A DNA stretch of 64,000 bases, from positions 10,082,484-10,146,483 of the forward strand of contig NC_092564.1 in assembly GCF_037975245.1 (NCBI RefSeq). The letters are read 5' to 3'. The notes under the pieces are model-generated. The model was not told the origin of the DNA. It did not search any database and saw only the letters and a program-made list of their open reading frames with translations. Position numbers and translations under genes: made by a program. Shown here in pieces: positions 1 through 64,000 of the stretch (positions are counted from its first letter, which is position 1; every line of letters begins with the position of its first letter). Origin of the DNA: Apostichopus japonicus (taxonomy: Eukaryota; Echinodermata; Holothuroidea; Aspidochirotida; Stichopodidae).

Positions 1-652
1 AGGATGAAATAAATGCTACTGGTGGTCTAATATTCAGGAGAATTGAAGATGATTTAAAATTCCCGGGTGAAACAGGAAAGATTCCATGGGAGCTGGGTTG
101 GTGCATGTGTGCCATGCATAACTTCAACCTTTTCTGGCAGAATATCTCAATGGTCATGGTGGTAATATTTGTGTGTAGTTTGATATCCCAAGCCACCAGC
201 TATCAGATGGTGGGAACTAGGGCCAAATACGTTGATATGGAATTACTGACACTTATTACATGAAGGAGAGATAGGATTGCACGGCAGTTGACATGTAAAC
301 TTGATAGGATTTGAAACCAGTACAATACTTGTAGGAATCATTGAAGTATGTGGTCAGAGTAAGAGGGTATTTAGTCACAATTATTCGTCACAATTATTGC
401 TCATATTCAAATAGTTATATAGAATAACCCCCTCCCTGCCCCACCCATCCTTTTATGACGTATTGTAGTAGCATACAAATTGTGGCAAGAGAAAGAAGTT
501 GGTCAAACTGAGCAGGCACTCAAATTATTCTGAACACTTTTCTGGCATTGTGGACATGTGACTGATCTATACAGCACATATGATTTTCCAAGTATTTGAT
601 TTTACAAGATATTTTACAGATTTAAAAGCTTACATATATCAGGTTCGTATTG
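1..652. other. Left-edge non-genic stretch
   Basis: I see no supportable gene here. One plus-strand frame (3-263) is open for 87 codons from the window edge, but it has no homology I recognise and no clear splice site, so I do not call it. The rest is AT-rich with a short C-run near 430. Confidence 0.5.
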
Positions 653-660
653 TGGTGTAG

Positions 661-1759
661 CAGTGGCGGCGGAACCGGGGGGGGGGGGCTTGGGGGGGCT
701 CAGCCCCCCAATGAAAAAGTTGAGGGGGCAAATGCATGATAAGCCCCCCCAATATTTACCAAGGCTCCGAAACGTGCATCTGCCCATTTTTCAATGCATA
801 CTTGTCGATCTGTCCGATGCACACGTATACTATATAGGTGTAATAATTTTAGTAATTGCTGGGGGACCCTGGTCCCTCGGACTGTCCCCTGGCTATAGAC
901 CACATTGTCACCCCAACCGCGTCTTCACGCCCCGTGAAAAGTGGAAGCAGTTAGTGTGAGTACCGGTAAGCGTAACACAACTTCGTCTTAGGCCAATGAC
1001 TTGCCTCATTTCAGCCAGTTCTCCAACATCCCCTTACTTAGTGGCGGAGCGTCCATATATACAGTCAGGGGGCGGATCCCCCCCCCCTCCTGACGGACTC
1101 AAATGGACTGCTGGCGCCCTTTTTCAGCTTTACACTACTTTTAACTGATTCGCGATTATTGACTATTTTATTGCGCTCTCATATACCTATTGACATTTGT
1201 CATATTCTGTTGGTGTAATTTTCCGACAAAATGGCGACGACACCTATTTATTCTCCGTTTATCTGCAAATTAGCAAGGCCCGAAAAGGGTCATTTCCTGC
1301 AATCTAGGGAGTAACTTTACTCAATTTTTTCCCGTACGCTCCGCGCCAACCTGTGGTGGCGCTCCGCTTAGATAGTGTCGAAAGCGCCCCTACAGACCAT
1401 TCTTGCCCCCCCTGACCAATACCCCTAGCTCCGCCACTGCCCTTACTACACTCAAAAACGTCTTTGCGAGAACACTACGAGTAATAGCTACTCTCTTAAA
1501 ACACCATCGAATATACAAATTACAATGTTTTTACAGACTTTTACGTGCAATCTGAGAAATTGCAGGCTTGAGACCCATATTTTAGGGCTAGGTATTCGCA
1601 GCATAAAACACTCGGGAAGTGCCGTTTCCGGCCATCTGGGGGTTTGAAAAAACCCCAAATTTTCTTGTACGCTTCGCGCCAACCGATGGTGGCGCTCCGC
1701 TTAGATAGTCTCCACACATTAGCCCCCCCCCCAATAATTTTTCCGTTCCGCCGCGCCTG
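661..1759. mobile_element. hAT-like MITE (outer), interrupted by a second MITE
   Basis: The left end CAGTGGCGGCGGAAC and the reverse complement of the right end (CAGGCGCGGCGGAAC) match at 13 of 16 positions. Both sides are flanked by the same 8-bp sequence TGGTGTAG (653-660 and 1760-1767), a perfect target-site duplication. An 8-bp duplication and a CA..TG-type terminus fit the hAT superfamily; the family name is inference. The element has long G and C runs and no transposase frame, so it is non-autonomous. It is split by a younger element at 1039-1439; without that insert and its duplicated site the original was about 690 bp. Confidence 0.85.
1039..1439. mobile_element. hAT-like MITE nested inside the 661-1759 element
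   Basis: The termini TAGTGGCGGAGC and, on the opposite strand, CAGTGGCGGAGC match at 11 of 12 positions. The flanks are a perfect 8-bp duplication CCCTTACT (1031-1038 and 1440-1447). The 401-bp element has no coding capacity and carries an internal GC-rich module (about 1326-1374) also seen at 1660-1709 in the outer element. It inserted after the outer element. Confidence 0.88.
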
Positions 1760-3454
1760 TGGTGTAGTACAGATTGACTCTATGCATAAAAGCAAAGGCA
1801 AAATTAGAAACATAGAAGAAAAACAAACAGTAACAACATTGTATTAACTTTTCTCTCCTTTTGTATTGAAACATACATTTCTTCAAAAGAATCGCATTCA
1901 GGAAATTTAAGATTACATGGTTGTAATACGATTGCTGCATGTTTGCATGTTCAATTCTCTGGTCTGATGCAATTCGTGGCCACAAGTCGACTAGGTTTGG
2001 TTAAGTTCTCATTCCTTCTTGCAGTGTATAAGCTAACTTCCATTTGTGTGTGAGGAATCTAGTTGGCAGTAATTCGGCACTCTTCCAGTACAAAGTCCAA
2101 GTATGTGATGCAATCCAGAGGTTAATGTTGCGTTAGTTCCTTGGTCCAGTGAAACATCCATCTTGAATTCCCTAATTATGTAGACGAGAAAAGATGTAGT
2201 GTTACATTCAAATATCATATAGCTACAAATTTTGTAACAGTTGTCGTGTGAAGGCCTGTAAACCTTGAAAACCTTCACTGTATACCTTCACTGTAAACCC
2301 TTCTGATGGACAGAAGGAGCGCCTGTTAAAATCTAGCACGGTGGAGCCATCTCTGTTGAGAGAATTTATGGATTGAAAAGATGGTTTTGGGGATGCATGG
2401 ATGATGGTAGCAAGTATAAAAAAAGAAGCAACGAATTCCAAGAAGCTGGGGAAAAAACATAGGCAAGAGCAGATATCTCACAGTGAACAAAATGATTTAG
2501 TTGCTGGGCATGTTGATGTAATTTGAAAAAAAAATCATATATCGTTGATTATATTAGTTGTTGGGAACTGTTGGTCAAAATAACAACAACAAAAAAACCC
2601 AGACCTAAACGTAAAATGAATGAGACAATTTAAACTCCTTAACCCGAAGAAAAAGATCCTTCCCCACTGAGAGTTGATGGATTAAGCTTTACTATACCAC
2701 CAAATGCCCAAAAATTCAAACGATGTGTATGATCTTTGACAACCAAAAAGTAAATTGTCAACATTTATACAATTACGTGTATAGAAACACATGTACAAAT
2801 ACATACAAATGTGTTTTATGCAAAATAATACATTTATACAACTACTGTACCTCTCTACATACATATATAAGGAATCTGTCCTTTATATTCTAGCTTATCC
2901 TTTAGAGACCACTTGACAAAACTGGAACTACAAACCTTCCATAGAGTCCTGCGGTCTTCTCAACCACCCTCGGGAAGGATTTTCAACCACAGTATAACTT
3001 GAAACCTGAAACGAACAGTTTGGCTGAAACTAACAAGGATGGAGCTGTCAGGGTAAATAAGACTCCAATTAACTTTCAAAAATCCTACCTTCTTGAACTT
3101 TTGGATTGACTTACAGAAACAGGTGCAATGGTGAAGTTCCCCACCAATTCATGTTCTGATACTACGTACTGTACATTGAAGAAAAGACTTCAGATATACT
3201 AAAATGAACAGTGCGGACTAAATTTCGGTATCATTTAAATTCAAAAAAAAAAAAAAATTAAATTTAAAATTAAAATTTCGGTATTATTTTGAGAGGAAAA
3301 TTTAGGCAGAATAGCTAAAATGAAGATAACATTTTGCATCTCTGTATAATCAGATCTATCTCATAAGAAAGGTACTATTTCAAGAAAAAATGGGTAGTGC
3401 TTTTTCACCAAAATAATTTTCTGTCTGGGCAGTGGCACGCTTAGGATTTCAAAG

Positions 3455-3890
3455 GGAATCAAATTCAAAGTTTCCCCTGACTGATTTAGGTAAGGGTTGA
3501 ATGAAGGATTTGATAAGGGAGGGGAGCTGCACTGGGGTCAATGAAGCAGACTCCTGTATAGAGGGGCCTGAAGGTACTTCCCTATAACATTTTACATGTC
3601 AAATGTGAATTCGGAGGCATTTCTAGACTATAGTGTAGGTTGTATAAGAAGCTGTAAAAGGAAGATTTTGCTAATCAATAATGATGATAAAAAATCAAAC
3701 TTCCCCTTGACTGACTAAGGTAGAGGCCTGAACCTTAATTCGAGAGCCAGAGGCGAATCAAGGTGCTGCAATGGTGTCATTGAAGTTGTCTTCTTTGTAC
3801 AAGGTTAGGGGTCTCCCTGGAACAGAAGTAACATGTCAAATTGTGCATTCTGTGGCTTCTAATGAAGCTTCTAGATGATAAATTAGGCCT
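3455..3890. repeat. Degenerate tandem duplication, about 230-bp unit
   Basis: Two adjacent blocks share the same order of landmarks: 'tttcccctgactga' followed by a 'gctgcactggggtcaatgaag'-like stretch and 'aacatttTACATGTCAAA', repeated with many substitutions about 230 bp later ('ttccccttgactgac', 'gctgcaatggtgtcattgaag', 'TAACATGTCAAA'). It is an old duplication with no coding signal. Confidence 0.55.
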
Positions 3891-6800
3891 AAACCCATGG
3901 TTTTGCTGATAAGTACTTTGTGGAACATGAAAAGGGCGGGGGGGGGGGGGGAGGGGTTTGTTTTGATTTTAGAACTTACTTAGTCAAATTCTTACCTGGC
4001 TGAATGCACAAAAAAAAAAAAAAAAAATGACCCAGCTTGGTCCCCCTCTTGATCCCCTTCCCTCTTTTTGAACTCCACTGTGTTCAATTATTTCAGTATA
4101 ATTATCAGTTCTGATTTCTCCAGCATCATAACTTAAATGGGGCTATGGCTCTGCTAAGTTATTTCAGTTCCTGAATATTCTTTTTCTGAAGATTTTCATT
4201 TGCAAATGCCATACATCATTTCCTATTATGCCAGTGGCATAGACCTGTGCTGAGCCCAAAAATATTTGTCTGCCTGCTGCTACCCTCCCGCATAAAAAAA
4301 GACGCAATTTTGTTTTCTCGAAAATAGTTTCTGCCTGCCCACCTAGAAGAGCATTGTGCTCCACTAACAAAAGTCTAGCTAAGCCCATTTTTTATATTAA
4401 CCCCTGAATGATTTTTTTTTTATTAAGGTCCAATACCCTGGCACAATAACACCGTGGTGAATATGATATTGCAGACTGCAATGTTGACCTTAAATCAGTA
4501 GGGGCTAGAAAAGTTCTTTATTCAGTTAAATGTAGCACAAAGAGACATGCCAACATGTTTTCAAAGAGCCACCCACATATTCTTTTTGAAACTGCCAAGT
4601 GAAGCGAAAGAAGGAGCAAAATGGAAAGCACTGCTTGAAATAATAATCAGTCACTGATTTATACGATGATTAAGCGACCCACAAATATGCCAGAGGAGAT
4701 TGAAGGCCATATGGTAGTCTACTATAGTACTCTATCTAAGGATATTGAAGGAAGTCTAGCAAATTGGTACTTGCTCAAGCTGTGTTTAGTATTACTCGCT
4801 GTTACAATTGGAACAGATTAAGGTCTCTAAAAAGTTTCAAATGACAATAAATTCTCCAACACCACCACAGCAGGAATGCCCAAAGTTTGTTTCCAATGTG
4901 GCCCAAGTTAGAATATATTGCAATCTTGGAAGTCAATATACGTACATTAGTAGATCAACATTTTGAAATGTGTTCACTGATGAGTTGCTTCAAGCTCAAT
5001 AGTATATTGACCACACAGTTTTAGCATGATAAAAAATGCTAAAGGTTTACAAAAGTACTAACCCTCAGGGCTCGGATAATACTTCAGACATATTTTATCA
5101 CCATTTTTTTTTTTGATATGAGAAATTCAAGAGCCACTGCAAACAAACCACATAGAAAATAATACAAACAACCTGACTCTAAAGGAAGCCAAAATGGAAC
5201 TGTAAGCTTGACTAGACTAGACATTTTGTATCTTGGATGCATGCAAAGACAGGTAACCGTTTAAAACATTATCTCTACAACTTAACTAGCCAACAAGATT
5301 AAACTTTGGATATCAATCCATACCTTCAATCTCTGAACCAAGAAAACTGAAGATATTGCAGATGGGGATGTTGAACGGTAAAGATTCTGAGAGATATGCT
5401 GATGTATGGCATTTTGCTTTTGCTAAACAGTTTGGTACAGTATATTTAACATATATTGAATGTCAATGTCATTTAACAATCAAAAAGCTGGAGTAACCTC
5501 TATCTAACAAAGTTTTAATCCAATTGAAATATTGTTTTGTTTATTTGTTGTTTTCACAATGTATGCTTGCTTTCAGGTAGCTTCCCAGTTCACGACTGGG
5601 TCATTGTGTATGTGAGGGTGGTTTTCTGTTACACTTCACATGACCTTACTATGATAAAGCATCGTTAAGTCTTTGAGAATTTTGACCAGTGCATCCATCA
5701 ATTTCTTTCTTTCTTTGATTGCTGTGGTAAGGTGAAGTCACAGGAATGCATCTAATTCTTGGACTGATTTGCTTATGAATAGGTAAAATCATTACATGTC
5801 TATTGGATCACTTTAGAATGATCCAGTAGTATTATTACTCCCTTTCAGCAACATCTACAAGGGAATGTCTAGGATCATTAGTGCTGCTTTTCATTAAATC
5901 CTATAAATAACATTGGATGACAATATTCCACACCCAACAACTTTTAATTTGGGGATTGATGCAATCATTCATTATACTATTAAGTATGAATTCCAGCAAT
6001 CAGCCAGTTTAAAAAGACAAGGTACTTTTTTGTCCATATAACTTGGGTCCCGTCTTTGCTTCCGAATAAGATCCTGCCAGGATTGTAAAATCAGGCCATC
6101 TAGCTTAAATACATTTGAAATTGTTTGCAGTAGAAAAAAACAGTGCTCCCTCTCCCTTCTCTTTCAGACAGGGTTTCCTTGCCCATCACTTGTAATGTAG
6201 CCCTAGTTGGATTCAAGCTGCCATTTCTTTGGAAAGAATAAAAGGCTTTCTTGACAGTAAAAGTCACACCATGTTTCACTTACAGGGAATGCAATGTGAG
6301 AAACAATTTTTGGATTGGGGGAAGGGGGCCCAGAATGCTGGTAATGCAAGCTGGGATCTCTGCACTATTACTAAGCCACATCTGTGGGGGGGGGGGGGTC
6401 GAAAGGCCAACCATGGGGTGAAACACCCTGAAGCTTTGTGGATATTATTTCCAATTTTGGAGGTAGACACATAAATTATGGGCAGTGGAAGCCTTCTTGC
6501 CTGTTTTGTTGATAATGGCAACTTTTTTATTTGGAAGGAAAGCGCAAAACTTTCGGGGGGGGGGGGGGGTGTGCATGTGCACTATTCTCCATTATTCTGA
6601 TTCAGGCAATTTCTTGAAATACTCTCAATACAATCCAGAATATTGGGGGGGGGGGTGGATGTGGTTACAACACACCACTGTGTGTCTGTTATTGTTATTA
6701 AGGTGAAACATGTTTCATGCAGTAGGTAATAAAAAGAAAGAAATTGTCACCAACTAATTGTTTGTTTCATTTGCACACCTTAAACTTTCTCCTTATAAAT

Positions 6801-6972
6801 TTAACATTTTTGCCATGTGCAAGTCTAGTCTGCTAAAGTGCCCATGTACCATATGTATTATTTATATAGTTTGGATCAATCAAGATTAGGGTCATTACAG
6901 CACCAGAGCTTGAATTAAGGGTCTAGAGGGGCGGGCAAGCTTTTTAAATGGACGGTCGGAAATTGCCTTAGA

Positions 6973-7006
6973 CAGGGAGCTGCTACTCTAGAGTAGCAGC
7001 TCCCTG
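6973..7006. mobile_element. Ultrashort palindromic insertion, 34 bp
   Basis: A perfect 34-bp palindrome made of the arm CAGGGAGCTGCTACTCT and its exact reverse complement, with no spacer. CCTTAGA directly precedes it and directly follows it, a 7-bp direct repeat (8 bp if the last G is counted with the flank). Similar palindromes starting CAKGGAG occur at 28186, 40511, 43966 and 58957. This looks like a minimal inverted-terminus insertion, not a gene or terminator. Confidence 0.7.
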
Positions 7007-7789
7007 CCTTAGATAATTATTGAAATGGCACACAGCAATGGAAGAAGTTTTCGACATCACAAGGCACGGACAGCAATTTTTGCTGGAGTTTTAAACAATT
7101 TTTGGGCCCTGATTTAGTTTGATAAAATTTTATAATCTGATGATCATCCAGATAATTACGAGGGCACTTACGGGAACTAATTTAAAGGGGTAATTATTGC
7201 TGTCGCAAACAGATGATTTTTAAGGGCATTGCATTGTTTTAACAGCCATTGAGGTAGAGACATCTTTGCTGTCTCCTTCTGGGTGAGAATTATTTATTGC
7301 AACAATACATCATAGCTTTCTCCAAACATTGCAATAGGAAATGATGATGTTTAATCATCACATTTTGGTTCAATAATGACAGAAATTTCTGAGATCAATG
7401 AAAAGTTAAAGTATAAGACCTTATCAGATCGGTTGTGTATGGGCAACAAAGTGCTTCAAAAGTTATGATCATTGAAACCTGCAACAATGAGTCTGTGTGT
7501 TGCATTGCTGCTTAAATATATATTTTTAGCATCTAGACTGTGGGAAGTTACCCATGGTATAACATGTACCAATAACCTGTTTTAATCACCCAACACCCAC
7601 CCAGAGCACCAATTTTTTGAAGTAGATTTTACTTTTTGGATGTAGTTTTGAAGATTTCTTCAGATCTATTAAATCCCTATACGAAACTAAACAGAAGTTG
7701 ACTAAACTATGTTCACCAAAACAAGATAATTATAGCATTGGAGAACTTGCAGACTAATTGTAGCTTTTAATTTTTTAGTTATCACGTTA

Positions 7790-8110
7790 AAAATGGTTTC
7801 AGACTTTGACACCTGTTGACCTCTTCCCACTAGGGTTCTTTTACTTACTAGCGAACTCCTTCCAAACTTCACTTTTGATGTTTACAAGGTTTTCACTTTG
7901 ACCTCTGTTGACTTTAAATGACCTTTGACCACAGAAAACAACCAGGTATTTTACTCACTAAGGTGGATCCAGGTACCAAATATGAAGTTCATCCAACAAT
8001 TACTTTGGATTTATTGTACATACCAGGTTTGACCTCTATTGACCTTCACAGAAATGTTCTTGCTCTCACTAAGGTGGATCCACATACCATATATGGATTT
8101 CTTTGAAAAT
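7790..8110. repeat. Dispersed 'tgacctttgacc' repeat copy
   Basis: Degenerate copy of a family with recurring phrases such as 'tttgacctctgttgac', 'aaatgacctttgacc', 'ttgtactc/ttactcactaaggtgg' and 'tatgaagttcatcca'. The two halves of this copy repeat each other. It contains TGACCTTTGACCA at 7919-7931, one base from a perfect DR1 nuclear-receptor half-site pair. No coding function is suggested. Confidence 0.7.
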
Positions 8111-9625
8111 TCAATTGGGAGTTACAGCATTTCCAAGCCAAAAGCATCACACACACACAAGCCATCACCATCGTATAGATTCCTTTTTGCTTTGGCAAGG
8201 AACAAAAAGTTAGGCCTTGCAGTTGTCATATGTTCTGACGATACTGGCAGTTAACTGTCAGTTTACTTGTTATGTATCCCATACATTCATTCTAAGTGAC
8301 AAGGGACTAAAAGAAATGGAGAACGGACTATTATAAATACGACAACAGTTTTTACAGCTATCTATTTCTACCTCAAGATCTTAACCCAATTAAAAAATTG
8401 CAGACAATAGGTTATGGTTTATCATTATGTACAAGTCAGAAAATAGACAATAATGACGATTTTTAATGATAACCCAATTTGATAGAACAAGGAAAACAGA
8501 ATCGGTAACACAAATGTGTTACCATAACATCAAAAAAATTAGCTGACTAATTGATTAAAATCATAAGAGCTTCCATAAGACTGTCATTAAATATGCAAAA
8601 GGAGATCTTAACCTGAGAGGGTCAAATCTTTGATATGAAACATGGGACAAAACGTTTACCTTAATTCTTTAATGGTTTTTGTGATGAACTATGTGATGAA
8701 AATACAGACTGTGCAATACAAAAAAAAAAAAAAATTAAAAAAGAAAAATGGGAAAATTGTTCCCTTAATATGGGTGTATCAATCTACAAAAGTGATTTTA
8801 AGCTCAATTTCTCCATAATCTTTCTTCAACCTTAGCAGTTGAACACAAATTTGAAATGTCACAAAAGCAGGATATTTTGGCCAAGCAATCCATTAAAATG
8901 CATTATGAATGGTGGAATAAATTGACCAGCTAAACAATACTTGTAAAAGGATACAGACCATAGTTAAGTCAATACTTCAGAGGACCAAAGAGTCAACAAA
9001 TAACATAAAAACTAAACTACGTTTTTTTTCTTTTCGAATTCATTAGTGAATTCAATATGCACTGATTCTGAACACAGGAGGATGTGTGATCTATTTCCTT
9101 AAGTGATAATAAGCTATGAAGGTTATCCCTCAAAATATATTCGACATCTCAATAGCATTATGAATAACTGAAACCTTTATTTGTTATAACCACAGAGATT
9201 TTGACAGATTCACAAATGGCAGTATAAACCATTTCATGAGGGACCTAACAGCCGATTTTAATTTTTTTTTTTAAGCAAACATGGCATTTTAATAAATGTC
9301 AAAAACTAAATAGAGGTATTAATATCTCATAAGGGTCTTAACGGTCAGTCTTACTATGTACAATAGTTCATAAAGATAGTGTAACAGCAGCAAATCTTTG
9401 TATGTACTACAAGAAGATATTGGCAGTAATGAAGCAACCTTAAATTTTAAATCTAAGATTGCCTGATCACCTTTAGTACAAGCAGCGATAAGTGTTTTCT
9501 TCTCTTTAATAACCTTAAAAGAATGATTTGCTTGGTACAAACTTTGCGTCTTAAAAAAAAACAAGATAATCACTTTTTTATTCATTGATTCTAAAACATT
9601 ATTGTAGTGAAGCTTGTATCACTCT

Positions 9626-9631
9626 TTTATT
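9626..9631 (-). promoter_or_regulatory. Candidate poly(A) signal for hnRNP gene 1
   Basis: The minus strand reads AATAAA here, about 1.15 kb below the stop codon of hnRNP gene 1 and about 420 bp below the conserved 3' UTR block. It is the first AATAAA I found in this orientation after that block. The assignment is positional inference. Confidence 0.3.
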
Positions 9632-10050
9632 GGTTGATTCCAATCACACATTGAATGCATGAACAGACTTGGCCAAAAATCAAAATTTCTCAATCAGGCA
9701 AAGCCCCACACTCAACATAACATCGTTTTTTAAGATTGAGATGTAAGGGACATAATGTGAGGTGCAAATCATCCAAAGGGTTTGAAAAAACTATCCAAAA
9801 TTAATTCATCCCCAGCTGAGAGATCACATCAAACAAAATCCTAGAAAAGACAAGTATTTGCAAAAACACTTCAAAAAATTTGAGGTTAATCGAATCAATT
9901 CAATAATAAGTGACTAAGAAAGTTAAGCTTCCGTCAACTTGAACAAACTTCCAAGCTAAATGGAACGGACCAAGTTATATCAAGTTCAGAACACCTGTTT
10001 TGAAACTGGACAACAAGTGCTGTATGTTAGAGCACCAGGGTTCTAATTTC

Positions 10051-10404
10051 AATAGCTTAACCTGGTCCAAACAAATTACTGACAAATAAATATGAGCGAT
10101 TGTTCTACTAATTATGACGGTCTCCAAGATAATTTCTATTCTCTTAGCTTCTGTCCATATCCCATTAAAATATTTGTTAGCTGATGATCCTGACTATATA
10201 TCCTGGCTGGCCATCTGAATCTTTACTGATAAACTGTTCTATCCTGTCCCAAACAATCTTCAAAGGCTGCTGACCCTCCTGGCTTTATCCCATGGCTATC
10301 GACGTTCTAGTGGTGCTCTTATTTAGTACAAACTGAATGATCTTAAATGGTAATGGGGGGCAATCCTTCACTGTTGACTATTTACACAACCCCAAAGAAA
10401 CAAT
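10051..10404 (-). other. Conserved 3' UTR exon of hnRNP gene 1
   Basis: On the minus strand a pyrimidine-rich acceptor (ttcatttatcacag) precedes position 10404. It can join the GT donor that lies 4 nt after the stop codon (exon end 10773, then GTAAGT), giving a 368-nt 3' UTR intron. The block 10051-10442, which includes acceptor and exon, is nearly identical to 30290-30685 in the same position of hnRNP gene 2: a handful of substitutions and a few short gaps over about 395 bp. It holds many UAG trinucleotides in transcript sense. The exon may continue below 10051. Exon boundaries are predicted from sequence only. Confidence 0.65.
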
Positions 10405-10776
10405 CTGTGATAAATGAATGAAAGAAATCAGTTCAGATTAATCATAAGTACACAAATACAAACAAAGAGTGATTGAAAACTGTAGATATCATTTAACCAC
10501 AAATACCTCTTTGAGAATGGAAAGAAAATTAACTTGACATATTCAAGTGTCACTGAAAGTTGATATTGATATTCAGTACTTTTGCAGACCTAGACTTTTT
10601 TACAAAGTTCAATTACAAAAAAAAAGGAATCACTTTCAGAATTATTAAGAATTCGGACAGCCTATTACAACAACCTACTACTCAGCAAATAAAAATTCTG
10701 GTGGGCATGATTTTCCTTTAAGCAATATGAACTCTTAAAAGGATAGTGTTTATTGTTTTGTTATTGACTTACCTCT

Positions 10777-13700
10777 TTAGTATGGCCTGTATCGGCCACC
10801 CCTGGTGCCTCTGCCGGCTCCCTGATCGTAACTACCGTAGCTGTCTCCACCATAATCACCGCCTCCGTAGGCACCACCGCCACCACCACCATAGCTGCCA
10901 CTATTGCCATAGCTGCTGCCACCGCCGTAGTTGCCTCCGCCAAAGCCGCTACCCCCTTTCCTGTAGTTATCACCTCCGTAACCACCGCCGTATGAATCAT
11001 CTTGATAATTATCTGCAAGAAGAATCAATCAGAGAATATGCCACTCAGTTTTAAAGAGAAAAAGAGAGACTTAAACACTAGTACCATCTAAGATTCTTCT
11101 GAACTTGAATTCAAAGACACAGCTAATCCTAACATTCCAACATCAGAGAATAAACTTCTCAACTGATTTTTTAATGAAAACGTCAACACTTTTTTGACAG
11201 TTTTGTTAACATTATACAATGCAAATATGTGATGGGTACCAGTCATTTCTGTAAGTGGTTTATTCTCACTTTGGGAATAATGCCTTCATGCCATTTCAAA
11301 TCTCTGAACATTGCCCTTGAGCCCTTTTGGAAAAGGTGAAAAATTGCTGTGGAGCCCTGCTATTCCAAGGCAATTACGAAATCATGCTAACAAGTTGTCT
11401 TGGCCCTCTCAAGCCCTGCTAGATGCAAAGATAGCTATGCTAGATATGGAAACCTAGCTATTTTGTATGCAAGTTTTATATTAGCCCCAAGTGACCTTTG
11501 ACTCCCACCAAAACAATGCATTCTTGTGTACTCATTAAAAAGAACTTGTTGAATGGACCTATCTTGAGATGGTACATGTTACTGCAATACGTTAGATAAT
11601 ACTCATTCGTGCAAACCTCTTCTGCATCCCTCACTTACTCCTGTACACAACGGTGTAACCACTGGTGACTCTTTGGGAATTATTACTTACCAAATCCTCC
11701 TCCACCTCCACCCCAAGCTGATCCTCCACCGTAGTTGTCAAACCGGTTTCCTTGATTGAAACCGCCACCTGAAATCATGGTTAAACAAGAAAACAAAACA
11801 ACATAGCAACACAAGACTTTCTCATGGATGATGTCATCTGGGCAATCCAGCTGAAAACCTCTTCCGTTTCTCGTTTCGTCAATCGTTAATAAACAGAGAA
11901 ACAAATATTTCTACAAAAAAGAGAGATTTTATGTACAGAGAAGTTTGAGAGCATAAAATACATTCAAATGTATCAGGTTTTGAAGTATCAATCAACAAGT
12001 AGGTTTTAATAGCCTAAAAGCTTTTGAAGAGCATTTTCCCAGATGACATAACAGACCTCTTGGGAGTAGCTGAAGGTTTGTGTCCAAAATAAGTTACATT
12101 CAATCAGCCATATCTTGAATTAAGGAGCAAAAAAAAATTGAGATGGGGTTTTCAACTAGCAGTGTCACATTAATTGTCACCAGAAATATCCTTTGATGGG
12201 ATATTCCGGTCACATCTAATGTGACCCTTCTATGGACTAGAAAAATATTCCACAAAGTTAGCTGAAAAACCGGTATTACGACGTCTTTTCCCCAACTCAA
12301 AATACGGTGACTGTGATATAGTGATTGTTACTTATTTTGAAACCTGAGTAATGAATGCCTACCTCGGCCACCTCGGCCGCCACCTCGGCCACCACCTCTT
12401 CCTTCGAATCCACCTCGTCCACCACCTCGTCCACCACCTCCTGAAATACAGTAAGGAGTTTTACATTTTTTAACTCAAGTCTGGATATCACAAGCAGCAT
12501 ATCACAACGGATAGCAAAGAATATTCACTGTGTATGAGAGTTATTACACATATTAATTTGGTGGCTAGCACATCAACCTTTAAGGGTAGGAGAACACGTA
12601 GGTACTTAGCAATTTCACTTCATGGAGACCATACTGTTTTCTGACAACAATTTGAACTTTTGAAGCCCTTTCAGAAACAGAGTCTTCAACGATGACATGG
12701 CTTAAATTATAGTGATGTACACCATGTCAGTAACCTGCTTGTTTGTAAACATATGATGAATCATGAGATTTGGTAACTTGGGTTCTATGTAGTATTCTAT
12801 CTTCATTGCATGCTGGACAATTGGTCAAGAGTCTGTCCCTATCCTTAAGTCAACACTTTATTATAAAGCAGAGAAAACTTACCTTCCATTTGTTCCTTTG
12901 GTGCTGCTTTCTTCACTTCCACATTCCTTCCACTCATTGTAAGTCCTTGAATAACTGAAAGTCAAGTTAAAAGACTTACTTGAGATGATAGCATTAAAAC
13001 TGTACAAGTCACTTCACCAATAGGTACTGTGTGTATATTGATGATGACAAATAAAAGCTTCCAACCACAGATTTGTGCAATCTGTGTTAAGAGCCTATGT
13101 GAGCTAAACTGATGACACCAAGCAAATTGCAGTTCTGATTGGTGGCTTAAATGTACAAAGATAATTTCTAAAGGCATAAAAAAGAGCTTTTTGTCGTGGC
13201 AGTGAATAGGAAATAAAACATGGACGAAACATCCTCAGCTCCTTCATGTTGAAAAAGAACAATGCAAAACCAATGTCATCTGGTAACAAAACTGGGATTT
13301 AAGAATTGTTAGAACCAAGTCGATAAACACCATCAGTTCGCAGCTTTAAATGAATGGAACAGATCTGCAAGCCAATTCCTTGCCACAGTTGTATGTGAAC
13401 ATTCAACAGTAACTTTGAACAAGATGTATTTATTGAGATATCATTTTTACAAGGTTTTCACAGTTTGACCTGTTGATCACATAATACCTTTGACCTGCAG
13501 AGAAAGTGAAAGGGGGCGTCTTGTACTCCAAATTAAGTGGATCATAACCTACGTATGAAGTTCATCCACTACAAACTTCCTGAATTACGATGCTTACACA
13601 TCAAGGTGCCAAATGCTCATGCCATCACCATTGATTCTTTTTGCCCAGGAATAAAAAATCCAGCAACCGGGAAAATTTCATAATTGGGTAACAACAGTGC

Positions 13701-16245
13701 AGGACAAACACAACTGGAGAAATGTTATTCTTTTATTTCATTGGTTAATTCACTGTTGAATGTATTATCTACACCTAAGTCATATTTAAAGTATCTCACC
13801 CATCAATACCAAATGTTGTTGGTTCATAGTAACAAGCACATGCAAATGACTAACTGCTTTCTCATATGAAATGGTCACAAAAGGTTTTACTCACTGACTA
13901 ACTTGTCCACAAAATCTTCATGTTCGAAGTCCAAGAAGCCAAACCCACGCAACTTTGTGGGATCATCCTTTCTCTTCAGCAGATCAATCTTTGTAGGAAC
14001 GATAGGTGCACACCACTGGCGAATGAGGTCTTCTGCTTCTTCTTCACTAATATTTGGAATACCTCCAACAAATATTTTCTTGACCTTCAAATGTCCAGTT
14101 CCAGACTGATCCTGAAATATTGGAGAGAAAGAAAGAGGCTCATCAACATTTTTGCAGAGGGCACTGTCATATCGGTCCTAATGTACTGTTTAATAATCTC
14201 TGATTTATAGAAGTACATTCGCTTGTAAAAATTTGAAAATATAGGCCATAAGATCTCTCCTTCAATAATTACGAACTAAGCAGTAAGTACACTTCAACTT
14301 ATGTTACCATTATGATCTCAGTCAAAGGGGGAAACTTGTCAAGATTCACAGAACTAGATAGGACCATGATAAATCTTTCAAACAGGCATACTTACATCTC
14401 GTGGAATGGCCCTCTTGATCTCAACTTGTTTTTCCTTAATCAACAAGCCACCACTTTCCCTTCGTGTTTCCAGCACGCTGTCTGTGGCTTCAACTGCATC
14501 AAAAGTGACAAATCCAAATCCACGAGAATTTTTTGTAACAGCGTCCCTGATCACGACACAATCAACGATGGAACCGTAGCTTGATAACACTTCCTTGATA
14601 TCCTCCTCTGATGATTTACGATCCAATCCGCCAATGAACAATTTTCGGAGAGATTCCAAATTGTTCTGCAGGAAGTAATTGAAAATGAAAACAAATATAA
14701 CTTTGATAATGATGATTAATTTCTCCATAATCAAAGGTTGTTCCTGTAACTATTCGTGAAAGTCTGTAGAGAAAGACTAATTCTTGATTTGAATATGATA
14801 TCATATATCAGTTTTAGGAAATTCATGCTTATTTGTGAAGTTAGGTTTCAGATTTTGCTCAATTTTCAACCACCTGTACAAAATTAAAACTTTGTAACGT
14901 CAATGGGTATGTATGTGAGAGTGTGCTTAATCCACACGCAATAGCCATAGACAATGGCTATGAATACCACTTTCATCTACCCTGGGCTTGTACGAGAATC
15001 TTGCACAATAGAGCTTCCAGATGTGAAAATCATGGGGAAAAATATTGTTGCAATAATGTTGGGAACGTTATGAAAATCCAGAGAGAAAAAATGCCGTATT
15101 GGCTCCAGTTAAGATATGCTACAGAGTGTTAGGATAAGTTTTGTCCCCCTGCAAGTTGGATATGCATCGGAAATGAAAAACATGCCAACGACGGATCGAA
15201 TGATACAGTAACGCTGTTGTTGGAAATTCAGAGGTGTAAATCTCGGAGGTAGAAGAGAAATCCTGGTATGCCTGTTTACAGGAGAGAATGGGCAATTTGC
15301 CATTGAAAATGGCACACACACACTAAAATACAACAAAGTGGCTATTCTTACGACTGTTCGTAAGAATAAATTCCGACTACGCATGCGCAGTTGCTATATT
15401 TATGACAGGAGAACTATTTTTTACGACCAGGAGTAACAATAATTTCCGGTTAGGGTTAGTGTTAGGATTGGGGTTTAGGGTTAGGGTTACCCCTACAACA
15501 TGGGCAGTTGCTTTATTTACTTTACTGCGCTTGAATTCGCCTTTGTCGTAAGAATAGTTTATAAATAATTGTTACGAATTGTCGTAAGAATAGCCACGGC
15601 CAAAATACAAACACATCCAGATTTTTGGAAAATTGTATTTTATTGAGGAAAAATCTTACTGTCGTATTAACTTCTAAAAATTTTACAAAATGCGATAAAA
15701 TAGTACTGGTTGGCAGCTCTGAGTTAGGCTAAATAATTACCAACGCTACTTATATTAAATATCCATCGATCCTCTTCCGAACCTAATCTATCCTGAGAAT
15801 CTACAGTCTCTATCCTGCTGGAGCCAAATTCTATAATTCTCCATCCTATTCAATAATTTCAATGTGCCCTTTCCCTTTTGTCTACAAATATTTATACTAG
15901 CTAGCCTAAGGCCTATATCTTATTTAAACGGGAACACAAGATACAATTATTTCAAAACTGAGGAAATTTCATGGATTATGCTACCTTACACTACGTTTAG
16001 CATGTAGTATTATTGGTAGCCTAGCCTTTAATGGTGGTATTAAACACTATGCCCAGCATTAGTAACTAGGCTAGTACGCTATCGCGCACACTACTGCCAT
16101 AGTCATACTCATGAACAAAGACGTAGGCCTAGGCCAATAGCCTAACGTGAGGCCTTCCCTATGCGGTCTGATAATGGCGGTTGACATAAAAAAAAAATTA
16201 GAACTGCATTTAATTTCTTACGCCTGAATCGCCGTTATGATCCAT
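10777..16245 (-). CDS. hnRNP A/B-type RNA-binding protein, gene 1 (324 aa, 7 coding exons)
   Basis: Predicted coding exons (minus strand): 16245-16222, 14665-14396, 14111-13895, 12954-12883, 12440-12363, 11768-11691 and 11012-10777. All have GT donors and AG acceptors, intron phases are 0,0,1,1,1,1, and the sum is 975 nt ending in TAA. RRM1 spans about residues 15-95 with RNP2 KLFIGG (16-21) and RNP1 RGFGFVTF (56-63). RRM2 spans about 108-188 with KIFVGG (110-115) and RGFGFLDF (153-160), followed by VEVKKAAPKEQM. From about 195 the chain is an RGG box, then Gly/Tyr/Ser-rich, ending RGGRYRPY, like the C-terminal KPY end of hnRNP D/AB and a possible PY-type import signal. The family binds nascent RNA and controls splicing, export and stability. 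It lies head-to-tail with the paralog at 31-39 kb. The subtype (A2/B1, AB or D) cannot be fixed from sequence alone. Confidence 0.93.
13440..13640. repeat. Dispersed 'tgacctttgacc' repeat copy in an intron of hnRNP gene 1
   Basis: Carries 'caaggttttcacagtttgacctgttg', 'acctttgacctgcag', 'cttgtactccaaattaagtggatc' and 'tatgaagttcatcca' in the same order as other copies of the family. The DR1-like core is degraded here (ATACCTTTGACCT). Confidence 0.65.
15334..15601. mobile_element. Short TIR element with telomere-like core, in intron 1 of hnRNP gene 1
   Basis: The 17-bp inverted repeat GTGGCTATTCTTACGAC lies near both ends. The flanks are identical: AAAATACAA at 15325-15333 and 15602-15610, an 8-9 bp target duplication. 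The 268-bp element holds TTAGGG-like repeats at 15451-15492 and has no coding frame. It fits a hAT-like MITE; the superfamily is inferred from the duplication length only. Confidence 0.72.
15451..15492. repeat. Interstitial telomere-like (TTAGGG)n tract
   Basis: Several GGTTAG/TTAGGG units in imperfect tandem, ending ggtttagggttagggttacc. They sit inside the TIR element at 15334-15601, so they travel with that element and do not mark a chromosome end. Confidence 0.75.
16222..16245 (-). CDS. First coding exon of hnRNP gene 1 (inferred)
   Basis: The minus strand reads ATG followed by codons for MDHNGDSG, then a GTAAGA donor in phase 0, exactly the phase needed by the acceptor at 14665. The paralog has an equivalent short Asn/Asp-rich first exon (39298-39272). 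It supplies the start codon that RRM1's exon lacks. Support is the donor, the phase and the parallel with gene 2; there is no transcript evidence. Confidence 0.65.
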
Positions 16246-16715
16246 TATTGTTTTTTCGAAAGGAGTTAAACGTCTCTCAGAAAGCCCTTTTCGTTCAGAT
16301 TGAGATGCTGGAAATAAGCAGGCTGGGTGGCTGTTTAATCACGCGGACTATGGTCACAAACTAACGACGACTGGAACCACGCTACCAAAGATCGTTTCAT
16401 TGATCAGACGCAATAGACCGTGGCCTTGGAAGTGCCTTAGTATGGAACGCCAAAAACTGACAGTTGATGTTAATGGCAACTTATATTAGAAGCATGTGGC
16501 CGTCATACACATAGAAAAGAAAAACGAGGTGTCCTATACTCATAGTATGTACGTTTTAGTTCCACCCTGCAAGCATGAACTCGCGAAGAAGCCTCATTGG
16601 CTTATCAAAGCCGCAAGCTGACCGACGTCAGTATCTAAGATTCATATTTAACGTCCATGACTATGGATTGTCAATTGTCAACAACTCTGTAAATTGACGA
16701 CATACATTGAATCTT

Positions 16716-16769
16716 GGAGTGACTCGAACTGGGGACCTTATGATTGGAAGGCCACTGAGCTAACACTCC
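16716..16769 (-). repeat. tRNA-like head of a SINE
   Basis: The minus strand reads GGAGTGTTAGCTCAGTGG (A-box type) and later CAGTTCGAGTC (B-box type), ending CACTCC, which pairs with the initial GGAGTG. At 54 nt it is too short for a full cloverleaf, with the D-arm region reduced. It is followed by unrelated sequence and no CCA, as expected for a tRNA-derived SINE or a decayed tRNA and not a working tRNA gene. It lies about 470 bp upstream of hnRNP gene 1's first coding exon. Confidence 0.6.
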
Positions 16770-17064
16770 GTAGTACGACATAATGAAAACATCTTCACAA
16801 CCCCACTCACCCCTCGAAACGAAAAACAGGTTTAATGAAACACACCTTTAATAATGTGATTTCGATGTTCATAGCACAGAATTACACCATCTAATGTATT
16901 ACTGTCAACTTGTGGGGAGTAGGTTCCCACACAAATAGGCCTACATACGGTTCATACCTGTTGGTTAGAAAGATATAATATTTTACGTTGGGTTTCGAAA
17001 AATTGTGTTATATTTGTGATTTAGGGCCTACCTGTTTAACACTATCCTCTTCGTGAGATATTAT

Positions 17065-17850
17065 CAAAGGCGTAGGAGGCGGGGAGGGGGGGGGGGTGGG
17101 GGCTGCAGCCCCCCAACCAAAAGTTTTGGTGAAAATTTGGGCAATATGCTGAGAATTTTTCGGGCACCTACTGAAAGAAGAAAAATTTGCAGTGTGTTTT
17201 CCAATTTTTTTAATGAAAATTCGGGCAATATGTTTAAATTTTTCGGGCACCTACTGAGAGAAGAATAATTTGCAATATGTTTTTCAATTTTTTTTTTTGA
17301 TGAAAATTCGGGCAATATGCTGAGAATTTTTCGGGCACCTACTGAAAGCAGAATAATTTGCAATGTGTTTTTCAATTTTTTTGAGTGAAAATTCGGGCAA
17401 TATGCTGAGACTTTTTCGGGCACCTACTGAAAGAAGAAAAATCTGCAGTGTGTTTTTTCAATTTTTTGTGTGAAAATTCGGGCAATATGCTGAGAATTTT
17501 TCGGGCACCTACTGAAAGAAGAATAATTTGCAATGTGTTTTTCAATGGTTAAACTGATATTATTATTTTCGTAATTATTGTAACGACTTCCCCAATTATT
17601 ATAACCAATATGGAAGGGTAATAACACGGAAAATATAACCAAAATTTTTCGCGCTCTCTGCGCGCATGCAACGTCTTAATGTGCATATCATATAGGCATT
17701 TAGTGGTTATTTGCATGTGGTGTAATAACCGATGAATACCTATATGATATGCACATGTGCGCGAGAAAAATTTTGGTTATATTTTTCGGGCAAGTCGTTA
17801 CAGCCTCCCCCCCCCCCCCCCCCAAATCAAATTGGGCTCCTACACCTATG
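17065..17850. mobile_element. hAT-like MITE with internal tandem repeats
   Basis: The left end CAAAGGCGTAGGAG and the reverse-complemented right end CATAGGTGTAGGAG match at 12 of 14 positions. The perfect 8-bp duplication GATATTAT flanks both sides (17057-17064 and 17851-17858). Inside are five copies of an approximately 82-90 bp unit, a large imperfect inverted repeat (about 17578-17690 against 17735-17801), and a G-run and a C-run next to the ends. Frames of about 120 codons across it are by-products of the repeat unit. Confidence 0.88.
17120..17545. repeat. Tandem repeat, about 82-90 bp x 5
   Basis: Each unit carries 'gaaaattcgggcaatatgct', 'tttttcgggcacctactga' and 'gcaatgtgtttttcaatttt'. 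Units differ mainly in poly-T length and a few substitutions. All copies lie inside the MITE at 17065-17850. Confidence 0.9.
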
Positions 17851-17869
17851 GATATTATTATATGATTTA

Positions 17870-18560
17870 CATGAGTCACGATCACGTCTCAAAAAAATTA
17901 TCAGCATAAAATAAGTTACAATTAGTCCCTCAATAGAAAATAATGTCTAATGGTACATTTTTATCAATGCACAACAAAATCCCACCCCACCCCCCTCCCA
18001 GACCAGTTCAAAATTAGAAATCCGTAAGGTAAGCATCACGAGGAAGACAATTTAACTTGAATGAAATTATCACTAAATTCGATGAAGGCATGAAGGAAAA
18101 TTTAGTAGAACTTGCGATGTTCTTGATCATCTGTAAAATTTGAAAGGCATAGCGGTAAAATATACTTCTTTTCCCCGAGCAAATACATTTTGTGACCTAC
18201 ATATACTGAGCATGCACCTAATTGTGTTCTAAACCACGGTCAATCAACTTGTCTTGTGTAAACTGTAGGCATGTGTAAGTCGGGAGTAAAATCTGATATG
18301 TTTGTGTATGTGAATTTCCTAGTTTTTTATTTTTATTTATTTTCAATGTTCCATTGTTTTGCGTCTGAGATTAATCGGGCATATTTCGTTGTTATTGTAA
18401 TAGAACGCTATATATTTAGTTACGATTCTGTGAACTTGCCGGTTTCTTATTTAAATGTAGGGTTATGCCATTTTGGCATAGCTGGCATGCCTTAGACATG
18501 TAACCCCGCAGGAAGCCTTCCGTTCAGATATAGAAATCCGTCAAGGCGCGTGGGGTAGCC
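17870..18560. other. Upstream intergenic stretch without a gene
   Basis: AT-rich sequence with a C-rich patch near 17980. I see no splice-bounded coding frame, RNA gene or delimited element. Confidence 0.4.
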
Positions 18561-18582
18561 CCGAAATCTATTGTTCTCTCTT

Positions 18583-18900
18583 AGTTTAGTTTAGTAGAAA
18601 AAGGGACCAGGAGGGACACTTAAGTCCCCATCAAGGACCCCATAGACTTAGAGAGAGAAAAAAAAACTGAAGACACGAACACTCAGACCCTATTACAAAG
18701 CATTCTTAAACCCATTGACACTACTTGCAAGTACAACTTTCTCAGGCAAACCGTTCCACTCATTCATACCCTTATTAGAAAAAAAGTTATGCCGGGCCTA
18801 CTATGTGACTTTTGGAGTTTAAGACAATGACCTCTGGTACGATAAATAATATCGTTACTTTGTTGACTTGTTGACGTACGTAACACGTTCGAAACTTTCG
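18583..18900 (-). pseudogene. Decayed LINE 3' end (CR1-like reverse transcriptase C-terminus)
   Basis: On the minus strand one frame encodes RTRGHCLKLQKSHSRPGI and, after a frameshift, another encodes MNEWNGLPEKVVLASSVNGF. These match the usual C-terminal end of non-LTR retrotransposon polyproteins (RGH..KL, then EWN.LP..VV.A.SVN.FK). A short 3' tail follows, 'ggtccttgatggggacttaa' with 'actaaactaaac'. A second copy of the tail lies in the opposite orientation at 42540-42705. The clade is inferred, and the copy is 5'-truncated and frameshifted. Confidence 0.75.
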
Positions 18901-19319
18901 GGATTATTCTTAAGTACGTTTTGGGTTTCGGTTTTGCGGCAGATGACAAACACATTTCCCTCCGGCTCTACATAAATGTCCAAGTTGCAACGCTCTTCCG
19001 CCAATCAAAGTATTTCTTTGCTTTCTGCTTGCTTCCCCTGAACTCTTGGACGGTCTGTAACTTAAAACACCAGTACTTAGTATTATTTGGTTTTAAGGTG
19101 TCTTCCTGTATATTTTAACACTGATGGCATCTCGCTAAAACGCATTATATGTGAAACATTTAGTACTGCATTCATCTAGTGTGCATCTGCAGTAGCAAAA
19201 AAGAATGCAAATTGCATAGAGGTTTCGATGACTTCATTGCATTAGACAGCTGCTTGTTAACCAGAAATAGCTGTCACAATATAAAAGGCTCGAATCACTA
19301 TTTTGATGTACAATTACAC

Positions 19320-19510
19320 TATGGCATGGTAAAGACAAAAAACAATATGGGTCTTGTACTCAATGTGATGCGTCCAGACACTAAGTATGAAAAGTATCCA
19401 CGATTCCCATCGTTAGATACCAAGTAAAAGGGTTTTCCGAGTTTGACCTCTGGTGACCTCAAATGAGATTTGACCTCACAAGCAACAGGATTCTTGTACT
19501 CAATATTGTA
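19320..19510. repeat. Dispersed 'tgacctttgacc' repeat copy
   Basis: Contains 'gtcttgtactcaatgtgatg', 'ctaagtatgaaaagtatcca', 'gtttgacctctggtgacctc' and 'atttgacctcac' in family order. The DR1 core is mutated here. A related fragment lies at 20205-20250. Confidence 0.6.
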
Positions 19511-20939
19511 ATATTATAACAAGCCCGGCTCCTCCGACATGTAATATTATGTCGGGACTCGCGAGAGAGATGTACTGGGGTTATCTTGATGCCGTATTTT
19601 ATGCTTCTTCAGGAGACGTTTCGAACGGAAGATAGAAGAAAACAATGAGTTCTCAGAAAAACAAGTTGACAAGATAGGATTTGATTAGTGATTCGGTATA
19701 ATTTCTTCTCTGTCGATTCTCTTACAAATAAAACAAAATTACAACGATTTGACTCCGTCAATTACGCAATTCGAAGGAGTGATGAAATGGTGACGAAGTG
19801 AAGAACTTGCAGAAACATGTCGCCTTTTATACATTACTCCACCGAAAATCCCACTGCGCATAATCAAAAGGCAGCCAATAACCTGCTTATCCTACATTAG
19901 CTAACGATATAAAAATCATTGGATGAATGACTGATCTGCTCTGATTGGTTGGGAGTTTGGAAACCACCCCTTTTTTATATGGAAACTTCCAAACCACGTG
20001 AGAAGAACCTTCTCGAATGTTCTACAGACACATTGAATCTATTTTGGGAAAAGGCCCTGTAACATGATTCAATAAGATAGTTAAACTTCTCGTGGGAAAA
20101 CTGGATCCTTGACCTAGATAAATATATATGGGCCTGTACGGTCTCTCGATGGAGTTTTTCGGGAACATCAAAGAGATGGTATCACTATTTCATAACAATA
20201 GGGAAAATCCACATACCATGTATGAAAAGTATCCATGATTTCTACTATGATAAATCACGTTTTATAGGTTGTCAGGCCTCCACACTGAAAGATTTTTAAG
20301 TACTGGTTATTTGGCGACCGTGACTAAAAATCTACTCGCCAAAACGCAAAATTCACTGGCCACTATGACTGCTGTTCAAATCTCCATAGTACAGATATAC
20401 AAAATTAGAACTTTCTATGAACAAAGGTTAGGCACTAAAGCAGATACTTTTTAAAAATATTTGGCGAGGCCTGCCAGCCTGTTGTCTTTGGTAGAGATCA
20501 ATATGTAAGCTGAATACAAGGAAAATGTCCATCTCGGTTATCAGCTGCCAATGTGAATATTATTTGTCATATCTCAATGCTTTTTACTGGACTTCTTTGA
20601 AGTATATTGTTCATCCTGGCTATACGCTATAGCCTAGCGTGTCACATTCATAAAAGATTATTCATGTACCATCATCGAAACCACACTGCAGTTTTGCGGT
20701 CTGGTTCCTTTTAGGTTTGTGTAAATTGAATTTTACCTTACCCTTGTACGTACATGCAGTATGTGAAACTTTATTCACATGTAGGCCCAATGTACGGAGT
20801 GCTGATCAAATAGCGACATTGCCCGCTCAGCGGACTTGTATTACTCCTGCACCGGTTAGCTGCAGCATGCATGCATCCGGTAAATATGATACATATATAT
20901 CCACACCTGCTACGAATGCCATTTGCATCACTAGTTTGC

Positions 20940-21195
20940 TGGTACTATCTAAGGATGCCCATAAGTTAATGTCCAATTGCCAACAACCTGTCCTATTCTT
21001 ATGAGGCCTAACCCACATGTTATCCCCAATTTGACCTCTGGTGACTCCGAATGACCTTTGACCTTCACAAGAAAACAATGCACTTCTTCTACTCCATGTT
21101 GTACACCTACTCACCAAATATGACATTGGTCCAAGCTTCCCTTCTTGAGATAGGCCTATCAAGTTTACAGGCAAGGCATCACACACTCACCTGCC
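20940..21195. repeat. Dispersed 'tgacctttgacc' repeat with perfect DR1 core
   Basis: It has a perfect TGACCTTTGACCT at 21052-21064 and the family phrases around it. The preceding 80 bp ('ggatgcccataagttaatgt', 'caattgccaacaacc', 'cctattcttatgagg') is also present upstream of the copy at 41716, so the repeat unit is longer than the TTGACC part. Confidence 0.7.
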
Positions 21196-22139
21196 TACAT
21201 GATTGCATAGAATACGATTATTATTAAAACCAAAAAGCCTTTCATCCCTATGTGCTTCTTCAGTATTTATTAACAAGCTGAGGCATCAAACACTGACAAA
21301 TGGCTGCATAGATTCCTTTGGCCATTGTAAAGGTATCAATTTTTAAACTTCTTCTGCAAACCTCATTTTGGGTTTGGGTATTCCATCACCACTGGTAAAG
21401 AAAGGTCCAAATTAACTGTTGAAACAATTGTGGTGTTTCAGAGAAACTTTGAGTAAGCATGTCAACATTTCAATGTTTTAAAGATCTCTTGACGGAAAAA
21501 TGTCAGAAAGTTGACAGATTATAGGGAATATGAAACTTACATATGATCACTTCAATGCCCAGCACTCAAAAGTTTCGTTACCGCAGACAGAAATAATAAA
21601 GAGGGTGTGAAGTTAACTTGACATACTTGAATAAAAATGAAAATAAACAAACAGAAGGATTTTGGCTTTGCATTTCTGTATTTTCCCCCTTACAATTCTT
21701 TTAAAACTATTTTAAGATAACCGGCATATTTTAAATGCTTGTAGATCAGAGTGGGCTGTCAATATCCCATTTGACTAAAGAGGCTCTGGACCTTTAGGAA
21801 CTGCCCAACTGCCAGACGGCCCCCTGCTGCTGACAATTACGAGAATGTTGGACCCCCCCTCCAGAAGTGCACATTAAAAAATCTTGATACCTAGGGCCTA
21901 TGTACTTTTACACGAGCTAACCTTGAGTTGACATTATGTGTGTTCTCAATAGGGTAAACAACATTGAAATCAACACTAAATATTTCTATATGTTTCTAGC
22001 CATCGGTTCAATATGAGGTAAGTAAGAATGCTACATTCTATCCATTATTTTGGGGAGTAATTCCAGTCAATAGGTACGAGACAAACCCACGTTTTCATGC
22101 TTGTATGATACAGGAATTTTTAAACGATAAATATACTTA

Positions 22140-22560
22140 ACTTGTGTGAAGAATTACTTGTTAACTTATGTGTGATCGACTGAAAGTGTTTCATATAACT
22201 GTTGTACCTATTGCTGTATCAACTCAATGCTGGTTTGCTAGATAAAAGAACCAAATACCAAAAACTCATGTAAATACTTGTTAACTTATAAATATTATTA
22301 CTTGTTAACTTATGTGTGATCGACTGAAAGTGTTTCATATAGCTGTTGTACCTACTGCTGTATCAACTCGATGTAACTATTTGTACACTAATAAATATGA
22401 TCCCGACCGATAGCGGTACCTATTGCTGTATCAACTCTATGCTGGTTTGCTAAATAAAAGAACCAAATACCAAAAACTCATGTAAATACTTGTTAACATA
22501 TAAATATTATTCCAACCGATAGCATTCCATATATACTTACTGCTGTAACTATTACTATAA
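22140..22560. repeat. Tandem repeat, about 120-190 bp unit, 2-3 copies
   Basis: The phrases 'acttgttaacttatgtgtga', 'tcgactgaaagtgtttcata', 'gtacctattgctgtatcaac' and 'aaccaaataccaaaaactca' recur two or three times in the same order with few changes. No coding frame crosses the array. Confidence 0.8.
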
Positions 22561-22788
22561 ACTCAATGCTTGTTTTAATTAGAGAAAGGAACTCGATGTG
22601 AGTAGTGTTGAGTTTCTATCGCATGTATATTTTGAAGTCAAAACTGATAAACAGCGGGGCTCAGCTGATAACCTTTTTGATGAATACAAAGAGCCACAAA
22701 CGAATGCTCTCCAATAGCAGTAACCGGGTAAGGATGTTAGGTCACACTGGATACAGGCTGGGACTTCTTTCTCTAGCACTGTTCACTC

Positions 22789-23068
22789 TTTAAAGGGTGT
22801 GAAGACTCCCGCAAAAAGAAACGTCTAATGCCGGTAATCTGACCTAGTTTCGAATGAGGTGTAACAGAAGTGTTAGACACCACCATCGAAAATACACACA
22901 CAGCTTGCTACCGTCTGTAATTAGACACTAGTGTTCAGTCAGTACATACAGCTGCAGTCAATACCCACAGCACAGTGTATAAACGATACATCAATGGACA
23001 TGTCAGGTCCATCTAAAGATAACAAGGTATCACGTTTCATTACTGTCTGCATTTTGTAGGGACACGAA
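22789..23068. repeat. Dispersed repeat, copy A (inverted copy at 34428-34706)
   Basis: About 270 bp that matches the reverse complement of 34428-34706 with scattered substitutions. It starts 'gggtgtgaagactc' and ends near 'gcattttgtagggacac'. A B-box-like GTTTCGAAT occurs inside, so a SINE is possible, but no A box is clear and I cannot name the family. Confidence 0.75.
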
Positions 23069-23419
23069 CAAAACGTCACGGTTTAGGGCGATTCTTCAAT
23101 GCCTTTAAGTGCAGGCTACTGTCTCATTGCAGCATCCTAGGGCAGCTTCCCTTATCATGCATGTTATCTTCCGGGTGACCTCCATCTGGTGTAGCAAGGA
23201 AAAAATATATATTTAAGATAAAGGAGTTCTTGTGAAACACCTGGAAAGTGCTCCAAGTCATACTGATAGGAATTCCTCCTTTTTGTGTTAAAAGAAGTAA
23301 AACTTTGTGATAATTTTGGGCCACATGCTACCAGACTCAGAAAAACAACGACTGAAATATTTGAGCTCCTTTAACAAACATGTCACATTTTTATGAGTTG
23401 ACCTAAGCAGTAAGCATAC

Positions 23420-23600
23420 ATGTTTATATTACCACAGTATATATATATGTATGTATATGCATATACTTACAGTATATACATGCGTGTGTGTATTTGTATT
23501 CAATTGTGTATGTATGCATATGTGTATATATATCTATTGTGGGTGGTGGGGTGGGTAGGTTATACGTATTGGGTTGGTGTGTGGGTGGATATAAGTGTTA
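23420..23600. repeat. Degenerate TATG/TG-rich microsatellite
   Basis: A low-complexity run of tatg, catatg, tgtg and ggtgggt units. The Tyr/Val-rich frames here are simple-sequence artefacts. Confidence 0.7.
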
Positions 23601-24569
23601 CTGTTTTCTTGTATTGCTACCTCAATTTACTTATGGTAGTGCTCTACTAGACAAGCTCTCCGGGTTTTTTTGGAGTGCTTCCTTTCACAATTTTCCCTGT
23701 TGTTGATACGTTATGTCACTTAGTTAACTTTTCTGTTATTATATTGTGAAGAAACAAATAAATGAAATGAAAAATGACCCCAAGAATCATTGTGTCCCAA
23801 ATGGGCAATAACACCAACAATAACAGGATAACAGCACACTGTGCTACACCTTTTATCCATTTTTGCCACTACAGAATTTCCCCATCGCAGTGATATTGTC
23901 ATATTTAATATTGCCATTATGAAATGTCGATTCTGCTGGAATATTAGAACCAGAACATCAAAGGTGTTTGTAGCTCAATCGACTTATAATTATAGCATCA
24001 TTCATGTAAAATCAACAGGTCAGACAGAAGCAAATATTCTACAGCAACCTTAACAGAGAAGTCTAAAGATTACTCATATTCATTCCAAACAACCCTCCAT
24101 AACAACACCTCACCAAAAGATGAACTCATATGACTAACAGTTAAAAGAGTAAATAACATTTACAAATGTCCTCAACCTCTCAAACATTGTAAACATTACC
24201 AACACTGTTCTCTTTTAACACCCATACAGAATGTAACATAATTGGGCTGTACTGACATCAAGACAAGTACTGGAAGTCTAACTGAAATGTTCACAAAGCA
24301 TTTTACTGAGCAAATGCCATGAAAACAGAAAGTATAAGGAACAAACTCAGAATGCAGAAATGCATTGTGGTTTCTATGATGTGACATGAGAAGTTTTCTT
24401 TATGAATCTGATATAATGTATAGTGAGGGTGTACGACATACTTGATCTTAGTAAAGCAGTGTTATGTGACAAACAAATTCACAATGACACAGGCTGTCCT
24501 GAAATGACCAACGACCTCAACAACAGGCTTCTTATACTAAATGTGATAGATACATCAACACACTTGTTT

Positions 24570-24760
24570 ACAAGATTTTCACAATTTGACCCCTGGTGAC
24601 CCCAAATGACCTCTACAAACTAGAGCACCAATGGTGCAGAAGCTCATACCTTTTCGAGCTTAAAAATGTAGGGCCCACAAAACCAATTTTGGGCCCGTGA
24701 GGGATACCCCCCCCCCCTCCATTAGCAGAATCCTGGCCACACCACTGGCTATAATTCCTA
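24570..24760. repeat. Dispersed repeat fragment plus MITE remnant
   Basis: A 'tttgacccctggtgacccca' fragment of the TTGACC family is followed by a GGGCCC/C-run segment ending 'atcctggccacaccactggc', which resembles the terminal part of a hAT-like MITE. Its ends could not be delimited. Confidence 0.45.
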
Positions 24761-25254
24761 TTTTCCCCTTTAAATCCTATTTTACCCACTCTCTCAACAA
24801 TACCACTGACCTACCCTATTAAACTTTCTCCCCTCTACCTTAGCAGACATAACAAGCACTCCCTACAAGGCATAACTTCACAAGCTGCCTACATACCTCA
24901 GGCTCAAAGACTTCTAAGAATCGGCAAGTGCTGATTGGCTATAGGGCTCTCATGCTTACAGTTCAACAGTTAATAACAACTCCCAGTCCTGCTTTAATTC
25001 CACTAACAGCCTCTGCAGAGCTTAACCACAAATGTAAACAAACACTGCAGACACTGGGAGACAAATTAAAGGAGCTTTGGCAAAAAGTGAAGGCTCAGAT
25101 TTTTTTAAACAATGGGGATTAATTGTAATTAATTAACTTTTGACTAAATTTTTTTAGGCATCACCTTATTCATACACAATCCAACAATCATCAGTTCAAC
25201 TTTGAATATGATCCATCAAAATCTTGAGAAGATTGAGATATTTGAATATATTAC

Positions 25255-25780
25255 AAAGAATGACCCCCGATGACCCCCTAAATGACCTTTGACCTCAATT
25301 TTCCGAACACCCCTCGTAACTCTCATCCCGAGGAACATTGTGACCAAGTTTCATTATAATTGGCCATACACTGTACGAACAGGAGCAATTTGAAAATATA
25401 GGGCCGCGGCCCGGGCCACAAAAGACCCCTAGTTGATCTTTGATCTCAAATTCATGAACACCCTGAAGGTAAAACTACCATAGTACTATCGTGACAAACC
25501 CTCGACATTGTACCATGGAATCTGTAGGAGAAGAAGCATTTTGCATATTTCCACAAAATGGCCCATTACGGCCCACAGGTGACATTTGACCCCAAATTTT
25601 GGATCATCTCTGATGGACCTATACCTAATGGTCCTTGTGTCCAAGTTTCATGAAATTTCATCAAACACTGTGCGAGTGGGAGCGGTTTTACCAATTGTTG
25701 ACGGATAGAGTGATAGAATGATAGAGTGATAGACGCCGCACTGTAACAATAGCTCACACCAGCATGCTGGTATGAGCTAA
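25255..25780. repeat. Dispersed 'tgacctttgacc' repeat, long copy with 3' hairpin
   Basis: It has a perfect TGACCTTTGACCT at 25283-25295 followed by 'gtgaccaagtttcattataa', 'gtccaagtttcatgaaattt' and a 'gatagagtgatag' run. It ends in a 28-bp near-perfect palindrome (25751-25778: AGCTCACACCAGC plus complementary arm, one mismatch pair). Such a terminal hairpin may mark the family's 3' end. Confidence 0.7.
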
Positions 25781-28700
25781 AAACAATAAACTTCTTGTAC
25801 TCAATGTGGTGCTTCTACACACCAATTATGAAATTGGTCCGTACCTCCCTTCTTGAGATATCGTGTTTGCAAGCTGGGCATCACAAACATACACATATAC
25901 ATACACACATACACCACTGTGAATGCAAAGGTTACGATTATCATCGAACCTAAAAGGTTTTCTTTGTTAGAAAAAAAAACTCACCTATTACCACAAAGTT
26001 TCAAAAGTTGACAAGATGCCCAACTGTTGATTCTTCAGTCTCATGGGTCAAGCTCCTTCACCCATCATCCCCTGTTCACTGAAATTCAAATAGGAAGATT
26101 TGGAAGAGTAAATAATCCAGTTTGACTGTCATAATAATATTCATTATGTCATTGCCTGCATCCTTAGACAGAGGAAATAAAACCTAATTGTTGAAATATC
26201 CTACAGTATGCTTATCTTAGAACTACACATTACAGACACTACTAAGAACTTGATTAAATAACCACGCCCTCATCTCGTACACACTAAGAAATGGAGATTC
26301 CAAGAATCACGGTAAATTGGCAAAATTGGTTGAAATTTAGAAAGTCAGACAAATTCAATATCTTAAATGATAAAAGTAATCATTTTTCTTTGACATTTTT
26401 CCATCTTTCAGGTCACCTGAGGACTAACCCAATGAAACTTTGACCCAATGTTCACTTTATACTACTGTAGGAACCCAAATGAACTGTATATGCCAAACAA
26501 ATTTCAGTCTTTGCAGAGACAGGACGAATATAAGAAAAATCAGGCAATCCAACAACCTTCAAGCTTACATTTCTCATTTCCCCCCCCCCCCCCGCCCCAA
26601 GTTGAATAGAAGCTATATTTCACTAAATCTTCAACTAATGTACTTATCAGTCTTATCCTTTTGATACGGTAAATGGTTAAACAGTTCTACTTCTTCAAAC
26701 ATCCCATATAATCTTTACCAACTTTTGCTACTGAAATGATGCCACCGTTTTCTGACCTTAAGAATCTGTCTAGGTAATTCCAATTCCAGGGCTTGTTCCA
26801 ATATGATTCTGTTCCATTTCCAGTTTTCTATTAAACCTTCAAGAATATCAGGATCTGCTAGGCTTTGAATACTTTGCTTAAGTATTCACATCCTGGTCAC
26901 TTTGTCTTTACTATATCAAGCATACATCTGACAACCTCACCTCTACCCCCAACCACTCTTCAAACAAAGCACCCACCAAATGCACTCCTTGCTAAGAATC
27001 CTTTCTTTGTAGACATATTCTTCGTTTGGGTTAATATATGATTTTTTTTATCTGCAGATATCTATCTGTTGGTATTGACTTAATTATACTGCTGGTATTC
27101 TTGACATCTCTTCTTTCAAGGTGGGTTAAAGTTGGGTTCCGTCAAGCTCTTCCTTATGTTAATTTTAATCAGTGACATGTATTGAAGCTATTTACTGGCT
27201 GAATGCATGTGGATTCTGTTGTTTGCTAGGCATAAAGAACTATAAAAGTCAAAACCAATACAGAACAGTACTACAACTGATGTGTGGAAGAAATCAAATT
27301 TGTGTACTTGCACTTTTTAGGCAAGTGGGTAATAAAAATTGGCCTGCTATTGTAGGTTTTGCAAATATATTTAGATGCTGGAGAGAATGAGTTTGCAATA
27401 AGATGGTACATAATAATTAATAATGCTTCAAAAACAAGAGGGGTGGGAAGGGGGGGGGGGAGGGTAGAAGGGGAGCCACCAAGGATTAGTTACCTAGACA
27501 GTATGTTTAAAGGGAGAGGTGGATTTCAGGGCTCATTTTCAGTACTTTGGTGCTTGTGTGTCTCAAGAATGGTCAAATGCTCAAGTTTAGAGCACCTCAT
27601 CCAAAAAACAAGTATTTTGTCTCGAAAAAAAAAGAAAGAAATCCAGTGCCCCAAAAACAACTGAAGGCAAGTGGAATTCTTCATTAGGTATCGCAATGTC
27701 CAAAGAGATTTCTTGATAATGTGAAAGAGAGGCTTTGAAACTAATGAATGATCTGTGGAAGCCTGTACATTTAATGCTCTGAACAATCTCATGTTCCCAC
27801 AGAATGCCAAACTGGTAAAAGTGAAGGTTATCAAGGTCTTTTCTATATTCTCTGGTCATTTCTGCTGACCCCCTTCCTCTCCCCCCCTTTTTTATCTTAA
27901 AGCAGCATTTTGCGTCCTTGTCTATGGGTTTTCTAAACCTCACTGACTCCACGATACCATAATGACATACATAACTAGCTTATATATTCAAATCTTACTT
28001 CAAATGGTGGCATAAAAGTCGAAAAATTTACAACTTTCAACTTTGTTTTGCTCGAAGTTATTTTCCATTTATCATCCAAATAAACCGCGCCCATAATATG
28101 AATATTTAAACGCTACCAACGACATTGGCTAATACGTAATACAACACAATGATTGATTTGTGTAGATTGTCTATGGCAGTTGTACCAGGGAGCTGTTAGA
28201 GTCCAGCTCGCTGGTTGTGCCAAGTTACCAACTCGACGTTTGAATCTTTTTGCAATTGATACTATCAACAGGGTTCCCCAAGAACTTTAAATGTGATTCA
28301 TGACTACCAGTTCCTATGATCCTGCATCTGCTCGAGTCGTCAATGTGTCCCCCATGTTTATGCCATGCCACAAGCCAATCTAAATCCATCTTTGATTTAA
28401 GTATGATACTCACAGGGTTATAACTCTCTCAAAGAAATTTAGGGAAACGTTGGTCTTTGTGATCTCGGGCACTAACTTCGCTTGCAGTAACCGTATTTGC
28501 CCGATTTAGTTACTGTTAAAAATTATTATGAAACATCAAAATTTCAAAACTGTCTTCTTGCAAGAGGTTATGATGGACTGACATTTCAGTCTTGGCAGGA
28601 AGTGTGTCAGATGTTACCAGACGATCCTACAAGGGTCTATACAGTGGGCTCTCTGACTTCTTTTACCTACACCTTCTTCTACCTACACCTCTTCTATCTT

Positions 28701-30285
28701 CACCTACACAGGCCGTTTTGCAGTAGATAAGCAATTCTGTTAACAGTTTCTTTTTTCTACTTTCACAAGGAATTTCTACGGTTGCAGTATTTAGCATTTC
28801 AGAGGGGTTCTTTACAGCACGATAGCTGTGCTATGGAACCATCACAAATTATGAGACTAACAATTAACCCAAGGCCGATCAGGAACAAGCCATCTTTGTA
28901 ACAAAATTCAAAGAAAGAAATGTGGGACTTTTACAGGACAACGAGTAACATTCATCTATTCTATTTCGACAATTGGAAGGCAATCGAAAAACAAAAAATT
29001 TTGTAAGCAAGAATATTATTGTCTATGAAAACGATGTATAAGAATGTGGACTGTGCAATACTACATGCATAAATCTCACAAGTTTCCCCAATTAAATTCT
29101 TTTGTAATGTTCAAAAAAACTTATTTGTTAAAAGGGATGAAACGCTTTCCATTTGTTCTGACTTTGAAGTCAGAACAGACAGTTATAGCCACATAAACAG
29201 GAAACTTTATAGAAAAATTGCTATTATTTAGTAGTAATAGTTGCGCTTAAAAAAAAAAAAAACCTTTGACACGTAACACATGATATGACAAAACTTATAT
29301 ATGGCTCTTTGTTTGAGCTGAGTTCAAGTGTATGAAAATAATTGCAGCCTGGACAAAAATTACAGATATGTGGGTTTCAACCGCCAAATAAATGCTAATG
29401 ATTAACAGAGACAAATATGCCATGAACATGATATTTCCCAGTAAAACCAAGGAACTGTCTATCTGTATCAATGCCAAGAGCATGCTACCTCTATTCTATT
29501 ACCATCAATCATTGTCATTATGACAAACTACAATGGAATATCTCCCAGAGAATTAGCTCCAGGAAAGCAAATGTTACACCTTAATTAGCATACTACAAAA
29601 GGACTGCTGTCTGCTACAGACTTGTAAAACAGCTGAAAACAAACAAACTATATTGCAAAGTAATCACCAAGCTCGGTCAACAAATGTATACAATTTGGTT
29701 TGAGACATGGCAGCTTTGTAAGAAGAGACATCTCAAGTACTTTAATATTACAACCCACTGAATATGAGTATCACAGAGTATTCAGTAACAGCCTGTGTTG
29801 TCTGGTGGTGGGAGTCAATTAACTCTGTTATTTTGGCAGTGGCTATGACGTATTGGTAATTCCTCCCAATCTGAGAAAACAACCGTCTTTTAATTATTAT
29901 GTACAAATCAAAAATCCCCCCCCCCCCCCCAAAAAAAAAAATTGGGCAAAGAGCACAGAATTTTGGGGGCTGGCTGGAACGTGAGTTGAACCAGTCCGAA
30001 GTTGGTTGTTCACATACTGATGTAATATATATATAATCATTCATGTTAATACACATATTAACACATGGAAAAAGAAAAATAGAATAAAGCAACAAAATTA
30101 ACAAAATGTATCACCAAAACATTTTAAAACTTTGGGTGGTCATTTTTTCCTTAATTAAAGTCACAAAAGTTGCAAGGAAATTGTCACATTGACGTGAGTA
30201 AATGAAGACGTTCAAATTACATCTACATACGAGGACCTGCCTTGAAACAAAAGGGGAGGTGACTGTTGAAAAACCAGATTCCTCA
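25781..30285. other. Intergenic region between the hnRNP genes
   Basis: No gene is supported. I see C-, G- and A-runs (26580, 27448, 29255, 29917), a TTGACC-repeat tail (25790-25930), and an imperfect CAGGGAG palindrome at 28186-28213. The longest minus frames (27526-27952) overlap each other and have no splice support or recognisable domain. Confidence 0.5.
28186..28213. mobile_element. Degenerate ultrashort palindromic insertion, 28 bp
   Basis: The sequence runs CAGGGAGCTG to CAGCTCGCTG, an imperfect palindrome with the same termini as the perfect ones at 6973 and 58957. It is flanked by GTTGTAC and GTTGTGC (6 of 7 match), consistent with an older insertion with a 7-bp target duplication. 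Confidence 0.5.
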
Positions 30286-30289
30286 CTTT

Positions 30290-30647
30290 AATAGCTTACC
30301 TGGTCCAAACAACTTACTGACAAATAAATATGAGCGATTGTTCTACTAATTATGACGGTCTCCAAGATAATTTCTATTCTCTTAGCTTCTGTCCATATCC
30401 CATTAAAATATTTGTTAGCTGACGATCCTGACTATATATCCTGGCTGGCCATCTGATCTGACTCTTTACTGATAAACTGTTCTATCCTGTCCCAAACAAT
30501 CTTCAAAGGCTGCTGACCCTCCTGGCTTTATCCCATGGCTATCGACGTTCTAGTGGTGCTCTTATTTAGTACAAACTGAATGATCTTAAATGGTAATGGG
30601 GGGCAATCCTTCACTGTTGACTATTTACACAACCCCAAAGAAACAAT
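30290..30647 (-). other. Conserved 3' UTR exon of hnRNP gene 2
   Basis: The acceptor (ttcatttatcacag) precedes position 30647. It pairs with the donor 4 nt after the stop of hnRNP gene 2 (exon end 31469, then GTAAGT), giving an 821-nt 3' UTR intron. The block 30290-30685 is about 98% identical to 10051-10442 below gene 1. A minus-strand ATTAAA at 30292-30287 may be the poly(A) signal. Exon calls are predicted from sequence. Confidence 0.65.
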
Positions 30648-31472
30648 CTGTGATAAATGAATGAAAGAAATCAGTTCAGATTAATGAAAAGACGAAAAAT
30701 ATACAACAGACTGAACATGTTAAGGAGAAAACAACCCAAGATATATAAACTTAACATTGACCATATTGTAAGATACCTAACAAGCTCTTACCGAAGACCC
30801 CCTATCATACTTCTGGACCCCTCCTGCTCCACCATCACCCCTGACAGTTATCTAACTGTACTATGGTATCATAATACTGAATGTTGTAGAGTTGCCTACT
30901 TTCCAAACATGATGTTTCACACTGCCTGTTCCCTTGTATATTATGCTGACTGCACCACTGGAAATCTTTTGTTAAGGGATCCCCTGATCATTATGTCAGG
31001 TGTAGCCTGAACATGAACTGTAGCACAAGTGAATGTTATGTTGTGCTCTCATGAATTAGTGTTGCCCTCTCCTCTGAATATCTTTTTTTATGTTACTTGT
31101 TACATTTTTTTTCATCTTTTTTCCCCCAATATTACCTGATCTCCTGAATGTACATCTTTTATATTACCTGCTCCCTCCCTCTAAATGACTATTACTATTT
31201 TTTTTTTATGCTAACTATACAAAAATCGAATTAACATCATTCTTTGCAATCATCCTTGTTAATTCAGTCACTTCAGCACAAACTTGCACTTCACTGGTTG
31301 AAGTAGTCGTTGGACTGTACAATATTTGAAGGTAGCGGTATACAATATATAAATGTTATCAAATGAGAGATGGTGATACACTGGCTTTGCTAATGATAAC
31401 ACAGTACCAACCGTCTCTTTTTTCACAAAGCATTTCAGTCTTTTGAAAATGATTTGCTAGTGACTTACCTTG

Positions 31473-34400
31473 CTAGTATGGCTTGTATCTGCCACCACGG
31501 TAACCCCTGCCACCTCCCTGTTCGTAGCCGAAACCGCCATCGCCACCATAATCACCGCCTCCGTAACTGCTATATCCGCCACCACCATAGCCACCACCGC
31601 CTCCTCGTCTGTAACTATCACCTCCATAACCGCCACCATATCCATCATCTTGATAATTATCTGTAACAGTACCAGCAAACTCACACTGATTCCATAATAT
31701 TATGTCCTTATCATTAGATTACATTTACTGTAAAAATTGTTCCAACCTTTAACATTCAGATATGACAAAAACTGTCATAGACACAAATCATGTTCAGCAC
31801 CTTTGCCCTCTGCTGACCTTCACCCTCTCAAAGCTCAAACCGATACTGATCTTGAACACATTCAATTAGAAGCACATGATAATTACCTATATAGTTAAGT
31901 TTGTTATTTACAGATCTTGAATTCACATAGAACCACATGATAATTACCCTATTTAGTTAAGTTTTGTGTTTACAGATCTTGACTCATTCACATAGAAGCA
32001 CATGATAATTACCTATATAGTTAAGTTTTGTGTTTACAGATCTTGACTCATTCAATTAGAAACCACATGATAATTACCTATAGTTAGTTTTGTGTTTACA
32101 GATCTTCTACTCATTCACACAGAAGCACATGATAAGCTTAGTTTTGTGTCTGCAAATGATTGCATCAGATGGTTATTGCTAGACACCAATCCAGTGAAAG
32201 AAAGGATATTAGCTTGTCCTCTGGGTCTAAAACAATAACCATCCAGTTCAAGGATATGGTTTTAGGCACAGAATTAATTTTAATATGATTTTTGACCCTT
32301 GAGAGATAATCATCAGTTCCTGGTTGTACTTCTATATCACTTTTAAATGACCCTTTAAACATACGAGGTTCATCAACTAAAGTGACTGGACTATCCAGTC
32401 TAATACACAGACCTTTAGGTCGGTTCTTCAGATCCAACAACAATAAATTCCAGTGGAAAACATAAGAATTTATAGACATCCAATGTTGACAGTATATTAC
32501 AAATTAGTCAAGGACAAACATTGGTGCTGACTGTCATCTAAGGATGCTTTCTTGATTCCATGAGGTTGAAAAGGACATGTTTATGTTTGCATTGTTAGAA
32601 TCTATAAAACAAAAAGGATTGACATTAATGCCTGCAATGATTTTCATCATTTTAAACATGAAGGGGGGATGTTCCAGGGACTTAGCATATTCTGTCTAAA
32701 GTCATCCATTAATAATAAAAATACTCCTCTGTGAATGATTTCTCTTCCTTACCATATCCTCCTCCTCCTCCACCTCCATAACCTCCTCCACCTCCATAAT
32801 AGCCAGATCCTCCTCCTTGACCACCATAGCTGTCATACCCTCCTCCTTGATTGTAGCCACCACCACCTACAAATATCAATTAAAAGGTTTCCAACTTTAT
32901 CAATCGACAAACACAAGATTGACATCAAAAATACCTTTCTTTCTTTTTGAGATATGTTTACACATTTTATTAATTTAAACTATGCTGACCAATCATAGAC
33001 TTTCTGACCTAAATATGACAATAATAACACATTACAACTGCTATTCTTCAGTTTTCATAGTTTGACATCTGCATGACATGTAAGATTGCACAAAATATAT
33101 GAGGCTTCTAGGATTTGGTACATGATCATTTTATCCTCAACTTTTTGAAATACCCTGTGAACAAGCTTGGTATCACACACATTGGTATCACACACATTGG
33201 TATCACACACATTGGTATCACACACATTCCAGCACACTTTTACAATCTCACATATCTGCTAAGGTACCCTGACTTCTACCAGGGCTTTCATTTATTTGGG
33301 TCATTTGACACTTTGGAAGGGTAAAGAATGCTTACCATGTCGACCTCTCCCCATTCCTCCATCATAGCCACCTCTGCCGCGACCACGACCACGACCGCCT
33401 CGACCACCGGATCCTATAAAATAGGTTTAAAAAATGGTGAATGACAGAAAATATTGATCAGCGAATGAAAACTTTCTGCTTTAATGACTTATAACAGCCG
33501 AATGAAGCATACATGCCAATGTCAACGGCTATACCTTAACATATATAAACTAGAGCAATAAAACTATGCAGAATCTCAATACCGTGCAGAGTGAATAGGG
33601 CTGAAACATGTTATATGACAAAAATGCTGGAAACTTCACATTTAAGGCAAATATAAAATTGTCACAGCAGTTTGTAATTTGTGAAGAACGTTTTTTCTTG
33701 CTTGCATTTTTTCAGCAGTAAAGCGAACGATGCATGAACAGCCAAGGCTGTTGGATATCATGTACCACCAGAGACATTCAATACATTAGTCCGTTGGGCA
33801 GTCGACCCTAACACCTTCCTCCCGGCTCGTCATCTGTTATCAAGCCAAACATTACCCACCCATTTGATCCTTTGGTGCTGCTTTCTTCACTTCCACTTTC
33901 TTTCCGTTCATAAAGAGTCCTTGCAGAACTGCAACCAAAAGAATCGAAAGACTGTGGTTAGACAACAGCAAATGAAAGTGGAATCAATTTAGATAAGGTA
34001 CTGGAAATGCTGCAGCAGAATCCAAAATCAGCAAGGCTGCATCAAGATCAACTAACGGAGATTATCTTTGTAAACCAGCAGTGCCTGTTGTGTTTCAATG
34101 TGGAGCACAAGAGCATCCAGGCTGCATTTAGGCTGCAGCCGAGTAAGGGGCTTACTTTTGACGTGGTGCCTAAACAATCTGACCTGCAGTCTGTCTGATC
34201 TGTAAATCTTGTTCCTTCATCCTCAAGAAATTAATTTTCTCCTCGAAACTTATTTTATGAGGTGGTTACACAGACAAACAGCTGTTACGTTTTCAAATGC
34301 CCTCGTCATATTATAGAGGATTAACTTAAAATTTTGACACGATTAATGGCATTGAAGACTCGCCCCAAACCCGCGTGCGGCCATCTGAAAAAGTTAACTT

Positions 34401-37400
34401 GCAAGTGAGGATTCGTTTGTGTCGCTACAAAATGCAGACAGTAATGAAAGGTGATACCTTGTTATCTTTAGCTGGACCTGAGATGTCCATCGCTGTATAA
34501 TTTATACACTGTGCTGTGGGTATTGACCGCAGCTGTATGTACTGACTGTACACTAGTGTCTAATTACCGACGATAGCAAGTTGTGTGTGTATTTTCTGGG
34601 ATAGATGGTTGTGTTTAACACTTCTGTTACACCTCATTCGAAACTAGGTCAGATAACCGGCATTAGATGTTTCTTTTTGCGCGAGACTTCACACCCTTTA
34701 ATTAAATTTAAAATAACAAAAAAGGATGAAAGATCACAGTCATATGCAAATTTATTCAATGAATTAACTCACTGACTAATTTGTCCACAAAGTCTTCGTG
34801 TTCGAATTCTAAAAACCCAAAGCCACGTAATTTGCTGTCATCGTCTGGCTTTTTTAAGAGTTCCACGTTCGTTGGTTTGTACGGGGCACACCATTTACGA
34901 ATGTAGCCATCTGCTGCTTCTCCGCTAATATTTGGAATCCCACCGACAAATATCTTCTTCACTGACAAATGTCCCGTTCCGCTTTCGTCCTTAACGAGAA
35001 GGTAAAATTTGATTAAAAAAGTTAGGAAGGTGGCATCGGGTGGTTAAATCTACACTTGGAGATGTGTCCTAGAAATTGGTAAATATAATTCACGAGCTTA
35101 GTAATGGAGAAACTATTTGAAAACTAATGAAACTAATGAACTAACAAACTAATGAAACTATTTGAGATAACTGTGATTGACTGTGTAAACAATATTGACC
35201 TGTTATCAAAAAAAGGACCCTCTTGAGTACCCACTTCAAAGGATTCTACCCCGACAGGAGTTTGCAGCTAAACAGGTACAACATAGCTAACTGGGTGGCA
35301 TTTAAGATGACAACTATACCCTCCTCCTCCACAACTACCCTCCCTCTGAGTAATCCATTCCTTTACATTGGGATAGCACACATGGGTTCATCCTGGCCAC
35401 TACTGACGAGCTTTATTCATCATAAATAATCCTACAACACAGGCGTACTTACATCCCGTGGAATGGCCCTCTTGATTTCCACTTCTCGTTCTTTTATCGA
35501 AATGGGGCCGCTTTCCCTTCGTGTTTGCAGCACGCTGTCTGCGGCTTCAACTGTATCAAAAGTGACAAATCCAAATCCACGTGATTGTTTCGTCACAGAG
35601 TCCTTGATGACGACACAGTCGACGATATTACCATAGCTTTCTAACGCTGCCTTGATATCATTATCTGTTGACGATCGGTCCATGCCGCCTATGAACAATT
35701 TTCTGAGATTCTCAGAAGAGGCCATCTATGGGGGGGAAAAAAGGATATTAGTTCAAGAATTTCAAACTTACTTGAATTAGATTCGAAGCTCTGCAAATGT
35801 TTTTGTCAAATTGACCAAATTTCATGGAGCAATCTACTCCATCTTAATGTTTGTGAAATTATTTTCAGTAATGGCTTTGGCTGGACACAATTCAGTTGTC
35901 TATTTAGACTATTAATCACCGTCACAAAAGGGGAAACTGTTAAGAAACTATTTGAAAAAGGAAATTTTTGGGTTCATCCCACAGCAGCTCATAGTCATTA
36001 GGCCAAGTGCTGTGAAGTACCATCTTGCCATCTTTTTTGTGTTACCATCTTGCCATCTTTTGATTGTTTTATATTAAAAAAAAAATTCTATTTATGTTTT
36101 GATAGTCTTATTGTTGCTAATTTTTCAGCTGTAATAGTTAAGTATTTTATTTTTTTGTATGCTGTCATATTTTATTGCTTTTGTCTTTAATTTCTGAATT
36201 TTATTGTTTTTAATAATTATTGTTAAGTTATTTATTTCTGTAATTTTTAGGATGCAATATATTTAAATTGCATTATTTTTAAGCTGTAATATTTTTTAAG
36301 TTGTATCATTTTATGCGTTTCTGTGAAGTGCTTTGAGATCATTCTTTTGATGTAAAGCACTATATTTGAATAAATTATTATTATTATTATTATTAAGTAG
36401 TTTTCACACCACTTGCACTTGAGAAGGCAAGTCATTATATGTCACACACACATACACTGCTTTATAGAACACTGATATTAAAAGAGGAAGGTAGATAAAA
36501 GAAGTTAAATACACTGTATTTGAGAATGTAACAATGATTTTATAACTATAGGTTGGGGATGGAAATAATTCAGTCTGATTGAAAGCATACAATAGCTCTG
36601 CTATTTAATTAAGATGGATTTCCACTTAAATGGGTTGAAATGTTCTGGAAAAAAAGGGTTTTGTTTTTTGCTGTCTAAATTGCTGGTATGATGTGGTTGC
36701 AAGTGTTGTTGTATAAAATTTATAGCTGTGAAACTGAATTCTAAATTAAAGTTCTTTTTCAACAACCGATCTCAATGGGAGTTTGTTATGTATGGACCTA
36801 TTTTTCATGAGTGACTTTGGTTTATGGATCCTTGTTTTAAAAATGAAGCTCAAAACTTAAAAATAACTGATTAATTTTTAGTGCAACAATGTAATAACTC
36901 ACCAGAATAGTTAATTAAAGCAATACATCCATCATTTCATTGATTGTCACACATTTGGTCAGTACTCAGAACCTAGCTTTAGGTTGGGCCTGTGAGTAAC
37001 TAAGGGTAAGGTTAGGCCTAATTTTAGGTAACAACATAACCACCTATTCCCTAAAGAAACATTGGAAAAGCCCAGTCGCAACTCTGTATTAACCCTTCCA
37101 ATTACTTATTGGAGTGTGAAATAAAGCCCGGGTCACATCTGCGCGACACACATTAAACACGCGATTCAACTCGCAATACAATTGAAGGTTGAATCGCGTA
37201 GTTAGACACGGGTATCAACTTGTTGCGCAATAAGAGTTGCGACATCAATTGGGGTTGATTTGAAATAGAGAAATGTCCTAATCAGCGCAAGTTCTCAGAA
37301 GCAACTTTTCTGATTCGACCAATCAGTCGCGCGTATGAGACCACAAAGTTGAATCCAAAATCGCGTCATTTTAGTTGCGAGTTGAATCTCGTGTTGAATC

Positions 37401-39298
37401 GCGCAGATGTGACCCGGCCTTTAGCCTAACACAATGACAGGCAGTAGTAATTTCTCTGAAGAAGAAAGTCCAGAGCACTTTCGGTGTCAAAGGAATATAA
37501 TAGGTGGCCTAGTATGGTAGTGTACAGTAACTGTGTGTGTTACCCGAATTCGCATACTGTGATGTATAGTTGCACTGAAAGACACTGTACTTGCCTTATT
37601 TGTAAGTCAAATTGTAAAAAAATTTCAATGGCCATCTACAAAGCCAGAACCAAATTGTGTATTTTGAGAAACTTTTGAGTAGTTTAATTCTTTCTATTTT
37701 TTGTGGAATTTGGTCAACCTATATCACATTGCTGAATTGATAGAACTAAACCACTGAGCAAAATCAATGAGATTGATTTTGGAGTAATAGTAATCTCTTT
37801 CCTTCTTTCTTAGCCATGATTTAAATGCAAACAGACATGAACACTGCACAAAGTTACATCATAAGTATGATTACAAACAAGTCACATATGTGCTTAAATT
37901 AAAGTGATGCAAAACGATATCTTCTTTATTTTTAAAATATTAACTCCTAGGCCTAAACCTTCATAGACACATACTGCACATGTAGTTTGCAATGTTCAAT
38001 AGCTACATGATGATCACTAATAGACTAATGTCACTCGATCCTTCAAAGTGTATGGTTGGTAAAGGTTCATGTTTTTGCACTTCTCAACATTGACGTAATC
38101 GGTCCAGGTTGATTATGATGTACATATAACTAGTGGTACGCTGATGATTAACAGGCCTATTGTCAAACTCGATGCCACACAATACACATCGGGGAACAGA
38201 GCGGGACATGATACCCGTCATCTTTTAAAATAGGTGGGGCTTATTCACAGGGCAGCCCTGCGAATAGCCGGACACAAGTATCTTATTCACAGGGCAGCCC
38301 TGCGAATAGCCAGACACATACACCTTATTCGCAGGGCAGCCCTGTGAATAGCCAGACACAAGCACCTTATTTGCAGGGCTGCCCTGCGAATAGCCAGACA
38401 CATATATAGCCAGACACCTTATTCACAGGGCAGCCTTAGACTGGGTTAACGGGCTCAGTAATTTTTGGGGCTATTCGAGTTTGCTTTTGGGCACCAGCTA
38501 TCTTTTAGAGAGTCTTAATTGGGAGCCTCTATATTTTGAGGAATTTATTGGCCTTTGGGATTCCTATCTTAATGCTGTTAGGATTGGTTTTGGGAGCCTA
38601 GGGCCTTAAGATTGAACCAGTCTAGCATTAGTACCGCCAACATAAAAATGTCATCCCTCGATCATTTTCACCTTTGTTTTTGCAGAGTGACTGCTCATTT
38701 GCATGTAAAGGTGTGGGAGGGGGGGTGTCACACCTTTGACCATATTGGCTTTCAGGCAATATCGGCTTTTGGGGAATCCCAAGATAAGCTCCCTTAAAAT
38801 AAGCTTTTACACTTGAACTGCTGGGGCTCCAAAAATTAGCTTATGAAGTGGCTAAGACTATTTGGGCCCAAAAGGTTGGCTTTTTCAAGGCCCCTAAACT
38901 GACTGGTATCAATAGCAAAACCTAATAATAAACCTATTTTCAAAATCGTCACAGCCCTGCGAATAAGGTGTCTGTGTACGTTATTCGCCGGGCTGCCCTG
39001 CGAATAATCACTTCGTTTAAAATAACATTATCGCCTCTACTATCGCGAATTTACCGTATACCATTTATAGTACTGTACCAGCAATACGAAAAAGTGGTAG
39101 TACAACTACTAGTAGGCTAGGCTTACAGTTAATGTGTGCTAGCCTAACAAAGTCAGATGGGTCCATTATTAATCATTGACAAAGACTAAACATGGTACTC
39201 AGTAATTTAAACTAGCCTTAGAAAAGCTTTGAGTAATTCGCGGTCTGTTTTGCAAGCACTCAGCTACTTACATCAGTGTTACCGTTGTTCGATGACAT
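31473..39298 (-). CDS. hnRNP A/B-type RNA-binding protein, gene 2 (321 aa, 7 coding exons)
   Basis: Predicted coding exons: 39298-39272, 35725-35453, 34989-34773, 33928-33860, 33413-33336, 32866-32753 and 31660-31473, with intron phases 0,0,1,1,1,1 as in gene 1 and a sum of 966 nt ending in TAG. RRM1 has KLFIGG (18-23) and RGFGFVTF (58-65). RRM2 has KIFVGG (112-117) and RGFGFLEF (155-162), followed by VEVKKAAPKDQM. The tail is an RGG/RGR box, then Gly-Tyr-rich, ending GGRYKPY, the same last residues as hnRNP D/AB proteins. Exon 3 is the same length (217 nt) in both genes, while exons 4 and 6 differ (69 against 72 nt, 114 against 78 nt). The acceptor before exon 3 reads AAG, a weaker AG. The family binds RNA in the nucleus and regulates splicing and stability. 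Intron 1 (3.5 kb) is full of repeats. Confidence 0.93.
31850..32155. repeat. Tandem repeat, about 65-70 bp x 4-5, in hnRNP gene 2 intron
   Basis: Units share 'agaagcacatgataattacc', 'tatatagttaagttttgtg' and 'tttacagatcttgactcatt', with one to several changes each. The array lies in the intron between coding exons 6 and 7. Confidence 0.88.
32165..32479 (-). pseudogene. Unrecognised 104-codon frame inside hnRNP gene 2 intron
   Basis: A minus-strand frame with balanced amino-acid use, including DEPRMFKGSFKSDIEVQPG and NWMVIVLDPEDKLISF, next to the tandem array. I do not recognise it. It has no clear acceptor in phase with the host gene. It could be a fragment of a retroelement or captured gene, or a chance open frame. 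Confidence 0.2.
33168..33228. repeat. 15-bp tandem repeat x 4 in hnRNP gene 2 intron
   Basis: Four head-to-tail copies of TGGTATCACACACAT, nearly without change. It is a minisatellite in the intron between exons 5 and 6. Confidence 0.92.
34428..34706. repeat. Dispersed repeat, copy B (inverted relative to 22789-23068)
   Basis: The reverse complement matches 22789-23068 along its length ('taatgccggt', 'gacctagtttcgaatgaggt', 'acccacagcacagtgtataa', 'ataacaaggtatcac'). It lies in the intron between exons 3 and 4 of hnRNP gene 2, about 70 bp from the exon 3 donor. Confidence 0.75.
36319..36395 (+). repeat. Retroposon 3' tail with (TTA)n
   Basis: The sequence 'ctgtgaagtgctttgagatc' and 'gtaaagcactatatttgaat' followed by 'aaattattattattatt' is the tail type shared by many CR1/L2-like LINEs and their SINEs. 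It lies in intron 1 of hnRNP gene 2. The clade is inferred, and the upstream body (36000-36318) is AT-rich and decayed. Confidence 0.6.
37124..37421. mobile_element. MITE with 23-bp TIRs and TA target duplication
   Basis: Both ends carry AAGSCCGGGTCACATCTGCG followed by CGA in inverted orientation with one mismatch. TA flanks each side (37122-37123 and 37422-37423), which suits the Tc1/mariner type. The interior is rich in GTTGAATCGCG and its complement and is non-coding. It lies in intron 1 of hnRNP gene 2. Confidence 0.8.
38240..38440. repeat. 42-bp tandem repeat with GGGC-AGCCC palindrome, 4.5 copies
   Basis: Each unit reads CTTATTCGCAGGGCAGCCCT then GCGAATAGCCAGACACA plus five bases, and contains an internal palindrome (TTCGCAGGGC/GCCCTGCGAA). 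The last unit carries an extra 'tatatagccagacac'. Part of the same unit recurs in opposite orientation at 38943-39008. Confidence 0.88.
38943..39008. repeat. Inverted partner of the 42-bp repeat
   Basis: 'agccctgcgaataaggtgtctg' and 'ttattcgccgggctgccctgcgaataa' form one and a half units, reversed relative to 38240-38440. The two arrays flank a 500-bp unique segment, like long inverted termini of one element. Confidence 0.65.
39272..39298 (-). CDS. First coding exon of hnRNP gene 2 (inferred)
   Basis: The minus strand reads ATG and codons for MSSNNGNTD, then a consensus GTAAGT donor in phase 0. The acceptor at 35725 is also phase 0, so the protein begins MSSNNGNTDMASSENLRKL. Translation from the second ATG at 35725 is an alternative. 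The parallel first exon in gene 1 supports this model. Confidence 0.7.
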
Positions 39299-39990
39299 TG
39301 TTAAGTGTCTCAGAATTTTGTTTGATGTTGCTGTGCGTTAAATGGTGATCTTGCTACACAGCACATATCACGATAATAGCAAATCATTCGACCTTTGATT
39401 CAATGTGTTGTATTTAATTGGACATAAATTGAGTCGTGTGTAGTTGTAGCCTAACCAGGTACGCCAGTGAATACAAAACGTGCGTCATTGTGACATGTCA
39501 GTTTTGAGGCATGCGCAGGCGAACCGGTACTGCACAAAAGATAATCACCATGGGAGGCTGAGTCGGGATGTATGTAGATAGTGACACGATATCATGGAGT
39601 AAACTGACCATTCTTGAAGTGAGGGCCAAAAGTAGTGTGGGCTTCTCGTTGTGTGTTTATGAGAAAGTGTCAAGATAAATAAGGCCGATTGATTTCAAAC
39701 CGGTGTGTGTACGGGGCATATAGTGTCTTCCCGCTCAAAGGTCAAATAAAAGACAAACAGCATTTTGACCGTTACGCATGTATACCGAAATGATAAAGTT
39801 TACCAAACCCTCTAAACATGTAGAATATCGGACTCTGTATGTCTACAAAATGACAAATATCTAGTGATCAAAAAAGGCCAGTGTCAAGGTTATGGAATTT
39901 GTGCGTTTTGCGTCTAACAGCCGACGGACTTCCAAAATTAAGGTGCAGTACCGGAAGAATTTTGGTGCTCAAGTATCTCAACTACACACG
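39299..39990. other. Upstream region of hnRNP gene 2
   Basis: Should contain the promoter and any 5' UTR of the minus-strand gene. I see no TATA box at a convincing distance and no CpG-rich core beyond scattered CG dinucleotides at 39490-39530. No other gene is visible. Confidence 0.35.
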
Positions 39991-39992
39991 GC

Positions 39993-40490
39993 TATGGCAA
40001 GCCATGTGGGACAAACACTGCATAATATATCCGCGTATTAATTCGAATATATACGCGTATTAATTCGAATATATATGTGTTGTAGCCTACATGTGTAAAG
40101 TTTCGCTTTTTGAAGCGATCTCGCGAGCCCGCCAAAACATTTATCCTTGGTATATGTACACAGCAAGAGCGGAAATGTATTTTTTCGTGTATATTCTAAT
40201 TAATCCGTGCATATATTGGATTTAATCCCCATATATATTTTATTTAATACGTGTATATATTCGAATTAATACGTGTATATATTCGAATTAATACGTGTAT
40301 ATATTCGAATTAATACGTGTATATATTCGAATTAATACGTGTATATATTCGAATTAATACGCGGATATATTTAAGCCATATGATTGGCTAATAATATATA
40401 GGCGTATATATTCCAATTAATACGCGTATAAATTCCAATTAATACGCGGATATATTATTCAGTGTTTTTTTTTCCCACATGGCTTGCCAT
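39993..40490. mobile_element. AT-rich TIR element, copy A
   Basis: It begins TATGGCAAGCCATGTGGGAC and ends with the inverted form ('cccacatggcttgccat'). The inner ends repeat 'cgcgtattaattcgaatata'. The flanking ACACGGC (39986-39992 and 40491-40497) is a 7-bp direct repeat. The central part has 'gaagcgatctcgcgagcccg' in common with an inverted copy at 43329-43766. No coding frame is present. Confidence 0.82.
40250..40375. repeat. 22-bp tandem repeat x 5-6
   Basis: Head-to-tail copies of 'ATTCGAATTAATACGTGTAT' plus AT inside the TIR element at 39993-40490. ATTCGAAT is itself palindromic. Confidence 0.92.
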
Positions 40491-40510
40491 ACACGGCGGT
40501 ATACTAAAAC

Positions 40511-40539
40511 CATGGAGGTAAAACAGTTTTACCTCCATG
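40511..40539. mobile_element. Ultrashort palindromic insertion, 29 bp, split by a MITE
   Basis: Arms CATGGAGGTAAAAC and its exact complement around one central A. CTAAAAC precedes it (40504-40510). The matching CTAAAAC follows at 41189-41195, after the hAT-like MITE (40540-41180) that duplicated the palindrome's last 8 bases (CCTCCATG). Removing that MITE restores a palindrome with a perfect 7-bp direct repeat. Confidence 0.75.
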
Positions 40540-41180
40540 CAAGGGCGGCGGAAGCACTTTTAATCTGGGGGGGGGGGGGCACCGACATCAAAGGGCACTT
40601 TGCAGAAATTCGATTTGACTGATGCAGCCTTATATTTAGTACCCTTTATAACTCTTATTGTATTATCTTATTTGCGTATACACATCACTCCATCAACGCC
40701 CCCCCCCCCCCCCCTTCAAGGAAAATATGCATACTGGCACTGCAATATCGATGTGCAAATTGGGAAACAAGGAACAAGTTTTCTTTTGAGACAAAATGAG
40801 GTGGAATCATGCTAGTTGCTAATGTAGGAATCATCCGAATTAGAGTTTATAACAAATTTTTTCCATTCGAAATAGCTTTGAGTTTGACCCACAGAAATTC
40901 ATTAACAGCCAGGGGCGTAGCCAGGATTTGCAAAGTTGTATATACGACTATCTGAGCGGAGCACCACCATCGGTTGGCGCGGAGCGTACAAGAAAAGTTT
41001 TGGTTTTACAAACCCCTCAGATGACTGGAAACGGCCCTTCCCGAGTGTTCATTCTGGTTCCCTGGCCTCTTGCTAACTTGAGACACCTCAATTTTTATGT
41101 AGAAAAAGGGCACATTTTTAACCTGAGGAAAAGTGGGGGCACGTGCCCCCTGTGCCCCCCCCCCGGTTCCGCCGCCCTTG
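40540..41180. mobile_element. hAT-like MITE, copy 1 (641 bp)
   Basis: It starts CAAGGGCGGCGGAA and ends with the exact inverse, TTCCGCCGCCCTTG. A perfect 8-bp duplication CCTCCATG flanks it (40532-40539 and 41181-41188). A second copy lies at 55707-56355 in the same orientation with a different duplicated site. The interior has a G-run, a C-run and a sequence 'aggggcgtagccaggatttg' that resembles the end of another hAT-like family. Non-coding. Confidence 0.92.
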
Positions 41181-41239
41181 CCTCCATGCTAAAACCAACC
41201 AGACATCAAAACTGCAGTGTGGTTCGATGATAAAATGTA

Positions 41240-41620
41240 ACACACTAAAGGCTGTAGGCAGGGGGTAGGAAGCTTCCAAAAAGTATGGGGGGCACAACAT
41301 CAGAGGGGCACTTTCTCATTCCACAACCACCACTCGTTATGCTATAAACTGATACAAACCGGCCATATATGATGCGTTAGTATGCTATCAATACTATTTA
41401 TTGAGATTATTTATTGTTAACCGTGCTACAAAAAGATATGGGATGCCATTTTATAAATAGCATGTACAAACTAAAAATAATTAAAATTAAATTTTAAAAG
41501 TAACAAAAGCTTAAGATATCCAAAAGACAGTTCTTCATCAAGGGCACATTTTATTTGCCAGTGGGGCACATTTGCAAGTTTTGGGAAAAAAGTGCCCCAT
41601 GCAAACAGTACAACGTTTCA
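41240..41620. repeat. Degraded GGGGCAC-rich MITE remnant
   Basis: 'aggcagggggtaggaagc' and 'gggcacaacatcagaggggc' pair loosely with 'cagtggggcacatttgc' and 'aaaagtgccccatgc'. This is consistent with a decayed element related to the neighbouring hAT-like MITEs, but ends and duplication could not be fixed. Confidence 0.35.
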
Positions 41621-41699
41621 TTACGCACCTTTGTGCACAGACATGTATGCAGCGACGTACATGACACTCCAAAAGCTACCGACTCAATTGAGATTTGGT

Positions 41700-42190
41700 C
41701 GAGACTTCTGATTCTTATCTACGGATGCCCTTAAGCGAATTTCCAATTGCCAACATCCTCTCCTATTCTTATGAGAGGTAACGCACATATTATCTCATAA
41801 GCTGGTCGGTGGGAGACACGGTGTATTATAGAACAAGATTTCCAACATGCGCCCTCTAATGATTCCAAATGACCTTTGACCTCCACCAAAATTGTATAAC
41901 GTGTCACAACTGCAAACTAAATATGTTACTGGCCCAAGCTTCTCTTCTTGAGATATCGTTTTTACCAGGTTTTCACAATTTTACCCCGGGTGACCCAATT
42001 GACTTGATTTCGCCCAAGAACAATAGGCTTCTACTTCATGTGGTACTCCGTTACGCCAAATATGAGATTGTTCCAAGCTTCTCTTCTTGAGATATCGTGT
42101 TTACAAGCAAGGTGTCACACACATACACGCACATACACACCGACACACTCTTATCCGCCTTCATGACTGCAAAGGTTACGATTATCCCCG
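41700..42190. repeat. Dispersed 'tgacctttgacc' repeat with perfect DR1 core
   Basis: TGACCTTTGACCT occurs at 41870-41882. The copy shows two rounds of 'tatgagattgttccaagctt' and 'cttcttgagatatcgtgttt', then a CACA-rich tail. Its first 80 bp match the copy at 20940. Confidence 0.75.
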
Positions 42191-42539
42191 AAACCACTAA
42201 AAAGCATTTGACTAGAACGACATGCATGGAAATTAAAGTTAGTTATAGGTAAGTGTGTTTCAGGGAGGCAAGGGGGGCAAAAGCCCTTTCCCTATATAAG
42301 AACTACCGGTACTTCCCCCAGCCCCTTCCCGTCTCCTATTTTGTGCCTATGAGTAATACATGTGTGGCATAGGGGATAAAGAATACCATTCGAGACTTTT
42401 GTTACGATGTGTTTAGGGCGGCTTCTTGTTGGTTGCAATTGTATATCATCATGTAGTAATTGGCTACATTCAATGACACCGCCTTCAATTAAAAAGGATA
42501 ACACTAACGATAGAATGACAAACATGAGTTATACCGTTA

Positions 42540-42705
42540 TACCTTGCAAGTAGTGTGAATGCTTTGGACAAGCACTTTAAGCATTGTAATCGGGTCTGGG
42601 TGTTTGTGTCTTCAGTTTTTTTCTTTCTCTCCTATAGAGTCCTTGATGGGGACTTGAGTGTCCCTCCTGATGCTTTTTTTCCCCTACTAAACTAAACTAA
42701 CCGTA
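42540..42705 (+). pseudogene. Decayed LINE 3' end, plus-strand copy
   Basis: The plus frame reads LASSVNALDKHFKHCN, the final residues of a CR1-like polyprotein. Then comes the same tail as at 18583-18660 in opposite orientation ('gtccttgatggggacttgag', 'cccctactaaactaaac'). Only the very 3' end remains. Confidence 0.68.
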
Positions 42706-43328
42706 CGTACCCAATCGCCCCTGGCATGATAATGATAGAGATAAATGTCATGAACAATTTCCTCAAGGGTTATCCCTTCCCTCCAAAGATTTTAGCATAT
42801 TCAAACTGTATGACATAATCTATAGCCCGGAAACTACGTGTTTAAAATTTCATGTTTTTTTTTTCTTTGAATTTATTTCACTGTTTATTATCTGTATTTC
42901 TGAATCTAAAATAATTAGTACAAGGAAAGAAAAACCACGAGAAAGTTACTTTTCAGACCCTATAGTGTCACGAACCTATCATGCAAAACATACTTACAAA
43001 ATGACACGCGCAAGACGCGACTTTTAAACTAGGATTCATCCACAAAGAAGCAAAGTTTTTCTTTGCTGTTTGGGAGAGATGTTCAACAAAAAATATCTCG
43101 GTGATATAGGCTATGAACTGAGTGGGGTAACTTATTGGGCATTATGTCTCCTTTAGCTGTTTAAGGTGGCATATTCCTATTGGAGTCTATACCAGTCCGC
43201 CCGAATGTTCTCCAATCTCAGGAAAAGTGCCAAATGGCAGTAGAAGAACATCTTTTTTGATACGTTATCATTCATGATCTGGTTTTTAGTGGCTTGCATG
43301 TTGAGGAGCATGAATGGAAGTACATGTG

Positions 43329-43766
43329 TATGGCAAGCCATGTGGGACAGACACTGCATAATACATCAGCGTATTAATCGTAATTTATACGCGTATTAAT
43401 TGGAATATATACGCGTATTAGCCAATCATATGGCCCAAATATATCCGCGTATTAATTCTAATATACACGTATTAATTCGAATATATACACGTATTAATTC
43501 GGATATATACACGTATTAAATAGAATACATATGGGGATTAAATCCAATATATGCACGGATTAATTAGAATATACACGAAAACACATTTCCGCTCTTGCTG
43601 TGTACATATATACCAAGGATAAATGTTTTGGCGGGCTCGCGAGATCGCTTCATAAAGCGAAACTTTACACATGTACAACACATATTATATTCGAATTAAT
43701 ACGCGTATATATTCGAATTAATACGCGGATATACTATGCGGTGTTCGTCCCACATGGCTTGCCATA
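43329..43766. mobile_element. AT-rich TIR element, copy B (inverted)
   Basis: Starts TATGGCAAGCCATGTGGGAC and ends 'cccacatggcttgccata'. The interior is the reverse of copy A (39993-40490), with fewer 22-bp repeats (438 against 498 bp). No clear target duplication is visible at this copy. Confidence 0.82.
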
Positions 43767-43965
43767 ACCGTAAGCTACCTTTGGCAGCAATTTTGTATGG
43801 CGCCACTAATTTTTTGAATTGACATGAGCTTGTGTAGTGCGTCGTAAATCGTTGTTATTTTGCACCTTGAAGGTCAGAGAGAAAATCACACCATTACATA
43901 TACCATTACGTAGATGCACACAGTCGGAATGCGACTCAATGATGCGTGATAATACAGCGTATAAT

Positions 43966-43989
43966 CATGGAGCTATTAATAGCTCCATG
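43966..43989. mobile_element. Ultrashort palindromic insertion, 24 bp
   Basis: Perfect palindrome CATGGAGCTATT plus its complement (26 bp including the outer T/A pair). Flanks GTATAAT and ATATAAC agree at 5 of 7 positions, a weaker direct repeat than at the other sites. Confidence 0.55.
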
Positions 43990-44175
43990 ATATAACATAT
44001 ACGCACTGTGTAGGGCTGTATTGGTTATTGAAATTCGGATGGCCACAAGAATAACGAAAGCTTCCACTTGTTTTGATTCGATAGATGTGTTGTCGCGCTG
44101 AAGAGGGGGAGGGGGTGGGGGTAGAAGCTGGTGGGGACGGGTGGGTGTCAGTTCTAGAAGAACAACCCTAGTTCT

Positions 44176-44579
44176 CAATGGCGCAGGAATGTACTTTTGA
44201 GTGGGGGGCTGAAGACTGATGGCCGGCCTGGGGGAGGGGTCTAAGTGGAGGGGTGTCCCCCTCCCCTTTGGATTTTTTTTTGCATTTCCAGGTGACCTCA
44301 GATGCAATTTTGTGCAATATAGCACACTTCAACACCCACTCCATTTTGTAAATAGTTTTGCATTTTCACCTGGCCTCAGATGCAATTTGGTGCTCCAAAT
44401 AAGATTTTTTTCTGCCAAAATGTTCTGAGTAAAATGACGAATGTTGTTATCATTTATTGAGAAATGAAAAAGGGGTTTCTTGACTTGCGAAGCGGGGGGG
44501 GGGATGATACTTCCGCCCCCCATATTTTTCACTGGGGGGGGGGGGCTGGCGCCCCCAGCCCCCGGTTCCAACGCCCTTG
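44176..44579. mobile_element. hAT-like MITE (404 bp)
   Basis: The left end CAATGGCGCAGGAA and inverted right end CAAGGGCGTTGGAA agree at 11 of 14 positions. The perfect 8-bp duplication CTAGTTCT flanks it (44168-44175 and 44580-44587). The interior has G/C runs and 'ggggaggggtctaagtggag', also found in the element at 58075 ('ggaggggtctaaggggagg'). Confidence 0.82.
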
Positions 44580-44599
44580 CTAGTTCTCCAAGATGCAGT

Positions 44600-45860
44600 T
44601 TCTGGAAATCCCCAGTAAAAATTCTTGAGAGGATGACTTAAATCACAAAAGTTGAGTCACGACTGTCATTTGTTTACGTCCACATTGTACTGAGTAGTTA
44701 TATTACTTTTAAATTTTGATAAACTACGGTAGTTTGACTATACGTAGTCTTCTACGTAAGAGAATATATTATGATAGTTTCTTTGATGTCATACTGAGGG
44801 CCCCCGATAGGGAAAGTAAGAATTACCGAAGCATCACAAAACAATTAAGTTTACAATGCATTACGAATTTTTCAAAGCCGGGTGTCAAGGTCAGTATATG
44901 TCATCGATCATCATCAAGGGTGATTTTTTGTTCATATGAATAGCAGATATGAAGGTTAACATGTTGAGGGATATATTTAATTAGTAAAACTTATCATTCA
45001 AGGTTAAAGTCTACCTTAAATAACCGTGTTATTATATGGCAATGAATGCCGTGCTATACTTAGAAGATTACTATATTCGAGTGCGCACATTTTGTCCCGT
45101 CTCCAGGGAGACAGTGTTCATGATGGCCAACAATATTGACTCAGAATGGGGTATGTTTCCTTCTCTACCTAGCGACTGGGTCGACGTTCCTCCTTCCCAA
45201 AACAGTTTGGTGGTGTTCTGTGTTAAACTAACAGTGTTTGAGTTAGCTGGTCCTCATATTTTTTCCTTTGCAGAAAAGTACCGTATTGTTTCTTAAAGTG
45301 AAGGCGCACACTGCGTGCATGAGAGGGTGGTGGGGGGGGGGGGGTGTTTACGGAAATGGTGATATGTTACATCGCGGTCTAGTGAGAATTGCCTCTTCTA
45401 GTCTTATGATACAGAATACACCTATTCATATCATGACTCGGGCTTTAATTGGAAAGGATTAAAGAATACGTAGTATATGTTAAAGTATTACATTAAAATA
45501 TATTTATGTTCAATAGGCCTATGTTTCTCTGACATTGTATAAAAGCGTAAAGTTATGTATTTCGAACATGGCTTTGCATATTATCAGTTATACAACTTAT
45601 ATTATCCTAATTCAGTAATATTAATTTGGAGAGACGCATATCTTTGATGACTATACAGTAAATGCGGCGATATGATCTCATGAACATCAAAATAAAATAT
45701 CAGACGCCATTTTGGGTCTGTCCAACATACACATAGTATAACGATTGCATAAACGACGAAATATCGTCTAATTCATATATGCAATATCATCTCTATATAG
45801 CCTATGCGTGCAAAACGCATACAATACTTAATTCCCACATCATTGCAAGAAGCATACATT
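44600..45860. other. Non-genic stretch left of the TA microsatellite
   Basis: A plus frame of 86 codons (45036-45296) has ordinary amino-acid composition but no recognised domain and no splice partner. I do not call it a gene. A G-run at 45332 suggests MITE remnants. Confidence 0.4.
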
Positions 45861-45866
45861 ACCATT

Positions 45867-45870
<4 letters not shown>

Positions 45871-45938
<68 letters not shown>
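45871..45938. repeat. (TA)n microsatellite
   Basis: 34 uninterrupted TA units followed by unique sequence 'gtgagtgattggaagtgaca'. Confidence 0.98.
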
Positions 45939-45939
<1 letters not shown>

Positions 45940-45942
<3 letters not shown>

Positions 45943-47109
45943 GTGATTGGAAGTGACACAGCCAATTGATTTTTGCGGAGCTTTCGAGCAAACTAGCTCT
46001 TCTTCAGTGCATGATCATCGAAAGTGATAAGGAGTAGCAGGAAAGACAGACACGTAGAAAGGCACCTGAAATATGATTATTGTGTAAGTCACCGTGAACG
46101 CGGATACATAACACATATTTGTAAATAATTAACTTTGAAATATTGACTATGTGTCCACGCAACCGTTATATATTCCCATAGGGTTTATAATAACTCGCTT
46201 TTATAGGTTATTCAAACAAAGAGTAATTCAGTATATGATTTATCGTAGACTAATATAAAATGGCTTACGTTACAAGTATTGCTTTGCAGTTATAAGGCGT
46301 ATACTCGTCAAATTTCAATGTGCATCGGTGTTCATGCAGTAGTATACATGCACCAAGGTATTAACATGCTATATATTGCTTTACGCCTTAACTTGAAAGT
46401 ACACTTATAATCCGTCGGTTTCAAGCTATCAGCAATGGAATTTACAAAACGGCGCTCGCAGGATGATAAAAATAAAACAAAAAAATCATAGCGCAAAAAA
46501 TGCACTAATAGCGCAAATATCCCTCAAACCAGTACGGTTTATTATCATTAGGTCTACACGCGAGGTTGGGCTATAATAACCGCTTTCATTTTATTTGTGT
46601 GTGGGTTGTTCCGCGACAGTTCAACGTATTGGTAAAAACATATATTTACTATATATATATATGTATTTTGGGGGTGGGGTGGGTGGGGATACTGATGACA
46701 TTTAAACCAACACCGAGAAAATAGTACTAATGTCTGGTTGAAATTTTGGAGACACCAGCTAGGCTTTCAGTTTCAAATAATCAGAGAGACCTTTAATTAA
46801 TAGACCTATACTCGACTTGAACAAAATCTAACATAATATTATTTTCGTCTTTTAACTTCAGCATAATATAGGTGGCTACATTAAACCTAGTTGCTACAAA
46901 GATAACAATTAAAAACTTGTTTTTTCTTTATAATGAAACAGAGTTTAGTGAAAGTGTTCATAGTTTGTAAAATAAGTAAAAAAGCTAATCACTTTACAAG
47001 TAGAGGGCATATATATTTCTGTTAATACATCTTTTCTACAATAACTTTTTATTACCAGATTAATTGGTTTACCCGTTATGAAAAATATTCATACTTTTAT
47101 TCATATCAT
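45940..47109. other. 3' flank of the membrane-protein gene
   Basis: Probably includes the 3' UTR of the minus-strand gene that stops at 47110. I see no additional gene. A short TA run and a G-rich run occur near 46650. Confidence 0.4.
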
Positions 47110-49209
47110 TCATTCCGCAAGGAAACCGTCATTGTCTACAACTCCATTCTCCTTCCCATTCATTTCGATCGTCTTCGTCGAGGACGAGTGTTCTGGTGAC
47201 GGTACTATTTTACCGTTTCGAATTGGTCGCATAATTTGTTTTAATAACATCATGGTGATACAGACCAACAACGAAAAGATTCCAGTCAACATGACCATTA
47301 GGGCGATTAAGTCTACCTTAAAGTCCAATTCTTGAACCAAGTAGCTCACAATGACTAACAATGTGTACATAATGAGACAAAGGAAGATATAGACGATCTC
47401 CATAGCTGCACTTATCGGTCTGTCACTCTCGTTTGATACTCGACGTTTTATGAAGGCTTCTATCTTTAAGAAAAGCCAAAGCCAAAACCAGGTCCATACT
47501 ACCGCCAAATACTCAATCGATGGGATACGAACCAATTCGTTTAAGCGGATCCAATGGCGTCCTTCACTGTCCACAAAGTAGAAACCATACAGGCCGATGC
47601 ATATGATTATGTAGACCAGGAATGGTAATGGATTAGCCCACCACGGTAGTTTCTTCCAAAAAGTGAGACCAAATAACTGCGTCATAACAAGAAGCCACAT
47701 AAAGCCGAAAAAGAACATCGCCCAGAGATCGCTACTAGGTCCGCCAGTCTGTACCGCCACAATAGTAGCGTGAATGGTTACCCAGGACTCCAGGAGGAGT
47801 CTCCAGTATCTATTTAGGTGGATTTTTGTAAACATCAGACTGCCTTGCAGCATCAGTAACCAAGTGTGGATAAATCCGAAAAGATGTCCCCATGTGTTTT
47901 CCATTGGATGATACCAAAAGGTGTATATCGCTCCCCAAGCGAAAGCGTAACCGTGGTACTTCCGCATGAGATTGATCGGACCGAGGTCGAGTCGCAGAGC
48001 TCTGCTGACCTTGCTCTTGTGTTGAGACGAGGGCCAGCCAAAGAAAAGTCCCCTATCTCGATACTCAAGGAGGAGAACAAATACGAGAAGCATTATGACT
48101 GAACTTTGTGAGCTAGCTTCTGAGACGTCTTGGGCAGTTGCGTCATATGTCCAATGCGTCTGAGCGAGATGAACGGCATGGAACGCCATATTTCCAATAA
48201 GAGGTATCCACTGGTACTTGGTCATTGTGTTGCTGTATTTAAGACCACTGTCGGGGTTCCAGGCCCTCAATCTCTGTGCGATGTAAATGGTTGCCCACAT
48301 AAACAGTTGATGAGATGCATAGCAAAACCATACGATACCACGGGATAATGCGTTGGCCTCGGCCGGGGGAAGCTGCCAATAGTACCATCTGCTCGATGCC
48401 GTCGCATCGCAACGACCTGGTACGCCTACTTCAATGACCGTCGGCTCTGGCAGAAAACGTGCGGAAGAGGTTTCGCTGTCGTTGTGCGTCCATCCAGATT
48501 TTGCGTCCCAGTTTCGTAGTTCACCAAACCCCATCATGGCTGCCAACAATGCTAAGATGAAACCGATACCAATCGACCAAGCAAATACATCTTGTGGTAT
48601 ACCAACAAAGGTGGCCTGTTAAGAAAAAAGGTGGGGGGAAGGGATGTTTTATAAGCAGCATGTGAAGAAATCATATTAATTAGGTCATAACTATAATATA
48701 ATAAATAAAAATATATAAAATATTGTGTGGACTGAAGACATGTTGTATAGCTATGGAGTCCGTTAAGTATGATCATGAACATACTTACTACAAATGTTCA
48801 TTCAAACAGAATATGTAAATTACAAATTGAATCTTGATAACTCTCAACTTATCTAATTTTATACAGGTAACAATGATATCTTCCTTTAGGTTAGTGCAGC
48901 TTCATATGTTTACGTGAATGTCGTTCTTGGTTTTGCGGAGTGGGATAACGCTACAAAATTCCATCAATGTACCCCGGTTGGCGTTTATGCCCTCTAGTAG
49001 GATTTTGGCCGACTTAACCCATTCAGATTCAGGTACCCCAGTTTTTCTATAGCCGATAATTTCAACACCTTATTGATCTGAAATTTGAAGTTGTGTATAG
49101 AACCTCCTTCCTTCTACCCTCAACCTCGCAATGCAGCAGAGCTTCTTACCACTTTATCCTTCTTTTTCTCACTTGTCTTTTCATCCATTCTTACGTCAGT
49201 ATTATGATT
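47110..49209 (-). CDS. Histidine-rich polytopic membrane protein, family not recognised (about 522 aa)
   Basis: A large exon 48615-47110 (502 codons with stop) has a good acceptor (cttttttcttaacag) directly before GCC. The preceding exon 49209-49150 ends AAAGTG then GTAAGA, phase 0. Its ATG at 49188 gives MDEKTSEKKKDKV; a start further upstream (51795) is likely. Numbered for 522 aa, about 12 hydrophobic helices are visible: one near 30-50, a soluble segment with WDAKSGW and a lone Cys (51-105), helices from about 113 to 338, then 351-368, 388-408, 424-447 and 454-478, and a polar C-tail. Ten histidines cluster around helices 2-7 (about 123, 167, 170, 175, 242, 257, 265, 271, 287, 303), e.g. 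FHAVHLAQTHW and YHPMENTWGH. This suggests metal or heme binding, but that is inference. Trp is unusually frequent. The almost intronless coding sequence could reflect retroposition or transfer. Confidence 0.88.
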
Positions 49210-51792
49210 CTGTGGAGAAACACAAAAAGAAACCGCAAAACGATGAAATCGGATAATGGAAACGAATGAATTCAAAGCAGTCCGTGGTAATTAACGAAGC
49301 TGTTTCACTGTATCCAATGCGAGTATGTTTACGATCGCACCACGGCAAGAAAATGATCGGACCGTGATGTGGATTACTTGTCATATACTAGCCAAGTGTA
49401 CGATCGAACACCGTAGATTTGGGCAAAGGATGGAAGTGGGGGGGGGGGGGGGCGTGGTTCCCCACTTCAACTGTCAGTCATGTAGAATGCTTTAGCCGGG
49501 GAAGAAATAGACTACGACTGCCTAAGGTGTACATCCACTTTTTAACCTCACACAAGAATTGTATTTATTAGCACAACATTGCCATAAGAGCTAATGATAG
49601 GGCTAATTCATAGTTTAAATCTGCCTCAAAAGGCGCCATTTGACATCTATTTTTTTTTTTCTGGAGGATTCCACACCTCCTGCGTAGGCGTCGGTCTCAA
49701 TGACCCAAGAACCAAATTCTCTCCTTTAATAGCATAGCCTTGATTCGCCTTTGACCTTTCCATTTATGTTCAGCTCATATGACGTAAGAGTCCCCCCCCC
49801 CCACACACACACAGCACGCCACTGTGAAAACATAGTTCAAGGAAAAATCCAAATGTGGAAATAAACTTTAAAATATACATTATTTGATGGTAACATTAAT
49901 CGTATAACGCAAAGCGCATGATCGCACATGTTTAATTACGACGATACAAGAGTTTGCGTGATTGCGTAAATTAATCGCGAGAACCTTAAACTACATGTGT
50001 ACTGCCCAGCAAACACATAACGTTTTCATAACATTTTAGAAATGCTATATAAATGTTTTATTAAATCATAATCTAAATAACATTTTATTAACATCGAAAT
50101 AATGTTATTTGCAAACATCGAAATGTTTAATCATGTTTTATTAACATCACATCTACAACATTGTTGAATAACATAAATATGATGTTTAAAAAACATTATC
50201 ACTCTACATTTGGAAATCATTAGAAATGTTTTAAAAATGTCGGCTTTTCGAGATCTTATTATTTTGTACCATTAATTTTACATTACTTTGAAGATACACC
50301 TGTATAGGCCTATTGTTGCAATGCTTTTTGTCGAAAGTATATCAAACCATCGTTTATATAACAGTTCTTGTACGTGATCTTGTTGGGTGTATATAGGACC
50401 CTATACATACAGGTCGGGGAGGGGGGGGGGGGGGAGTAGGTGGCGTGGATCCCAACAGCTAAATTTGATAACGTCTATTCCGCTTGGATGTAACTCGCAT
50501 TAATAAATTGAAAATAAAATTTTATCCTTGTCGATATGTAGACAAATACTTTTAATCTGAGAAAATGACTTCGCAGCTTATACGTAGGCTATAATGTGTG
50601 TTGAAACCCACGGATAGGCTAGCAAATTTCATCACGGCCCATAAGTCAGTTTACCCTTCCCCCTCCCCCTTCCCCAGTCTCCCGTGCACACTATAGTATA
50701 TAATGAAAACAAATAATGGTCTACATACATACAGGCTTTAATGGTATTTGTAATTGTAATTATAATTTTGGACAGCCGCGTTTTATTAAATGATGAACAA
50801 GGTATACATACAGGTACCAACCAGCCTTGTAAAGCTTATGTATTTCCGTCAATAAATTGACCCTATATACAGGCGAAGGACGCATATAGGCATATCATGA
50901 ACGGTTCAAGCCCGCAAATAGGGCCGGTAGAAGGGGAATGACCGGTTGAGAGATACCCATGTGGTTCCACAGTCCGGTTTCGCTATATGGTATCGCTATA
51001 TACGGACCGTACGTTTACTCGATGAATTAACTTTAATAAATCGTTCAATGCATGAACTTTGCTTACGGTCGAATACAACTTTCTTTTCCATAAATTGGTT
51101 CCCATGATGTTTTCGGAAGGAAACTTGTTGTTTATAGCACCGGAACAATTCACAGATCTATCTCTCAGTTAATTGCCTCAGATAGCCGGGCAATAGACAA
51201 AGGCCTAGTAGGCCTATACCTGTTCATGCAGCACCGAGGATGATGCCCTTTCAAGCTGCTCTCAAAGGCATAGAATCCTGCACCTAATCTAAACAGTTTA
51301 GTTAATTCACGTGCAGTTTAGTTTATTCACGTGTGAAATTGCACGTAGGCCTATGATGAAATAAGTCAGGCAGGTATACCGGTTAACATGGAAAGCATCA
51401 AATTACACTGATCACAATATGTGATTTCCTTTGTTATGCACAAATCCGTAGTATAGGGCTAATGATGAAGTTCCACTGACATCTGAAATTACTTCCAAAT
51501 CGGCAAACCAATTTGTCTCAGTCTTCTGGACTCAAACGTCAGTAGTATCGACGTAGCACAACATTAGTCTATAGTATACCTCGCATTCAATGTTTCCGTA
51601 CAAGTTCCATCACAATACATTGAGATATATACGCAAAAGCTGTCTCAGACCGGGCTATAGCACAGTAGGCCTGTACTGCGGTTTAATTATCCTGCATGTG
51701 TAGGCCTAATGTGTTTGAAGTTCCTGCCTATGTTTCATCTGATAGGATATACAACGACAATGGAACGTACAAGGATAGGGTCATATACTTAC
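49210..51792 (-). other. Predicted 5' intron of the membrane-protein gene
   Basis: Bounded by a GTAAGT donor (51792-51787) and the acceptor ttgtgtttctccacag before 49209. It contains G- and C-runs (49439, 49795, 50417) and a repeat rich in AACATTTT/ATGTTT (50015-50230). No other gene is seen within it. Confidence 0.5.
50015..50230. repeat. AACATTTTATTAACATC-rich repeat
   Basis: Recurring 'aacattttattaacatcgaa', 'atgttttattaacatcac' and 'aaatgttt' in both orientations over about 215 bp. It is low complexity and possibly hairpin forming. Confidence 0.6.
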
Positions 51793-51860
51793 CATTTAAA
51801 GATAAAGACAACAAACCTCTTCTCGATACTGTTAATGAATGACAAAATTAAGCACTGACA
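51793..51860 (-). CDS. Candidate first exon of the membrane-protein gene, with the ATG at its very end
   Basis: The minus strand ends TTTAAATG directly before GTAAGT. If spliced to 49209 it reads ATG then AAT CAT AAT ACT GAC GTA AGA ATG GAT, i.e. MNHNTDVRMD, in frame with the rest. The codon just before this ATG is TAA, so the frame cannot extend upstream. The 5' end of the exon is unknown; 51860 is arbitrary. Confidence 0.45.
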
Positions 51861-51997
51861 TCAATTGTATCGGCGTTTGTATAACAGCACATACTGACAA
51901 ACCCGTAATATCATTGTACTGTAGCTATATGCAATATGCACAGCTATATGCACAGTCATATATGTAATTTATATGAATGATCAAAGGTCTCCCTGGA

Positions 51998-52020
51998 ATT
52001 ATATAAGTTTTATATAATTA
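51998..52020. promoter_or_regulatory. AT-rich palindrome with TATA-like sequence
   Basis: AATTATATAA, a 3-nt spacer, then TTATATAATT. On the minus strand it offers TATATAA about 210 bp upstream of the candidate first exon end, so it may be the core promoter of the membrane-protein gene. AT-rich chance occurrence is possible. Confidence 0.25.
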
Positions 52021-52029
52021 TCAATTCGT

Positions 52030-55000
52030 TCACTACCGCAGAGATTACATAAACCTCTAAACGAATGCATAGTATCCAGTTTGTCTTAGAAAAAGGTCAT
52101 GATCAAGCGTACTCAAGCATTGCCAAACGTTTACATAAAGGGGCTTAGCGCCGGGTAGCCTATAGCCTACATTCTTGGAAATTTCAAGCATTTTAGTACG
52201 CCTATTCTTTCCCAGCAATTAAAAGTCAAAGTGCGTGAGACCAGAATGTCTCAGTGACTGGAAACAGTGAAATGAAGCTTGTTGATGTTTGAAGATATGC
52301 CTTTCGCCAAGTAGTGCGGAGCCTGTAGGATAGATGTTAAAAAGGGGCTCTAAATTAAATAAAAAACACACATACATGACTTCAGTTTCAAATGCCTTTT
52401 TCGTCATATGTATCGCCCAGATACCACACTCCCCTTAATTACTGTGTTAAAATAATAACCCCAATTGAAGGTGATAATTATTGGCTAAATTTCATGACCT
52501 TAAACCGTGACCCAGTTGTTATATAGTAACTATAATAGTAATAGAGCATGTGCAGAATCAGTGAATCGGATATTGATAGCTCGCAAGCATTTAGCGCGGG
52601 CCCCTGAATTGGGTTGGGGGGGGGGGGGGGTAGGGGGTAAAGCATATGCCTATGCTACTTTTGCTACTAGATTAATACGGCCCTGCAAGTGGTTGATATA
52701 TGATTTTCTATGCATGCAATTGAGGTAACATGCTCATTGGTATATATACAGTTGGAAGCCATGTTGTCTCCGAGGAGGGGAAGCACATTTCGATCCCTCC
52801 CCCTTAAAAATCTGCAGTTTGGTAAATTGGTGCAAGTCTACACGAAGCCAATTCGCATTCTGCATGATCTAGGTCAGTATTTGTGGTAGGCTTTTATGGT
52901 AATATCGGCCTATACCTGTTTAGAAGAGACATTCTCTTCTGAAGGAAACGGTAAAACAGTCGATACCGTTCTTTAATGTCAGAGAAAGTAGAGAACAAAT
53001 CCGTCTTCATCAAATCCTATTTTACCTGTAAGAAGGCTGTTGACAGCGTTGCGATGTATACTTAGCATGCATGCAATGTTTAATTCACTGTTTGATGATT
53101 GAAGGTTTGTCATCAATCTAGAATTCGTAAGGCCTCAAAGCGAACAATATGCAGTACCTTTCGAGAAACTCAAACATTTGCATTTCGATTTATTACACTT
53201 TGACGAAACCAGATTTAGTCTTAATCGCATCTTCACGCAACAGACTATCGCGAGGTGTATACAAAGTAGCTAGTTAACTAGGTTTAGCCTATTCTAGACA
53301 GCAATTGAAAGAAATGTTTTAAATAGATGTCTGCAATTTTCCTTCAATTCTTCATTTTTGCAGCAAATGTTGAAATGGTTGAACATTCTGAGGCTAGCGT
53401 GATTAACAGTTTTGTTACAAAATGTTGTTTCACGAAATTTATTGAATGAGGAATTCATCACTTTGCCTACAAACTGTTGAAATGATGACCGTTTCTGACC
53501 ATAAGTTATCACTTCGTTGCCAAATGTTAAACATTGTGAAATACATTAAGCGATCAATCGATAATATTGCTGCAAAACTTGTTCTACAATTAAATTACTT
53601 AATTAGTTAAAAGTTTGCAACTATATTGATGAACAGAACTTAACATTTTGACGGCACCTGAACATTTCCATACAAACAAACAAACCTATGGCAGCTCATT
53701 GTGACTTTGTGCAGTCACCTTCACATTGGTTCTTGTCATTAATCACTCAAGTCTCCTCATGCATGTAACTTGCACACGCAATACTGATACAACCATTTCC
53801 AATATAAGTGATTTATTAGGTGCAGGATGAAGTCATGTAACCATTTCCTTGCCCCGGTCGGTAGTTACATAGGGTTATGTACCGATTAAAACAATATACA
53901 TATGTGGAAAATCTAAATGGATCACTCTCTAGCCATGTCAGAATGAATTTTGATATGCATAGACAGTCTAAAATGACTGCTGTTAGTCTAGGTTGTATTA
54001 TATATACCACTTTGTAATTTTGTGATAAATATCCGAGATTCGTCAATTCAAGCGGCTGGATTTCTTAGTCTAAATACACAGTCCATTAGGTCAACCCTGG
54101 TCAACCCTACAAAAAAAAAAAATCACTAGATAAACAATAGACTTTTATTATCTAAAATAACATGTGTATAAATATCATAACAAATTTGTCAATGATAAGC
54201 CGTGTTGAATGTCATGCAACGGTGCTCTGATGTTATATACGACTGTGATAAGAACTTGATTGTTTGTGTGATTTTAATTGATAAAACAATAGATTAACAT
54301 TAATATTTAGTCATGTACTGTCTGCGGAGTCGACGCCGTCATCATCAAGTTAGCCTTAATTAAAGGGACATTACAAAGATTAAACATAGGCCTATATTTG
54401 AAAGGTGAATACCTTTTAAAGGAGCATAAGTCATAAAAATATTACCAGCACTCATTTATATGCTTTTTGATTAGACTATGACACATACAGTACCAAGAAA
54501 AAAAAAACATTCCGCCTAAAATTCGTGCTTTTATGTTGTCATTAACATGTTAAAGTATATTCACGTCTTAATGTCAGCTATTTTCTGCGAAGACTTGAAT
54601 TGATCGCATAGCTTATACGTCTACAAAATACAGAAAATTGTTGAATTGATTGCCTGTTGCGATTCAACAATTTTGTTATTTAATGACGAATTACTCACTT
54701 AATTGTTACGTTATTTGCAATTCAATAACTTTTAGCAAAGTCTACTTTAACTAGCCCATTGAGGTATTTTCAATCTAACATTTTGGAGACGATTGATTAT
54801 TTGATGAAATTTGTATTCGATTAATTTAACTTTCTTTTTAAAGTGGTGTAATGCACACATCACAAGTGAGACATTTCCAAACCCTTTGTTGGGATTTGAG
54901 CCCGGGTCATTGAAGCATATTCTCATGTATAATGGGGTGGGGAGGGTGGGGGTACTTTCTCCAGAACCCAAAAAACATCGTCAAATGGAGGACTCCGATG

Positions 55001-55690
55001 CATAATTAAACTTGTACAAAAAAAGGTCTGACCGCATGGTTGTTTTAAAAAAAACTGAAGTAACTCAAATATGAGGCTGATAAAAGTGGGGGTTCACCAC
55101 TACAGACCCCATAGATCCGCGCCTGGGACCATAATATCAGTTGACCTATGCCGTGTTACCATCCTGCATGGAGCAGTGTCTCTTGGTGTAGGCCTAGCCT
55201 TACTCCATAAAATCTGATTAAGGAGACTATTCTCTATATACTGTACCTTTCAGATGTATTCACCGTCTTATACATATACGGTGTATTGTTATAATGGACC
55301 ACGCCCTGTCGGTCAAGACATCGACCTCCTATAGCAATATGGATGCCAGGTTATAATGTATACAGTTAAGTTATGGCAAAACTCTGCAGCAAGCGTAGCA
55401 TAATTATATACAAAGCAAAAGTAACTGGTTGCCGATTAAAAGTGTGACGTAATAATATGCTAGCGCGTTAAATAATTCGAATTATAATCATATCAGTAAT
55501 ATCCAAAGGCAATGATGCATCGCGCCGTTGTGGAAATACATTATCTTTATTCGGTGCACGATCCCAGAGTTTGAATGACCACTCTTACATAAGCAGTGGA
55601 ACCAGTATCCGCGCGCGCGTATTCGTTTGACATAGCTGTTCGCTCGTGAAAATGTTTTGCCTTATTTCTAAGATGGCCGCGACCGGAACT
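52030..55690. other. Intergenic region upstream of the membrane-protein gene
   Basis: No supported gene. A G-run at 52616 sits in possible MITE debris. A B-box-like sequence on the minus strand (GGGCTCAAATCCC near 54895) hints at a SINE remnant. Short frames show no domain or splice support. Confidence 0.45.
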
Positions 55691-55706
55691 ACTATATTTT
55701 CGTAGT

Positions 55707-56355
55707 CAAGGGCGGCGGAAGCACTTTTAATCTGGGGGGGGGGGGGCACCGACATCAAAGGGCACTTTGCAGAAATTCGATTGGACTGATGCAGCCTGAT
55801 ATTTAGTACCCTTTATAACTCTTATTGTATTATCTTATTTGCGTATACACATCAATCCATCAACGCCCCCCCCCCCCCCTCAAAGAAAAATGCATACTAG
55901 ACTGCAATATCCAATGTGCAAATTGGGAAACAAGGAACAAGTTTTCTTTTGAGACAAAATAAGGTGAAATCATGCCAGTTGCTAATGAAGGAATCTTCCG
56001 AATTAGAGTTTATTTCTTGTTAATATCTTAAAAAAATTTTCCATTCCAAATAGCTTTGAGTTTGACCAACAGAAATTCATTAAAAGTCAGGGGCGTAGCC
56101 AGGATTTGCAAAGTTGTGTGCACGACTATCTGAGCGGAGCGCCACCATCGGTTGGCGCGGGGCGTACAAGAAAATTTTTGGTTTTACAAACCCCTCAGAT
56201 GGCCGGAAACGGCCCTTCACGAGTGGTCATTCTGGTTCCCTGGCCTCTTGCTAACTTGAGACACCTCAATTTTTATGTAGAAAAGGGGCATATTTTTAAC
56301 CTGAGGAAAAGTGGGGGGCACGTGCCCCTGTGCCCCCCCGGTTCCGCCGCCCTTG
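55707..56355. mobile_element. hAT-like MITE, copy 2 (649 bp)
   Basis: Same termini as copy 1 (CAAGGGCGGCGGAA and inverse) and the same internal order. A different perfect 8-bp duplication, TTCGTAGT, lies at 55699-55706 and 56356-56363. It differs from copy 1 by scattered substitutions, small indels and a short insert ('cttgttaatatcttaa'). Both copies keep a 90-100 codon plus frame near the right half, but it reads through repeat sequence. Confidence 0.92.
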
Positions 56356-56363
56356 TTCGTAGT

Positions 56364-56675
56364 ATAGAAAAGGAACCGTGACAGTAAAATGAAACACCGG
56401 TTATTTGAATAAGTGGAATTGAACAGAAGTTTTGACAAACACATATGATATACACATCAATCATTTCTTGTTTGTCACTGATGCAATTTACCACCATCAA
56501 CCGGCCCTTACCACCATCAAGCCTTCACAGGATCCTCCAGTAGAAAGATCACTAGTTTACATTTTGTGCAATCTCTGAAAAGGTTTTCCTGACGCCCTCT
56601 CTTTAAACCACCTAATTAGCAGTAATTAATTTCAAAGTCATCAATGCTGAGATTACACTACTTCGAGGTTTCCTC

Positions 56676-56678
<3 letters not shown>
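56364..56678. other. Short non-genic stretch
   Basis: Contains a tandem 'cttaccaccatcaa' duplication near 56506 and nothing else I can support. Confidence 0.35.

Positions 56679-56736
<58 letters not shown>
56679..56736. repeat. (AT)n microsatellite
   Basis: About 29 uninterrupted AT units followed by a TG/TATG-rich run to about 56790. Confidence 0.97.
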
Positions 56737-56741
<5 letters not shown>

Positions 56742-56833
56742 GGTGTGTGTGTGTATGTATGCGTGTTTATGGTTATGTATGTATATGATAAAGGTTACTA
56801 TACGTGGGTACCCAGTCTTTGTTCCGCACTTTT

Positions 56834-57182
56834 ATGAATATTTTCTGTGCAACTTTCATACGAGCAATATGACCTTGAATTTCTTATAGAGAGAAAGGTT
56901 CTATTTGACTGTAGCCTACGCAGGCCTATTATATATTTCGGAATAGCTTCAAGTGAAATCGCAATGACGTAACTGTTCAACGAATTAGGCTTACAATTTG
57001 ACTACAGAGAATGAATATTTTCCGTGCAACTTTCATACGAGCAATATGATATTGAATTTTTTATAGAGTGAAAGTTTCTATTTAACCTACGCAGGCCTAT
57101 TATATATTTCGGCATAGCTTCAAGTAAAATCGCAATGACGTAACTGCGCAACGAATTAGGCTTACAATTTGACTACAGAGAA
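56834..57182. repeat. Tandem duplication, about 175-bp unit x 2
   Basis: Both units start 'atgaatattttc', carry 'gtgcaactttcatacgagca' and 'gcctattatatatttcgg', and end 'ggcttacaatttgactacag'. They are about 90% similar, with a short deletion in the second unit. Non-coding. Confidence 0.9.
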
Positions 57183-58066
57183 ATGTGAAGGAATTAACAT
57201 TGCTTATATGCACTCAACGTGCAGTAGAACAAGGCAAACTGCTTTCAATACATCTAGTACAAAACATATGGCACAAGCACAAGCATCCGTTTAGTCGGTA
57301 AGATCGATCAACCTCACAATAACGGGAGATAACATTCAACTATACACATTACATAACAAAAATCCAATTTTAATGACTGACTTAGAAAAAGACGCCTATA
57401 AACGTACCTTGAAAAAATGCGTTATACATATATAGATATATATGCCTTGCTTCTCCAAATGCCGATGGTTCTGTGATGTGCAACATTAAACGTGAATGCA
57501 ACGATATCATCCAACGATCCCGTTAATTCGACAAAATGTTTAAACTTTATTTACGACTTAGCTCCACACAAAGAGTTCATATACTCTATATAGGCTGTAT
57601 TCGTTTGGCTGTGCAAAGTAAATGCACACGTGAAAGAAACACGGGTTCCATATACCCACACTGTTTCTGTGCAACACATTATTGATTATCTATTCGGTTG
57701 GATGAATCTACGCTTATAGTAAAGGTCTAACAACCTGTGTCAAAACACTAAAGAATACCTAGCGACAATGCGCTGTCGTTGCAGTTACCCAACCGTATAC
57801 AAAATGCTTTCCGGGTTGCTATATATACTACACTGCAGTAAAATCTAGTGTGTGGGGATGTGACTGGGGGTGGGGGAGGGGACGCACACAATACATACGA
57901 AAAGAAAACCCATTACGGCCAATGACATATGAAGCTACCAAGAAGCGTGGAACTTTCGAGAAGAAAAAAAGTCGATATATTATGAAATGAAATATTAATC
58001 AACTCTGCTTGCCAGACACACCTTTTGCAAATATGAATGACCCAGCTCAGACCTATGATATCAGAT
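57183..58066. other. Non-genic stretch left of a MITE
   Basis: AT-rich with a short G-rich patch at 57870. No gene, RNA or delimited element is visible. Confidence 0.4.
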
Positions 58067-58074
58067 GTCGCCGG

Positions 58075-58681
58075 CAAGCGCGTAGCCAGGATTTTGAGGA
58101 TTTGTTCATGGGGGTGTTTTGGTGGAGAATGACATGGGGGAGGGGTCTAAGGGGAGGGGGTGTCCCCCTCCCCTTTGGCGAAAAAATGGAATTTTAAGGC
58201 CTCTAGATGCAATATGGTGCAATTTTTGAGCTCAAATCATGCAAAAGATTATTGATAATTATTTTGTGGAATAATTCTATTCACATCAGAAAAATGTAAT
58301 CCTATATAGACTCAATTATTGATGCAAGGAAAATGCGAACCTAAAGAGATACCTATATAATTTAAAAGCAACTAGGTTCAACTTCAACTCAAAAGTTTGA
58401 ACTGTAAGAAGGATAATTTGGGGAATCAGAGATAAAAAGATCAAGGGAATTGCGAACCCATAGTTCCCCTAGAGTTCCCCTTCGTTTGGACTGTAGAAGT
58501 CTGTTGACAAGCAAACTGGGAACCCAAAGAGCTAACTGTACTCTCACATCATTGATTTTGGCATATTTGGTATCACGTCACTGGTGTTTCTGTATATATA
58601 TATTTTTTTTGGGGGGGGGGGGGCACTTGGGCCATGAAGGGTGTTTGAACACCCAAAACACTCCCCTTGGCTACGCGCCTG
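58075..58681. mobile_element. hAT-like MITE (607 bp)
   Basis: The left end CAAGCGCGTAGCCAGG and inverted right end CAGGCGCGTAGCCAAG match at 14 of 16 positions. The perfect 8-bp duplication GTCGCCGG flanks it (58067-58074 and 58682-58689). G-runs lie near both ends. No transposase frame. Confidence 0.9.
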
Positions 58682-58956
58682 GTCGCCGGGAATTTCCTAC
58701 TGTGGATGTCTGAAGTATGTATTTTGGTATTATGGAAACGTAAGGGTGCCATCAAAATGTTCAGATTTCTCTGTAGATAACGGCAATTTTCTTTTAAAGG
58801 CAAAATTACCATGTATTTTAACAAATTCCCTAAACTTGACCAATTCTGGGCATTTATTAATTGATCAACCCATCATTTAGTTTCAAAATGACAATTCATT
58901 AATTCCGTCAAAAATTCAACATTTCATTGCAAAATTATAAAATTTGGTCATTTAAC

Positions 58957-58982
58957 CAGGGAGTTGTTATAACAACTCCCTG
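58957..58982. mobile_element. Ultrashort palindromic insertion, 26 bp
   Basis: Perfect palindrome CAGGGAGTTGTTA plus its complement. Flanks ATTTAAC and CTTTAAC match at 6 of 7 positions. Same termini as the elements at 6973 and 28186. Confidence 0.62.
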
Positions 58983-60880
58983 CTTTAACGCAAATGGAGC
59001 ATTTTACAATTTTCTAAAAGAAATGTTTATGCTGTTCTTAACATATCTGATCGTTTCCGTGTTGTGAAAAACTGTACAAATACTACTATGATGTGTCCTA
59101 TTTATCAGATTGAAACAAAACCTTAAACTGGTGGGATTAAAACAGTTATCATTTTGATCAATTTTTCTACAAAATATCAAATTTCGAAAAGAGCGAGATA
59201 TTACATGGCACAGAAAATTAGTGAATTTAAAACTTTCGTGAGATAGCAGAAATGATGCCATCATATAACGAAATATTTTGTCATATTTCACACTTCTGCA
59301 TTTACCTTTTTTTTCACAAAAAAAGGATACTAATTTGTTGTAAAAGAAAAGATGTTTTGTCACTTTTTTTGGTGTGGGGGGGGGGGTGGCAATTGCCATG
59401 TGCCCCTATGGCAAGCTGCCATTGTATGTAACTAACTATGTTAATACTAATTATCACATAACATCACTTGTTTGAGTGGGAAGAAATACCTCACGAGTTT
59501 TCATATTAAAATAGTTAATATTAACTATTGCACCTGGCAATCAAATGAATCTGATGAGAAATGGAATGTGACATTGCAATAACAAGAATAAAACGAGACT
59601 ATTGTGTGCTTTAAGATGACATAAATGTGCACTATTTCTGACATAAGACAAAAACAAAGAAAGAAAAATGAAGAAACCTGACAACCTCTTCAGAAATTGG
59701 GAATTAAAGAAATGGACGGCAATAGATGTACTGCTTGCATATTCAACAATATATTTCTCTCAGTACTGGAAATTACAATGATGACATTACCAATTGCAGA
59801 AACATTACAACGTAACAAAAATAGGATATTATTCTGGTTGTTGGAAGCTCGTAATAGTTTTGTTTTGTAATGATTATGGAACACAGAGTTAACGACACCA
59901 AAGTCAGAAAAAACATTAATAATGCCATAACATATTGGTTCAACTTGCAAAGTGTTAATTTCACTGTGTAGAGTTTTCTTTAAAGGCGGTTTCTTCATTT
60001 ACGAGAGCAAAAAGAAACAAAGAAAGAAGTATTTCAGCCGCTTACTAATTCTGATATCCCGACATCTAACAACCACTCGAACCATTCGAAACGATAAGTC
60101 ATAAGTCCTGATGGAGTGGGAATTGGTATGGGGCGAGGGGACGCAATGGAAGGGGGGGGATCAGATGACGTTGCTATATATTGTCACTTATTTACACAAC
60201 AGACACACCTCAAAGCAGATGTTGACTTTCTCTGCTTAACTGGTTATTCATCACCAAGGGGTGGGTCTGTTCACATGTCCTCCAATAAGGGCAATGATTG
60301 TTGGAGCCACTCATTGGGTACAGTCAGAAGACTTTAATGTTTCGGTAAGATCCAGCCACATCCTGTGTCCAGTGACTATTCAAATATTCCAACTGGTCTT
60401 ACAGCCTTTGCGGTTTTCTTTGAGGCTACCCAATCATTTCCTTAGGTAATTCAAATTCTCTTACTGGCTTTTGGAGGTGTGTAGACCACCACTTGCACAA
60501 AGTGTAGACAGTGTTGCCGTGTCGACAAAGCTGATCAATTATTGTGTAAGGTCATGAACATTTCCTCCAACTGGTTAGGTGTCTGTGTATTACATACCAG
60601 TCAACCAACCTACATTCCTTGCTATATATGTATTCACATCCAAAACAACATTACCATATTTTGCAAGATTAATATTAAATACATGTTCTAAGGTAATACA
60701 CATCTTCTCACAGTGGGTTGGTACGTGTGTGTGTGTGTGTACACCACAGACATAGTACATATCCAGAAGATGTTGCTTCATCTGCGAGGCTTATCGATCA
60801 TCTTCTGAGGTAATCCACATTTTCTTCTCCTGGATTACGAGTGTGTCAAGCAACCCACCTCTTCACTCATCTCATTTTCT
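58983..60880. other. 3' flank of the ORC2 gene and intergenic DNA
   Basis: The part next to 60890 is probably ORC2 3' UTR. A minus-strand ATTAAA near 60335 is the only weak poly(A) candidate I noticed. A G-run at 59377 and 'tggcaattgcca' suggest MITE debris. The frames at 59004-59399 and 59690-59998 (minus) have no recognised domain. Confidence 0.4.
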
Positions 60881-60889
60881 GGGGTAATT

Positions 60890-63107
60890 TCACATGTCCT
60901 CTTGCAGTTTGAATTCCTGCAGTGTTGAAGATTCCACTGGAATGGATAGGAGTTCAGCACCATCAATACCCTTAATACAAAAAAAAAAGAAGAAAAAAAA
61001 GAGAAAAAAAGAGGAAAAATGTATAAGATGATGCAGTTTGCATTATGTACCAGTTCCACTAAAAAATTGATTTTACATCTTCCATTTGCAAATTGCACAT
61101 TAAAGCATATTTTTTTTTTCATTTTTGCAAACACTTTCTCTCCTTTAGAAATGGATATGTCACAGTTGTATATCTCTGTAACATTAGAACCAATTATTCA
61201 TTTTTTTCACTCTGTTTTATGATCCCCTGTATCAAGCCAAAGAGAGGGACTGTTATTGGTTAATAGAGTTTGATGCAGAATTTTAGTCCTGGCATGATAT
61301 AGTCCAAGAAACAAAAAAGGTAACATTTGAGTGCTAGTAACAAGTTCTCCAGCTGTTTTGGTTTACAAGATATTCACCTATATTAAATCTCTGGAATGCT
61401 CCTTTAAGGCTATTAATTGATGATGACAACGATTACTCAGTACAGGCTTAGTCTTAATCCATTATTTAATAAATTCTTAGCAACTCAACAAACAGTCCCA
61501 CATCCTTTTAACTTCATATTAAGAACAGAATACCTTTATATGACATTCAAGACTACATTGTCCTTGTCAAATTTGTACTACATTGTTCACATGTCATTTT
61601 TGAGGCCATAAAATACTTATGAGTTCCCATTCAGTTTTGTTTTTTTCATCTGAGGCAGTTACCTAATGGTTTGTGTAATAGACTATATAGTCTATTCACT
61701 TTCATTTGATAAACCTTACTTGCTTAAAGGGGTATTTCTCAAAACATTTAAAGTGTTATAGAAATACAACTTGGACACATATCAGTGGTATTTCTAACAA
61801 TCTACAAAAAATATCAAACTTAAGTTTGTGTCTGAAGTCATTCATTTAATGTAGGGTCAGGATTCCAATCAGCTTTCAGAATCACTCAGCATTTTTGCAA
61901 GTCACCCAAAAATCGAACTTATTTCGTAACTGTTTTCATAACTGTTGTTGAATAAAAAAAACTGTTGTTCAAACAAAACTGTTGTTAAACAAAGGACCTA
62001 TGTAGTAAAATAAAAGACCAGAGATTTCACTTGATATTTTTTTATCTCAAACATGTATAAAAAAAAGAATGGAAATTTTTTTTTTTAATAAAAGCCTGCC
62101 AAGTTTTTGGACTGAAACCCTGGAGCCTCTCACAATGAAATACAAAACTTCACCTTTTGAGAGCCTGGCAAGTCAATCAAGGCAGACTGATGCTTTTGTG
62201 AAACTTTCAACGATATTGACCTGAAAAACGAAATGATATCCACACGGCAAAGTCATTGTTCACTAGAGCAGATGCAGTCAACCAGAAAACTATCACCAAT
62301 CTTGTCCCCAAACTGTTTGATGATACCATTGTCTGCACTTAACACCCTTTTTAACACCTTTTAAGTGATGTGTTTGATCTAGCGCTGGAATTTCAAAGAG
62401 GTTTGAATAGTAATTTAAAAGTGCTGTTTTCTTGGTGGTTCAAGAATAAAAGGAACTTAGAAGTTCAGGAATGTATAGAACACAGAGGGTCCATTCATGC
62501 AACCGTTTAGAGGTGATTTTGTTTCACTGTCCCATCGAATGTTGTGCATCTGCTGACCCCCCCCACCCCCAAAAGGAAACCTCTTTCAACGCCTTTAGTC
62601 TGAAGCCATATAGACATTACACTCCCTCTCATTAAGTAGTTGTGTACGATGCATTGTTCTTAAAATCGAATGATTTCTGCCAAATTTGAGCAATACAATC
62701 CCAAATTGCACCAAATAATTTGTCTGAAAAACCCCTCAGTAAATCAGACAAAGATACCATTGTTATTCTCATAGGAATATCTGTTATTTTCAAAAGAAAC
62801 GACTGTAGTATCAACTCTATACAGTGACCTTGTTTGACCTCTGTCTTCCTTTTTTGGTTTCATTTCATAATATATATAGGTATCATTGTCAATGTTTACA
62901 ATGGCGGTTGTAACCATGTTTTCTCTACTTGCTTGTTTCCCTCGATATTGGAACATCTTTAGCTAGTTTAAATGATTGAAGAACTAACCTTCTTGAAAGT
63001 TAACAGCTTGTGATCTTTGAACTCAGTCAGCTGGGCTCGTAGAGTGAGGTCACTACTGACGTAGAATGCCTCACGGCAGCGCTGGTAAAGGTCTTGGAAG
63101 GTCATGC
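60890..63107 (-). CDS. ORC2: Origin recognition complex subunit 2, last two coding exons (partial)
   Basis: Exon 63107-62989 has a tttcctcag acceptor and a GTTAGT donor. After a split codon it encodes [20 protein letters not shown], then [19 protein letters not shown]. The final exon 60970-60890 (acceptor gtattaag, phase 0) encodes [20 protein letters not shown], then KLQEDM and TGA. The Y..C...F..SSD..LR.QLTEF.DHKL block followed by G.DG.E.L.IP matches the C-terminal winged-helix region of ORC2. ORC2 is a core subunit of the complex that binds replication origins and loads the MCM helicase in the nucleus. The rest of the gene (AAA+-like core) lies beyond the right edge. The 2-kb intron between the exons holds no other gene. 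The final acceptor AAG is weak but the reading frame is consistent. Confidence 0.87.
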
Positions 63108-64000
63108 CTGAGGAAACAAGAAACAAAAATAGATAATTAACTTAGCTAATGGGTACAAAAGTCAGATTTAGACAAGATACTGATACAAGTAAATATAAAA
63201 CTAATCTACTTTTATCTATTTTTGAGATACAGCCGATATCTACAATATCTGGCGATGAAACTGTGAATTAAATGATAAAACACTCATCGATCTCTCGGCG
63301 ACCAAATATCGAAAATATGTCTCTGCTCGATTAAAACTTTTCCAAGATTTTGATCACTACATTTGAAATCTAAAGAGAAGACTTTAACAACCATTCAGCT
63401 CAATAGTTGTCTTTAGTTGCTCTAAATATCGGTCTGCTATTGAAAAAAGGGCTCAAACGTTACACTATCTGCTCCAAGCTGTATTCTTTCCTATGGAATA
63501 ATCACATGTAAATTTGATAAGTTCAACAACAAAGTATAAAGTCATGTAATAATACAGAATATATCTGCAATTACTTCCCTTCTAAGCTCCTTTAAATCTT
63601 TTGGAGCAACCCTGGAATTTCACAGGGTGTTGTTTACTAGCTGGTCTCACACAATTTCATACAAAGAACAAGTTAAAGGTTTATTGTTCGTTCCAATAAA
63701 GACACCAGCAAAACGATTATAATGGTGATGGCCTTATCATCCTTGTTTGGCTCTGAATATGTAGTAAACTGTAACATCACAAACTGACACAGAGACATCA
63801 GAAAGAGAGTGACTAATTACCAGTTTGTTTTGGACACATATTTATTCACAGGTGGGAAATTTGGAATAAGGGGAAATTTCCCTAGCCCTGTTCCTTGTCC
63901 TCAAATGAATAAATCAAACAGAACTTCTAACAGAAATCTTCTTGATGCATGAAAGAACAAAACTACTAAATCCAACAAATTGAAACAGGCAAATGTAAGT
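63108..64000 (-). other. ORC2 intron at the right edge
   Basis: Sequence upstream of the ORC2 penultimate exon with no further exon I can support. The preceding exon must end with one base of a split codon completed by GC at 63107-63106. Confidence 0.5.

Follow-up and report, generated by a model that had tools for sequence, protein, structure and literature searches.

The window, that is, the whole 64-kb stretch of Apostichopus japonicus DNA analysed here, bears on its minus strand two tandem genes, designated gene A and gene B, which lie about 20 kb apart on the same strand and encode hnRNP A-type proteins, each with two RRMs and a Gly-rich tail. Both products were recognized as hnRNP-type RNA-binding proteins by a Pfam RRM_1 match to RRM1 and by their best PDB matches, hnRNP A1 for gene A (4.6e-35) and hnRNP A2/B1 for gene B (8.7e-38); RRM2 was matched by Pfam below the cut-off only in gene A and gave no match in gene B. 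Each gene model comprises six exons (14665-10777 for gene A, 35725-31473 for gene B) joined in one reading frame; the first coding exon of gene A was not found, and its model starts at the RRM1 exon. A tblastn search detected no further hnRNP copies in the 64-kb window besides genes A and B. The coordinates of all the features are collected in Table 1.

The coding parts of the two genes have diverged strongly, just as the sequence-only reading of this DNA had stated: 217 of the 296 aligned residues are identical, pS is 0.51, dS 0.86 and dN 0.19 over 296 codons, 46 of 108 fourfold sites are changed, and no exact match in the coding alignment exceeds 29 nt. Within RRM1 (gene A residues 48-70), 20 consecutive degenerate codons show zero synonymous changes (permutation P 0.005 with all codons, 0.003 with the RRM part alone), which hints, judging from the codon comparison, at a second converted or constrained patch. 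In the remaining coding exons, including the last one, the identity is never comparable to that of the block described below, which lies in the 3′UTR.

Self-BLAST of the window matched 10034-10448 to 30273-30691 over 420 columns with 95.95% identity, thus confirming that a near-identical block is present in two diverged hnRNP paralogues. The block consists of a complete 3′UTR exon, 37 nt of the preceding intron and about 9 nt that follow the exon. It is built like an internal exon, because a splice donor stands at its end. In both genes, an exon flanked by an acceptor and a donor is therefore found in the sequence after the stop codon; both signals are good in gene B, and in gene A the acceptor is good and the donor weak. 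The acceptor lies inside the block, as had been noticed previously (first exon bases 10404 and 30647), and what had been overlooked is the donor at the block end, its difference between the copies, and the prediction on nonsense-mediated decay (NMD) that the layout entails.

Within the exon, the two copies differ by one 5-nt indel and, according to how the gaps are placed, two or three substitutions; a further 1-nt indel sits in the donor. From the end of the exon to 38 nt upstream of it, 378 of 386 columns are identical, with unbroken matches of 223 and 109 nt. Immediately ahead of the exon, all 37 intron positions agree, whereas at the six coding acceptors only 12-16 of 37 do so in ungapped comparison (18-22 with gaps); conservation is thus not a feature of the ordinary acceptors in this gene pair. 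The earlier description of the introns as unrelated is borne out by the 3′UTR introns, which are alike only at their ends: 44 nt at 95% on the acceptor side and a weak 19-nt match on the donor side. Among the seven donors compared, that of the last coding exon has the highest match (16 of the 20 nt following the exon), and the donor of the shared exon itself matches at only 7 of 20 positions because of the 1-nt indel.

Table 1. Features of the two tandem hnRNP A-type genes and of their shared 3′UTR exon (window positions; a slash marks an exon/intron border)
Feature	Position	Strand	Basis or remark
Gene A, upstream coding exons (five found)	14665-14396, 14111-13895, 12954-12883, 12440-12363, 11768-11691	-	joined reading frame
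Gene A, last coding exon to stop codon (Gly-rich tail)	10777..11012	-	joined reading frame
Gene A 3′UTR intron, 368 nt, begins 4 nt past stop	10405..10772	-	TAA AGAG/GTAAGT
Gene A pre-exon intron, 37 nt (branch-site and pyrimidine-tract region, CAG)	10405..10441	-	identical to gene B
Gene A conserved 3′UTR exon, 343 nt	10062..10404	-	delimited by AG (acceptor) and GT (donor); nearly the same in gene B
Gene A donor region, CAG/GTTAAG, weak	10053..10061	-	score -0.09
Gene A candidate AATAAA poly(A) signals, two (9631, 9582)	9577..9631	-	motif scan
Gene B, five upstream coding exons	35725-35453, 34989-34773, 33928-33860, 33413-33336, 32866-32753	-	ATG opens the first
Gene B, last coding exon to stop codon (Gly-rich tail)	31473..31660	-	joined reading frame
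Gene B 3′UTR intron, 821 nt, begins 4 nt past stop	30648..31468	-	TAG CAAG/GTAAGT
Gene B pre-exon intron, 37 nt	30648..30684	-	identical to gene A
Gene B conserved 3′UTR exon, 348 nt	30300..30647	-	acceptor/donor boundaries; comparison with gene A
Gene B donor region, CAG/GTAAGC, strong	30291..30299	-	score 7.18
Gene B ATTAAA (candidate poly(A) signal), starting 8 nt into the putative intron after the donor	30287..30292	-	motif scan
RRM1 run without synonymous change (approximate)	14524-14456 (A), 35581-35513 (B)	-	codon comparison

The divergence of the exon amounts to about 0.7% of dS (about 1% if the third substitution is counted), and two or fewer differences in 343 sites have a probability of ~10^-102 at the synonymous rate and ~10^-24 at the nonsynonymous rate. 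Protein coding was considered and rejected: in the six frames of both copies the longest stop-to-stop stretch has 44 codons, and the 5-nt indel breaks any frame.

Selection explains why the identity does not extend past the exon and its splice signals, among them a pyrimidine tract of the kind that the other acceptors lose, and gene conversion explains the extreme identity in tandem genes and the abrupt edges. Either of them alone is possible, but conversion depends on the exons having stayed similar through selection or else through very frequent conversion events. We consider it rather unlikely, though deserving serious attention, that the block merely reflects recent gene conversion and that the exon is otherwise an ordinary 3′UTR devoid of any special function at the nucleotide level. 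Since the flanking introns no longer align and leave the exon as the longest homology, it is the likeliest site for conversion, and a converted tract would stop where homology stops, in line with the abrupt drop of identity at both block edges. The tandem arrangement on one strand at a distance of some 20 kb and the second low-divergence patch in RRM1 (20 codons, P 0.005/0.003) also speak for conversion, and conversion could by itself yield the observed identity. Moreover, there is a precedent for a UTR exon behaving in this way while coding regions diverge: according to Winter and Ponting (2005, PMC1274310), a 5′UTR motif of the BEX/WEX/GASP genes has been kept alike by gene conversion in several species. 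As in our pair, a non-coding UTR exon is common to genes with diverged coding regions; unlike here, it is a 5′UTR exon of unrelated genes, with multi-species proof and no splicing role described there. Conversion needs prior similarity, however, and a non-functional UTR at a dS of 0.86 would lack it; some force must therefore have preserved the likeness of exon and splice signals on which conversion could act. In addition, the tract must span the acceptor region and the donor exactly to the edges, and the odd composition and poor folding of the exon (see below) are left unexplained.

The donor at the end of the shared exon is the site where the two copies part. Scored with consensus frequencies, as were the acceptors, the weak donor of gene A falls below, and the strong donor of gene B within, the range of the twelve other donors of both genes (1.27 to 8.61). 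The gene A form GTTAAG arises through one inserted base relative to gene B. A second, weaker donor-like site stands 18 nt upstream, reading TCA/GTAAGT in gene B (from 30317, score 1.60) and GTAATT in gene A. Both donor-like sites thus differ between the genes, so that two of the few differences weaken the donor in gene A or strengthen it in gene B, which is a post hoc remark on their placement.

In gene B, the two donor-like sites and an ATTAAA fall within about 30 nt (30287-30317, minus strand), and the exon end is possibly a place where splicing or polyadenylation is chosen. The ATTAAA beside the donor is present in gene B only and absent in gene A. Poly(A) motifs occur by chance about 0.94 times per kb on the minus strand, so that the AATAAA and ATTAAA sites serve as leads only. 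Downstream of the donors, the acceptor scan gave two sites above threshold in gene A and one in gene B, which is weak evidence, and no conserved downstream 3′UTR exon was detected, the best match between the downstream regions being 25 nt at 84% (E 0.025).

These observations bear on the reading of the exon as a normal terminal exon with a role in mRNA stability, localisation or poly(A) choice and not in NMD, where the donor-like end would be unused or would merely suppress early polyadenylation against the adjacent ATTAAA of gene B. The weak gene A donor followed by AATAAA at 9631 and 9582 fits such a terminal exon, as does gene B with its ATTAAA 8 nt past the donor and, by the motif scan, no AATAAA from the donor down to 27000. 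There is also the example of TDP-43, whose autoregulation works through an intron in the 3′UTR and the choice of poly(A) site, NMD not being the dominant step (PMC3950720). Our locus resembles that system inasmuch as a 3′UTR intron and poly(A) choice sense the level of the own protein there; it differs in that another protein is involved and that nuclear retention and decay, not NMD, dominate in the TDP-43 case. Nevertheless, the conservation stops at the donor and not at a poly(A) site, and some 0.9 poly(A) motifs per kb are expected by chance on this strand; we regard the terminal-exon reading as improbable.

The block had been described as rich in UAG, the type of core bound by hnRNP A proteins. 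This was not upheld: exon A contains 8 UAG vs. 9.3 in dinucleotide and 7.4 in mononucleotide shuffles, and UAGG is absent (0 vs. 2.4 in dinucleotide shuffles), so neither motif is enriched as would be expected of an hnRNP A1 binding platform. At least 8 UAG per 343 nt are reached by 8% of the sliding windows across the whole window; the content is therefore mildly high regionally and lies within what the exon's own composition gives. What survives of the claim concerns the broader hnRNP A1 core, YAGG for RRM1 and YAGN for RRM2 (PMC5503513). YAG is moderately enriched over dinucleotide shuffles, with 24 occurrences in A vs. 18.1 (P 0.014) and 25 in B vs. 19.5 (P 0.028); these modest P values are uncorrected, 13 and 3 motifs having been tried. 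The excess is carried by CAG (16 vs. 8.8 in A, uncorrected P 0.004), to which the CAG of the acceptor and that of the donor themselves contribute, as they do to the YAG count, and YAGG in A is at expectation (4 vs. 4.7). Sliding windows contain 8.9 YAG on average, and 24 are reached in 8 of 2548; six of these eight overlap the two blocks, one lies in a tandem repeat at about 38.1 kb, and one is the non-repeat region 15758-16100, which equals the exon in YAG density and so weakens the argument from YAG. This last stretch belongs to a second YAG-rich region with many UAG (15658-16150, minus strand) upstream of gene A that shows no tandem structure in self-comparison and could be a regulatory intron part of this gene.

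The exon folds more weakly than its shuffled versions (z +2.9 in A and +2.6 in B, 100 shuffles each; +1.5 for the antisense strand), and both values exceed those of all 60 random windows (highest 2.28, 40 shuffles per window). For the whole 392-nt block of A the z value is +3.3. The YAG triplets are somewhat more often unpaired than the average position (0.53 vs. 0.45), so that the YAG enrichment, with the uncorrected P values given above, is found in a single-stranded context of a poorly folding exon. The suggestion that the block, read on one strand or the other, gives rise to a structured or small RNA draws on its high conservation. It is contradicted by the positive whole-exon z values on both strands and by the best 90-nt window of copy A (z -0.9 sense, -2.0 antisense); Rfam gave no match, either for the whole window at the gathering threshold or for 10000-10480 at E up to 1, no tRNA was detected in the 64-kb window, and no strong or miRNA-like hairpin was found in the block. 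We therefore rejected a structured RNA, a miRNA and a tRNA, and consider this reading very improbable. The sequence-only interpretation is accordingly supported in part, its regulatory and conversion options being retained.

The window bears several repeat families, which could point to a mobile or dispersed repeat, or to an artefact of assembly, as the source of the block. The likelihood of this seems to us minimal, because the block occurs only twice in the 64-kb window, at equivalent positions and in the same orientation within paralogous genes, and is cut exactly at splice signals. A dispersed repeat, in particular the high-copy one that would have undermined the sequence-only reading, was thus rejected within the window; furthermore, the sequences surrounding the two copies differ, so that these do not represent one locus assembled twice. 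Exact-pattern scans of viral contigs (two patterns) and prokaryote genomes (two) yielded nothing, and in a protein search of viral contigs 23 stretches matched a pattern and none was confirmed; these sets are not expected to contain animal DNA and are therefore uninformative on conservation.

As to the repeats proper, a dispersed element of about 650 bp, likely a mobile element, is present at 40540-41180 and 55707-56355 (91% identity), with shorter pieces elsewhere, including 1327-1718. An inverted, foldback-like repeat with many short internal copies lies at 39988-40371 / 43771-43382 (399 columns at 89%). Another inverted pair, of a ~300-bp repeat at 90%, occupies 22790-23079 and 34701-34405, the second copy lying in gene B, within the intron that follows the RRM2 exon. 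Finally, an open stretch of 502 codons (47110-48618, minus strand) is hydrophobic, has no Pfam match and probably encodes a membrane protein.

With these alternatives weighed, we give roughly even chances to the reading of the block as a regulated non-coding 3′UTR exon that is coupled to NMD and read by hnRNP A proteins in both tandem genes; exon use, donor use, binding and decay are inferred. By the rule given in PMC7764535, an exon junction elicits NMD when it lies more than 50-55 nt downstream of the stop codon. With only 4 nt between it and the stop, the first of the 3′UTR junctions would not count for NMD. If the donor of the shared exon is used, the distance from the stop codon to the junction is 347 nt in gene A and 352 nt in gene B, well beyond this limit. 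We suppose that an abundant hnRNP A protein would bind the exon and shift splicing there: with the donor used, the exon junction about 350 nt past the stop would direct the mRNA to NMD, and with the donor unused the exon would be terminal and the mRNA stable. As both proteins are of the hnRNP A type and both mRNAs share the element, each of the two genes would be subject to its own product and to that of its neighbour. The near-identity would then reflect selection at the nucleotide level on the shared element, with conversion between the tandem genes probably renewing it.

The idea that this is a splicing switch read by hnRNP A proteins and shared by both genes comes from this layout and from two precedents. 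In HNRNPA2B1, as reported by McGlincy et al. (2010, PMC3091714), a small 3′UTR intron near the stop is not relevant to NMD, and a further 3′UTR splice is NMD-sensitive and raised by hnRNP A2. Genes A and B are likewise hnRNP A-type genes with a small 3′UTR intron too near the stop for NMD, and their layout is similar to that of HNRNPA2B1 with its further NMD-triggering splicing, its very high 3′UTR conservation and the feedback by its own protein; unlike HNRNPA2B1, here two tandem genes share a near-identical exon, and the second splice is predicted from the sequence. The second precedent is hnRNP D and DL, which regulate both themselves and one another through cassette exons in their 3′UTRs (Kemmerer et al. 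2018, as summarized in the review PMC7764535). Much as at our locus, these are hnRNP paralogues in which an exon lies past the stop codon; its inclusion creates a distal junction, and self- and cross-control operate there; they belong, however, to another hnRNP family, and in the available sources near-identical paralogue exons were not seen reported for D/DL.

Several points weigh against the regulatory reading. The NMD branch of gene A may be dead because of its weak donor, the exon shows no UAG enrichment and contains no UAGG, the best hnRNP A1 motif, and the stretches scanned yielded no clear exon further downstream. As for related human genes, PMC8068773 describes the cross-control of HNRNPA1/A2 as acting via the 3′UTR, sensitive to cycloheximide and without splicing change, and the HNRNPA1 intron 10 autoregulation as independent of its own 3′UTR and of NMD. 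In PMC7310861, the HNRNPD isoform with the proximal 3′UTR intron was unresponsive to the knockdown of UPF1 or EIF4A3 in one cell line. More speculatively, and in our estimate doubtful, a single "sensor" exon might be kept common to both diverged genes by selection and repeated conversion, so that one protein pool would be read identically by both; the changes tolerated would fall largely at the donor, with gene B closing the NMD loop and gene A acting without decay or with a weaker one.

Our survey of the literature, which took in the autoregulation of hnRNP genes in echinoderms, tandem genes of the hnRNP A type and the conversion of UTRs and largely covered sources other than subscription journals, brought up neither this locus nor any case of hnRNP paralogues with near-identical 3′UTR exons. 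On the reading favoured here, the exon belongs to a known kind, the 3′UTR regulatory exons of hnRNP genes, and what is new is that it is shared almost unchanged by diverged tandem paralogues. A parallel in another family is the homologous poison cassette exon of SRSF4/SRSF6 (Lareau and Brenner 2015, PMC4379411): there too a homologous unproductive exon is retained in two paralogues, but it has diverged in one of them, while here it is almost identical. According to the same paper, replacement after duplication is usual for the unproductive exons of splicing-factor genes, and the present pair stands in contrast to this. Paralogues with a coding dS of 0.86 and a non-coding exon that is ~99% identical offer a natural test of selection vs. 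conversion, and the same gene pair tests whether shared feedback elements couple the dosage of duplicated RNA-binding proteins.
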